From positions 149,054 to 213,053 of the forward strand of contig JALRME010000047.1 of assembly GCA_026120035.1 (NCBI GenBank): a stretch of 64,000 bases of DNA. Direction: 5' to 3'. Both the position numbers and the translations under genes were made by a program. Of this stretch, positions 1-64,000 are shown one piece after another. The notes under the pieces were generated by a model. The model was not told where the DNA came from. It worked only from the letters and a program-made list of their open reading frames with translations, and made no database searches. Positions within the stretch are counted from its first letter, which is position 1; every line of letters begins with the position of its first letter. Source of the DNA: Coleophoma eucalyptorum (lineage: Eukaryota; Ascomycota; Leotiomycetes; Helotiales; Dermateaceae).

Positions 1-1538
1 AGTCCCTGCTCCGTCGTATCATTCATAAGATGCTCTGTCGTGACGTTTGGGGCTACTGGTTTTTGACGAGTCACTCTGGCTCCTTGACCGAGCCAGACCG
101 GACAGAACTGCGCAAGCCTTGGGCAGATCCGGTTGTGCGCGAAAACATCATGTATAGTGGCCACTTGTTACTTATGACTAGCCTGTACGGCATGCTCTTT
201 GATGATGACGAGTTTGAGAAGCCCGACTCTATTGTGTTCCGGTGGACACCTTTATTTTGGGGCTTCGGCCCTGAAATATTTTCCTATGATAACCGGAGCC
301 TTCAAAAAGCCATCCTTGAAGAGATGGAGCGGAACAACTGGGTTGGTGTATGCTGTGAGCCGAACCTAGTGTTTGTAGTTTGCAATCAATTCCCGGTGAT
401 GCCCAATTCTTCCTCTGTATTAGACCGAAACTATGGCTAACTAAAGTTTAAGATCATTGCTATGCGCTATAATGATATTCGTGACGGCACTAATGTTGTA
501 GAAGGAGTGCTTGACAAGTACATGAAAGCATGGGACAAAGCTGGAATGGTCCAACCAGGTGGCTTGTTCGCAGACTGGCTCATGGTTAAGCAACAGAAGA
601 TCATTCCTCCAGTGAATATTCCGCACGGATCACTCCCACCAAGAGACATTGGTTTTACTGCTTGGTATGTTCCAAATGATGGTCTACAAAAGGTTTGCGT
701 GAATAGATAAGCTAACGAAATGCTTAGGGCAGGAGCATATATGCATGCGTGGAATTCTGAGCTCATAGAATCGAAATATGAAGAGCAGGCGCTCGGTTAC
801 GTTACGAAGATCAATGGACAATATAGAATCCGCCCAGCACCAGTGGCAAATGCTTTCCGAGCTCTAGTCAAGTTCCAAGGTAGTGCGACTGAGTCAGAAA
901 AGACTCTGAAGCAAGCTGTTGAAGATTCAAGAAAGCTACCTCGCTCTAGAATTCCATTTCATGCGCCAACATACGGTATTGTTTGTCAATGGCTATCAGA
1001 ATTAGGGAAGAGAGAGGAACTTGGCGATGTTCTTGATTATGCCGATAAGCACCTTAACCCTACGTGGGAAAAAGGCGGGCTTTTCTACCCGAGACAGGAT
1101 GAGCAGAACCCTGATTCTGCGGACATGAACTACATGGAGCCGTTTTCTGGGAATTCCGGTATTGCTTACGGCAGATTGAATGTCCCTAACGGACAAAAGA
1201 TTATGTGGGAACAACCGTGGACTGGGCAGACTCTGTTATCTCGGCCCTGGATTGATGGAGTTACACTGGAGAATGAAGTTGACTATTTGCGAGGCTACTG
1301 GGATGATTCTAAAAACGCACTTATTCTTACAGCAAAAACCTGGGATGGAAGTAAGACGATCCTAAAGCCACATGCTCAAAACTTGAGCTCAGGGGAGTGG
1401 TACGTTTACGTTGATCATGAGTTTAAAGAATCTAAAGTCGTTGATGATAAAGGCTCTTTCCAAACGGAGGTTACTATTACTGGCACACCAACAGATATTG
1501 TATTTATCAAGAGTAACAGTCTTAGAGACGAAGCATAG
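1..1538 (+). CDS. Linalool dehydratase/isomerase-domain protein, 5' end missing
   Basis: The gene runs off the left edge; the visible frame begins at base 3. Three exons are supported: 3-395, 453-664 and 728-1538. The introns have clean GT-AG ends, and joining across them keeps the frame (NQFP then IIAMRYND; GFTA-W-AGAYMHAW). The protein resembles the fungal branch of the linalool dehydratase/isomerase domain family (an alpha/alpha barrel), with family-typical stretches such as MYSGHLLLMTSLYGML, NNWVGVCCEPN and MRYNDIRDGTN. The bacterial founder interconverts linalool, geraniol and myrcene; fungal members are mostly uncharacterised, so the substrate is unknown. The C-terminus is complete, ending at TAG 1536-1538. 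No signal peptide can be judged because the start is missing. Its downstream neighbour is a convergent Zn2Cys6 regulator, which could be linked but need not be. Confidence 0.85.
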
Positions 1539-1761
1539 TGTGTATTTTATATAGGTGGACAAAAATTTATCGGGTTGCATAGGCAATTGATTCCTGTATT
1601 ACGGAATCATTTACGTTGCAATATACCTAAACCAACACTTACTAAGTAGAACTTAACTGATAATTGAGGTTTCTTTAAATCCGAGATTATCCGAGAAGTC
1701 AGTAACACTTGCATTTTCAACTGGAAAGTGAGTACTTAGATATTCTTTCCAGGCTTTCTAA

Positions 1762-3310
1762 CTACAAAAGTATGGTTGGTAATTGCAATTGTAACCGTGA
1801 CATTTTTCCAACCCAGTTTTCCACGCTCTCTGAGCCCCCTGCATGCTTTAATGATTCCCTATCTTGTTTCCATAATCGACTAAGGAAATCCACGCTTTTA
1901 GAAAGTATATCTGACCTCCATGTCTCGTGGTTCTTTTTTATTCGGGCCGAGATTAACCTTTGATGGGCTCCTACAACGGCGCAAAGGCCGACAACGACCA
2001 GCGGCCAGCATAGTATTCCATTTGCTGGTGAAGACGGAAGAAGTAGCTCGAGTGAGACGATGAATTCCGAAACAAGATTCTGTACTGAGGCAGATCTATT
2101 TGAAAGCTCGGGGTTTAAAGTCTTCTTCAAATGCAGCAAACATGCAATTCGGTATAATTCGGAGGTTATTGCATTATCGGAAGCGTTCTGATTATCCTCC
2201 GGTGCCTTTATCATAATTGTCTGGTTTTTTAATTGCATCTCAATCATCTGAAGCTCAAATTTCGTGACTCCATCAAAATCCGATGTTGAAGAAGAATCCG
2301 ACGTTAACATAGCAATCCGAAGGATGATTGAAAATAGCTCGCGGGACGTCCCAAGAAGCACTCCTTGATATTGATAGCTTAGTAGGAAGGGCGAATCAAA
2401 CACATGGTAGGCCGATGATAAGTTTAGACGCTTTCCAAGTGAGAAGGCAGTCAAGGTAAAAATGTAGCAAAAGATTTCGAATACAAGACCACGCATATCA
2501 GGATTCTGGGCCTTTGCATATAAGCGATTACAACACATAGTGGCTGCGGCATTAATATGTGGGACCATTCGGTCGTTATCGGTAAAATTTACAGCCTAGA
2601 AGATTGGTTAAAAGAGATTTATCAAGTGAGCTCGAGAGCTTATGCCTAGATCCTACCTCATGGACGCAGAGCAGGACAATAGCCAACAGTGTATCGTCTG
2701 AAAAACATCAGCTCCAAGGTCGAAACCTAGTTAGATCATAAGATAACTTACCCGAATAATTTTGGTTACTGATAAGGCTGAAAACATTCACCTCATCATT
2801 AATTGCGCCGTGAATGCCTTTCACTGCTTGGCCGTAGTAATCGTTGGATATGCTGGCTAGGCCAGAGTGGGAAGCCTCAAATTTATTCAGGTCTCCAGCC
2901 GCCACAGCCAGAACGCAATTCATCACTATTGGATTCCTAACTGCCGCAGGCATAATAATGCCGAGAAAGGAGTCGCGTTTTGCATCCTTGCATGTTGTGA
3001 GCCATAAAGGGCTGCTGGTCTCAAAATGGGAGAGCAGACGCTGAGTTAAGGTTGCACTTGGTGCTGCGAATATAAGCGTCATCGGTCCCAGTTCTGCAGG
3101 AACAGCGAAGTCCTTATTGAATCGAGATTGACGACGCCGACGCTGCTTTGGACAGGGTTCATCCACACCAATCCACTCGCATTTCAGACCACTGTTGAGG
3201 CACCTTGTGCATATAGGATGCACCTCGTTACATTTCTTCTTCCGCTGACGACACGGTTGGCATCCTTTCTTCGATCTACGCAGCAGTCCTTCTTTGTTTG
3301 CGTTATCCAT
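1762..3310 (-). CDS. Zn2Cys6 transcription factor
   Basis: Three exons: 3310-2752, 2697-2657 (only 41 nt) and 2595-1762, joined in frame to give about 477 aa. Residues 16-44 carry a binuclear zinc cluster, CQPCRQRKKKC followed by CTRCLNSGLKC, preceded by a basic stretch. A second basic patch (KQRRRRQSR) follows. The rest resembles the fungal-specific factor C-terminal domain (MTLIFAAPS, SPLWLTTCKDAKRDSF, VMNCVLAVAAGDL). It should act as a nuclear DNA-binding regulator. It converges on the linalool dehydratase-like gene and diverges from the acetyltransferase at 4458; a regulatory link to either is inference only. The start at 3310 is the first Met before the cluster. The frame is uninterrupted once the two introns are removed. 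Confidence 0.88.
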
Positions 3311-4457
3311 GCTTTGGTAGGAAACTCAAAACTGTGGAAGAAAGCTCGTTTTTATTGGAAGGGGAGGACGCCCAGAAGGGCAACAATTATCTCCAGATAG
3401 TTGGGGTAGGAAGATAATTTGGAAAAGCGTTGAAACAAATTTGATTCTGTCCTGCAAGAAAAACCCGGGTGAAGGCTCAGGATTAGGATACGGATTAGGA
3501 AACCGAAGAGTCGTGTTGTCAAGGGGTGGAGTTAATGGAGGGAAATAATGTATGTTTGCGATGCGATGCTGGTTGAGATAAGGAGGGGGGAGGCGGGGTG
3601 GGGTGAAGAGTTTTGAAATAGTCAATGCAAGTCACGAGTGCGGGGCACGCACTACCTACTCACTCACTCGTTCGCGGTGTAGTATTCAAATTGGGGTCGA
3701 ATAATCCTAAATGGGTTTTGTGTAAATTATACTTACTTGTTGTGTTCACGAACACCCCGAACCCTCTTCGCTATGCTGTTCAGTACTCAAACGTGCCATT
3801 GGACTAATCAAACATCATTTCCATCACTACATGTCAGAGCATACACTTACGTGGCTAACTGATCTATATCTGCACAGCGATGATGATGACTAATGGTGAA
3901 GGTGCGCGGCTGTTAAAAACCGAATTTGGACTAGCCTCTCACCTAAGCCGCTGGGACGAGCAGGAAGCACACGACAATGTCTCGATAATAACCCTCCGAC
4001 ACGATGCAAGGCACGAATCTCGTACACATGCGTGGCTAGCCAATCGATAGCTGCACATTGCAGTTGACAATAGCAGTGAGCGCGGCTGTCAAGAACTGAA
4101 TCTGGATTAGCTTCTCTCTTAAGCCGCGGAAACGAGGGAAACCACAATGTCTCACAGGGTCAATTCATATTTGGACCTATTATCTATCTCCCTACGGATT
4201 AAAGCTTCGCCAATAATACACTTTGCTATGATTTAGACTCTGGCATCTTCTAGCTGTGTGGCGCTTGCCCTTTTGCTTTAACTAATGCACAATATTTGTC
4301 GTATAGATACATATGTAACCCACCCGCCGCGTCTATACTCTACTTTAAGTTTTGAAAAGATTCACTTCCTGTTCTTCAACTATCACACCGCAGTGGGTGT
4401 AACTATCTTCATATTGATTATACTTTCTTTTATTCTTCCATAAGAACCCGATAGAAA
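3311..4457. other. Intergenic, contains a diverged duplication
   Basis: No credible gene. Open frames at 3326-3625 and 3890-4147 have low-complexity or composition-driven translations. A purine-rich stretch lies near 3570-3605. The two-copy repeat at about 3870-4150 is listed separately. Confidence 0.6.
3870..4150. repeat. Imperfect direct duplication, about 100 bp units
   Basis: Two related units occur at about 3875-3995 and 4045-4160. Both contain GCGCGGCTGTYAARAACYGA, then a RACTAGC/GATTAGC-type stretch, CTAAGCCGC or TTAAGCCGC, an ACGAG and CACAATGTCTC. The copies differ mainly by C/T and A/G transitions, which would fit an old duplication altered by RIP or ordinary decay. No terminal inverted repeats or coding capacity were seen. 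Confidence 0.6.
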
Positions 4458-5235
4458 ATGTCTCTCAATACCACTGAGCATACTCTGCTCCCAGGGGAGA
4501 CGGAGACAGAAGAGTCAAAAATGGCTCGGGGGGCGTTGTACTGCGCATTTGTCCCTAGCATTGTAAAAGCACGCAAGAGATGCCATCATGCGTGTATCCG
4601 TTACAGCAATGCTGGTGAGGGGTCTCGCCGAGAGCTCGTACAACTGTGGAAAGAGTGAGTCAAATCTCAATAGTTATTAGCCACTTCGAGTCTCTTACAT
4701 TGGGACTATTTGCGAGGAGTATCTCAGCTAATCTTCAGTTTCTACTAGCATTATCGACGACCGTACCCCATTACCACCACCAGCTGCCACTGAGGACGAG
4801 GATTCCGAACTTCTAAAAGCTTACCCCTGGGTTGATGGCCCAATTCATATCGACTATGGAACTAACCTGCGTATCGGCACCGATGTCTATATAAACTTCA
4901 ATGCCACATTTATCGATACGCTACCGATTCACATCGGCTCCCGAACTCTCGTTGGGCCAAATGCATGCTTTTTCTCTGGAACGCATCCTTTGGATCCAGC
5001 CGTCCGCAACGGAACCGCCGGACCAGAATACGGCAAGGAGATTTGGATTGGTGAAGATTGCTGGCTTGGAGGAAACGTTACAATTTTGCCCGGTGTTAGA
5101 GTTGGTCGTGGGGTAGTTATTGGTGCTGGAAGTGTGGTCACAAAGGACGTGCCTGCCTTCACAGTTGTCGCAGGTAATCCTGCTAGAGTACTTAAAAAGA
5201 TAGAAAGTGCCTGGAATCCAGAAAATAAAGATTAA
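4458..5235 (+). CDS. Maltose/galactoside-type O-acetyltransferase (NodL/LacA-like)
   Basis: Two exons, 4458-4654 and 4749-5235, give about 227 aa. The junction makes LWK-D-IIDDRTP. The N-terminal half has the small helical mac-type domain (MARGALYCAF..., LVQLWK). The C-terminal half is a left-handed beta helix of hexapeptide repeats (HIDYGTNLRIGTDVYINFN, HIGSRTLVGPN, EIWIGEDCWLGGNVTILPG, GRGVVIGAGSVVTKDVP, VVAGNPARVLKKI). The catalytic His of this family is seen in FFSGTHPLDP. Members transfer acetyl from acetyl-CoA to sugars or small molecules in the cytosol. The length is standard and the gene looks intact. The substrate is not predictable from sequence. Confidence 0.92.
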
Positions 5236-5760
5236 TAGTATCATCCATATCATTGATTCTGCTTCATCTGCGTTAGAATAAACGTGCAAATTTTAATTAA
5301 ACAGTAATGTAACAGGGCTGAGCGAGAGGATGTCTTCAAAATTAGACCGAGGTTCTGACTCGAGCCTCATGCTGACTTACTTTACTGTTTAAGGGTTGGG
5401 GTTGGCGCTACTGATTGTGACAGAATGAAGCAGCCGCAGTCAGAAGAGGAAAAGTGCTACCCACAATGACATACCGTAACCGTAAGCACAGGCAGGACCG
5501 CAAAGCTCGGGTAAACTTCGTATTTCGGGGCACGGTAGAGTATCATTCCTGGCCCGTCTCCTCACCCCACTTTCTGACTATATATACGGCGTACTATCCG
5601 CTGAATTAGGCAACTCTAGTATGAAGGACAGTTATGACCAGCTAACTTTATAAAACACTGAGCCGAGGGTAATAGCAAAATACTCTGCGGCAAGTATCTA
5701 TACACATGAGATAAATCGATCGAAGACTCTAGATCGCGTTTACATCATCAATCCTCCACC
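5236..5760. other. Intergenic, promoter region of the MFS gene
   Basis: No open frame resembling a gene. A TATATATA-like stretch occurs at about 5579-5585, roughly 180 bp before the MFS start codon, and could serve as a promoter element. Confidence 0.4.
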
Positions 5761-7356
5761 ATGGCGAACCCAATCTCTACTGGAATGAATATCGAACTTG
5801 AATCTATGCCTGATATCACCAAGATGGAAGACTCGAAGCATAAAATCCTTGGAGAAGAGGTGACTGACTCGGATAATATTAGAGAAGATATCCCAAGAGA
5901 GAATGCGGTAGACGCTCTCCAAAGGTGGTATACGCCTCGCATCAATATGTGGAGAGTCTTCGCCACATTCTGGTCATTCTTCGTGGTCGGCATGAATGAC
6001 GGTTCCTACGGTGTAAGTTTTCGATAGGTAGATTTAAGTCGAGAATCAGCATTGACATAGAAACAGATATTAATCGTATATGTATGCAGCTATTCTCTTC
6101 CTTTTCCCCCAACCATTGTTCAGCCTTTCTAATATTTCGCAGCTCGAGAGTTATTATGATCTCAATTACACTGTCGTGTCTTTAATCTTCCTCTCTCCTT
6201 TTGCTGGCTATTCTGCTGCAGCTTTAGTCAATAATATTGTGCATGTCAAACTTGGCCAGCGGGGAGTGGCATGCTTAGGACCGCTGTGCCATCTTGTCTC
6301 GTATATTGTCATCGCAAATCATCCTCCGTATCCCGTTTTGGTGGTCATGTTTACCTTTATTGGGTTCGGCACTGGCCTCATTGATGCGGCCTGGTCTGCG
6401 TGGATTGCGAATATGGCCAACGGTAATGAAGTTTCGGGTTTCTTACATGCTTGTTACTCCTTGGGTGCAACCGTTGCTCCTCTCATAGGTTCTGCAATGG
6501 TTGACAAGGGTAAATATCCCTGGTATTACTATTACTATATCATGGTATGTGCATCCAGAGACATTTAGGGGCAATTCTCATCGATAGTAGATTGCAATTG
6601 CTTCACTGGAACTTATTACGTCATCATTGACCTTCTGGAAGCAGACAGGCTCTGTATATCAGAAAGAAAACCCCATGGAGGGACATAGCCAATCTGGACG
6701 AAGTCGAGAGGCATTGAAGAATAAAATAACTTGGATATTTGCAATTTTTGTTTTCGGATATATGGGAGTTGAAGGTAGGGCCTCATGTCGATTGGATTTA
6801 ATTATATTACTAACGCGCCGTAGTTTCTCTAGGTGGTTGGATTGTCACGTTCATGACTAAAGTCCGAGGCGCCTCATTTTTCGAGTCTAGTATATCTTCT
6901 ACAGGCTTCTGGGCTGGGATGACAGTTGGTCGTATTGCCCTTTCCTTCTTAACAGCAAGGTTGGGGGAATTTAATTCAGTACTGCTTTATCTCAGCATTG
7001 GCGCCGGGCTCCAGATCATATTTTGGCTTGTTCCCAATTTTATAGTGTCTGCAGTAGCAGTTGCATTCTTGGGAATGCTCTTGGGGCCGTTGTTTGGTTC
7101 ATCAATGGTATATATCACGAAACTGATGCCGAGACATCTTCATATAGGAAGTGTTGGTTTTGCTGTCGCTATTGGTGGTTCTGGAGGAGCTATATTTCCT
7201 TTCATAGTTGGAGCAATTGCGCAGGCAAAGGGGGTGCGGAGCTTACAACCAGTAATCTTAGCTTTATTGGCATCGATGGGAGGACTATGGCTTCTATTAC
7301 CTAGAAAGGGCCGAAAGGAACATAATGAGGTTTCTAGTTCAGATGTCACAGTTTAG
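5761..7356 (+). CDS. MFS transporter (BSC6/fungal FHS-like type)
   Basis: Multi-exon membrane transporter starting MANPISTGMN. The first exon ends near 6010 after a GMNDGSY motif; the following exon covers about 6090-6544, then 6591-6774 and 6824-7356. The first intron is least certain: donor 6011 with acceptor 6089 keeps frame but adds residues before LESYYDLNYTVVS that relatives usually lack. Later introns are clear (YYIM then IAIASLEL; GVE-VSLGGWIVTFM). Typical segments are LIFLSPFAGYSAAALVNN, VMFTFIGFGTGLIDAAW, VSGFLHACYSLGATVAPL, GRIALSFLTARLGE and GGSGGAIFPFIVGAIAQ. About 11-12 membrane spans are expected, at the plasma membrane. The substrate is unknown. It lies 4 kb from the RiPP core genes and could be an exporter, which is inference. 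Confidence 0.85.
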
Positions 7357-7631
7357 TGAAGACTTAATTTTAGTTGGAGCACAGTACAAAAAGCAGCATT
7401 TATATGTTAAGAAATTATTTAATACCAGTATTTAAATTTTTGCAGCAGTTAACCTCTGATTATATCATTTGATCATCAATAACATCGCCTTTAACACCAA
7501 GTTCACTTGCCAAGCCTTGGCCCCCTCATCATGAGTACATTTTTTATCTACATTACTCCCCATAAGGACCAAAATCTATCACAATTTCATCTACCCCCGT
7601 CTATCCATATTTCAGGTATATCCCTAGTCCT

Positions 7632-8535
7632 TTAATGCTTCGGAACAACGTTAATATCAGATAGTCGGCTTTCGAGAAGTACGTGTTCGGTGTCTTTCGG
7701 CACAATGTTGCTTGGGTAGCGGAGATAGAAGATTAAGACTATAAAGATCATCAAACAACCGTCGAAAACATACAAGGTCCACTCGTGTGTCAAAGGGTAT
7801 CCGTCTTGCCCAAGCACGAATTCAATAACGCGGAAAATAGATCGAATCATAATCAGAGCGCTGACTGTGTAAAGCATCATAAGACTTTGCTCCCAGGTTT
7901 GATCGACCTCGTATGAACGGCTGGTAGGGTTTGCACGAATGCGCTTGTGGAAGAGGATAGCGCATAAAGCGAAGAGCCCGAACATGATGACTTGTATCAT
8001 AAGACCTGCGATGACCATGTCTTTGCCAATATTTGCAAGACTAGACATAACCATCATGCCCGCGGAACCTCCTTGTATCAAAAATGCGCACACATCACCA
8101 ATGACAAATGTCTTGGTTAATATGCCGACTTTGATGGGAGAGTAAGCTTCACCTCCCACAAGTCTGATGATACGGCCGAGGCACATGTAGATAGAAGCTG
8201 CGAATAGGGCTGGCGCGACGAGGATGAAAGTACTTTGGATGACATAGGGTATCAGATTTTCTGAGTTGTTATGCGCTGATGCCCGAGCACAATAGCCCAC
8301 AAACTCCACTAGGTTTTAGTTAGTACTATGAAAATTATTAGTAAACATGAGTGTCCTTACAAAAACATCCGATTACGATAGGTAAGCAGAATTTAGTCTT
8401 CGTCTTGTACACTCGCCAGCCGAGAGCGAAGGTACCGACAAGGAATAGTAGAGCAAATATGACAGCAGCAGGAATGCTAGGTAGGTATTTCCAGAGATAA
8501 TAAGTGCCACCAGCGATTGGGAGAAGGACGGCCAT
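7632..8535 (-). CDS. RTA1-like seven-span membrane protein
   Basis: Two exons, 8535-8361 and 8308-7632, give about 283 aa. The junction yields FCLPIVIGCF-L-EFVGYCARASAH. Seven hydrophobic segments can be seen, including ILVAPALFAASIYMCLGRII, DVCAFLIQGGSAGMM and a late RSIFRVIEFVLGQDGYP followed by EWTLYVFDGCLMIFIVLIF. These match the RTA1 (lipid-translocating exporter / 7-aminocholesterol resistance) family. Members sit in plasma or organelle membranes and confer tolerance to toxic amphiphiles; the mechanism is unclear. The gene is intact. It stands between the MFS gene and the Diels-Alderase-like gene and could provide self-resistance for a metabolite, but RTA1 genes are also common outside clusters. 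Confidence 0.92.
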
Positions 8536-8898
8536 GTTGTCGAGATCTACCGCGCAAGATAAAAGATAATGAGGAAATTAGTAGGCAATTTGAAGGTTAT
8601 GTCTTTCGACAAAATGACTAGTTGGTCTCTATTTATAGGCCGATTAAGGACTGATATTGTGACAAGAGATTCAGTGCCCAAGAAAAGTTGTTAGGGACGT
8701 AAGACCACAGTAATTGAGCGTGAGGTAGACTTGCTAAAGAATCAATCACACATTGAAGGGGCGACTTCTTATATTTATATAATTGAAAGATAAACCTCGC
8801 TAGAGCAGCTCTGCATATTTGTATTAGCACATAAAAGGGTCTTATTATTGCGGAGCACCTCCTGTCGTATACTTAAAGTTGTGCGCCTAGCTGTATAA

Positions 8899-8988
8899 CT
8901 CGTTTATCTCGTTTGGCTCGTTAGGCTCGTTAGGCTCGTTAGGCTGGTTCATCTCTAGCTCATTTACCTCGTTTGAATCGTTTAGCTT
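8899..8988. repeat. CTCGTT-based minisatellite, about 10 bp period
   Basis: Units of the form CTCGTTTATC, CTCGTTTGG, CTCGTTAGG and CTCGTTTGAA follow each other with a 9-10 bp period. At least eight units are recognisable and the middle ones (GCTCGTTAG) are nearly identical. The tract is non-coding. Confidence 0.8.
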
Positions 8989-9516
8989 CGCATACTTGGC
9001 CTCCTAGCTATATTTATCTCCAAATCTCAATGGTTTCTATCCCCCTAGCTATACCATCGCTATCAAATTTTCAAGATTCCATATTTTGAAATGCTTTAGA
9101 ATATTCAAAAGGTACATAAATATAGAACGTCTGATTTTTAGGCCTGTATAAACTCCCAAAACATCATGCATGGCTTTTAAAGTATAAACTTATGTCGGCC
9201 AGTAATTATATTTATCATTGAAGCTTTAATTGATAATTAAGACAGGTTGGCCGACGTGTGGAATCCGCAACCAAAGAGCTTTTCAACACAAACATGATGA
9301 GACGCATCCAGAATACATAAAAGGACCAAATATAGGATAAATCTGAATGGGATCAACGCTTAGTCAACCTAGTCTAAGCTATTGCATTCAAATTTACCAA
9401 CTTGTAAACACAGCCACAGAGTGTGTATTAAGCCAGTGCCTGGCATTGACATGATGCTTGTCGAATGTCATATATTTGCATCAATTGAGGCAACAGTGCT
9501 ATTTTCCTGCATTCTA

Positions 9517-9573
9517 TCTTGTTTATCCCGTTTGGCTCGTTTATCTCGTTTAGATCGTATACCTCGTTTGGTC
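9517..9573. repeat. Second CTCGTT-based minisatellite tract
   Basis: Five to six units (CTTGTTTATC, CCGTTTGG, CTCGTTTATC, CTCGTTTAGA, ACCTCGTTTGG) repeat the same motif found about 600 bp upstream, so the two tracts share an origin or a common mutational mechanism. Confidence 0.75.
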
Positions 9574-9923
9574 TCGATGGTAAAGTGCCTGCTTTAACCA
9601 CTAGCAGAAGCGAGCCTCAATCTCGCTAATATTAAGATAGAACTTTATCAACCAGCAAAAGTGAAGGCGAGATACTGGACGTTGGTTGGAGTCCGTGAGA
9701 TGGGAGCCTCAATCTCGTCCGTTCAAGCTAGATGCTTCCAAGTAGAGCTGCAAGCTGGAATACGAATTGCATCCAAAGGTGGCGCAGGTCTCGGCCGAAT
9801 ATCCCAATTCTCTGCATCATCTTACTCTCAAATACAAGGATGGCTTTTGCGAAACTCCCAAAATGCTGGTGGATCCCAGCTGTTTTGCAGTCGCGCTTCT
9901 GAGCCCTCGTAATGTCATATGTG

Positions 9924-9931
9924 TATATAAA
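9924..9931 (+). promoter_or_regulatory. TATA-like box of the Diels-Alderase-like gene
   Basis: TATATAAA lies about 130 bp upstream of the ATG at 10061, in the expected orientation, and is followed by a pyrimidine-rich stretch before the start codon. Confidence 0.4.
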
Positions 9932-10060
9932 GGTCGATTGTGTTCATAACGGATTCGCTCAGAGCCGCCTTCTCACCTTGTTCTTTTTTCCTTACGCTCA
10001 TTTCAAAAACTTCCATTCGCTCAATAGGGTATCCCAAAAGAATATTTCATAGCTATCACG

Positions 10061-11246
10061 ATGCCACTGTTGAAGGCGGCAGTGGCTTTCTGGCTTCTGA
10101 GCGGTACCCTGGCTGAGTCTGTTTACTGGCCGCCCGTATACAACAATGTCACCTCCAACGTGGAGATCCTATCGGCTCCAAGCAACCTCGATGGCTTCAA
10201 GATGAATGCATCCGCTAAAATCGGTGGAGCGTTTGACTTTTGGTATTTTGATGTGGTTTCTGAAACAACCAACGCCGGTGTAAACATCGTTTTTTTCAAC
10301 ACTGGTGACTTTGCCGCGCAAGGCAACACACAACCACTAGCTGTTCAACTTACTGGAAAATTCGATAACGGCACCGAATTTAATGTGCAAACCTATGCTA
10401 CCGAAGGTGCTTATGTTAAAAACGACGAATGCGGTGTTGCTGGTGAGTGGATGGGTTCTGGTGCTAGCTTTACGGGTTCGAATTTACACGCACCAAATGT
10501 CACATACCAAATCACCTATGATGGAACAGCTGGGGGCGTTGAGGGAACAATCACTTTTCACGCTGTGAGTTACATCTGAGTGGCTTTTAACATTCCGCGC
10601 AATTCTTGCTAATTGTCATTCAACACAGAGAGCACCTGCCCATTTTCCATGCAATACTAAGGACGTTGCTGGTGCCACCGAGAATCTTCTCCCTTACCTA
10701 TTTTGGGCTAACGCTGTCCCTGATGCCGATGCAACTGTTAACCTTACTATTAATGGTACCCCTTTGAAAATTACCGATGGCGTTGGATACCACGATAAAA
10801 ACTGGGGCCAGAAGTCGGTTATCACTAGCCCCAAGTATTGGGACTGGGGCCATGCACGTGTTGGACCTTATTCAATTGTCTGGTATGACCTTGTTGACTA
10901 CAACAACAGCGAACACAACTACGCATACATTGCCAAGGATGGTGAGGCAATGTTTGTTGGCTGTGGTGGGACTACGGTCACAGCCCGCCGATGGGGAAAC
11001 CAGACTTACTCTCATCCGCCCACTGCCCCAACGACCGGACTTTTAGAAAACAAAGGATTGATCCTAACATATGAAACCGGCAACGAGAGACTAGTCTTTA
11101 ACGTTACGACAACTCGAATAATTCGTACTGAAACGGGAAGCGTCTACTCACGCGCTGTTGGCGATGTCTCTGGTGGAGTCGTAGGCGAGGAGAGCTATGA
11201 AGGCAGGGGTTTCTACGAGGAGTTCATCTATGGCGTTTTAGAGTAG
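10061..11246 (+). CDS. Secreted Diels-Alderase-like / CrtC-type lipocalin protein
   Basis: Two exons, 10061-10564 and 10629-11246, give about 373 aa. Residues 1-18 form a signal peptide (MPLLKAAVAFWLLSGTLAES). The body matches the fungal hydroxyneurosporene-synthase-like family that includes pericyclases such as CghA and Fsa2. Typical elements are FDFWYFDVVSE, the hallmark GVGYHDKNWG, and WGHARVGPYSIVWYD. Several N-glycosylation sequons are visible. Family members catalyse or shape cycloadditions in metabolite pathways; other members have unknown roles. No polyketide or peptide synthetase is seen in this window, so a Diels-Alder role on a PKS product is not supported here. Its closeness to two UstYa genes and the repeat precursor suggests a role on a cyclic peptide, which is inference. 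The gene is intact. Confidence 0.85.
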
Positions 11247-11934
11247 TTGTACGGTCCTGAGAGCTCAAACTTCCGGTTGAGTTTTGACAACCCCACAGAT
11301 ATACAACTAAGACAATCAATGTTAGGGTACTACGTAGTATTATTTCTAAATTTGTTCAGCGTATAATGCCCTTTGACGCTTAATACCCTTCTATTATTAT
11401 TAACTTGTTATCTATACTTTGTAAATCCAATATTTGTACTGCAAAAGAATATAGAATAGTTTCATTGATTTACAATGAACTTAAGTCATTATATACGTGC
11501 TATACTACGTTATCCACTATTACACGATACAAAGGCAAACCCCCAGCAAGAACTTTGGTTATCAAGCAATAAATGCCTGAACGAGAGTGCCTGAATGAGA
11601 GTAATGTGGCAATTAGAAGCGAAGTCCTCTAATCTTTTTGATACTGCGAGAAAGTGGTGTTCTAGCTCACCTATATCACCTATAGTATTGCACCATAAGT
11701 GTGGTAGATGAATTTCCACATGTAGTGCACATGGCTACCATAAGATCATTCAGTAGACATATATACTTTCAACGGGTATACTAATTGTCGTTCTTTTGGT
11801 ATTTCCTCTCTTGAATTGAATGTTCTAGTGTCTATGCAGTTGTTCATTATACAATTTTCATAAGTTATAGGTTGTAAATATCCAATCTTAAACTTAATAG
11901 TAATACCTACTTCTAGTATTAATTTAAGTAGTAC
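11247..11934. other. Intergenic, AT-rich
   Basis: A 3' to 3' intergenic space between the Diels-Alderase-like gene and the minus-strand UstYa gene. No coding or RNA feature could be supported. Confidence 0.5.
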
Positions 11935-13114
11935 TCAGTCTCTAAGATCAGTAATAAAAGCCCCATTTGGGGGTTTTATCACGCCCTCTGTATCACTCCG
12001 CAGGACTCCGTTCTCATGTACGAACTGTCTAATTGCATTATAGTCGCTGCATGTGTGCATGCGTGCCATATCGCCTGCCAACTTCCCTTTTGAACCGTAC
12101 CACATAAAAGGCACTACAACGACAAGTTAGGGATAACATCTAGAAATAAATAAGAGATATTATGGATTTAAGATATTTCTAGAGAAGGAGCCCCCTGAAC
12201 TGATCATTTCCCTACTCATGACAGTCTGGGAAATGGGAACAATTGCTACTAGGAGTTACGTACCGACGCCTAGATCAGCGGTGCATGCGACACGGTTGCG
12301 AAGTATTTCAAGACAATGATCTGCGAACAAACATTTAGTTTTACTGCATTGTGTGACAGTCAATTAGACCAAAGAAAGAAAAGAAATCAATGAATAGGAA
12401 GCCTACCAACATGTTGAATTCTCCAACTCTCTAGTTCAGGAGGTTCACAATTTGGCGGGTGGCAGTTCTCTCGTGTATGCTCAATGTTGTAGTATAGATT
12501 CCTTCGAACCATGTTGATGCAGTGCATCTCATGAATCGCCTCGGGAAGAACAGGATAACCTTCCACGCCAAGGTCGGGCCTGTCAATGTATGCGTGCCGG
12601 GCAGGATCAATGTCTGCTTTCTCGGCATCCTCTCTTGGTATCATGATAAAGCCATCCTCTGTGAATTTCAGTTAGCATCTGGCTTTGATGCAACAGCAGT
12701 AATATGGAACTCACTTGATCCATCATACCACTTCCATTTATCATCAGCCTCGTCTGAGTTATGCTCTCTAAAAAAACTATTTTCCGGAGGATACCAGCTC
12801 ACGTTGATAAACGTAGGTGTAGGTGTCCTTACTAAACTGGCAAATGTCGGAGGAACACCTCCTGGTGGTTGATTGACGGGTTGTAAATATCGTTGTTTAG
12901 TGGCCTGTGTAAAAATAATAATAAAGATGGCGATTGAGTTGGAGATGCTGAGCACAATGATTGCTGCTACAGAGAATGGATTATTTCTCACATAGTCCCT
13001 CCAGTTTCTCGATCTTTTACGCCAAGCGTGCAGTGGAACAGAAAATCCGGATTCAGACAGCTGCTCCTTCGGAAGGAGTTCCTCGCTATCCTGTTCAGAT
13101 GAATCTCTCATCAT
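11935..13114 (-). CDS. UstYa-family (DUF3328) oxidase-like protein
   Basis: Four exons read on the minus strand: 13114-12715, 12658-12407, 12320-12264 and 12113-11935, all with GT-AG ends and consistent phases, giving about 295 aa. After a cytosolic N-terminus there is one membrane span at about residues 44-66 (FSVAAIIVLSISNSIAIFII). The luminal part carries two HxxHC motifs, HEMHC (exon 2) and HVDHC (exons 2/3), the signature of UstYa proteins that oxidatively cyclise dikaritin RiPPs such as ustiloxin. The last exon encodes the family-typical tail with a conserved Cys followed by SDYNAI. It diverges from the second HxxHC gene at 13592 (about 480 bp apart), so the two could share a promoter. 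The third intron (12263-12114, 150 nt) is longer than usual but keeps frame. Confidence 0.9.
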
Positions 13115-13591
13115 TGCTCGTTATCCAATATATCAAGAAAGTGAAGCAGAAGTAACGATGACTGGAAGAAGTAAGATATGAAGTTATGTCCTAAAAACAT
13201 GGAGGGGTTGGATTAGACCTTGAATCACACGCACGTTTACCTAATCATTAGTCGTAAGATAGATGTGCAAGGTCCTACCGTTTAAAGGTTAAAAGCCTTG
13301 GCTCTGCATATGTGGGATAAGCTAAAGTCAACTGTAGTAGAGCGGCGTAAAAAGGCTTTGTGGGATCGGCCAGATATCAAGGTAGATATAAAAGACCTTC
13401 CTGATCTAGACCTTCCTGATAAGGATGATGCAGAGATCACAAGAAATTTCCGATGCTGCGGGAGTGGCGTTCGGAAATAGAAAATAACCCAAGAGTTCAT
13501 CGCTCACCTCCTTACAATTTTTACTTGTACTAAATCTCTCACTTCACTTTTTATTAAACTCGAACACCATTCCACAACATCTTGCAACAAA

Positions 13592-14326
13592 ATGAAGCCT
13601 GCAACGGATGCCTACGACAAGGTCGAATATAGTGGCCTAGACATGCGGCCGGTGCGCGTGAAGCACTGGAATCTGCTGTCTTTTACTACGGGCCTTGCAA
13701 CGAGCATCATCCTAGGTGCTATCGCATTGTCCATTTACGGCAGAATTTCTGCCCCAAAGACAGCAGCAGAAATTGAGGCCGAAGAATGGAACTATTGTGG
13801 ACGTTCTAGCGCCTCGGCCATGGAACGAGGATGTGTTATGGAACCTATGTTTTACGGTTGGATGCCGCCTCAGTGCGTGTATCAAGAGCTAACAACCACT
13901 CTGCCAATTTTTGAGGACCGACAGTATTATGTGTAATGAATATCCAAGCTGCATTCAAAAAGCCCACAAGCTCACGATAATATAGTGATGTGAACCTGAC
14001 GCAGCCGATACTGCAAGAGCAGCTTTGGGCTGGCGAGTATAACGTCATTTTCACGGACCGGTAAGTAGATATATTTCTGTATTTCTTCCGATTATGATAG
14101 TTCTGACGCTAAATATAGTTACCATGATGAGCATTGCTTGTTCCAGTGGAGGAAGTTGCATTATGCTGTCCATCATGGAATGGAGTTCATTGATAACAAG
14201 ACAATCAGCATTGGACACTCAAAACATTGTGCAGATGAGCTTTCCCGGAGCTGCGAGATAGCGAATGGCCCTCGTGCCAACTATGTTGAGCTTGGCTTCT
14301 ATCGCTGCCGCAAGACAATTTGGTAA
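13592..14326 (+). CDS. UstYb-like HxxHC membrane protein (UstYa superfamily)
   Basis: Three exons, 13592-13932, 13986-14060 and 14119-14326, give about 207 aa. One membrane span lies at residues 30-51 (LLSFTTGLATSIILGAIALSI). The luminal part has CGRSSASAMERGCVMEPMF and GWMPPQC, then two HxxHC motifs: HDEHC directly after the second junction and HSKHC near the end. This compact group (MEPMFYGWMPPQC, YHDEHC, FQWRKLHYA) is commonly found with DUF3328 genes. In ustiloxin biosynthesis UstYa and UstYb act together on the precursor. The gene points toward the repeat precursor 1.6 kb downstream. It looks intact. Assignment to the HxxHC superfamily is firm; orthology to UstYb itself is inferred. Confidence 0.87.
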
Positions 14327-15948
14327 TCGTTACATGGAAAACGTCTTTCAAACTGGATATACTAGCTGTTGCCCCAAACCTAGAGCGTGAAGTATTGGGA
14401 CGAACTGTGCTCTCATTTAATATCATTAAGAAGCATAATTAACTATCACCAATTCACAGCTCTTGTATCAGAGCCTATATTATATTCTTTGATTTAATGT
14501 CTTTGCCTGTTATCCTGCTTTGATTGCCACACTCTGAAGCGTGACAGCTTCACTGAATCTTATAGAACTGCTTCGGGGTAGCTTATCTGTAATTTTACCC
14601 TTTAACTTGCTAATAAGACAGCAAGTTATTTCAAAGGAGAAACATTTATAAGTTAAAAGAGAATTGTTGAACCCCCTGCAGGACACCCCTGCAGGACATA
14701 GCTAGGACTTTGAACTCAAAATGATTCCAGCTGTGGAATAATACTTAACTGCATTGTCGAAATAGGCGACAAAATTCTTCCATTGCAAATCAACCACTCG
14801 ATTTTTTTAATGAAATAAGAGGTTATCTAAAACATTATTGTGTTGAAGAATTACAGTGATGACGGAGAGGAAACATAATACTGACAAAGTATTCATTCGC
14901 TTGACTCGGATCGGATGTATGTATGGGTAGCTAGTACATATCCCACGTAAGCAGGACTTATCTAAATACCGCGCCGCGAGCCTGCCTCTAAAAATTAGGG
15001 AACTACCCTTTAGGTATTAATTTAGGAAAGAGGTGTATCAAATAAGCAAGTTTGCCATGATGGGCAAGCTTTCAACGATGGCTTATACGTCTGAATCAGG
15101 CGAATCGGATGATCCTATGCCGAGCTCATGAGAAACAACCTATCATTCCTCCTTTACTATTGAAACACTTATCAATAGAAATTAAGTATTTAGGTGATAC
15201 CAACGTTACATGAATAGACGATCAATCCTATACCTTACGATAAGCTTTGTGCCAAGACTAAGCTCCCTACCACTGTGACGTGCTAAGTACTAGATATGCA
15301 TCTTCTGTTGTTAAGAGCCCCGTTTCACTGCATTCTTGGCATTGCGAACTGCTAACCTCCTAGAGGACTCGAATGATATATTTTACGTACTATCGTCGTT
15401 TTCTTGCGGCTTCGATTAGGCTAATAGGTAGCTAGCTTCCACTCTAAGTTAGGAATATCCACTTAGTCCACATGCATAATGTTCTCAGGATAACAAACAC
15501 ATGCATTATAATCCTGTCTATGACGACTCTTATTAATTTGAAAGCCAAAAATCCCTTGAAATGATATACTAGGCAGGTGTTTGTTTGACCTTACAATATT
15601 TTGAAGCATCTCTACATGATTTGCCAAACTCCCGGCGATCGCGAGTGAGAAGTGACGAGACTGCCTTCCAGTCTTGGTTACTATTGTTGATGCTCTTCGC
15701 ACGCAACTCCATTTCTGGCAATTCATTTATTAACCTTGGAATGATATGAAAGTGGGATTCCATACTGCCTTCCGCATTCAGTTGCTGTTATACGGTTAGC
15801 TGCCGAAGTGAAGAAGAGACTTGATGTTCGAACCAAAGGATTCATACCTATCGACTATATAAGTTTTGTTATTTCCATTTTGTTGCAGCTGGTATTCATA
15901 CACTTCTGCGCTCAAAAAAACAACGCCGCACTTCAAGACAAAATCACA
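14327..15948. other. Intergenic 1.6 kb upstream of the precursor gene
   Basis: AT-rich. A minus-strand open frame at 15569-15763 (MESHFHIIPRLI...) has no recognisable family. A short direct repeat of CCCCTGCAGGACA occurs near 14672-14700. No transposon ends were recognised. Confidence 0.5.
15856..15863 (+). promoter_or_regulatory. TATA-like box of the precursor gene
   Basis: TATATAAG lies 86 bp before the proposed ATG at 15949. This spacing supports transcription starting before 15949 and favours that ATG over the upstream in-frame ATG at 15808. Confidence 0.5.
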
Positions 15949-16976
15949 ATGAAGATCACTATGCTGCTTACTATGCTCACGGCGACGAGCTTTGCCGCTC
16001 CGCTTGCAGAGCCTAATCCAAAGGCTGGTATGTTCTACGATTTATAATCAAGTATAGAACGAACATTAATAAAAATGTAGTCGAAAGTCTTAAGGAGACG
16101 CGTGGTTTTGATGGGAGTAAGTCTATATATTTTGCCCTTAGAGGTACAAAGTTAATCTCAACAAGTTTATATCGGCGCTGGTGCAGAGGGGGAGACTTCG
16201 GAAGAGAAAAAGCGTAACTTTGATGGGAGTAAGTCCATGTTATTTTCTCGTTAGGGATATAAAGTTAATGGTAGCTAGTTTACGTAGTTGCTGGCGAAGA
16301 AGGTGAGAGTGCCGAGAAAAAGAAGCGTAGCTTTGATGGGAGTAAGTCTATGTCCTTCTCTTATAAAATAAAAGATTAATAGTATATAGTTTATGTGCTT
16401 CCTGGTGTAGAGGGAGAAAGTTCTGAGAAGAAGCGTAGCTTTGATGGGAGTAAGTCTATGTCCTTCTCTTATAAAATAAAAGATTAACAGTGAACAGTTT
16501 ATGTGCTTCCTGGTGTAGAGGGAGAAAGTTCTGAGAAGAAGCGTAGCTTTGATGGGAGTAAGTCTATGTCCTTCTCTTATAAAATAAAAGATTAATNNNN
16601 NNNNNNNNNNNNNNNNNNNNNNNNNNNNNNNNNNNNNNNNNNNNNNNNNNNNNNNNNNNNNNNNNNNNNNNNNNNNNNNNNNNNNNNNNNNNNAATAGTA
16701 TATAGTTTATGTGCTTCCTGGTGTAGAGGGAGATAGTTCTGAAAAGAAGCGTAGCTTTGATGGGAGTAAGTCTATGTCCATCTCTTTTAAAAAAAAATAA
16801 AAGATTAATAGTTTATAGTTTATGTGCTTCCTGGTATAGAGGGAGATAGTTCTGAGAAAAAGAAGCGTAGCTTCGATGGGAGTAAGTTTTCTTTTCCCTT
16901 AACAAGATAAAAAAATTAATAGTACCTAGTCTACGTACTTCCTGGTGTTGAGGGAGATAGTTCTGAAAGCAAGTAG
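15949..16976 (+). CDS. Repeat-containing RiPP precursor, dikaritin-like, one core per mini-exon
   Basis: Exons: 15949-16027, 16081-16116, 16166-16228, 16279-16341, 16390-16449, 16498-16557, gap, 16706-16765, 16819-16881, 16930-16976. Exon 1 gives a signal peptide (MKITMLLTMLTATSFAAP). Exon 2 is a short leader ending RGFDG. Each later exon encodes one unit: I-Y core, acidic GE/GD-S-S-E spacer, KKR, then S/N-F-D-G. Cores are IYIGAG, IYVVAG, then IYVLPG in all others. Every intron is phase 1, so each exon is a symmetric module, and the last exon closes in frame with TAG. Cores in exons 5 and 9 differ by four synonymous changes, supporting selection on the peptide. KR sites fit Kex2 processing; YVLPG resembles the phomopsin core (YVIPID) and the first core recalls ustiloxin (YAIG). 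The copy number is uncertain because of the gap. Confidence 0.85.
16279..16929 (+). repeat. Tandem mini-exon/intron array, about 108 bp period
   Basis: Exon plus intron units of about 108-113 bp repeat with near identity from 16279 onward. The intron (GTAAGTCTATGTCCTTCTCT...TATAG) is as conserved as the exon, which points to recent tandem duplication or gene conversion of the whole unit. The first two core units (16166 and 16279) and the last unit are more diverged than the middle ones. Confidence 0.9.
16597..16693. other. Assembly gap (97 N) inside the repeat array
   Basis: The left side ends in ATTAAT and the right side resumes with AATAGTATATAG, both at the same place in the intron. The gap is close to one repeat period (about 108 bp), so one unit is the simplest guess, but collapsed repeats could hide more. 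Confidence 0.95.
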
Positions 16977-18250
16977 CGCAACATCGCAAGCCATAGTTCT
17001 AGCTATTTTCAGGTGTGATGAAAGCAAATAATTCGGAATGCTCCAATGTACTGGAAGCAAATCCTAAACACCTGTTACCTTAATGGTAATACCTTTGGCC
17101 TTTGAAATAATTTAACCACCTTTTCCATCTATGCTAGACTGTAACACGATGAACCATATTTGATCACAATAAATATTCTCTGTCGTTTTTGTTTTGCATT
17201 AAATTAGTAACCTGACAAGTCTTTGTGAGTATCTTGACTAGTAGTTTCATAGCTCTAAGTATCAGATTTAGTTCACTTAGGATATTTATTGTGATTCATT
17301 TATATTTTCTTTCTGTTTGCTTATGTGAATTAGTTACTCTTTAGAAAAAGTAACGGCAGTAAATCAAACTTGTTGATCTAATGTCGGCTCTGTTCGCAGT
17401 TAGCTCGCAACTAGAGATCCTATTCAGTTCTCAGTTCAGTTCTACCACCAAGCGATTAGAATATAGGTTTGAAAGATAGTCTGAATATAATAGTAACGCA
17501 AAGGGGTGGGTTTCTAGATTTTCAAGGATTTAATTTTACCTCTCGAGCTCAGAGGGTTAGTTGAGTGGTTCTTAGATAATGTCACGGAGACCGGTCGAGC
17601 TGCATATGGCAATTAACTGGTATTTACAAGAATTTATGAACAAGGAAAGAAGAGGTAAGGGGTGGAGCCTGCAAGGTTATTGCCAATGCTGCTATCTCCT
17701 GCTGCCATTGCGTTAGGTGACTCGAATTCGTGGCCTGTAGCCTCCAAGTGTCTCCAAGTTCCTCAAATTCTGCGGCATATAGTGATTCGAACGCATTTTT
17801 ATTCAAGTGTACTTCTTAGGCATACATAACTAAAGGTTATTGAAATCGCTAGGGATCTCTGCTCCTTCAAACCAAGCGCGAGCAGTCTGAGCAAATAACG
17901 CTGGTGCTTGCCTGTTCCAAAGATGTCTCATAAGTGGATGAGTAACCGCGATAGTCTGTGTATTGTTTTCTTTACCAATTCACATAAGTCTTTGTGCATC
18001 CTGCAGACGATCACTCATATTATAACACGGACATGTTTGTTGATTGAAATGAGGAATGATGGTTGAGGGTTGAACGATGCAGGATATGTGGTTGGGTCTT
18101 TAAGAACTTATTAGGGTGGCTATTATAGCAAGTCATTTAATTGGCGAGTTCGTATTACAACTGATTATGTAATATCTCTAATTTTGCAATTCGAGAGAAA
18201 CCCATATATTATCATATCTTCTAGGGTGCGGCCGTGACAACTAACGCATC
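16977..18250. other. Intergenic 1.3 kb, mostly empty
   Basis: AT-rich region after the precursor. Apart from the coding-like remnant at 17846-18021 (listed separately) nothing could be supported. The open frame at 17624-17806 looks incidental. Confidence 0.5.
17846..18021 (-). pseudogene. Possible C-terminal remnant of an unidentified protein
   Basis: On the minus strand a frame reads HPLMRHLWNRQAPAL, then TARAWFEGAEIPSDFN and a stop near 17846. An upstream piece starting at an ATG at about 18021 (MSDRLQDAQRLM) ends at TGA in the same neighbourhood. The composition looks like real protein rather than noise, but I do not recognise the family and no complete gene can be built here. It could be a gene fragment or a very small gene with an intron of unclear ends. 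Confidence 0.3.
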
Positions 18251-19846
18251 TTAGGCCTCATACACAATCTCTCCTTCAAACCACGTAGTTACAACGCTTG
18301 CCCCGTCAAATTCTCCTTTGCTCAAATCCTTGTTCACTGCAATAAAGTTCGCCTTCTTCCCAACTTCTATGCTGCCGAAATCCTTCTCCTTTCCTACTGC
18401 CTCCGCTCCAGCTAGTGTTAGCATCCTACAAATCTTCTCTCCCCCAACTGCCTTGTCTCCATTACCGACTGCTGCAACAATTCCATTCATAAAAGGCAGC
18501 AAGTCCGGCGTACTGCCTGCCCCCCAATCACTCCCAATTGTATTATGTGCACCCACGGTCAACATTTTAGGGAAATTCCAGTTCATTAGTCCCCCGCTTA
18601 CCTCAGTAACAGGGTGCGCGAAAAAGAAAGCGGGCGACATCTCAGCTGTTACATTTAGCTCTTTGAATCGGCGATATTCGTCATCGTGAACTCCACTGCA
18701 GTGAGCGATTTCGTGTCGGGGTCCATTAGGATTCGTCTTGCGCGCTTCTTCAAATGCATTGAGTGCGAGACGTGTGCTACCTTGACCTGTACAATGGATC
18801 TTCATTGTCATGCCTAGGGCGTCATACTTCTGTACCGCATCTTTTACATTCAGGATAAAGAGCTTCGACTCGTCAGCTGTACCATCTTCTTGGAGACCCG
18901 CGTGTGAGAAATATGGTGGGAGGGGAACACCATCGAGGATTATTTTCACAAAGCGGGTGTCCACGTGGTTTGACTTGTAGGTAGCTGCTTCGTCAAGCAG
19001 GGTGTGCAGCGTTGAGCTGTTTTCCCCGCCAATCCAATCCGGAGCGTACACGATATGTGTGTGCATATTGATTTTCAAGGCACCTTCGGCGTCCAACTCG
19101 CGGAGAGATTGAAGCATAAGAGTGTTTGCGGATGCTTCCTGACAACTCGTTACGCCGGCGCGGTGGAGCATATGTTGGGCTTCCTTGAGGACTCGCTTGC
19201 AATGGGCAAGGTTTGGGTGTGGCAGCGTGGTGAGGACCTTGCTCATGCTCATCTCAGCCATTTCACCGGTTAAATGGCCGTTTTCGTCTCGTCGGTAGAC
19301 GCTGCCTTGGGTGTCAGCCTCGGAAGTAATGTCGTATCCTGAGCGTCTTAGGGCCTCGCTGTTAAGATAAACGTTATGGCCAGCACCGCCACGAATCACG
19401 ACCGGAACATCTGGATAGTCCTTGTCAAGGGACTCACGAGCAAAGTTTTCAATCATGAAAGTATGGCCCACGACCCAGTCCTCGTTTGCATGAGCATACT
19501 TGCATAGACAACCACATTTATTCAGCTCTTCAACCACATTGGATGAGCTCAGTCCCTCCATTGGTAGTTGAATTTGAGATGTTAATGACACCGCGGAGAG
19601 CAGCATGTGGACATGGGCATCGTGGATGCCAGGCATAATAAATTGGCCCCTAAGATCGTAGATCAGAAGATGGTGTTGCTTTGCTTTCGCTTCAATCTCT
19701 GCCGTGGTGCCGATGGCAGCGATTATGCCATCTGGAGCCACGATAAATGCTTCAGCCCATGGCGCTTGGTAGTTGATCGTATATACCCGTCCATTAGTAT
19801 AGGCAACCCCGTTGCTCAGTGACGTTGACGATACGGTGGATGTCAT
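18251..19846 (-). CDS. Amidohydrolase 3 family protein (YtcJ-like)
   Basis: A single uninterrupted frame of 531 aa. The metal-binding HxH motif is in MPGIHDAHVHM; further family elements are RGGAGHNVYLNSEALRRSG, GEMAEMSMSKVL, RFVKIILDGVPLPP, MKIHCTGQGSTRLALNAFE, HEIAHCSGVHDDEYRRF and IGSDWGAGSTPDLLPFMNGI, with a final VGKKANFIAVNKDL beta-sandwich return. Members hydrolyse amide bonds of diverse small substrates using one or two metal ions. There is no signal peptide, so a cytosolic site is likely. It is the first intact gene after the RiPP precursor and could be a tailoring hydrolase, but this family is common outside clusters. The gene is full length for the family. Confidence 0.92.
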   Translation of the reverse strand: MTSTVSSTSLSNGVAYTNGRVYTINYQAPWAEAFIVAPDGIIAAIGTTAEIEAKAKQHHLLIYDLRGQFIMPGIHDAHVHMLLSAVSLTSQIQLPMEGLSSSNVVEELNKCGCLCKYAHANEDWVVGHTFMIENFARESLDKDYPDVPVVIRGGAGHNVYLNSEALRRSGYDITSEADTQGSVYRRDENGHLTGEMAEMSMSKVLTTLPHPNLAHCKRVLKEAQHMLHRAGVTSCQEASANTLMLQSLRELDAEGALKINMHTHIVYAPDWIGGENSSTLHTLLDEAATYKSNHVDTRFVKIILDGVPLPPYFSHAGLQEDGTADESKLFILNVKDAVQKYDALGMTMKIHCTGQGSTRLALNAFEEARKTNPNGPRHEIAHCSGVHDDEYRRFKELNVTAEMSPAFFFAHPVTEVSGGLMNWNFPKMLTVGAHNTIGSDWGAGSTPDLLPFMNGIVAAVGNGDKAVGGEKICRMLTLAGAEAVGKEKDFGSIEVGKKANFIAVNKDLSKGEFDGASVVTTWFEGEIVYEA

Positions 19847-20683
19847 ATTTTTGAATCTGCTAGCGATCTAAAAGTTTTGGTAGAAGAGAGAAGAAAAAGC
19901 CGCGGTAAAATGAAACGAACAGCGAATGTTATACTATAGCAATTTATATTTACGTGATCTCAATCACATGACGGTGAGAAAATAGTTCAATGTCAAGAAT
20001 TGAGAGGTGGGAAAAATAGAGATGGAGAGAACTGGCAGGTGCGGCACGCAACTATCTCTCATTGGTAGACATGCAACGATTGTCAAGTGCTACCAAGTCT
20101 CAGCCTGCAGTGGGTTGGCGGCGCAAGTCACCTACGGATCGTACAACAGGGCAAGCGCAGTAATACCAAGGTCTAGAATAACTATGCCGAAGGGGTGGTT
20201 TGGACCCACCGTAGGCTCGATTACACTTAGTATCACTGAGCGAAACAGGGATTTACTCTATGCAATCCACTGATCATACCTCGTCGAAGCGAAGTTTGGA
20301 GCGTGCCTTATCAGAACCTCAACTACTACCATTCATTCTTGACTAAGCAAAACTACTGGTAACAAATCGTAACATTAGTTACTCTTCGCCATAGAATATT
20401 GTTCTTGTCTTAAAACTCAATGAAACACGAAACATAGAGGTGACATTAGGAAGCGACCTCTTTGCGAAAGTTGATAATACCCTCAACCGAAGTTCTACCC
20501 ATGAAGCCGATGTGGCAGCAGACGGTGTTTCCAGTGCAACTCTTTGCTCAAAGAAAGCGTGGTTAGCTTGTAAGGCCTTCCTCTGAACCTAATGTTAATG
20601 CAGAAAAGAAAATATAATATTAGAGACGGCAACTATACTTCTGCTAGTTTCGTACAGATATTTGTCAAAAGAATATACGGCTT
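19847..20683. other. Intergenic
   Basis: No supportable gene. A plus-strand open frame at 20007-20273 has no family features. The stretch near 19860-19960 is probably the amidohydrolase promoter. Confidence 0.5.
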
Positions 20684-21616
20684 TTACCCTACCCACGGTT
20701 CCTTTAAAGGATAGGGACAGAACCATGACATCATCCGACCCAAATTAGGAGCTACTTCTATCTTAGACTTCCCTGAAATAGTATATCCAAACTGGTAACC
20801 GTCACCTATTGGGCCGTATCCAAAAGCAGCTGGAGTATATCTCCAATGTCCTCCACAACTCCTGCAGCATGGTGGACGTTTGGGACCATTGGATCCTGGT
20901 TTTTTAAGAGAACCGTTGGTTTGTTCCCAATATCTATAATCACCTAGATCAGCCGCATATTTAGCCACCTCATTCTGTAGAAACCATTCAGTTTCAAAAG
21001 AGCGATCGACGTCATCCTTATTGATAAACCCCTCCACGAATCTCTCGGCATCCTGCAATAGATGTTTTTCGGTACACCAAAAGCACTTCTTCTCACGCAT
21101 GCAATAAAAGTCTGGCGTCCACTCTCCGCAGTCACCACATAACAAGACTTTGTAGCCCCGCTCGGCACATTGGATCATCGAGCCGGGTAAATATTTTCTT
21201 GGCTTTGTAGCAGCAGTTCTCGCAGTGCCGCAGTCAATGCAAAAACGACTTCTGTAAGAAGAGTAGTTGTTAGGAAGCATCATGCGGTAGATCTGTCCTT
21301 GGGCAAACTTCTCAGGATATCGTAGTTTGTTGCAGAGGAAGCAGATATACATATGCTTGGACAGCCACATGCCCTGATGCTGCTCATGGTATTGTACGGT
21401 TTGCCGGGCAGAGCTTGGCAGTTTGTAAATACGATTCGACGGGGATGATTCGTACTCCAAAAGGAATTGCATACGAATATCGGGGTCGGACGCGGTTGGT
21501 AATGTTAAGGAGCAAAATTCGGTGTTTACGCGGAGCATTGTAACAAGGGTGGGGAAGTCGCAGAAAGACATAATTAATAGTTTTACTTCCACCGGAAGGG
21601 AGATGATTATAGACAT
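20684..21616 (-). CDS. F-box-like, cysteine-rich protein
   Basis: An intronless frame. I place the start at 21616 because the F-box-like helix begins right there (MSIIISLPVEVKLLIMSF and then FPTLVTMLRVN); an in-frame ATG nine codons earlier (21643) is possible. After residue 90 there are repeated Cys pairs (CFLCNKLRYPEKF, CIDCGTARTAA, LLCGDCGEW, CFWCTEKHLL, CCRSCGGHW) suggesting zinc binding. F-box proteins link substrates to SCF ubiquitin ligases; this fungal sub-type is uncharacterised. The length of about 310 aa is usual for such proteins. No link with neighbours is evident. Confidence 0.8.
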   Translation of the reverse strand: MSIIISLPVEVKLLIMSFCDFPTLVTMLRVNTEFCSLTLPTASDPDIRMQFLLEYESSPSNRIYKLPSSARQTVQYHEQHQGMWLSKHMYICFLCNKLRYPEKFAQGQIYRMMLPNNYSSYRSRFCIDCGTARTAATKPRKYLPGSMIQCAERGYKVLLCGDCGEWTPDFYCMREKKCFWCTEKHLLQDAERFVEGFINKDDVDRSFETEWFLQNEVAKYAADLGDYRYWEQTNGSLKKPGSNGPKRPPCCRSCGGHWRYTPAAFGYGPIGDGYQFGYTISGKSKIEVAPNLGRMMSWFCPYPLKEPWVG

Positions 21617-22026
21617 GTTATCAATGAAGCCGGCGATGTGCAAAGTCGAGCAGCAGCTACTGGTCTGCTAGCAGTGTTATATGTTATTCTTTACGTGATT
21701 CAAGAAGCCAAGAAGTCCCTTGTCGGATACCGTAGCGCATTGTACAAGCTGTACGGTTGTATACCAGGGCCGGCATGACTCTTCCGCACTACACAGCCAC
21801 TAGTGTGGGGTCTTAACCCACGAACTACGTCAAATTAGGTATTATTTCTTTTCTGGGATTCTACTTGAGAAAAAACATGCATTGTATTATCATCGGGACT
21901 TTTCTCTAAGTTCTACCCTCCTAACCATCCCTCGAATTGGATAGAACCGAGTCTTCCATAATATACACTCTAAGTAGATAATGACCTGAGTGATGCGGAA
22001 GAGGATGCTATTGTTGATGATGAGAA
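21617..22026. other. Intergenic
   Basis: No feature could be supported in this 0.4 kb stretch. Confidence 0.5.
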
Positions 22027-23154
22027 TCAGGCAGGATATCTTGCTGCAAAAGCCTCCATTTCTGACTCAAGAAGTGGCGTGACGGAACCATGCTTTAGTC
22101 CAGAAGGATAATTTGAGTAATTCGAAGATTGCCAGTTTGGGTTGGTGTCAATGTTGAAGGACTGATAAGGAAGATATTCAGTATAATCGTCGAGGAGTAG
22201 GTGGTATAGTCCTGGCGTTACATTGTCCGCGAAACACGCTGGTCCCTCTCTGGAGCCCTCTGGTCTGACATAACCAGCAACCCTTGTCCAGGTTCCAAAT
22301 AGGCCCTCGGTAGTTAACTCTTGATACACTCTACTACCCGTTTCATTCTTAAGGAATCGTGCAAAATGGCCAGTTGTGCCCAGATATTGGAATTCTTGAT
22401 CGATTAGCGGTGTGTCAGCCAGACTGATATAATCTTGCGGAGCAGTAAATGTGGTAAAGTCCTTGGTCGTTGCATAGCGAATGCGGTCAAGACTGCCACT
22501 GCCAGTGTGATTGGTATCAGAGTCACTGTAAAATCGTGATGACCAAAAGACATAGAACTGTTCTGATGCGTCATCCCATACCGCAGAGGGTGCCCAAACC
22601 ATGCCCGCTGTATCATCTTCCACACTAAAGCAGAGCGTTAAATTGGGGAGCATACACATGAACTTCTTCACATTTACTCACTTGACAAGTGTAGAGTTTG
22701 ACCAATCAACCAAATTAGATGACTTCCACACGACAATACCTCGACTACCCGACCTTGTCGCCCAATCCCACGAAAATCCTTCGGCAAAAACATCAAGATC
22801 TGTGCAGGTGTCAGAAGCGGATTGACCCGTATACAAATAATTCTAAATACCCGTAGCTATAACAAACCATTGCGAACGATCTGGAGTTTTTGTTAAGTAG
22901 ATATCCCTAACAGCTTTCGTTCCTACGATGGAAGTAAGAACCGGTTGACCCTGGTTTGAAAATGCGTAACTTCCAGGATCATTGCCGTTAGAAAGGTGGA
23001 ATTGCACGGCAGGAGTAACATCTGTAAAGGTTGAGACCAAATAGCCAGCAAATTCGGGATCTCGTCTTCGCAGAGTACCGCCTCCTGTGTTTGTCGTTGC
23101 AGCTAGTGGGAGAAGACTCGCAAGAGCAAGAGAGACCACAAACGAAAGATACAT
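22027..23154 (-). CDS. Secreted GH43-like glycoside hydrolase
   Basis: Three exons, 23154-22851, 22799-22682 and 22624-22027, give about 339 aa. The junctions yield [18 protein letters not shown] and [23 protein letters not shown]. An N-terminal signal peptide is visible ([19 protein letters not shown]). The five-bladed propeller family pattern is present: [29 protein letters not shown] with YVFWSSRF, and a late REGPACF acidic motif. Such enzymes release arabinose or xylose from plant cell-wall arabinans and xylans. The N-terminal [20 protein letters not shown] is typical of fungal members annotated as arabinosidases. The gene looks intact; upstream in-frame ATGs are less likely because they precede the signal peptide. 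Confidence 0.88.
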
Positions 23155-24606
23155 AGTATGGAGATTTTTATAGCATCCAGAATTTAGGAACTGTGTTGAT
23201 ATTAGTATTTTAGAGTACCTGTATGGAGGATTATATATACTTAAACTTGCGATACTTAGTCCTATACAGCCTGAATGAGACATCTCCAAGGACAATAAAT
23301 GAAGAGGAGTAGGATAAAGCGAACGGAATATTAACAGATGATTTCCCCGAAAAGTTTACTCTGCGAGCTCTGATCAGCCACGAGATATTCCCTATAGTCA
23401 ACTTCTAAAAGACCAAGAGAACTGAACCTCTCTGTACCCCTTCCATTTCAGACCGATCTTGTTCGTATTCCCGCACTGTTTTACCCCGAGTTATATAGTG
23501 TTACTAGGTACTTGAAAAATTAAACTGAGTAGGTGCACTAATTCCTTATTTGATTATACTAATATGCGCCGAAATAGAACCATGCAATGACGTTTTCCGT
23601 CTTGGCCTTCACGTCTGCTGCATTTTCTACCCCGCACTATCTACGGGTATAAGCGCACCTATTAGAGTCATTTACAGTCATTCTACAGGCTACCTCCATA
23701 AGTAGAGACTTACAACTCGTTATAATAATGAATAGCATCAAGCTCATATTGGATGGCCAACTTATCACGATTCCCTGGGATTTGGCGGCATGAAAGGCCA
23801 ACTGAACGAGCACATCGTCGCTACCGCCATCTACACGTACTCTGTCCAGAAATTTATTAGTCCTCATGTAGTATACCACCAGGAAACGGGTATAAATGAG
23901 TCATTTCATTCGTATACAGCAGAGCGGTATATGAAGGAGTTCAATGTGGTTAATCCTCCGGCTTGGAACTATGGGAGCACCGCTACACATCTCGATTTGG
24001 TTATTTCTTAGCAGTTGTTCAAGTTTCTCATATTCAAATACCAGTTCCATCTTTGCAAATTAGTGTCTAGTGCGTTGATGCTACTTGTTTGACTCGTTAT
24101 AGTCTCTAGCTGGCTACTTCAGTGCTACTTCCTATTAAATCCACGCCGCCATTCCCTCATATATGTCCATGTAAACCGTTACCTAACTTATCAAATCAAA
24201 TAGTAAGCGCGCGTACCATTAGACTGAGTTGATGTAAGGGCTGCCGGGGCGACTGTCACTAGTCCACAACTGCAAGAAATAACCAACCACTTTTATATAC
24301 AGTCAATGTAATCCCCCTTTGCTAGAACGTAGTAGTAATTTGTATCCAAATTCACTCATTCTGCTTCTATTACTCATAGATACTAAATGGTTAACTTCTA
24401 AGTACGTTAATTACTCTCGATGTAGTAAATGACAGAAATTGATGTACATTTTCATTTTCCTATCTTGGCTGGTCTTAAGGCAAGCACATTACTAATTCTA
24501 GATAGTATTAGCTAAACAGATAATAGGCTAAAGGAACTATACCATAAGGGCACATCTCTCTTGTATTGCTTTTGACCTTATCTCTGTTCACGCCTAACAT
24601 TATAAC
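23155..24606. other. Intergenic 1.45 kb
   Basis: AT-rich. The frames at 23637-23879 and 23790-24011 overlap on opposite strands and show no family. No RNA gene or repeat was recognised. Confidence 0.5.
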
Positions 24607-26154
24607 TTATGCCAATTCTACTTCAATCAGACTCTCAGTCCCCCTCTCATAAGTATATATCTCAACAATTTTTAAACCTGCCTTCTCTATCAACTTTCTC
24701 CAGGAATCCTCAGTTCTTTCCATTGAAGCAAAAGCACTCAACATCATGATATCGAGCCCGGTTGTAGTATAGTGCGCATTATGGGCTGGAATTACATTTT
24801 CGTTGATTAGAATTTTACTATATCCTTTTTTGAGTGCTGGCTTAAGATTTTCAAGAATATCAAGGCACTTGGACTCCGGCCAGTCATGAAGAATAGAGTG
24901 GAGGTAATATGCTCTAGCCCCTGCAGAGTTCGTTAGCTTTTATCAGAAGAAAGAGATCTCTTTCTATGAAGAAAGGTGCAAAACTACCTTGGATGGGTTG
25001 CTCTGTAAAGAAATCGTGTGCCATTTTCTCAATCTTTTCAGGTAAATCTTTCGCGGCCGCGATCACAGTTGGTGTGTCTTGTAAGACCAGTCTACCTGCA
25101 AGACCGCAATGTTGCTTGTAGAACTCCACAACATCGTGACCAATTCCGCCACCAACATCTACCAGTAGTATTGCTTCTGGATCCTTACTTAGCCCAAAGC
25201 CAAGATTTTCCTCGACTGGGTAACAGCCCTTATCCATCCAGCGTGCTCGTGACATACTGTATCCTGCCATGTGATTATTGAACTTATCTAGTAGTCCTGG
25301 TGTACTAGCAAACAACTCAAACGCGTGGAGTGTAGTATTGTGGCCGGCTTGCATTGGGGAATTCATGGGGTCGGTACAGTTTCTATATTTAGTGTCCGAA
25401 AGAAACTTCGGAAGGGAAATATAGATCCCTGAAAATGCACCTTCTCTGTTTTGTGTTAGTAATCCAACATGAGATAGTATCCAAGTACATCGCCAAGATA
25501 AATAAAAAAGAACGTCTCATAATATATCCTACTATGGTCCAAATATATTTTTAGGTTAAGATTTACAGAAGTAAATACTTACACAAATGGAATCCCGCTA
25601 CTGTAGACTGGATTCAGCATGGATTTTGAGAGTCTGGTGTGAGCATAAACATCTGGACTGATTTCACTGATGAATGACATTGCGGAAAGATGTTTAAGGA
25701 TGCGACCTAAGTGGTGTATTAGTAAGAACTATCATAAATCGAAACTGTATCTCAAGTTATTCAACTTTACCTAACAGGATCGGATCTGAGCCTGTCATCT
25801 CAGCCAACTCTTGACAGCTCTTTGGGTCACCATTATTCTCATTCATTTTGAGAAATAGTTCCAAATTCATTGCAGTACAAATAAGAGGCATGAGTGGCTT
25901 CTACGTACAATTAGATAATTTAACGAATGAGTATAGAATGTAAGTGCACTTACTTCAGCCCACCCCATCCTCAAAATTGCTTCCATTGGAGTTTCCAGTG
26001 CAAGGAATAGAGAACGAGTGGTCTCAGCGAGATCCTTGCGAGATTTCGAGTTTTTCAGGTCTAAACTCAAACCCTTAATAAGAACCTGCTTGAGAAGAGG
26101 TAATACCTCATCCTTGGTAGGGTAGAGAGAGTCAAAATTTTGACTAATATCCAT
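24607..26154 (-). CDS. SAM-dependent O-methyltransferase (COMT-like)
   Basis: Five exons on the minus strand: 26154-25954, 25900-25771, 25706-25583, 25445-24988 and 24920-24607, all with GT-AG ends and matching phases, total about 408 aa. The N-terminal winged-helix dimerisation region has CQELAEMTGSDPILLGRILKHL. The Rossmann part has the SAM motif LLVDVGGGIGHDVVEF, and the catalytic region reads YYLHSILHDWPESKC with the general-base His; ILINENVIP and GLDIMMLSAF complete the pattern. Enzymes of this type methylate hydroxyls of aromatic or polyketide-like metabolites in the cytosol. It is divergently placed against the Zn2Cys6 regulator at 26861, a common cluster arrangement. It might act on the RiPP product or in a separate small cluster; sequence does not decide. 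Confidence 0.92.
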
Positions 26155-26860
26155 TTTGCAATCAAAAAGATGTTTGTTCTAGAGTGTTTGGTAATACAAT
26201 CTGACCTATTCTTGCGTTTTTGATAGAAAAGATATCTAGAGCAGGAGACATATATATCGAAACCTAAAGCAGTCATGGTACTATGTTTAAGTTGTGTTTT
26301 TCAGTTCGCAAATACGTCCACAATCCAAAAGAACACCACTTTCAACAAGCTCTCTTGTCACGTAGGCTGTACAGATTAGATTTTACTATCGGTTACACAA
26401 TATTATTGGGTTGTTTTAGACGAGTGTATTACTTTTAACAGCCGAGGTAGAAAAATATTTAGTGCTTATAGCTATTATTACGAGTATCCTGTATGTAGGT
26501 CGCCTGACCACCCAGCACTGAGCGCAGAGTATTCCGACTCCACAAGCCACAGAGACAGTTACTGCACATTATAGGTTGTGTGGATTAGGGTTTACTGTCA
26601 TTTGCTCGATACGATTGGGCTATTTTACACGACTATATTACCTCGTGTAACTGATGTAAGATTAAGTCTAGTGCTTATAGCTCGTCGTAGCTTGGAGTTT
26701 CCTGACCATAGCCTCGGACACGTCAAACCTAAGAAAGCTTATCTAGACGCTCTCATAAGCAGAGGGCCTAAGATACGAGATTCTGGTTCAGTTAAGTATA
26801 TCGTGTAAATCCAGCCTCTGAGAAGCAGTGTTCCTTCCCGCAGGCTACGAAAACAGAATT
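26155..26860. other. Divergent promoter region between O-methyltransferase and regulator
   Basis: A 0.7 kb bidirectional promoter space. An internal diverged duplication is visible: about 26368-26440 and 26570-26640 share AGATTA/GGATTAGRKTTTACT, then ATTGGGYTRTTTTA and ACGAGT/ACGACT...TATTAC. No gene. Confidence 0.45.
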
Positions 26861-28648
26861 ATGCAGTACATTAAAATGGGACCGCAAAAGAGAGCTGGAA
26901 ATCCTAGATCGAGAAATGGATGTACCACATGCAAGTATGAACACGGTCTTAAAATTTTATCACAGTTGGCTCCTTGGATTGTCAGATTCAACGAGTTCAT
27001 GAGTTTGCTCAACACTCTTTGAAGTGTACTGATGGCCCTAACAATGGCTTATAGAGTCAGACGAGTCCGGTGCGATGAATCTAAACCTCAATGCACTCGC
27101 TGTATTAAGCTCAATATTGAATGTGGCGGCTACGTATTAGTTTTTGGGAACAAGAAGAGAAAAAAGAAAGGTCCAGAAGCTCCGCCACGTCAACGAGCAA
27201 TTCTTCCCCACGAAAGTATACGCCTCTATTCCAGGCCATCACTAGAATTCACATTCGAGGATGAGACGCAGCATCAATATTTTGTTACTTTTCGTGATGA
27301 GGTTGTACCACAACTATCTGATGTATTAAGCTCGTCGATCTGGGAGCGAGTTGTCTTGCAGGGCTGTCATTCAGAGCCTTTTATCCAAGAAATTGTCATA
27401 GCTTTTGCTGCGTTAACAAAAGGATCAACAAGAACTATTATTGATGGGGTATCAAGGCCAAACTCTCATTATGAGTACGCTTTGCTGCACTATGGTAAGG
27501 CTTTGAGACGTATGCAGCGCACCCTTTCCGATAACGAGGGACATCTAAGGAAAGCACTCATCGGATGCCTGCTGGTATTTTGCTTTGAAGGATTACAAGG
27601 TAACCAGACTATTGCAATCTCGCATGCACAAAGTGGATATGCCTTGCTCCGGGATTGGATTCAAAAAAAGGTTGATACACATGCTCGACAGCAGGGCGTG
27701 TGGCCCATTTCATCGCCAGCTCCAGATACGATCGAGGATGATCTTGTCCATGCATTCTATCGTCTCGATCTCCAAGTAATGTCTGTCCTTGATATACAAC
27801 CTTCTGAAGTGCACCAAGCTGGCAAACTTCATGGTCAATATAATATTGACAAGATGCCAAGGATATTTGCGAGCCTTGCTGAAGCTCAAGAATACTGGGA
27901 ATTGATCCTCAGAAGATCTGCTCATTTCATCTATTCAGCAAAGAGCATCTCAAAAGGATCGCACCGAAACTCTTCTTCCACGAACAACGATCCTGCAGAA
28001 ATGTTAAGAGTCAACCTAGGTTCCGTGATTCATCAATCTTATCCTTCTGATCCGGTTCCTCAATTACTTCGAACAGAGCATTCAAAATATCTCCGAGAGC
28101 TGAGGTCTTGGCGAACGGCTTTGGCCCCCCTCTTACTATCAACGGATGAACGAACATTAGTCGGAGCTATGGGGCTACAGGCATTTTCTAGTGCAACACA
28201 ACTAGTTATGCATGCTCTCCTAGCCACTGAAGAATGCAGTTTCGACAAATATCTTCCTGAATGTCGAGAAATAGTTTCCCTTGCCCGTAGACTTTTTAAG
28301 GCTAAAAGAACAGGGTTTTTTAGTATTGATGTTGGGGCTTTACCAGGACTATATATGGTGCTGAAGTACTGCCGGGATAAAGCAGTCCGAAGCGAAGCCT
28401 TGAGAATCTTAAGGGAAAACCCAAGGAAGGAAGGAGTTTGGGACAGTACGCTGCTTGCAGGAATTGGGCAATGGATTATGGAAATAGAAGAAGAAGGAAG
28501 GGTAGGGGACAGCATTCCAGAACATTCAAGAGTAAGGTTAATGAGTATTGATTTGGACGCTAAAGCCAAATCTGTACAGCTAGTGTGCTCAAAGCAACTA
28601 GAAGGAAGTAAAGGGGTAAAACTGTTAAAAACTACAGTTATCTTATAG
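26861..28648 (+). CDS. Zn2Cys6 transcription factor
   Basis: Two exons, 26861-26934 and 27055-28648, give about 555 aa. The intron splits the zinc cluster: CTTCK ends exon 1 and VRRVRCDESKPQC continues, followed by CIKLNIEC. Start 26861 (MQYIKMGPQKR) is chosen because it is the first ATG in frame; ATG 26876 is an alternative. After a KRKKK basic linker the body has features of the fungal-specific factor domain (FRDEVVPQLSDVLSSSIWERVVLQ, IVIAFAALTKGS, HYGKALRRMQRTL, LLVFCFEGLQGN, HAQSGYALLRDWI). It is a likely nuclear regulator of the divergent O-methyltransferase. Whether it also controls the RiPP genes 10 kb away is unknown. Intact. Confidence 0.9.
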
Positions 28649-29584
28649 TTCTAGCTAGATTTTATAAAACAACCAAATGTAGCACATATCTGTTTATTCT
28701 ATAAATCCCTAACTCTTTTTCGTTTGCTGTTGTTTAATTACCACGAAGAACACGCATCGACCTCATGCAGAAGCTCCGAAGGAACTTGTAAATTCATGAG
28801 GGGCAGTCCCCAAAGACATAAAGTATGTAATGATGGATTCTTCCCCCTTTTAGGCCAGGAACCGAGCCGCAATACCAACTGTTAGAGGTTTTTGTCTTTC
28901 TCTGGTGGTATAAATACAAATTTACGAATCATACTAATGATGCGTACATCTCAGCTTCGAACTGGCGAGTAGGTTCGGGGGGTAGGGGGGGGGGGTTGCC
29001 AAAAAGCAATTGTCGCTCCAGAGAAGTTTACTTTTCGAGTTCGTATTTGCATGTAAGTTTTAAGTTTAAAGTTTTAGCCGGTATAAATCATACGGAAGAG
29101 GAGACGAAGCTGCTATTGATAGGTAGATGTTCCTTTATATAAGTAATAATGGAAGGAGAGGCTTACCCCTACGATAATATGAGGATATATCTATGTATTA
29201 TTTATATTTTGAGTAAATTTCAACAATAGTATTCAATCGAATGACGTGTAGAGCTGAAAACAGAGTTCGTACCTCAGTTACACGCATAGGGTAAATTGTA
29301 AAATTGTAAAGCCAGACAGACAGATAGAGTCAGCGTGCCAATTTTACCCATTCTTACAAAATTTTTAAAAAAGGGGCGTTTTCGGCATTCCGCAGTCTTT
29401 AGTAAACAGATATTTACACGCTGTGACGAACTATGAGCGTTTACGGCTTCTAGAATGATTGAAAAAATTGATATAGAGCAAAATTATATGCTTGCATAAA
29501 GCTTTGAAGGAAAAAAAAATGTCGGAAAAAAAAAATTGGCAACCAAGTTTGAGAACTTGGGGTCCTGAATATCAGAAACTGTTA
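28649..29584. other. Intergenic with homopolymer tracts
   Basis: Contains a G tract near 28978-28996 and A tracts near 29511-29535. No gene, repeat family or RNA was recognised before the tRNA. Confidence 0.5.
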
Positions 29585-29670
29585 CTCTCTGACGGGGAGT
29601 CGAACCCCGATCTCCCGCGGCTTGCAAGATGATTGACAAGCGGAAATCATGACCGTTAGACCATCAAAGA
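29585..29670 (-). tRNA. tRNA-Asp (GUC) with a 14-nt intron
   Basis: The minus strand folds as a cloverleaf. The acceptor stem TCTTTGA pairs with TCAGAGA (one G-U), the D arm has TGGTCTAACGGTCA, the T arm is CGGGG TTCGACT CCCCG, and the discriminator is G. The anticodon stem TCCGC pairs with GCGGG, and the loop reads TT-GTC-A with an intron of 14 nt after position 37, giving anticodon GUC (Asp). A and B box sequences of the internal pol III promoter are included. Without the intron it is 72 nt. Confidence 0.85.
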
Positions 29671-30438
29671 TTGGTGTTTATTGTTGAAAGAGAACTTGTT
29701 GTTTTGATATAAAATGATGAATTTTCCGTGGTGTGGGTCGTCTACCGGTAAAGAAATTAGATGGGGAAAGCTGTTCGCGTGGGCTCTCTAGCGCGAAAGT
29801 CTCTAAGCGAGCAGTGGACGGAATGAATTTATTCATGCTTGAGAAGCTTGGCGGGAGAGACCCTTCGCTAGACCTAGGCTTAGAATGGGTTTGAATATCT
29901 AAATTATGGGAGGGAACAGAGGTGAACCGATTGACTGTATTATTCAATTAATTCTAGCGTAGAGAACTAGGTAACTGAGCTGATATGATAGAGTTAAAGC
30001 ATAGGTGGTCTACACGGCGAATGCACTGGCTATTTGCTCAAAGTACGCTTTGCACGGTTTTAACAGCAGGTATCATAAGTGGAATGAGATGACTTTTTTC
30101 GCCACCAGCGTTAATCAAGCTCTTTTCTCAACCCAAACTTGTGAGTTATCTACTGCTCTCAATTGCAAACCTGTCACATTAAATAAACGGCCATTGGCCT
30201 ATTTATCCATAGAAACTGTTCTTAAATCTCTGACTGAAGTACGACTTGCGCCCCCTAATGCTACTGTGCAATATTCATGATTTGCAACATACTCCTTAGT
30301 CCTTATAGAACCTATTTATTTTCTATGGTCTAAGTAGGACGTTGGGGATTGAAGTACTGCCATTGAAGCTATGTTTCACCCTTTTGGGAGCTAGGATACA
30401 AAGAAAAGCAGACGATTATTCCCCAAAGCGTTATTCAT
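29671..30438. other. Intergenic
   Basis: No supportable gene. Frames at 29678-29947 and 30005-30280 show no family features. Confidence 0.45.
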
Positions 30439-32620
30439 TCACCTCAGATGATTGCTTCTCTGGATACAAATAGAACAATTTGTATGGCTCAGATCAAAAG
30501 CATTCTTTTTGAATACCTCAGACTCTTTCGCTACTTCACGCTCATTTCGATCTGAGATCTTGCGGATGACTCGATTTGCCTTATTTCGACGATATATCTC
30601 ATCCACAGCTGCCTTGTCATGCTCCTGCTGGGGTGTGTCTTCTGCAACAGTGGTTCGGCTTCTGTTGAGGTATGCATTGATAGGACCAAGATTTACTAAT
30701 GTGTTTGGAGAATGTGGTGGTTGGGCTTCTTCATCAGCATTCTTGGAGACATGCGTGGATTGGACGAGTGTGTTGAAACCATCTATTTGTTCAACAAACT
30801 CCCCGCAGAAGATAGCATCACAGGAGAGTCCGGGTAGAATATGGAAGTTCATCTTGACTTTGTCCATAGAGCCAGCCAATCTTTACAGAAACACATACCT
30901 GGCCCACAGTCTCGGCAAGCGATCCATCTGCTTGTTGTATCAGCATCCTTGACCTTCGTCGCTGATCGATCTTGAATCCGTTCTTGTGCGCGCATTCCAG
31001 TGACATGAAATCGTCGTCAGATCCACTGTCAGCAAGGCCAATTACAGTATGACTTTCAGCTGTGAAACAGATTCGATTGTTTGGAGAACCAATATACTTA
31101 AGAGTTGGTAATCCACCAAACCAGTTCGGACATCTCTCTAAGAGTTGTTTGTTCTTTTCGTAGAGTCTTATTTTCTTGATAAATCGTTCTCCCATAATTA
31201 CTGGGGCAATGCACTTCTTCAACACATAAAACCAGCGCTCTTCTGGAGGATTGGCGCAAGAAACTAGGCCGCAGCTCACTAGTGTTCGACCAATCGATCG
31301 AACCTCTGGCTTAGTGCCTAACTTGAATGAAACTTTGTCTTCTTCATTCCGGCTGATGTGAAGTCTATGCTGATTGGCAAAGTCCCCTGAACAAATATCC
31401 ATCTCTGATCCAGAATCGGGTCGTGCTAAACATTCGTTGCCATTGAGACTAACTCGAATTGCTTTTCTGAAAAATGACGAGGATTTGGCATATACTTTGG
31501 GTGCATAAGATAGTACCGCGTGAAAGTTGCTCGACAGATCTGAACACCAGTCTCTTATAATACTAGTCCAGACATCCATATCCCCATAATTTTTCTGATT
31601 GCCCTCAAATTATGATTGAAGTCTGCAAGACATCTAATCCATGTGTCTTCAAATGCTGGATTAACCTCATGAAGGAGGTCCATTATTGTATATGCGAGCT
31701 CCATAAAGTTCAATTTGTAGTGTAAGTCACCTAGTGATTCTGGGAGACTATCTTTGAGCAACTCTAGGAAAGAAAGCATGTCATGCCGCCACCTTCGTGC
31801 TGGCATTGCGTATTTCGAAGCGAGGCGACGGAGTGCGGGGCTCGCCGATGGATGCTGGCTAGCAAGAAAGAAGTCATGATGTTCGTGTAGGAGGGTTCTA
31901 TGGAGAGCAATCAAGGATTACCATTGCTCATTGTTAAATTTTGACTGCGCTCCAGTGTCTGCTTGCGCTAACTGGCTTGTCGCTTGTCCACCTCGATACA
32001 TTTTGTCTCTACCATTACCAGACCAGCGTATATACCCTTCACTTCAGCAACGAGCTGCTCTTGCGAGATTGGTCGTGCTTCTGGTTCCAGTATAATACTA
32101 TAGCCAGCTGTCAATACTGGTGAATTTCCAGTTGATGATTCCACTCCGCAACTCGGTATGATTGAAGAAGTTGAATTGCCATTGTGGATGTTTTGACTGG
32201 ATTGAGGCATAGGTTGTGACCCTTGTGTCCCGAGCTTCTGCGACTTTATAGATGCAAATTTTCCGGAGTCAAAAGATCTCTTTACTATGGGAGAATCCTG
32301 ATCAGGATTCCATAATTTCTTACTTGGCATGTGAGGTCTTTGGTGGGAGGTCTTTTCAAGATCGGACTGCGCAAATGAAAGCGATATTGTTCGTGCCCTT
32401 CGAGAAGTAGAGCCTGCGGAGAGACCATCTCCCTCTTCGCAAAGAGTGTCGATATTCAGTTGTTGAAGCCCTACCGGCTGCCGTAGTGCAGAGGAAGTCG
32501 GGCTTGATAGCGGTCTCTTGATCTCTCCAGGAAAGTTTTCACACGGGAGATTTTGAGGCCGAGGAAATAGGGACTTTGGGGATGACGGCTCATTCTGGGT
32601 CGTCCTAAGATTTTAAAAAT
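30439..32620 (-). pseudogene. EST1-like fragment joined to a retropepsin-like domain, frameshifted
   Basis: Read on the minus strand, an N-terminal low-complexity region (about 32620-31970) leads to YAGLVMVETKCIEVDKRQA. The next part is EST1-like as seen in many fungi: IALHRTLLHEHHDFFLASQH, SPALRRLASKYAMPARRWRH, LAYTIMDLLHEVNPAFEDTW. The following part (about 31560-30880) has two retropepsin-like signatures, PDSGSEMDIC and LADSGSDDDFMS, then NFHILPGLSCDAIFCGEF. The frame breaks near 32000 (one-base shift in an A run), at a TAA near 31925 where relatives have Gln, near 31590, and near 30865. I therefore call it a pseudogene. Spliced-out breaks or sequencing errors in A runs are possible alternatives. 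Whether the two domains were ever one protein is unclear. Confidence 0.6.
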
Positions 32621-32708
32621 CAGCCTTAATTAAAACCAAAGTCGGTAGCACGTTGGTTGCTAAGATGCAAACGTAAGGCTGGCAAGGAATGTCCTTTTAG
32701 GAGGTTAT

Positions 32709-32954
32709 CTAGCCCACAACCCTTTTCGTAGCCGATCCAGCTTCATATTCGTTTCGAAGCTGTCGAATTTGTTCTTGGCTGGCATCTTTACGGAAGCGAT
32801 TTTGGTGTATGCCCTTCTCATATTTGAAGAGCTCATCATCAGAACGAGAAAGCTTTCTGTCGGAATAGTGCATAGTGCAAGTCTCTGGCTGCCTTAGCTT
32901 GTGATTTCGTCGCTGATGTTGGATCCAGCGGTCACTAAAACTGAGTTGTGGCAC
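32709..32954 (-). CDS. Hypothetical small ORF or upstream exon
   Basis: An 81-codon frame rich in Arg, Lys and Gln (MPQLSFSDRWIQHQRR..., SRSDDELFKYEKGI, EQIRQLRNEYEAG). Its composition suggests a charged helix. It lies just upstream of and in the same direction as the EST1-like/retropepsin pseudogene and could be its first exon. The family is not recognised. Confidence 0.35.
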   Translation of the reverse strand: MPQLSFSDRWIQHQRRNHKLRQPETCTMHYSDRKLSRSDDELFKYEKGIHQNRFRKDASQEQIRQLRNEYEAGSATKRVVG

Positions 32955-33272
32955 TGCTACACTCCTGTTCCTGGGCTGGAGCTCAACTGTGGATTGGAAA
33001 TGAAGTTGTGAATATTGAAGATCAGCAGGCTTGAACGATCAGTAATGGAATGCGAGACGGTCAACTAATTCCGGAGATGCCTATCATTTTGGGGTTGGGA
33101 GCCAGGCCAGTCTCGCGATTTACCTTATCTGCATTTTCTCGTGGCAATGCATACGAGGCGTCCCCCGAGGCAGCTTGCTGCGCCTCGCTCTTATCTCTTC
33201 GCACATCCAAGTGATGTTCATATATTTGCAGAACATCAAGAAACCATTAAATTAAGAATGTAGCAAATCTCT

Positions 33273-34269
33273 ATGCCATCTCAAGATCTTGAACTTGGTC
33301 AGGTGTTAGAACCCGTATCGAAACCGACACCTGCTGAAGGGTTCATTGCTGTTGCTGCAAAAATCGCAATAGATCCAGACAAAAGCACGACAATCTATCG
33401 ACGATTTGACGCACTTTCGGCACGAAATCTCTTATTTTACCAAGCCGAACTTGCAGAATTAGAAGACCTCCAAAACCAGTACGATGAAACAGATCAAAAA
33501 GCAAAAGACCCGGCATCAATAGAGTGCCAACATGACTGGGAAGCTTTTGCAGATCACGCGAAGGAGGAAGGCAGACAGAGAAAGAAGATGGAACTTGCTA
33601 TGAAAATTCGGAGTACTCTGGAAAAGTACCGTAAGCATCAAATCAAATTGGAAATCAAAGAGATGCTGAACGTTAACATTAATGTCAGACGAAGCACTCG
33701 CCTCCCATCAGCGGCTCTTGAACTCCCCGCCGCCTGCTAAGACCACAGTGAAAGCCATGCGAAACTGGTTCTTTGACCCAGCCGGAACAAAGGACCCAGA
33801 TGGTCGCAGGCCCCAACTCTGGGGCGGAAGCGAATACGTATATTCCGATCCTCACGATCTTGTCGCTCTGCGAGTCCCTGCAGACCAGGACCGGCTCTCA
33901 GAACTCATACAGAGTAATTTTGGAGTGTTGTTCAAATCATCTCGAGCTCCAGGAGGCGGAGCGCAGATAATGATTTCGCATACTGCACTTTCAACATTCT
34001 CGACCATCCTCTCTCTTGTTCTCTCTTCAGTCCTACTCTTCGGCGCTATAATTTCTCTTTCAGTTATTGGATCCAAACCAGAGCTACTTGGAATGCTCTG
34101 TTTCTGGACAGTGCTGTTTGCAGCTTGTGTTGGACTATTGACAAATGCAAAGAGAGACCAGGTCTTTGCGGCTACGGCGGCTTACGCTGCTGTGCCTGTG
34201 GTATTTGTTAGCGGAAATCTTGGTGGTGGTGGAGGAGGAAGCTGTACCTGTTCTCCAGCCCCAACCTAG
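33273..34269 (+). CDS. DUF6594 family membrane protein
   Basis: Two exons, 33273-33630 and 33689-34269, give about 312 aa; the junction makes TLEKY-H-EALASHQRLL. The N-terminal half has the fungal DUF6594 signature (GFIAVAAKIAIDPDKSTTIY, FDALSARNLLFYQAELAELE), a charged coiled-coil-like stretch, and DPHDLVALRVPADQDRLSEL. The C-terminal half has three membrane segments (STILSLVLSSVLLFGAIISL, LGMLCFWTVLFAACVGLL, VFAATAAYAAVPVVFVSGNL) and ends in a Gly-rich GGGGGGSCTCSP tail. The function is unknown. The gene is intact although it sits between two pseudogenes. Confidence 0.88.
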
Positions 34270-34719
34270 GTGGAGTAAGTAATAGCAGAGAACTACGAAC
34301 GAATCTATAGGTCTTGCTCAATTTGCCTAGATGCAATCATTCGTGCCCAGATTCGAGGCAAAAACAGTGAGAGGGCATCACTGAAAAGGGAGACCGCTCA
34401 TCTGCTTCCACATTTGCTTTCCTAGCTTAACAGCTCGCCGAGAATAACGAGCTAGATAATTCTCCTGAAATAGCCAAAACATCATCAAATTCCCGTTAGA
34501 TTTTCAGTGCACAACCTTTGCTATAGCATAGGACAGGATCGCGATAGGCTGTTCGACAGAACTTCAATTCGAAAAATTGCAAATTCATGCAGGGTGAGAC
34601 TATTCATAACAAAGTGGATAATGTCGATGCAGTCTTTTAGCTGATTTTCCTCTTCTACTAGTCAAGCTCGAGCACTAAACGCCCATTCTGATACTATTTA
34701 TGCCTCAACTTTAAAGCAT
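34270..34719. other. Intergenic
   Basis: No feature could be supported in this stretch. Confidence 0.4.
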
Positions 34720-35970
34720 CTGGGTATCACCAGAAAGCCACCAGCGAATGCTACGACATAGCCATTCGTTTTCAAAAATAGTGATCATGGCGCCGCAATA
34801 TTTCGCATGGAGGACGCGTCACCCGCTTAAAGTCGTATTGTCAATGTATATTTTCGAGGATTTGAATTCTCTAATATTCTGCCATAGCTAATATTTCAAG
34901 CCTACAGTTGATGTTTTCGAAAAGAGGGTTGCTCAGTTAGAGGGCAGCATTACGGGGCTTGCTACTGCGTGCGTTCTAACAAGTTGCTTTTCATAGTTCG
35001 AGTAGTTCAGGAGAGGCAGCTTTATCTATGACAATCACTAGTCTTGCAAGTATTGGGGATAATATTTTTTCGACCACTGATATATCAGAATCGTCGTTGC
35101 ATATATTTCAACACCGCCTACTTCCACTGGGTATAAAGACAGTCTGTGTAGACGTCAACACCCCAGAGATGCTTAGTGATGCTATCAATCAGAATACAAA
35201 AGTAACTTTTATGAGAGTATTGCCAGTAATACACTTCTTCTCGTTGACATCCAAGCTATTGCAAGACTTGCGCATGAAGCTGGTGTGCCGCTTATAGTAT
35301 AAATCAACTCATTGCTACTATATATGGGGACAGTATATTATTGATGGAGCCGGAGACAGCACGCCAGGAACATGTGGCTTCTTGATCCGTCCCATCCCTC
35401 ACGGCAGATATTGTGCTCCACTCCCGCGTGTGGATGAGCGTAACTTCACAATCATCTTCTGGCTTAATAATCGACAGTGGAAATTTCGACTGGAATATTC
35501 ACCGAAAGAGATTTCCCCAGTTTACAAAGCCATCTCCTGGATTTCATGGCATGAAGATATGGGAGAAGTTTGAGAAGCTCAGTTTCATTGTCCACGTTCG
35601 AGCTGCTATTCTGAGGGATATTGGACCTTGTTTGAATCCCTTTGCTGCTGCTGAGTTGATTACGGGATTAGAGACACTGGTGGTTTGAATTGAGAGGCAT
35701 AGCAGTAACGCCTTGCTTATGGCTAAGTGGTTGACTGAACAAGATCTTGTAGGATCGGTTTCTTATCCAGGTACGATCCCCATATACAAAAGCGCTAGAG
35801 GCAACTGTCTCACTTCAACAGGCCTCAGCACTCAGCTCTCATATCACCACAATGGAAAACGTCTCCCAAATGGAGCAGGAGAAGTTTTGGCGTTCGTTTT
35901 TATAAAGGGAGCTGGTGATGTGTCGGCATTTTCACAGAGCCTTGAAATAGCCGTGCTAGAAGGAATGTGA
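34720..35970 (+). pseudogene. O-acetylhomoserine sulfhydrylase-like (Cys/Met metabolism PLP enzyme) pseudogene
   Basis: Pieces of the MET17/O-acetylhomoserine (thiol)-lyase family appear in order but in different frames: AFVFKNSDHGAAIF near 34760, PTVDVFEKRVAQLEGSITGL near 34905, a PLP-domain stretch SLASIGDNIFSTTD (35046), GLIIDSGNFDWNIHRKRFPQF (35455-35520), KPSPGFHGMKIWEKF, RAAILRDIGPCLNPFAAAEL (35600) and VSYPGTIPIYKSA (35757). Stops and frame changes separate them, and the PLP lysine region is not recognisable. In intact enzymes these parts form one continuous protein of about 430 aa making homocysteine from O-acetylhomoserine. This copy cannot be functional. Confidence 0.82.
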
Positions 35971-37269
35971 GCATGATTGAACACTTTGCCTCCAAGTTTT
36001 ATGAAAGCTAATAATATCATAGGGCTGGAGGGAGCAAGTAAGTTGATTTACATAACACGATGCAGAGTTTGCAAGCCTAGTGAAGCAAAGAAGAGCATAT
36101 CTTCTTAATATTAAGATATCACTTCACTAAAAGGAGGCTTTGAATTAATAGAAACCAGCAGAAATTAATCGCGATGTCTAGGACAGTCCTATTCTTATAC
36201 AATCTTCTGAATCTCCCGTTTTCGCCCTTCATCATCAACCAACCCCTCTCCATGCATAATGCATGTACGTAGGTCTCCCTACTAAATTCTCTCATCAGTA
36301 TCAAAACAGAACAACATACTACGAAGAATGATTCTCACCCTATAATTCTATAAGCCCCAATGTCTCCCGCCATCATTAACAGAAATGGCACCTTTCCGCC
36401 CTTTTAAACCCACAGCTCGTCCCCTATTTGGGCACAATTTGGACCATTTCCCAAATATCTGCTTTTTTTGTCCGGAACAATAAGCGTTTCTTGGAAATTT
36501 GCTCTGATTGCGTCCAGTATTCTGGCAAAAACGCTGGATCCTCGTTGCTGTCTATGTCAGAGAGTTCCGCTACTGTTGGCAGAAACCGGGTGGGTCCAAC
36601 ATTGATGTCAGCGAGTTGAAGCTGAGACGAGACTGCGAGATCTATGCAGGATGTATCTACCATAGACCTATTTTAGCTCGCAAAATCTGGCATACTTGGT
36701 ACAGTTTTGGAGGAGATGAATTTTTATATGAGCCACCCAAGCGGAACTAATAGCCTGTCACACCTAGGATATATTAATGATTCAAGTTGCTAAGCATCGC
36801 AATGCACTATCTCTAACATACTTTGTCCACGACTGAGCTGATCAACCGCTCTGTTTGATACTTGACATATTCAGATAAATTGGTGATTTGCAAATCGTCG
36901 ACTAGTTGTAACCTTTGATTTTTATAGATGATTCGCTAAAACAGGCACTAATTTGAAATTATCACAATCTGATACTTTAAGATACGGTAGAGTATGGGCA
37001 GCTAGATTCCGAATAGTAGTGACATTAGAAGTAGTGTTGGGGCCAACAATAATCGAACAGAAAGTGATCAATTACTTTGACGGATCTTACATTCTAAACA
37101 CCCATTCTTTGCCGTTGAGATTCGTCGTCGAGTGTATTGTACTCTTCTCACAACAAGTAAGAGTGCGGATATTTGTTTTTGCTGGGCAAACTCCTGTAAC
37201 CCTAGAAATAATTTGTACTATCAGTTCTGCTATATACATAAAAGGTCCTAAACATGTTATAATTCGATC
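35971..37269. other. Intergenic 1.3 kb
   Basis: Several open frames (36119-36304, 36424-36750, 36953-37318) overlap on opposite strands and none shows a family pattern. It may contain more gene debris, but I cannot name it. Confidence 0.4.
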
Positions 37270-38091
37270 TTACTTGTCCTCCAACACAGGTAGCGTGATC
37301 CCATCCCTGCCACTCTGAATGGCATCCTCTAGCATCTCCAGTCTATCTTGGCCCCAAAAAGGCTCGTTTTGGTAAAAGTAAAACGGAGCACCGAAAACTT
37401 CTCTTGATTTCGCTTCTGTCGTCAACGCTGCCTCCTGTTCCACAAGCCCCTTCTCCGCTTCTGCTCTTTGCAACAGTCGGGACCCCTTAAGTCCAGATGC
37501 ATTAACCAGACTTAAGATAGTCGCTGGATCAGCAATGTCGGCCTCATTTACCCACACCGTTTCTAACGCTCTTCGCACGAACTCCGAGACCGGTTCACTG
37601 TCGTGGCCGTTTTCATCGATGGCGGCGAGGAGGACCCTATGCGCAAGTGATGGGTCTGCGGGGTAAAATTTAGGGTGTTGTACAATGGGGATTTTGCGAA
37701 TTTCGCTCCATCGCTTCATTTCAAGTAGGCGATACGCCTGGCGTTCGATAGGCCGCTCTTTCACGGGAAGCCCGCCAGATATAGAGAAAATGTGCATAAG
37801 GTCGACAGGTTTGTAGATAATCTTGGCATTGTTTTGTTGCTGTCAATAGTAAATCAGTTAGCCTAATTTCAATTCTGGGGTTTCTTAAAAGAACGGAGCA
37901 ATAAAAGAGTAAGGTTGGAATATCTGGAGATTTCCAAGATGGCTCAATGGTGTACAACTCCCGGAATATTTACCAAAATGACGGTATTACTACAAAATAC
38001 TCACTGCAAGGAGCTGAAGGCGTCTACTTCCAACGTAGGACCATAGCGAAATGAAAGAGAAGTAGTACTCAATGACCGGGCGGTTGGCCAT
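37270..38091 (-). CDS. Kappa-class GST / DsbA-like isomerase (2-hydroxychromene-2-carboxylate isomerase type)
   Basis: Two exons, 38091-38005 (29 codons) and 37839-37270, give about 218 aa, the usual size. Exon 1 reads MANRPVIEYYFSFISLWSYV, the thioredoxin-fold strand with the SxWSY glutathione-binding region. Exon 2 has KPVDLMHIFSISGGLPVKER, RQAYRLLEMKRW, KFYPADPSLAHRVLLAAID, and the closing EVFGAPFYFYQNEPFWGQDRL, where the cis-Pro GAP-F motif marks the DsbA fold. Members are mitochondrial, peroxisomal or cytosolic and act in detoxification or aromatic catabolism. The first intron is 165 nt, long for this window, but both ends are canonical. Intact. Confidence 0.9.
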
Positions 38092-38534
38092 CGTTCAGAT
38101 AGGGAAACAGAGTAGTTTCCCAGAGAGTTTCTCTGCAATGCAAATGGGACTCGCTAGACAAATCCCGGTATTGAAAATATGTTTGTCTACACCGAAAGCA
38201 TGCAAGTATAGCTGTTTGATGTTCTGCTTTACCTAGTTATAGGAAATCTCAGTGCCAAGCGGCGGGGTCTTTGAAACATGACGTGCTTGGTCAAGAGTGG
38301 CGTTGGTACTTGAGTTCATCTCGCCTAATGCTTCTAGTTTGATATTCTTCGGATGTGACACTTCTTAGAGATTTTAGAGCTAGAGAATTGATGAAGGTGA
38401 GACTGGGATTATAGAAAGATCAGATATGAATGTGAAATATTTAGTAGATGCTGATCAAGCAAGCGGCCTAATCGGCACGCCAGATAAAAGGTTTCTAGCA
38501 GGATATGCATATTAAACTCGATAAGGTTGCTAGC
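38092..38534. other. Intergenic
   Basis: The space between the kappa-GST start and the convergent end of the zinc-finger regulator. No feature could be supported. Confidence 0.4.
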
Positions 38535-40626
38535 CTACATGTCTTTATATTTGCAAATAAATTCATAGAGATCTTTCATCGAGTCCGTGGGGACGATCTG
38601 CATATAGCGGCAACTTTTATCTCCAAGTTGTCCGACCTTCACGACCGTCCTCGTAACCCACCAATATTCTAAGGCGTGTTTCTCAAATCCAGCTTGGTTT
38701 AGGATCTCGCTTTCGTCTCTCTCAACCACAGTATCCCATAGTTCTTTCCAACGATCCGTCGCGCGAAGTATGGTCTCTGCAGTTGCTTGAGCTAGGTGGC
38801 TACTCCTTGAAGTCATGCTAGTAGATTGAAGCGCTTTAGAAGGTCAGCTCTAACTTCCTCATCATAGGCAGTAATAACACACCACATATAATGACTAGTA
38901 AGTGGAACGTTGTGATGTCTCTGTGTGTATGATCTTGAGGCCCTAAATTGGACTCTCCGAAAAAGAGTGAGATAAAGTCTGATGGCGATTGAGAAATCGG
39001 GCCTGTGGGTAACAGCGATATCAATTCCCTGCAGTCAGACGCCGTCTCAGCTACAAAAATATGCTCTGGACAAGGGAAATCCCCTCTCATCTCTGAAATT
39101 GCCACTTGCGGAGGACTATTGAAGAACATAGCAATGATACTATCCGATATAAATGTCCAATTCGCTATTCTATAAATATTTCATCAGTAAACAATCAACA
39201 CAAGAGTCTGTAAGAAACCATACCTTATATGTGTCTCATTAGAGATAAACTCTTGCCAATTCCATGCCGTAATACCGTGTGCTAGAGATTTGTTCTTCGC
39301 TTCGAATATTCCTGACAGTCTCACGGCTGCAACAAGGCTTGGGTATCTTTCGAGTCGAATCCGCATGCGCGTCTTTACGTCAATCATGCTGATCTGGATA
39401 GTCTGAATAATTATTGCGGCTTGGAAGTTCTCGACATCTTGAGCACAAGTCCCTGTTCCATGACAAACTCGTGATGGCCGACGGAAGGTTGACTGGCTAA
39501 ATATGTACTCCTCAGCAACATCAAAAAAGTGACGCGCGGACGTAGCTGAATCTAGTGGCACACAAAATTGGGATCCAAACAGAAAAATAGCAAGCACAAG
39601 AGGAAGAGAAGCCCTTTCACTATTATACGTCGGCTGATGTATAATTGGAATATATCTATGGAAATAATGGAAGTAAGCCCAGACAAAGTGCCTAAGATTG
39701 GCCACGGTGAACACAGATACCGCGAGAGGTGTATTAAAGGTCGCTTGAGCTTCAGGTTCGGTTCTTATTGCCGAATTGTATGTAATACATAGTTGAGAGA
39801 TGATTCTGCTCATTTGTGCTTCCAGAGTAACTGTTGATTGGGAACTCTCAGGTGGAAAATCCTGGTTATAGCTATATTCTTCGCAAGGTTCCCTAACCGA
39901 AATATCTGTGAAAGCGGTCAAGTAGTCATCCGAATCCCAGACAAGCATATCACTTGTTATAGAATAACTTTCCAAATAGGGTTGGAGACTGAAGTAACCG
40001 ATTGCGCCCATGGAGTTGTCTTGGTCTATGCCATCTGTAACAATGGCCGTGGAGGCGTCATCGGCGGAGGGATTCGTAAAGTCCATAAGAAAGCTTGTGG
40101 GGATCTTTCTGTAATTATGACTTGGACCAATAGCAGATTCAGCAATAGCCCTTGGGTTCAATTGACTATCAGAGATAATGCGTGTAGTAGAGGACTGGTA
40201 AGTGCACTCTGTACCACGAGAGTGGCACCGCGTGCACGGCACATTTGCGTCACATGAAAGCTTGCACCGTGAACATCGGTCACAGGCCCGCCGCTTCTTG
40301 CCGCGTCTCGCCGTTGGAAATGTAATTGCATGTCCCTTGGGAGAGCATTTCTTAACATGCCGCCGGGCTACATCCCTAGTCAAATCAGCGCCGAGTTAGA
40401 TAACAATATTGGAGGCCTTACGTTCTTCCAAAGCACCGAGCACAAAAGGGACAGCTTATTGTAGGCTTGTCGGTGTCTAGATACTGTAAGCAACTCGTAG
40501 ATGTCTCGACGGATACACCTCATTACGTGTTGCTTCATGCCGCCGCAAATGGCCATTTGTCGAGTATTCTTTGTTGCATATCGAGCATTGATACTTGCAG
40601 GAAGCATCAGTCGATAAGTTTTGCAT
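38535..40626 (-). CDS. C2H2 + Zn2Cys6 dual zinc-finger transcription factor
   Basis: The start ATG at 40626 gives MQNLSTDASCKYQC and a C2H2 finger, CSICNKEYSTNGHLRRH. A very short intron (about 35 nt, 40533-40499 region) and a normal one (about 40423-40378) lead to a second finger, CARCFGRTDVARRHVKKC. It is followed directly by a Zn2Cys6 cluster, CDRCSRCKLSC and CTRCHSRGTEC. The large exon 40377-39238 continues into the fungal-specific factor domain (YFHYFHRYIPIIHQPTY, ITAWNWQEFISNETHIR), then IANWTFISDSIIAMFFNSPP after another intron, and a last exon from about 38817 to 38535. The final intron boundaries are uncertain. Fungal factors combining C2H2 and Zn2Cys6 domains are known and often regulate metabolism. 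Targets are unknown. Confidence 0.8.
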
Positions 40627-40689
40627 ATTCTATGATCAGCCTTAACGAACACCGAGGATGGACAAATGTGAAGGGAGGGAGAGCTGGTG

Positions 40690-41125
40690 GGTTTTATTCC
40701 GAAATGCGGCTTTTTACCCACAACATGCTTAGAAGCTGTAGTCCGGGCTATACCTGATTTGGCTAGCACTGCCGTGCCACGATCCATGCATCACTCGGAT
40801 TGAGGCTCTTGAAGAGCACCCTTCCAGAGTTCCGCAGGTGGATATTCCAAGATCACCTATCCAAATATTCACAATCAATCTCTTTGTTGCACGTCGCTCG
40901 GATTGCAGTAAAGTCCGAAGTGCGAAGCACGAAAACGGGGGCCAAACGAAAAGTCCGAAAGAGTACTTGGACAAAGAGCACGAATTATCCCATGACCAGA
41001 CGCAGGGGCCAATGAGGCTCCCATAGCTGCAGCTTAATGATTCACGAGGTGGATAATAAATCTGCAATTCTGAGCAAAGTGATAACGGCACAAATAATCT
41101 CTGTGATTGTTTTAAATGCTCAGGT
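40690..41125. repeat. Diverged repeat copy A
   Basis: Shared landmarks with copy B, in the same order: GGTTTTATTCCGAAATGCGG, CTTTTTACCCACA, AGATCACCTATCCAAATAAT-type, CTCTTTGTTGCACGTCG, CTCGG, AAGTCCGAAG, and TCTGTGATTGTTTTAAA. This suggests an old mobile element remnant or segmental duplication without coding content. Confidence 0.7.
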
Positions 41126-41224
41126 AATTCTCATGGTCTTTGAAGAAAGCCGTACTAGCTCATAGGCTCTATGATTCTAGGAGGATCTGGAGGGGAAGTA
41201 AAGTGCGAAAGGAAAGGGAAGATG

Positions 41225-41985
41225 TAATAGTGGGTTTTGTCCCGAATTTGCGGCTTTTTGCCCACATGTCCTGCTAAGATCAGCTGCCGAAAACTAATAG
41301 TTAAGAAACTGGCGCTTCCAGGATGACATGGGCTACAAAGATTTATCATCTTAAATCCATGGAATTGCAAGCTCCGAGATGGTTTCATTATTTGTGAGCA
41401 GGCCGCTGAGGACCTGTGGGGTTCAGCAAGCATCCTAACAGTGTGTTGGAGACCACGGGGACTTGTGACGGAGCAAGATTGAGAAAAAAGCAAAAAAGGA
41501 TAAGGAAAAGCATATAAGAGAGTGCTGTGAGAGCCCACTATCACCTTCTTCTTCATTTGTATGGCCTACAAGCCCCTTCGTAGTCATCTATCTAGAGACC
41601 AACCGTCTCGTAACTACCACTTGAAATAGACCATCTTCCAACAAGATCATCACACTCTAACCAACTTTGGCCTACTCCCTTTGGGAACACCCTTACAGAC
41701 TTACAGAAGCGGATATCGGAAGATCACCTATCCGAATAATCACGTTTAATCTCTTTGTTGCACATCGTTCGGCGAGTGAAGTCCGAGGGCGAAGTATAGA
41801 AGTTAAAGCTAAGTCAAAAGGTCCACAGCTGTAGTTGTATAAATAGAATGAATAAAATGACTAAAATTGTATAATCAATGACGTACATATAACTGTAACT
41901 TGATGACTCAAGTGTTTAGTAATAAATTCGGAGTTCTTAGCTAGATAATAATAAGTCAAACATTTTCTGTGATTGTTTAAAAGTC
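41225..41985. repeat. Diverged repeat copy B
   Basis: It carries the same ordered landmarks as copy A (GGGTTTTGTCCCGAATTTGC, CTTTTTGCCCACA, AGATCACCTATCCGAATAAT, CTCTTTGTTGCACATCG, TTCTGTGATTGTTTAAAA) but has extra sequence between them. Differences are dominated by C/T and G/A changes, consistent with RIP-type decay. Confidence 0.7.
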
Positions 41986-42679
41986 TAATTCACTAATAAA
42001 ATACATGCGCAAATCAATGACTAAAAATTGAGAATATTCCTTGTAATCCATCCAGAAAGTAATGGAGCCGCCTTATGATTCAAACCCACAAGGGCATTCA
42101 GTAGTCAATCTATCCGGAGCTGAATTCGATAAGTGAAAAAGTGATAACTCTCCCTCTCCCCTTCCTCCCTACTGAAACCATCCCTGATCCCCTTACCGTA
42201 TGGCTAGATGATTGTGAAAGAGGGATAGAGGCTCAAGGAATTGACATTTTAAAAAGCAATTTGATTAACAAAATTGCTAGTTACGGTCTGTAGATAGGAT
42301 GATGATCATTACATGTACACTTGTATGGGTCGGGATAAAATGGCTGTATATCATCGCCTGTGAATTTCACCTTAGAAGCCCAGCTGCTGGTTTACATCAA
42401 GTAACGTAAGAATCGATTGGTAGGTCGACAGGTGTAAACATAAGTAATAGATCTGTGTTGAAGAGAGTGTGAGACAGGGAGGTATCGCTAAAAATACTGT
42501 ACATGAACCATCACCTTCCCCATCAAGAGTATTACAAGCACCACAAATAATGCTGAGGCCAGAGTCATCTTCAGCTAATAGCAATTGAGAGTGCGTCACC
42601 CCATCTCAAAGTCCCGTGATTCAATTTCATTTCGCTATATACACAATTTCCAATTTGATGATCCTCATAGCCCGGGATT

Positions 42680-43856
42680 TTAGGAGGCTATGAAATCAAT
42701 CCCCTTCTTCACATTACCTTTCAACTCTTCGACTGCGATTGTTAGTTTCTCTTTCTCATAAGCAGAGAGTGCCCCGATAGGATATGCTTTCTTCGCGCCT
42801 TCTGTTCCAAACTCTACAGGCACAGCAAAGTAATCAACGCCGATTTCGGCGGCAATCTCCTTGCCTCCAGTGATACCTGGCAAATACAAGTATGTCTCCT
42901 CAAGAATTCCAGTCTGACCAGAAACTGCTCTCAGGATTGAGGTGAAAAATCTAGCAAGCGGTTAATATTTTATGTTTCAAGTAACCATCTATGCATACCT
43001 AAATCCAGCATAGGCCATACAAGTTGTAGCTGAGCCAGCCCCGGCCTTAGCCTTAACAATCTCGTCGCCGCCAAACTGAACGCCTGTATTCAAAATCAGC
43101 GCCGTTCGAGAATAATTGGGGACTGAAGAATTATTACGATATGTTATTGCATCCCTTTGCTCGTCTGACAAAGTTACCGCTGGCTTTGACTGACTAAATA
43201 GTGGCAAAATAGTTGCTCCACTATGACCTCCTACAACTGGGACTTTGAACTTCTGTGGCTGCGGTTCACCAAGGGCTTGTGCGACGAAGGTTGATGCGCG
43301 AATAACATCCAAGGTGGTAACTCCGAAGACCTTAGCAGGATTAAATACATTGTGCTTCTTTAGTGTTTCTACCGCAATAGGCAAAGTGCTATTAACGGGA
43401 TTGGTGATGATGAGGACAAATGCTTTTGGGCACACAGTTGCCACACCAGTGATAAGATCCCGAATTACGCCCGCATTAGTCTTGAAAAGATCTAAAAATT
43501 TCAGCTTGTTGAAAAGAGGCAGTTTTGAGATCTCGTACCATCACGTGTCATTCCGGGCTTGCGAGCGATTCCTGCAGGTATAACGACGAGATCCGCCCCC
43601 GTGAGCGCTTTCTTTAGGCCATCATCTTCTGGCAAGAAGCCAGTGACCTTGGCTGGAGTATCGATGTGATTCAAATCAATGGCAATCCCTGGAGCGTGAA
43701 CAAGATCGTATAAAGATAGCTCGTCAACAAGTGGGCTCTAACTTGTGTCAGTATCAGTTCTCAGGGTTGGTTTACAATAGTACTTACTGTCTTTAAGAGC
43801 AAGCTGAGGGGTGTGCCGATTTGTCCGGCGGCGCCAAGAAGTGCAACTTTCGTCAT
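42680..43856 (-). CDS. NAD-dependent malate dehydrogenase
   Basis: Four exons on the minus strand starting at ATG 43856; the visible pieces are about 43856-43787, 43740-43545, 43493-43000 and 42952-42680. The N-terminus [20 protein letters not shown] is the nucleotide-binding loop. [11 protein letters not shown] carries substrate-binding Arg residues, [15 protein letters not shown] the conserved NPVN, and [16 protein letters not shown] the catalytic His. The end has KGIDFIAS. It oxidises malate to oxaloacetate with NAD+. The protein begins right at the Rossmann fold with no mitochondrial presequence, so it is a cytosolic or peroxisomal type, and the C-terminus is not a clear PTS1. All key residues I can check are present. 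It may be an extra MDH copy rather than the housekeeping one. Confidence 0.92.
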
Positions 43857-44471
43857 TTTCTATTCGGTTCGTAAGATCTGAAATTTGTGGTTTGTATAAG
43901 TCTATGTAATTCAGTTACAATAAGCTGGTGTTCGGTTAAATCTCATGAGTGTCGGTTAGAGCGCTTTCACTTTATACTGGGACGTGAGACTGCCCGAGTT
44001 CAGAGTGTTGGTTAAATTATTGACCGAGCACTGACTCGCGACGCCATGATCTGGGAGTTCTAAAAGTGTAATTGTTTTCCCGAGTCAAGTTCTTGTTACT
44101 TTACGTAACTTATGCTGGGTCGAACGGTAAAATGTACGTCCGCAGGATCTAGGCTGGATCTATTCCTATCGTGTCCTGAGATCAAATTCTTGCGTAGAAT
44201 TAAGAATTCCAAACTGCCCAAGGCGCCTCATAGAAATCGCTTGTGTTGTAGCAACTTGCCCCATCTGAACTTCTGCTATTACACCGCTCATTATCAAACT
44301 ACTCCAGATCTCCGACAGATACACTGAGAACTTGGTAAAATATAATTCACATATCTAAAGCCATCACAATCATAGCAATATTTGGCACGGTAGGGCATAA
44401 GATTTCAAAACAGTGGATGAATATGTCATATATCTATTTGATACAGCAAATACAAAATTCCCATCTCCAGT
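43857..44471. other. Intergenic
   Basis: No supportable feature. The plus-strand frame 44112-44327 shows no family. Confidence 0.45.
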
Positions 44472-45566
44472 TCACTGTTTCTGCTCAGCTACAATTGTAA
44501 GCAGAGGCTCTCCCATGCAACCTCTCCTGGCATTCTCCATCGCAAGACTCTCCATAGAGGCCAAGGTTTCCGTGGTGTGAGTACCCAAATGTGGTATTAA
44601 CATAGCACGCTCATTTTTAATTAGAGTCTCGTTGATGTGTGGCTCGTTTTCATAAACATCAAGACCAACAGATGCAATCTTGCCTGACTCCAACGCGGCT
44701 GCCATTGCTGCTTCATCAATAATCGCACCTCTGGCAGTGTTCACGATCACAACCCCATCTTTCATCTTCTCGATCTCTTTTGCACCGATCAAGTGCCTGG
44801 TTTTTGCATTCAGAGGGACATGCAAGGAAATGATGTCACTTCGAGACAGAAGCTCGTCAAATCCAACATAAGGTGCTCCAGCTGCCTCAGATTCCGATAA
44901 TGCATTGCGGTTGTGGTATATTACCTTCAGTCCAAAAGGCTCGGCACGCTTCTTTAGAGCTCTACCAATGCGACCCATGCCAAGGATTCCCAGTGTCTTT
45001 TCCTGTGGGTCGTGTCCAAAGTCAACACCCGCCTTGAACAATCCACGTCGTAGGACACCCAAGGCAGGGTTTAGCTGACGTAGAGCACCAAGAAGAAGAA
45101 ACATGGCAAGGTCGGCTGTTGCATTTGTCACAGGATCAGGAGCATTGGTGACAGTGATACCACGAGCAGTACAAGCATCAACATCGATAGCATCATAGCC
45201 TGTGAAAAGTCAGGGGCACGAAATGCTATGAACGGTGCATTTACGACATACCAGCACCATTGTGGCAGATGAACTTCAGCGAAGAAGGGAGCTTCTTTAT
45301 AAACTCAGAGTCAAATTTGCCAGTGACCTATTATCGCGATTAGCCCTTGAGAAATCAACCAAATATAGGTGTCTTACGGCATAACTAGAGGAAGTACTAT
45401 AAATAGCAACGATATCCTTATATTTTCCTTCGACATCTTTGAAAAATTCTGTTCTGCTAGTGCTTGAGATTACTTCTGTCTGTGCCACTGCGCCAAGCTC
45501 TCGAAACTTGGTGTGGGCATGACGAACTGGGTTGAAGAAGAGGATGCGTGGCTTTATTGCAACCAT
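44472..45566 (-). CDS. D-2-hydroxyacid dehydrogenase (glyoxylate/hydroxypyruvate reductase-like)
   Basis: Three exons: 45566-45378, 45327-45252 and about 45200-44472, giving roughly 330 aa. Start 45566 (MVAIKPRILFFNPV) is preferred over upstream in-frame ATGs because homology-like sequence begins there. Family marks: KFICHNGAGYDAIDVDAC near the N-terminus, the NAD loop LGILGMGRIGRALKKRA, IISLHVPLNAKTRHLIGAKE, VNTARGAIIDEAAMAAAL with the substrate Arg, VGLDVYENEPHIN with Glu, and LIPHLGTHTTETLASMESL with the catalytic His. It reduces glyoxylate, hydroxypyruvate or related 2-ketoacids in the cytosol. Intact. It is convergent to nothing and lies divergent from the sugar transporter at 46033. Confidence 0.92.
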
Positions 45567-46032
45567 GTTGAACAACTTGGAAAGGGTAATTAAGAGCGAA
45601 GTTTTGGAGGCGGGTGTGGTATGCGGCATTGAAAGTTGGCATGCATGCAGTGTATTTATGAACTGCGACACAATACACTGGATAATGCGTCGTCGAAACT
45701 TTTAGCCGGCGAGGGTTTACCCATTAGTCATGAACAGCACTAATTAATGAACAAGCGTCTCCCCATATTTCTCCACATAACCTACTTGACCCATCTTTGG
45801 GGAAATCTAGCGTAGAATTAGCTTTTGGCTGTCAATGCCCGCGTACCCCATTCCCCCGCAATGCTTGTTTATTTGACCCAGCCCAATAAATTATTTAGCC
45901 TTGGTTGGCAATACCTCCCCCGATGGCCTCTATAAAGGTGCTTTGGCATGAAGCTCATCCTTTTCTTCGAGGCATTTCCACTCTATTATCCATCATAGCT
46001 TTATAACAAGAATTTACGCACATCATAACATC
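45567..46032. other. Divergent promoter region
   Basis: Separates the hydroxyacid dehydrogenase and the sugar transporter, which are transcribed away from each other. A CTATAAAGG TATA-like box near 45931 lies about 100 bp before the transporter start. Confidence 0.45.
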
Positions 46033-47713
46033 ATGCCTCCAAAATATCTTGGCCTTCGAGGTGCCATGCTCGCTCGCATGCGCATTTTCGTAGTCGTCCT
46101 TCCTTCATTTCTTCTCTTTGGCTACAACCAATCCGCCATTGGAGGAGTACTTGGCTTCGAGTCCTTCACACATACCTTTCCTCGCATCGATACAACGAAT
46201 ACAACAGGACATGTAAAAACTGAGCATGCACGCATTCAAGGTGGGCCGTGAAGAAGTCTCTGCGAGTCCTTCACTAAATTCTATAGGAACCGTAGTGGCA
46301 ATATACACAATTGGATGTCTTATTGGTGCTTTAGCCTCAACATCTGTTGGCAACCCGTTTGGTCGCCGCCGTGCACTTGTTATCTTTGCAGCTGTAGCAG
46401 CTATTGGAACATTATTACAGGGCACAACCTTCGGTCTTGCGCAACTCATCGTTGGTCGAATAATATCTGGCATAGGTGTAGGCGGAGTTAATGCTATTGT
46501 GCCTGTCTGGCAAGCAGAATGCTCAAAGCCAAAGAATCGAGGTAAAAATGTTGTTATTATGGGAGTCTTTGTAGCCACTGGTATTGCTTTGGCGGCATGG
46601 GTTAACGTCGGTCTTTCCTTCAAACAGAATAGTTCTGTTTGCTGGAGACTACCGCTGTCATTCCCCCTTATCTTCTGTGTTCTTATCTGCATGGGAGTCT
46701 TTTGCTTCCCCGAGTCTCCAAGATGGTTAGTTCAAAAAGGTAAACATGACGAAGCAAAGGCCGTTATGCAGATTTTGCATGATTTACCTGCGAATTCAGA
46801 TATCGTGGATGAGGAGTTCGACATGATGCACCGAGTCTGCACTGCAGAAATGGATCGGGAGGTCAGCTTCTTCGATCTGTTCAAATTGAGTCATGAGAGA
46901 TTACCATATCGCGTATTCTTGGCAATAACAATCAACTTCTGCGCTCAAATGACTGGTATGATCACCTCGAGGCTCTATAAAATACAAGACTTATTTTGAC
47001 TGATATTTTCAGGTGCCAACGTTATCACATACTATGCTAAGACAATCTTCCGCTAATCTCTCGGTTTCGCCGCATTAAACTCCTCATTGCTGGCTGCTGG
47101 CCTCCTAACATGGAAAATACCCGCGGCATATATCGCATACTATTATGTGGATCGTGTCGGTCGAAAACCCCTCTTCATCATTTCAGGCGCTGGTATGGGC
47201 CTTTCAATGACCTGCCTTGCTATTACAGTTTCCCAGATTGAGCATAACGGTGCTGGTCAGGCCGCTGTTTTCTTCCTATTCATGTTCATGTTTTTCTTTC
47301 CGATTGGGTTCCTCGGTGCGAACTTTCTCTATTCTGCAGAGATAGCGCCACAGCACCTTCGGATTCATCTATCAGCGGTTGGAACAGCAGCACATTGGTT
47401 GTTCAACTTTGTCATTGCCGAAGTGACCCCAGTGGCATTCGCGAGCATTGGTTATCGATACTATATCGTTTATGCCTGCACAGGAGTTGCCGTCATTCCC
47501 ATAGTATACTTTCTGTTCCCAGAGACCAATGGGAGGACTCTCGAGGATATGGATGAAATCTTCTCACAGCCAGAGCATTGGTGGTTGATTGCTGCTGCCG
47601 CAAAGATTGGGGTTGAAAATACCGAGGCGCTTGAAAGCCCTCAAGGTAAGGCACAAACATTAGATGACAAGTACGCGACTTCAGAGCAGATTGAGAATGG
47701 AGAGTTAGTGTAG
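46033..47713 (+). pseudogene. MFS sugar transporter, complete except for one in-frame stop
   Basis: Exons 46033-46240, 46287-46955 and 47013-47713, joined in frame, would give a sugar-porter protein of about 525 aa. Family motifs are clear: SFLLFGYNQSAIGGVLG, GNPFGRRRALV, GRIISGIGVGGVNAIVPVWQ, CFPESPRWLVQKGK, YYVDRVGRKPLF and FPETNGRTLEDMDE (PETKG-type). Twelve spans can be traced. In exon 3, after ANVITYYAKTIFR, the codon at 47054-47056 is TAA where relatives carry Gln or Asn before SLGF. A CAA-to-TAA change (C to T before A) would explain it. Everything after the stop is still conserved, so the break is recent, polymorphic or an error. With the stop, translation ends near the start of the seventh span and no working carrier would form. 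Confidence 0.8.
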
Positions 47714-48235
47714 TCCATGCGCCGAGGGATTGGAAAAGGCTTGCTATTTGCTGTGTTCAGTAGTCGTTTGTTTAGTAGTGGCTGTTCAAGAGCTCTTTCT
47801 TCGCAGCAGGGAATGCCCTATTGAGTGGTAAGATCATGGGGGTTTAAATATATTACTTGGGCAATGGCTTGATTACCTTTATCACTCGCAGTTGGTTCTA
47901 ATTCCATGTTGCTTAATAAATCACCAAATGATTTCCAGGTCAATGGCTATCATACCTTACTACCCTATCTTACTTCGGATTAGTTCACTGGCAGTTTTAG
48001 CCATATCCGTCAAATCACTAAGTTATGCACGTGACATGCTAACTTTTCGCTAGGCTAATAATTCTTCCCCGGCTTTACTTTTAATTGTACTACCTTCTAA
48101 GTCAACCATAATTCTGTACCCTTGCTGAAACGTATAATATATTGTCCGACATTGCTATCCCTGGCGTGATGTGAAGCACGATCAGATCAGCCTAGGGTAC
48201 TTATGCAACCCGTCCTCTTATTCGCTCGGCGACTA
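47714..48235. other. Intergenic
   Basis: No supportable feature beyond the probable promoter of the Zn2Cys6 gene. Confidence 0.45.
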
Positions 48236-49353
48236 ATGGCGGACAACATAATTGGCATCGGTTCCGACCGCCGTGATGCCCAAACTCAGGACACGACCTC
48301 TCGGAGCACTGCAGCCTGTAATGGATGTCGTGCACGCAAACAAAAGGTAACATTAACTTCCTTACACATATGGATGGCTGCAAGAACAAACAGCGGTCGG
48401 TATATTGAACGCGTTTTTCTCCATAGAGTCACCAGCCTACCTATCTTAGTCCTGAGGTAGCTGACTAGCAATAGTGCGGTGGCGAAAGGTAGCCCAGAGC
48501 CTATCCCTAAGCCTTGACATATCTTCCAAACTTATTTGGCTCCTACAGACCCATTTGTCTTCGGTGTCGCTCCCTCGGACTGGACTGTGAATGGCCCAAA
48601 GCACAAAAACGGTAAGTAAATTCACCATTTTCTGCTTTGAATTGCATTATTATTTCGTAAACTGACCTTAAGTCATATAGTGGTCCCGCCAAAGGGTACA
48701 CCGAAGCCGTGGAAACTCGATTACAAGAGATGGAGAAAATTCTTATCCGGGTTCTATCTACTGTATCCCAGGAGCAGTTGCCTGCAATCCTTTCAGGAGC
48801 TTTTGAAGAGCCAAATTCGGTTCAGAGTTCTATTTCAAACACCAGAACTGCATCTGTACAGAGGAAAACAGCGATTGAGTACTGGAACAAGTATCCATTG
48901 ACTTCGCCCGATGAAGTATGCTTTTGGCTGGCAGATCGAAATTCCTCTCAAAAGTCTATACAAATCTTGGATGAGCAGGGAGGAGACAGGGACCAAGACG
49001 AAACGAGAGGCCTGTTCAACGAGTGGCAGGGCGAAGAGGTGCAAAATAACAAACAAACTGATACGATTGGGATTGCGGAGCCTTCCGAACAATATCAGTC
49101 TGCTGATAATAGCAGTGACGTGTACAGAGAACAATTACGTGCAGACGTCGCCCAATCCGGTATAAGTAATCCGTTGTTGGGCTGGGCGTCTGAATCTGAG
49201 GATAATCATAGAGCGGAGCTTGATCACAGTCCGGAGCTCAATGAAAGTACACCCCCTCCTGCTGCGAGTGATGCCGACTTTGTTCTGCCGACTGGCGTAC
49301 AAAGACGTGAGCTGGGAATCCCCGAAGACTTCAAGAGCAGGTTCCTATGGTAG
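48236..49353 (+). CDS. Short Zn2Cys6 protein with a 14-nt micro-exon
   Basis: Four exons: 48236-48346, 48475-48488 (14 nt), 48549-48611 and 48681-49353, about 286 aa. The zinc cluster is assembled from three exons: ACNGCRARKQK, then CGGER, then PICLRCRSLGLDCEW. A short coiled-coil-like helix follows (GYTEAVETRLQEMEKILIRV), then a low-complexity acidic region. The end reads RRELGIPEDFKSRFLW, which looks like a genuine conserved C-terminus. No fungal-specific factor domain is present. It probably binds DNA as a dimer and may activate through the acidic tail. The alternative start 48203 (MQPVLLFAR) is possible. It converges on the larger regulator at 49477-51730. Confidence 0.85.
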
Positions 49354-49476
49354 AAAAGTCTGTTGTGTACGGACCGTACCTAGCGCGATCGATAAGCAAC
49401 AAGAACACCACCTAACTTGGAGATATTTACAAATCAGTACATTTTATAAATACACCAGAATAATTTCCGTTACACT

Positions 49477-51730
49477 TTATATACCCCATGATAGTGACAT
49501 TTCAGGATCCATATTTTCTGCTTGTAAATCCCCACCTCGAAACAATGCCTCCCAACTAACATGAGCAAAAATATCTGGCCTTTGTAGCTCGTGAGGTTGA
49601 AATGCGCTCTGTCCTACACCATCAAAATTAATATCCGGATAGATATTTGGCAAGTAATTAAGTTGATCGCTAGAGTTCCAAGAGTCATTGACATTTGTAC
49701 TTTCAGATGTGGACATCCTTTGTCGCTTGTTAGGCTCTTGACCACCCGAAGCTACCATCGATCGTGTTCTTTGTAAGTTATTTCGCGGAATGGATTGCGA
49801 TTGAGGAGTATGGAGGTTTTCCCGATTCAAGCGCTCATTTCTGGGATTTCCATTGCGAAGATTTGACAAGAGGGTGGCTAAAATGCTATGGCAATGTCTT
49901 GCACTATTCCATCTCTTTTCCATCACTTCGAGAAGTCTTAGACACGCTTCGATTTCCCTATTATCATAGTATTAGTACTCGATAATTTGTACATATCTAG
50001 TAAGGCTCAATATAGAGCGCTCAATCAATTTAAGCATAAAGTGGACGGAAATGGACGTACGGAAAGCCTTTGCTAGTAGGATATGCATTCAGTTCACATG
50101 CAAATGCAATTACTAGACCAGACATCCAAGTACCAGAGAGAATTCCAGGAGCGGAAAGACACTGCTTGCGCCGTGGATGTCCTTGAAATATTGAAATAAT
50201 TTTTCGACTAGCTCTGATGCATACCTGTAAGCTGGACTGAAATTCTGGGGTTGAGGGATCAGAAGACAGAAAAGGACGATTGACCAATAAAATTAGTTTT
50301 TGGTACATTATAATGAAAAAAGGAGCAAAGCTGTATTCTGTGTAGTTCAGGTCCTCGTTAGAATAGATTGATTGACCTAGTGTAGTGGACCGTAGCTCCT
50401 GGAGATCCGAAGGAAGATAGTTCCACCAGGAATGTACCTCAGTCTTAAGCAACAGGATGTCGCTATTTCCGATGGCGCGATTGTGTATTGATTTATGAAA
50501 TAGCTCCAGCGCACGGCCGACAATTCTCCCATACCCAACATAACTAGCCAGAACTTCATCTCCTCTTTTCTGTGATGGGGGTGTGATTCCTTCAACTTGA
50601 TTTTGAGAAGACTCTATATCTGAGCCTGAATTTGATCTTCTATTACGTGTCGTTGACTTATCTCGTTTTGACAAGTGTGCCAGATCCGGATGATCAGGGT
50701 GACCATGGGGGAGATGTAGAAGAACCTCGCGTCCAGAACTGGAAAGCTCTGTAGTTTGTGTCGCCCGCGGCACAGGTATGTGGAGTTCCTTTTTACCGGG
50801 CATGCAGACATCTACATCGAAGTCTTGGAATCCAAGAGGGTGGCCTAAAGCCTGGCTCAAGTATCTATCAGTAGCGTAAACGCACCAAAAGATTCTTTTT
50901 CGCATATGACAGTCGTGTTCCGAAAGTTGTATGTAGCGGAATGGGCAACGGTGGAAGCCGGCTTGGAATATTTTCTTCAGTAACATCCCGCCAACTATCG
51001 AAGCTGCATTTAATGACATTGAGGCCATCAGATATATCTGCGCAGCTAACATGGCCTGGAGAAATGGTGTTTCGTTCCGTACAGCAAGAACTCCCAGTAT
51101 TGACATTAATGTCGATGTTGACTTAATTCGCGAGTCGCGTGGCAGTGTTATCTCCGGTCTATCTATGGCAGCTAAGTTCAAGATGGATTGGAAGAGAACT
51201 GCACGGCATGTATTCTCAGCGATTTGAGAGGGTGTCTGGTGTCCCATAATTCTTTCTTTGGCGTAGAGGCTTTCTAGCTGAAGTAGAAATGAAGGCCCAT
51301 GCAGGAACGGAAACAATGGATGCCATAGTTCAAAATAGGTCATCACAAGTTCCTTCGCAATAGAAATGTCCGGAAGTCTACCAAGACCAGCTTGGATTTC
51401 TCCGTAAGATCCTGTCATTCCATACGAGTCCATAGAATTGTTCGGAAGCAGTTTCGGGGCCAGATCCACATGTTCTTGGACATCGTCACTCTGCTGAGCA
51501 TCGTCAGTGTGCTCGGCAAGGCAGTCGTTGACTGAGGTATGCGTTGGAGGCTCTATATTTTGCACGGTATTTTCGGGCAATGATGCGTCAACATGGGCGT
51601 CTGCAAAGGCACGAAGAACCGTGTTGACGAAGAATACGCCACTTGAGCTGCCGAAGAATTGAGTTTCGTGAGGCGATGAGGCACTGAGAGCCCCAATCTC
51701 GAGGGGCAACACACCTGATGCAGAAGGTGA
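49477..51730 (-). CDS. Fungal-specific transcription factor domain protein, DNA-binding part not found
   Basis: Two clear exons, 51730-50061 and 49957-49477, give about 716 aa. The middle-homology domain is well preserved: ETQFFGSSSGVFFVNTVLRA, MTYFELWHPLFPFLHGPSFL, AQIYLMASMSLNAASIVGGM, RKRIFWCVYATDRYLSQALG and LLVNRPFLSSDPSTPEFQ. The second exon has EIEACLRLLEVMEKRWNSA and a polar tail. In relatives a Zn2Cys6 cluster precedes FFGSSSG, but none is visible in the roughly 300 bp I checked upstream of 51730. An acceptor-like TTGACAG just before 51740 suggests further upstream exons, or loss of the DNA-binding end. If lost, the protein could only act through partners. Confidence 0.85.
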
Positions 51731-52774
51731 CCGGGGAATGGGCATGGCACCTGTCAAACAATAAACAAATAAGGCTGTATCAATATGATATCTTCAAGAA
51801 CATCAAGAAACAAGGATAGAAACTAAGAGGACGCCCACCCAACAGGGTCACTCGAGCTTGTTCCCCGCAATCCCAGCCACGTTCAGTGTAGCAGAAAAGT
51901 AATGGGGGAACCGAATATCGGTAAAGACTAGTGGTATAGGTCTCTGATGATTGGAAAGGCGCTCAATTTCAAAGGCACTAGGATGCAGTGAGGAGCTCAA
52001 CCCCTTTGACATAAGTCAAAAAGTATGTGCGCTTGCTAAATCTTCATCATGTGATTATGACCTGATGGTCCGCATTAGAAGGAGAGGAATGGAAAAAGTA
52101 GAAAAGGTTAATCACCAGTAAGATATCTGGCTATTATTCTAGTGGTTCAACTTTTTCTTATTAATGAATAACTTTTAGCATCAGATAGGATACCGCACGA
52201 CTACACTATTTATATTTAGAACGAGTAGTCATTCACGTGATGTATTTTGGTCAACGTTGAGGATATCCACCTAATCTGAATTATTGTGCTGATTTATTCG
52301 CATTCCGATATGAACATTATACAATTTTAAGTTCTTGGCTTCTGGTTTCGATTTTTTGAAGTTGGAATAGGTAAGACACATAAGACTTAATCGCTTTTAT
52401 ACATAACTATACTAAATACAGAAATAACAGCCTACTATGCCGCACTCTATCTCCTCTATCTCCTATTGCCACATCTGGCCGTAAATATGCTTAGTGGTGG
52501 GTCCGTGGAAGCACATCTTCCTGCCCCGGCTGAATGAAAAGCACGTCTTCCTCTCCCCGGCTGATGCGATTCACAATGTCGGCAACTCGACTATGGGTAT
52601 AATCGGCATCTCATTATGGGTATAAATTGCGACTCGACTGGTTTCTCTAGCTGCTACTCATGTAATTACCTTTCAATACTTCTCCAATCTGCCATAGAAA
52701 GTTGTTCCTGTTATAGGCTGCTTCTCTCAAATTCCCTCCTGCCCGGCCTCTCTCTTCATCAGCGGATCTTCGAA
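51731..52774. other. Intergenic, possibly with a missing upstream exon of the regulator
   Basis: I searched the minus strand near 51740-52140 for a CxxCxxxKxxC pattern and saw none. The plus strand close to 52775 is the promoter of the transporter. AT-rich with no repeats seen. Confidence 0.4.
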
Positions 52775-55081
52775 ATGATTATCGAGAAAGCTTCCCCTGA
52801 TTCGCCACCAGACAGTTTAGATAAGAAGATCTTTGATAGTGGGCTCGACATTATCGATGATCAACCCGTGGATTACATCAACCCGAAGGAGGAGAGGGCC
52901 TTTGTATGATCATTCTTCTCCACACTATCATAAAGTCTTATTAATCGGCTAGGTATGGCGGCTTGATATATGGTTCATGACCATTGGTTTCTTGGCCTAC
53001 ACGTTCAAATATCTTGATCAGACCAACATTGTGCTTTCCTACCCGTCTCAATACTATTTCTTAGCAGATCTGATATTCTTGACAGAGTAATGCGTACGTT
53101 TCGGGCATGAAGGAGGATCTCCAGTTATATGGCAATGAGCTCAACTACTTCACTACTTATTTCAAGTAAGAGCCTCCATCTCAATAGCACTACTTTTAAT
53201 CATGTCTAGTTGCTCTTTGCGAATCTAATTCGGATATTCTAATACTGATGCTTCATAGTATCGGCTACATGGTGATGCTTTATCCCTCTTGTATAATTAT
53301 TTCTCACATTGGCCCTTCAAAGTGGTTACCTACATGCGAGGTATGCTGGATTCTTACAGTAGTTCAGACTTTGAATGAGTTTTGCTAACAATGTAGAAAG
53401 GTATTGTGGGGTGTCATGACTTGTTGCTTATCCATAGTTACCAATGCTAAACAGGTATGTCATGAATCTTTAAGACAATTTCACTTATTGCACATCAACA
53501 ATAAATTCTTGCCAGGTTTACGGTCTTCGTTTCCTTACCGGTTTTCTTGAAGGTTGTGCTTGGCCTGGTTATTTTACGCTTATCAGGTCAGTTCACACCT
53601 CCCACGGTAACATGCCAAAAGGAAAATTGACCAGAACGGTCTTAGCTCATGGTACATGCCTCATGAACTGGCTCTGCGCATGAGCCTCTACAATATCGCC
53701 CAACCTGTTGGTGGCATGTTGTCTGGAGCGATGCAAGGTGCGCTCTCTACCAACCTGCAGGGCGCGCTTGGTCGAAGTGGTTGGCGTTGGGCCTTTATCA
53801 TTAACGTGAGTTCTTTGTCTTCTTTTTCTCATTACATATCTGACTGACAAGTAGGGTGTCTGTACAATTTTTATTGCTTTGGGCGCTTTTATCATTCTGC
53901 CTGGTTACGTACGTACAAAATATCCAATACCTTTGACAAAAAAGGTAATGACGTGACTAATGAGGTCTATAGCCCGAACGACAGAATCCACTATCCAAGT
54001 TCTATCTGAAGCCTAGACATATTGGTAAGCATTTATATCCTTCTATTCTTGTATTTCGGGTTTGGTTAAAATTGTATATAGAAATTGCGTTGGCCCGCTC
54101 GCGACGTGTTGGCCGCAAACCTCAGATTGGCATTACTCTCAAACGTTTTCTGCGTTGCTTTACGTTCTGGCAGTTGTGGACTGTTGCTAGTGAGTAAAAT
54201 CAGAACTCTTCCTTCTATCTATGGAATATATGTGGCAGCAAAAGTATCTAAACGTTCATAGTCTCATGGGCGATTGGCAGCAATACTACTCCGGCCAGCT
54301 ACTTCAACTTGTGGCTCAAGTCTCTAAAAAATGCCGATGGCACTTCCAAATAGTAAGTAAGGTGCCTTGGCCTAAATTTCTTCTGCTAATGTGCATTCTA
54401 GCTCTGTTGGTATGCTCAACTACTTGCCAATCGCCGGCCAAGCTATTCAACTAGTTGCCGAGCTGTTGTTCAGTGGTTTTAGCGACTATTTTGGAGTTCG
54501 ACTACCATTTTTACTCCTCCACTCTGTGAGTACACCCACCACATGGTGCCATACTGACTATTGCTAACAACTGCATAGTCTATTAATATCACATCACTTA
54601 TTATCTTGATCATCCGCCCAAGTAGCCAGCATGCCTACATGGCTGGTTGGTATATGAACTATGTGGGGGCGTGAGTTTAACTTATCTACATTACTCACAA
54701 CCACTAACACTTCCAACGATCCACAGCGTCTCGACGATGCTTTTATGTGCTTGGGCAGCCACAAATCTTGAGGATGAGCCAGAGGTCCGCACAGTCCTTT
54801 TCGCCAGTGGCACAGTTATAGCTTACCTCCTGAACGCGTTTGTCCCAATCGCGGCTTTTCCAGCATCTGAGGCTCCTCATTGGCGAATAGGCGCAAAGCT
54901 GTATCTTGGCTTTGCTATCGTCTCTATGTTTATGTTTATAGGTATCCACTTTGCATTCAAGTGGGAGTCTAAGAAGAAAGCCAAGGGCTCGAGCAAGGAT
55001 ACCTTAACTACGGAGCAGAATGCAGATTCCAGAACTGAAACTGTTGGACATGTCCAAGAATACTTACGGCATAAGCGTTAA
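52775..55081 (+). CDS. MFS anion:cation symporter, TNA1/allantoate-permease type
   Basis: A gene with about a dozen short exons. The reconstructed order is MIIEKASPDSPPDSL, then VWRLDIWFMTIGFLAYTFKY LDQTNI, SNAYVSGMKEDLQLYGNEL, GYMVMLYPSCIIISHIGPS, VYGLRFLTGFLEGCAWPG, SWYMPHELALRMSLYNIAQP, SGWRWAFIING, ISWAIGSNTTPASYFNLW, LNYLPIAGQAIQLVAELLFS and WYMNYVGAVSTMLLCAWAA. All junctions I checked have GT-AG ends and keep frame. The sequence matches the dicarboxylate/nicotinate/allantoate permease family in fungi: 12 spans, plasma membrane, proton symport. Despite the broken look of its open frames it appears intact. It ends at TAA 55079-55081. Confidence 0.87.
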
Positions 55082-55490
55082 ATAAAAGGGTCGCTATCTT
55101 CTGGATTCGTGCGGTCGCTGAACTGGTGGGTAGACGATGTAAGCCATGAGTGCAAATACATAGTCGATAATCCTGAAAACAAGACTCTTATTCGCAGCAG
55201 CAAGAATACAACGAACGATAAATCTAAGTTGGGAATAGTATTCTCAACGATGAGATTACTTCTTGAGACTACAGATCGTAAATTACATGCTTTAGTGCTT
55301 GAGTTGAAAGGACAGGGCTACGTCCATGAGTCATGCGACCTGGAACCTGCATGTAAATAGGCCTTCCAGGCAGTCTTCACTTTCATTCTACAAGTCAATA
55401 CATCATGAATCTTTTCTATTAACCCAAAGGAAATATTGGGTTTCTTTCTGCAAGCACTCGTTGGACATAAGCTTTAGAGTAAGTACTCCT
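55082..55490. other. Intergenic between convergent genes
   Basis: 3' to 3' spacer. Frames at 55109-55360 and 55326-55589 are not gene-like. Confidence 0.5.
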
Positions 55491-57082
55491 TTACAGCTTA
55501 GCCAGAACTCCGTTAGAATTATCAACGGTGGTTTGACTTGCCAGTCTCAAGGTCTCCTCAAAAGTCTTCACAACATCATGCTCATGTAACCAATTGGTAT
55601 TTGACCCCTTGGCCGCCCTGGCCCTCAGCTCTTCGTCAGTCTCAAGAACTCCAGATTTGAACTTCTCAGCCTTGGCCTTGTTTGCAGCATGCACGATCTT
55701 CAGCAAGCGCTCCGCATGCGGTCTACGGGTTGCTTCATACAGTCTTAATGCTTGGTGAATAGCCTCTGGAGATGGCTTGCGAGTTGCTGTTGCGGGATAG
55801 ACGGAATTCAGTGAGAGATAGAAGGCGTACGCATCGTCAATAGCAAGAGATCCGCCCGTAGCAAAGGCACCACCATGCGCGTGCGCGGCATCTCCGACTA
55901 GAGTTGCTCGGCCACCAAAAACCCAAGTATCGAGATATTCACCGGAAAGATTTGGATAGAACCGAATGTCTGGAGTAATCTCTGTGAGACCTTTAACAAC
56001 GGGGTTCCAGTCCTAGAAATAATTGTCAGTCCACAAGATGCCGTGCGAGTTGAAATTGCGTCGGAGGTTCACCTTATATTTGTCTCGAAGAAGTTTTATG
56101 TTCGCTTCTTGGTCCCAGCGTGCATCTGCAAATAGTGCATTTGGATCAGCAGGATTTGAATGTGCACCTCCAACTACCGTGTAGGTGTTCTTTCCCAGGC
56201 GAGATGCGAAGAAGTTCGTATCTGGACCCCACCAATGTGTTGAATCTTTAGGAAGATCAGGAATCGGGTCTGTCAGAGAAATATCGAATATAGCACGGAA
56301 GGCAGTCCATCCACTCCATTTTAGCTGAAAATCCGGTACAAAGGCTGTTCTGACGCCCTATGAAATCGGATTAGCATTGTGATCTAAGATAACAAGTGAG
56401 GAAGCGTGGGTAATGAAAAAAAAAAACCATGATTAGCTGAAAGTGGCGCTTTTCATTGCCAAAAATCTTCATTCGTACGCCACTGCATCAACAATATAGC
56501 ACCTAGTTTTATTTTAAACTAAGTTGCGCTCCCCAACACAACGCAGAGAAAACAAGAGAGACCTACCGATCGAATTCCATCAGCTCCCAAGAGAATATCG
56601 GCAGTGACAAGCGATCCATCCAGAAACTGCAATACAACTCCGTCTTGCGAATCTGCCTTTGCCGTAACCAATTTCTTATTCAAATGGATAATCTCTCTAG
56701 GAACATTCTCTAACAATGCTTGATGCAGGTGACCTCGATGATAGCGTGCCGTTCGATGTAAATACTCAGTAACCTCATCATGCACATCCTTCCCAATAAT
56801 CTCATTGGTTTTCCAGTGTCTATAGATCATTGGAATGTTAGCTGGGCCACGGAAACTAACTTCGTCGCTAATAGCATTGTGTAGTCCTAATCTCTGCAGA
56901 GTTCGAAGTCCATTAGGACCAAGTGCTATGCTTGCGCCGATCTCTGTGAGCTCGCTGGCTTGCTCATACAATGTCACATGGATGTTTGCTTGTTGGCGAA
57001 GTGCGATGGCGGCTGTTAGACCAGCAATACCTGCTCCCACTATTGCTACTTGTAACGGCGAGGATTGCTGTTCCGCAACCAT
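55491..57082 (-). CDS. FAD-dependent monooxygenase, salicylate hydroxylase-like
   Basis: Three exons, about 57082-56567, 56357-56073 and 56013-55491, giving around 440 aa. The FAD loop is at the N-terminus (VAIVGAGIAGLTAAIALRQ), followed by ELTEIGASIALGPNGLRTLQ and LLGADGIRS (DG motif). The second exon has FVPDFQLKWSGWTAFRAIFD and DTNFFASRLGKNTYTVVGG. The third has GRATLVGDAAHAHGGAFATG (GD motif) and SLAIDDAYAFYLSL. Such class A flavoenzymes hydroxylate aromatic rings with NAD(P)H and O2. The 56356-56566 intron is long (about 210 nt) and contains an A tract; its exact ends are less certain. Intact otherwise. Divergent from the Baeyer-Villiger gene 1.7 kb away, so the two may work together on an aromatic or cyclic substrate; this is inference. 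Confidence 0.88.
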
Positions 57083-58752
57083 ATTTAAAGATGTTTAAAA
57101 CCTTTTCAAATTATAACCAAAGTGCTATGTATAGAATAAATAATGATAAAAGAAGAGGTACTTAAAAGTTCTAGTATCTGTTCACCAGGTTGTGCTCAAG
57201 TCGTTGGTCAAGGGTGGGATTAAAGGAGCAATGGACCCTCATTCACCAACTTCTATTGTACCCGTCGGCAAGATCATGCCGCACATAACGTGCGATTGCA
57301 TCCGACTGGTCAGCTCGCTGTAAGGATATGTAAACCTATTGTATGAATGTGGATGACAATGATGCAATACAAGGTTCAGAATGGCGTTGCGCTGCAAGAT
57401 AAGCACGCAAGCGCATAATCACGTGAACCCTTCTTGTCGCCGTCTCAGTATGACCTTTCTTTTCTTTTTGAGTTATTGCAGACAGATCAAATTTCCTCTT
57501 GAGAATCAGCATAGTGGAGTTGCCAACTCTGGCTCATCAGCTTTATCCCAGCGCTGTAAATGTTGAATATGGGCCTTGTTTGAGTTGGAGTATGTACCAA
57601 TATTGTATAACAAATAATCGATCCGACCTACATGACCTGCTACCAAGCGCAGCACCCTTATCGCACCGGCCCCCCACATACATGGCCTCATAGAGTCACC
57701 TCTTACAAGGCACACCAATGTCATCCTTATCAAATGCATAACCCTGTCTGTGCTTCCGACATCGAATAACCAAGTCTCCTGTTAAGTCCTGGTGTCTGTT
57801 TGAGATAACGTTTAAGTGCAATATCCGTGTGGACCTCATTTCTAATAAATGAGTCCAATCAGAAGGTAACGTTTCGACCGTCTTGTCCAAAAAGTCTTAG
57901 AGGTAATATGATCTTGTACCCAACTGAATCACTCGTCCTCTGGGGTCGGGCACGCGGGTGACCTAATTGTAAAAGAAGCAACAGCATTTTAGAACAAAGA
58001 TACCAAATAGAGCTTACCATTCATTTATTTTCATTCAACGTGATGAAAAACAACGCAGATAAGCAGCTTGTAGGCAAAATAAGGGAAACTAAGTTTTTAC
58101 TCATTTAGGAATGATGAAAAGCGGCTTGAATGAATATCAAGTTTTCCAATCTCTCAAATAGCTTTTAACAAATTAGGTAAAAACGGTGTTACAATATAAC
58201 ATACAAACCAAGTAAATAATCTAGATAAAAAAAATTACGGACTAGGCAAATAACATTACTAAGACATAAAATGATGAGATTTATGTAAAGAGTTAGATTA
58301 TGCTCGTGATAACTGAAATATAACTCAAGTACAGATGAGAAGAAAAGAATCAAAGGCTAAATCATACTAAGAAGCAAAATAGACTCTTGAGCAAGATTTT
58401 AGTTATACACACACGCACGAATGCATATCTGATGCCAGTTGCTAATTTCCAACGTACTTATGCTTGTGTCACTTAAGCAAGCTCGAATGTTAGCTTGTTA
58501 TTACGACATTTGTACTTGAGAAGAGGACATTTCAATATGCATGCGTCCATGTTCTTAGGTACACGGCTATTTGTCGTTTGGTAACTATAGACTGTGCAGA
58601 TACATGATGACGCCACAATGGAGCAAAATTGTCACATCTTCTCATCAATTCTCCCCTCAGCAACCTTGTATTGCTTTCTAAACACCCTATATAAGGTTAT
58701 AAGTCTTAACTCATAATATTCCTATATGATAACTGATGCAAAGCAGTTTACA
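57083..58752. other. Divergent intergenic region, AT-rich
   Basis: 1.7 kb between two divergent flavoenzyme genes. The part from about 58020 to 58400 is strongly AT-rich. No gene, RNA or repeat family recognised. Confidence 0.5.
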
Positions 58753-60983
58753 ATGGGTTCAACACCAACCTCCAAGAATGAGGCTCAACCACAGTCATCG
58801 AACCCTCTTGATAGACTTCGCTCAATAAATGAGCATCTCTCTCCAGGATCACAAGACCCCTCACCTGTAAGCACTTTAACAGACACTTCAGAGTTAAAAC
58901 AAGTTTCAGTGCAACATCCATTTACATATCTGTCTACCTTTAGTTTCTCCGGAATTCCGAACGCCCAAAATACTTCCCAGAAAAAACACCATTCAATGCT
59001 GAAAGACCTGTCAAGGTAAATAGGTTACTGTTGATCGAATTTCTCTCGTGTTTATGTTTTATCTGAAGTCCAAACTCATGAAAAACAGGCTGTTATAGTG
59101 GGAGCAGGCATAGCCGGGATAGCTACCTCTGTACTACTTTCAAAAAAGATTCGTAATCTAAGTTACACACTCTATGAAAAAAATGATTCTGTAGTAAGTT
59201 TCTCATCTAGCACAAATGTTAGGAAATAATTCTGATGGAAAGTAAGGGTGGTACATGGGCTGAGAATATTTACCCCGGAGTCCGGTGAGTTCACCAGCTT
59301 AAAACAGCTTCTACTTGGTTATCGGGTGGCGTTAAACAAGATTTTCAGGTCAGATCATACTTTGACCAGTCAATCCTTAGCATATTACCAACCAAAGCTT
59401 ACATGGCTGCCGGATGCTTTCAAGTTGCTAAGAAGCGTGGAGACTGACTCAAGTTTAGATGTGACGTCCCATCTCATGCCTATCAGCTCACATTTGAGCC
59501 AAACCCGCATTGGACGGAGTTCTATGCGGAAGGAGCTGAAATCCGCAAGTATTATCAATCTGTGGTTGATAAGTACAATGTTACCTCCCACTTGAAACTT
59601 CGTCATCAGGTGATTCGTGCAGCCTGGTCCCAAGGCGATTCGCATTGGGATTTCGCAGTTAAGAATCTTGAAACGGGAGAAGTTGTTCAAGATACAGCTG
59701 ACTTCTTCATTTCGGCAATCGGGAGATTGAATCAATGGGCTTTCCCCAACATCCCTGGACTACAGGATGTATATGAAGGTCACTTACGGCACTCTTCGAA
59801 TTGGGACCCTGAATATGACTACTCTGGAAAACGAGTAGCCGTAATTGGAAACGGTGCAAGTGGGATGCAGATTGTTCCAAATATTCTTCCTACTGTGGCC
59901 CATTTAGAACATTATATTCGCTCGAAAGTTTGGATAAGCCCAACATTTCGAGGGGGTTTGATAAGTGCAGCTGCTGAGAATCCTGGTGGTCTCTCATATT
60001 CCACTGCTGAACGCGCTGGATTTGAATCAGACCCTGCGAAATACCTTGCATATCGGAAAGATTTGGAGACGAACTTTCACGGAGGCTTCTTGAGTAGTAT
60101 ACTAGGATCTCCAGAGAATGAAGCAACTAAGGAAGTATGGAAAAAGACTATGTCTGATCGAGTTGGAGGAGATGCCGAATGGTTGGAAAAGCTAGTTCCA
60201 GACTATGCTCCAGGATGTAAGAGACCAACACCGGCTCCGGGGTATCTTGAGGCACTACTTGATCCCAAGACAACTTTCCACTCTTCGCCTATTGTCTGTG
60301 CTACTAGGACAGGGCTAGTAACGGCCGATGGAAATGAAAGTGAAGTTGACGCTATCATTACTGCAACAGGTCATTCCAATGGTTTCGTACCACGATTTCC
60401 AATTATCAACCATAACAATGTCAACTTACAAGAAAAGTGGTCGACTGAAGGACCAATTGGATTTCCAGAAACATATCTTGGGATAATGGCCCCGGAATTC
60501 CCAAACTATTTCTTCGTCATGCAAGCAAATGGCAATGGCGCGGGAGGGACAGTCCCTCTCCAATGTGAGTTATCTGCAACTTACATCGCAAAGGCCATCC
60601 GAAAAGTTCAATCGCAGTCCTATTCATCTTTGGTGCCTACAGATCAGGCTACAGATGATTTTAATGCTATAGTGAACGGTTACTTTGACGATAAGGTAAC
60701 TGGCGACAATTGCAATTCTTGGTTTAAGCAAGGAAAGGGAAACACGAGGAATCTGATCCTATGGCCTGGTACCGCACATCACAGGCTAGCCATACAAAGA
60801 GATCCCCGATGGGAAGACTTTGTTTACTCTAGCAGAAAAGGGTCAGAGCGAAATCGCTTTGAATACTTTGGAAATGGATGGACAGAGCGAGAGAGAAAAG
60901 AGGAGAAGGACAAGTGGACAAACTACTTACACGAGGTCGGCAAGGTTGACCTTGAGACTTTACACGAGAACTGGAATGAGTAG
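58753..60983 (+). CDS. Baeyer-Villiger-type FAD monooxygenase
   Basis: Five exons: 58753-58866, 58944-59015, 59089-59193, 59247-59284 and 59459-60983, about 617 aa. Start 58753 (MGSTPTSKNEAQPQ) is used; ATG 58726 is an alternative. Motifs: FAD loop AVIVGAGIAGIATSVLL, GGTWAENIYPGVRCDVPSH spanning two junctions, the Baeyer-Villiger fingerprint YEGHLRHSSNWD (Y/F-x-G-x3-H-x3-W), the NADPH loop VAVIGNGASGMQIVPNIL, and DAIITATGHSNGF. The long N-terminal extension before the FAD loop is common in fungal steroid-monooxygenase-like members. It inserts oxygen next to ketones, giving esters or lactones. The 174-nt fourth intron is longer than the others but needed to keep the PGVR-CDVPSH motif. Intact. 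Confidence 0.92.
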
Positions 60984-61435
60984 CGTTAGATTTACAGATG
61001 TCAACATGATGATGGTTTACTATTTCACCTTCTCATCCATTTTCAATCTTAAACATACTCCAATATTATACAGGCAATACTATAGGAGTCTAGTATTCAA
61101 CATTTTGTTCCTAATAAGTTGCACTCTAGTCACCTTTGGCGCTTAAAGGTCAGGCTACGAACTACACCAAGTCAGAAAAGATATATCGGAAGTTTAATGA
61201 TACAAATACGATGAGTGGTTTATTTTCGTAATTATCCGTCGCTATAAGTTTTGTACCTATTGGTAGATTTCGAACCACATCTACAACATGTATATATTAC
61301 CCAATTACCAGAGTCTATACTGACATTCTTGCTACCGTGCTGAAACGCCAAAAGTGTTTCTGAGCCCCTTTTCATATGTAATACGTGGTATTCATCATAG
61401 CATAACGAAAAGCGCAGGATTTTTGAGCAATAATC
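60984..61435. other. Intergenic between convergent genes
   Basis: 3' spacer between the Baeyer-Villiger gene and the desaturase. No feature could be supported. Confidence 0.5.
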
Positions 61436-63192
61436 TTAGTGACTATGCGCAAAAAGACCGTCTTTGCTGTTGGCGATTGAGTTTTGACACTTTAAAAGAA
61501 TAGCCGCCTGCCTTGTTACTTCAGCAAGTCTACCAATAACCTGTTTATTGCCATCTACAAAGCCATAGAGAGCATAAGGAATCCCGACGTCATTACAGAA
61601 TTCCTGGACCAACTTTTGCGTCCGGCGAAGGTTGTGTCGCGGAATACGGGGGTAGAGATGATGGATGGCTTGAAACTGTAAGCCACCGTGGAAGAAGTCT
61701 AGCCATTGCGGGCAATCAACATCCATACTGGTTCGGAGCATCTTCTGGGGAAATGATTCATGCGGCCCAAGGTCAGCCGTACTCATGGCGAAGTGTGAAA
61801 GCGTGAGTTGGACGTGGAGGGGCGCCACAACCATATGGCTGGTCATAAAGAAGGCAAATCGGCCCCAGTTACTAGGAATTGACTTGTATAGAATGCCATA
61901 ACCATACCAAATCCAAAAGAAAACTTGACCGGAAATCTCAAGATGTCTATGCCACTAGGCTGGGCCCTTCCGGGGGGCATTGTTGCTTAGGAGATATTCC
62001 CAAGAAAGTCGATAAAGGTTGAAGCGTCCAAGCAACATCAGAGGATAAAACAAATATTTCTGGAATTTGACGAGACACTTAGCTACCGCATCATACTCCA
62101 TTATGCATTCGTGGTAGGTTGATCGCAAGCTGCTTAGAAAGCGATGGGAGACCGCAAGGAAGGGCAAATACTCGATATCTGGATCATGCTCAGGCGAATT
62201 GGTCACGATATGATGGACGTTATGAGTTCTCTTCCACCAGCCGAGGGACAAGCCGCCAATAAAGTCGGCTATAAATATCCCAATCATGGTGTCAATTTGG
62301 AAATCATGAGTGATGCCCATGTGCCCAGCGTCATGGGCTGAAAAAACCAATTGATGCCAGAAAGCACCCATACATATCCCACTAGGTAGATACCAGCCCC
62401 AACGCAAGAATAACAGCATCCCAGCAAAAAGTAACAAATACCGACAGATTTCAATGGCATACGCTTCATAGTTGCATTGGTATAGACCTTCTGCTTTGAT
62501 ACGGTCGTTCAGAAGCCGGTATTTGGCCACAATGCCGTCCTGCGTCATTTGATCCAAGGAAGGATATGTATCGAGATCTAAGGTTATCTTCTCTCTAGTT
62601 ATGAGATCGAGGTGGGCAATCTCGGTATACTTCTCAATGGACTCCACCGAGGAAATAGAGTCCGAGCTAGACAAGTCACCTTCAGTACGTCGGTTTCGTA
62701 GCCGGGAATCATTGCAGTTGAAAATTGATGATCCATCTCGGGAGCTCTCATCACTTAAGCTGGAGGATGAAATAGTAGTTTCAATCTCATACTCATCTTG
62801 AGTCTTATTGGCGAGACTTCTGTACTTCCCTCCTTGGATAGGCGGGAGAAAATTCCTCCAACTTCCCTGGATTCTACCGATGCGGTAACGGTTCATTTGT
62901 TGTTTTGTCTCCGCTGAGTGTAAACTAAAGGACTCAATGTGTCAGGGGCTTTCATTCCCAAAGTAAGAAGGCAAGATATAAATGGTAAAACGAACGCGGT
63001 AACCTCGTCGGTAGCATCTCGACCAACCATGTGCTGTATAGCCTTCTCGCCACCCGGGTGATACGAGATCCACGGATCTGCCTTAATCACATATTGGTCG
63101 AGAATGAATATTTTCTCACCCTCCGCAATTAAGCCCTCAATCTCCCTCCTTGATAGCAGCGGACGCCTCTCTTCAGCCATAGTGATAGCCAA
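61436..63192 (-). pseudogene. Delta-8 sphingolipid desaturase with N-terminal cytochrome b5, one in-frame stop
   Basis: Two exons, 63192-62996 and 62924-61436; the intron uses donor GTTCGT and keeps DEVTA-L-HSAETKQQ. Exon 1 is the cytochrome b5 domain with the heme motif SYHPGGEKAIQHMVGRDA. Exon 2 has three His boxes of front-end desaturases: HDAGHM, HNVHH and QAIHH (Gln replacing the first His, as usual). These introduce the 8(E) double bond of fungal glucosylceramide sphingoid bases in the ER. At 61957-61955 the frame reads TAG after NAPRKGPA, directly before WHRHLEISGQVFFWI; relatives have Trp-Trp here. A TGG-to-TAG change removes the third His box, so the product would be inactive. The remainder is fully conserved, so the break is recent, a polymorphism or a sequence error. 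Full length would be about 561 aa. Confidence 0.85.
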
Positions 63193-64000
63193 TGACCTCT
63201 CCTGTCCTGTTCTGTTGTTGTGGTTGTTCCTTTCGTGGCCCCTCTACTTTCTGGTGGAAGCAAAAAGGGGGATTTGCAAGGAGGAGACGAATGCCTCAGT
63301 TGGAGATAATAGGGCAATACGAGGTTTAAAAAATGGAATTTTAGCGGCCGGTATGATTGGCACGTAATTGTGGCATTAGACCTCTATGCCTGCCATTATT
63401 ATGGGGTCGATATGCTATTTGCGTAGGTAAAGGTATCTCGCTCGACATTGAACACAGTGTGTAGGATGGATGACAAGCATGGTTTGTTTACTTTTGTGGC
63501 GCATAATAAGTAAGCGCATAATTCGGTGCCTAGCCAGGCTTCCATACGAGCATACGTAAGTCGGCAAGCGAGGTGTATCATCACCTAGGAGCACATTTTC
63601 TTGATTGCCCCTTCATCTGCCATATTTGTTGGTCGGGCATATCATTTTTTTTGTTAGCAAATCAAAATCTGAAACTAACCATAGCCGTTATCGTACGACG
63701 CCGCCAACTGGATGCTTGGGAAGACACGATACAAGTTACTAACAGTTCTGAGTTTCCAGTTATTCTATTCTTTTTTCAACTTATTCGAAAAATGAGTTTC
63801 TATGGAGCAGCTTTTCCAGGCCCTCGGTTGGTTCAGAGACAGCTTTGAACAAAACTTGATAGAAATGTCTGCTATCTTATTCATGCCTTATAAAATTTGA
63901 AAATAACGTATTTCCCAAGCGAGTTGAACACCCAAGCGAGTTGAACACTAGAACGCGCTACGCGTCATACTGCCTACATTATACTTACATCCTACAATGC
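63193..64000. other. Intergenic right edge
   Basis: Contains the desaturase promoter and no supportable gene. The frame 63573-63848 shows no family. Confidence 0.45.
63914..63947. repeat. Perfect 17-bp tandem duplication
   Basis: CCCAAGCGAGTTGAACA occurs twice in direct succession. The repeat is followed by an inverted GCGCTACGCG-rich stretch. Confidence 0.85.

Follow-up and report, generated by a model that had tools for sequence, protein, structure and literature searches.

Dikaritins, namely the ustiloxins, phomopsins, asperipin-2a and victorin, are characterised by a precursor with a signal peptide and repeated, Kex2-flanked cores, and by a UstYa/DUF3328 gene (PMC9632046, PMC9233826, PMC7329392); the route involves secretion, cleavage by Kex2 at KR sites and cross-linking of the core by UstYa-type enzymes (PMC9233826, PMC7329392). 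Ustiloxins and phomopsins have the cores YVIP, YVIG and YAIG, in which Tyr and Ile are linked, and a tyrosinase is required for the corresponding cyclisations (PMC7329392). In Epichloe, the precursor GigA carries kexin-site repeats and has a UstYa-like cyclase gene in its cluster (PMC8982410), and in the epichloecyclins the link is formed between the N-terminal Ile and an internal Tyr (PMC9233826).

The locus presented here was found in a stretch of 64 kb, hereafter the window (C43:149054-213053), within a genome of 45.26 Mb. With a probability of roughly 85%, it encodes the multicore precursor of a dikaritin-type RiPP, i.e. UstYa-modified and Kex2-processed, lying beside likely modifying enzymes, a reading for which the gene structure and the neighbourhood are supported at the sequence level. 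Like the dikaritins, it associates a predicted signal peptide, repeated Kex2-flanked cores with Tyr in the repeat and a nearby UstYa gene, and it differs from them in carrying its cores on separate mini-exons, a contrast drawn independently of the exon structures of the dikaritin genes. The dikaritin-type precursor proposed in an earlier sequence-only reading of this DNA is supported: the locus combines a signal peptide with tandem modules and dibasic sites, and a UstYa gene lies close by.

Regarding processing, cross-linking and product, we infer the following route. Splicing would supply each module, consisting of a core, an acidic follower and a KKR site, from one symmetrical phase-1 mini-exon; the signal peptide would take the precursor protein into the secretory pathway, where Kex2 cleavage after the KR sites could free units of about 20 residues. 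UstYa, possibly together with a second protein bearing two HxxHC motifs, would then introduce an oxidative cross-link at the conserved Tyr of the core, which would be trimmed to a small cyclic peptide built around (F-D-G)-I-Y-V-L-P-G.

The nature of this peptide can be narrowed by comparison with the known families. The sequence-only reading had considered YVLPG as close to the phomopsin core, a resemblance that turns out to be weak: the cores of the window begin with YVL, YVV or YIG, so that Leu, Val or Gly occupies the second position after Tyr instead of the Ile of ustiloxins and phomopsins, and a Y-x-I core occurs in none. Besides the tyrosinase, an S41 peptidase is a cluster feature of the ustiloxin and phomopsin pathways. 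None of the 28 tyrosinase (PF00264) matches listed for the genome lies on contig C43, and neither does any of the two listed for S41 peptidases (PF03572); because the contig has no match to either family, a full ustiloxin or phomopsin pathway is not what this locus encodes, and a phomopsin-like product was rejected as too specific, considering both the core position and these missing enzymes. With GigA and the epichloecyclins, the window shares kexin-site repeats, a UstYa gene and the presence of both Ile and Tyr in the core, the two residues being adjacent here, unlike in the epichloecyclins; in this comparison, which concerns peptides and clusters and leaves gene structures aside, the Ile-Tyr pair may be seen as a loose parallel to the epichloecyclin Ile/Tyr link. 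Elsewhere in the genome, a tyrosinase match (G000:C11:330654-331181, - strand) starts some 0.9 kb away from the start of a UstYa match, and no repeat array was found near this pair in the 7 kb stretch inspected (L043).

Predicted exon chain of the precursor gene and its Xylaria scruposa homolog

The precursor extends over 15949-16976 on the + strand, with the signal peptide followed by tandem IY modules, and can be read as follows.

15949..16027, + strand: exon 1, start codon and predicted signal peptide, MKITMLLTMLTATSFAAPLAEPNPKA; ends in phase 1, with donor GTATGT at 16028
16081..16116, + strand: exon 2, VESLKETRGFDG, leader end and first F-D-G ahead of the array; the TAG acceptor ends at 16080
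16166..16228, + strand: first module exon, IYIGAGAEGETSEEKKRNFDG, with YIGAG; non-canonical acceptor AAG
16279..16341, + strand: module exon, IYVVAGEEGESAEKKKRSFDG
16390..16449, + strand: module exon, IYVLPGVEGESSEKKRSFDG
16498..16557, + strand: module exon, peptide identical to that of exon 16390..16449
16597..16693, no strand: assembly gap, a run of 97 N, both edges being intron sequence
16706..16765, + strand: module exon, IYVLPGVEGDSSEKKRSFDG
16819..16881, + strand: module exon, IYVLPGIEGDSSEKKKRSFDG
16930..16976, + strand: last exon, IYVLPGVEGDSSESK followed by the stop; shorter and without KR site

As the run of N interrupts the array, only the readable IY modules (n=7) can be counted. 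In exon 1, hydropathy peaks at 1.96 over residues 3-11 and small residues come next (hydropathy profile and inspection by eye), which is consistent with the N-terminal signal peptide expected of a dikaritin precursor. Each readable IY exon opens, after a phase-1 intron, with a split Ile codon and then Tyr, Ile immediately preceding Tyr in 7/7 of these modules, and the full module corresponds to I-Y-x-x-x-G-x-E-G-[E/D]-x-x-E-(E)-K-K-(K)-R-[S/N]-F-D-G, one per exon. The six full IY exons measure 63, 63, 60, 60, 60 and 63 nt, and the seven introns free of N measure 53, 49, 50, 48, 48, 53 and 48 nt, all in phase 1, with GTAAGT as donor in six and GTATGT in one, and with YAG as acceptor in six and AAG in one. 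What had been claimed from the letters alone is therefore accurate for the phase-1 exons of 60-63 nt, as well as for the signal peptide, the IY modules, the acidic spacer and the stop; the introns, given as about 48 nt, range in fact from 48 to 53 nt, and the KKR site ascribed to every module is found, as KKR or KKKR, in 6/7 readable modules, the last one having no KR.

That each core is supplied by its own phase-1 mini-exon of 60-63 nt is supported by several features of the array. All six full module exons have lengths that are multiples of 3, compared with three of the six N-free array introns, and an in-frame stop is present inside five of these six introns, the one after exon 2 being the exception. 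Counted over all pairs, which are not independent of each other, aligned identities amount to 777/909 for the exons vs. 528/712 for the introns, the exons being the more alike, and the differences between exons of equal length are distributed as 12/9/31 over codon positions 1/2/3, a third-position bias, although by codon 22 of the differences count as nonsynonymous and 19 as synonymous. In a scan of the 64 kb window for repeated [KR]R contexts, covering both strands and all frames, this locus alone was flagged; at the genome scale, a degenerate 25-base pattern combining the site and the donor, with up to 2 mismatches allowed, matched seven times in 45.26 Mb, all of them here (six exact and one with one mismatch), a reversed control giving 1 match. 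The four Pfam matches of the precursor (best OCC1, E 2.8e-5) all fell below the cut-off and were dismissed.

Within the array, copies of a 104-nt repeat are 95-96% identical to the reference copy and the other copies 64-66%, which suggests that whole exon-plus-intron units have been duplicated recently. Since the internal array exons are in phase 1 at both ends, such units could be gained or lost without frameshift, in line with the 95-96% identity. The exon with the AAG acceptor (16166..16228) is possibly decayed or skipped and, the array exons being phase-compatible, it could be skipped without shifting the frame. One may extend the argument of decay to the entire gene, which would then be a repeat array with splice-like remnants from which the full precursor is no longer made, the AAG acceptor standing at the very first IY exon and the assembly gap offering room to conceal damage; this is very improbable given that all readable exons are open and in frame, that third-position changes are favoured and that the array ends in a stop.

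The comparison with other fungi brings a further line of evidence for the exon-per-module reading. A precursor homolog, P0014, was found in Xylaria scruposa (E 4.7e-5, the match covering 35% of the precursor query) as the sole match at E<=1 among 892 candidates; at this threshold and among these candidates, neither Hyphodiscus nor Mollisia, both of which have the UstYa gene, yielded a homolog. P0014 has three modules, with the cores YNV, YGV and YIV, in which Tyr is preceded by Ile in two and by Leu in the third, and one of them, NFDGIYGVAPGDEGEVAEKR, is continuous across the predicted DG|IY junction. Scored against the P0014 protein, each of the five window modules tried (out of seven) exceeded all 2000 shuffles (49-67, with shuffle maxima of 38-44), when two read-through, i.e. 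unspliced, peptides scored just 18 and 19; as P0014 had been picked with the spliced precursor as query, this module test counts as support rather than as a blind test. One core per mini-exon, as first proposed, is thus backed by sequence evidence that includes a protein crossing the junction, and the module pattern, whose absence from all relatives had been named as the finding that would speak against it, is carried by the X. scruposa protein. The same data bear on the idea that the introns are plain tandem-repeat spacer, the true gene being limited to the first exons and a short read-through. The stop-free intron after exon 2 (one of six array introns) would permit it, but the stops in the five others, the recurrence of donors and acceptors at the same place, the crossing of the junction by P0014 and the low scores of the read-through peptides against those of the spliced modules make it the least credible of the explanations considered.

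The UstYa gene, a second double-HxxHC family and the neighbourhood

Around the precursor, the following genes were delineated.

11935..13114, - strand: UstYa (DUF3328) gene, four exons at 12715-13114, 12407-12658, 12264-12320 and 11935-12113
13592..14326, + strand: second double-HxxHC gene, exons at 13592-13932, 13986-14060 and 14119-14326
10028-11243: Diels-Alderase/AsqO-type protein, further out from the precursor
18254-19867: amidohydrolase, further out from the precursor
24610-25516: O-methyltransferase, further out from the precursor

The UstYa protein matches PF11807 with 132.1 bits (E 3.5e-38), and its two HxxHC motifs, HEMHC and HVDHC, are invariant in 9/9 aligned sequences; 13 homologs were retrieved, the best of which is 73% identical and covers 100% of the query. 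The start of the gene lies 2.8 kb from that of the precursor with one gene in between, in agreement with the UstYa neighbour typical of dikaritins. For two neighbouring genes, the closest protein relatives are from Hyphodiscus and Mollisia, which belong to the Helotiales, so that the source fungus is probably a leotiomycete. In X. scruposa, P0014, the UstYa homolog P0004 and the second-gene homolog P0017 are all on contigs of 644,296 bases. Homologs of the two enzyme genes are on equal-sized contigs for 5/13 UstYa homologs, namely in X. scruposa, Mollisia scopiformis, Poronia punctata, Xylariomycetidae sp. FL0641 and on a 5,239-base contig (P0012, P0042), the other 8/13 having no listed partner. 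From the equal sizes, we infer one shared contig in each of these cases, for all three genes in X. scruposa and for the two enzyme genes in the others.

These neighbours help in weighing whether the locus could instead encode a Kex2-processed repeat protein giving linear secreted peptides, pheromone- or effector-like, with UstYa a mere neighbour. Linear KEPs, mating factors among them, indeed also have a signal peptide and KR-bounded repeats, and no DUF3328 neighbour accompanies 78% of the 7878 KEPs surveyed (PMC7329392). Pheromone and mating-factor KEPs, however, are reported to be without DUF3328 neighbours save for three exceptions (PMC7329392), while here the UstYa gene starts only 2.8 kb away and the trio has its homologs on equal-sized contigs in X. 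scruposa; moreover, Tyr is conserved in 7/7 readable window modules and in 3/3 modules of X. scruposa. Linear peptides are thus an unlikely, although the most serious, alternative to the cross-linked, dikaritin-type product.

The second gene is placed between the UstYa gene and the precursor, and its product has a hydrophobic N-terminal stretch (as judged by eye). Its two HxxHC motifs, HDEHC and HSKHC, are invariant in 18/18 sequences of an alignment comprising 17 of 59 homologs and the window protein. No Pfam family was found for the window protein and, over the 18 members, four families were each matched by one member, with UstYa (PF11807) at E 0.03. A plain membership of the UstYa family was unsupported, the profile comparison giving a probability of 2%. 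A genome search for this second family returned 16 matches, three of them from the window's own gene, and 13 places elsewhere, of which ten have a PF11807 match no more than 6 kb away, a radius chosen after the list was seen and a count in which several places share one cluster. The three places away from UstYa are on C4, on C90 and at C56:124809. The frames were read at 6/13 places, five with two HxxHC motifs and the sixth, C16:571548, with one before a stop. The second family accompanies UstYa genes on C7, C16, C56, C9, C26 and C89 of G000. Based on its motifs and neighbourhood, the second protein is possibly linked to UstYa, and this double-HxxHC family, which Pfam does not model, could serve as a second handle for locating such clusters.

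Further out in the window, at 30821-31609 (- strand), a weak gag aspartyl protease match, below the cut-off, is perhaps a transposon remnant.

Repeat precursors in the same genome and the exon-per-core layout

At least 51 UstYa matches are present in the genome and were grouped by hand into 28 neighbourhoods, of which 25, namely the window and 24 stretches of 7-10 kb, were examined, those on C36, C13 and C9 falling outside this set. An array with at least three KR-bounded copies was detected in 5/25 neighbourhoods, i.e. the window, L009, L012, L018 and L027, in a search from which more degenerate arrays could escape; L024 was excluded since it has two copies only. Like the window, L012, L018, L027 and L024 display KR-bounded repeats around UstYa matches, but with consecutive repeats in one open frame and no intron between them. 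Two of the five arrays, those of the window and L009, have one phase-1 intron per repeat, L012, L018 and L027 being uninterrupted. The second interrupted gene is located as follows.

L009 about 2063-2669, - strand: YGSYGSYGTYKR repeat gene, with a UstYa match at L009:4759-5352

The three exons read measure 81, 186 and 174 nt, each a multiple of 3, and the introns 52, 52 and 62 nt. As in the window precursor, there is one phase-1 intron per repeat, and the repeat opens with a split codon; unlike in the window precursor, the core is unrelated, the repeat exons are longer and each full one (n=2) contains two KR sites. A unique layout for the window precursor was rejected in view of L009, with its one intron per repeat, and the layout held to be unusual by the sequence-only reading deserves this adjective with the reservation that a second such precursor occurs in the same genome.

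A UstYa-linked multicore precursor is of a known kind, of which the exon-per-core layout is a variant. In the open-access literature covered, part of which was off-topic, no description was found of fungal RiPP precursors with a separate exon for each core. Introns within the repeats of Venturia cin1/cin3 may have been described before. Cin3 has been termed a dikaritin precursor (PMC9632046). As for the KEP survey, words starting with intron, exon or splic are absent from its main text (PMC7329392). Tentatively, and at somewhat less than even odds, exon-per-core could be a recurrent way to build multicore fungal RiPP precursors, with a second, Pfam-unmodelled double-HxxHC family accompanying UstYa. 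If so, a core could be duplicated, dropped from the gene or left out through splicing, all without frameshift, and one gene could deliver different sets of cores. UstYa clusters without recognisable repeat precursor have been reported, e.g. in two lichen clans (PMC12048977). With its 60-base exons and the stops in its introns, the window precursor could escape a search for a repeat-bearing open reading frame; as exon-per-core genes would be hard for repeat or ORF searches, they may explain part of such clusters. The layout thus provides a concrete search pattern, together with a testable idea on the evolution of core number or its change by splicing.

Among the five precursor arrays, runs of N occur within three, namely those of the window (16597-16693), L018 and L027, and only readable copies were counted. 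L028 was excluded from the arrays, being flagged solely on the strand opposite the likely gene, the repeats of which have no KR; this gene (L028 about 1190-2020, - strand), some 3 kb from a UstYa match, probably encodes a secreted protein, the repeats of which abound in HHKGKAAKGAA units.
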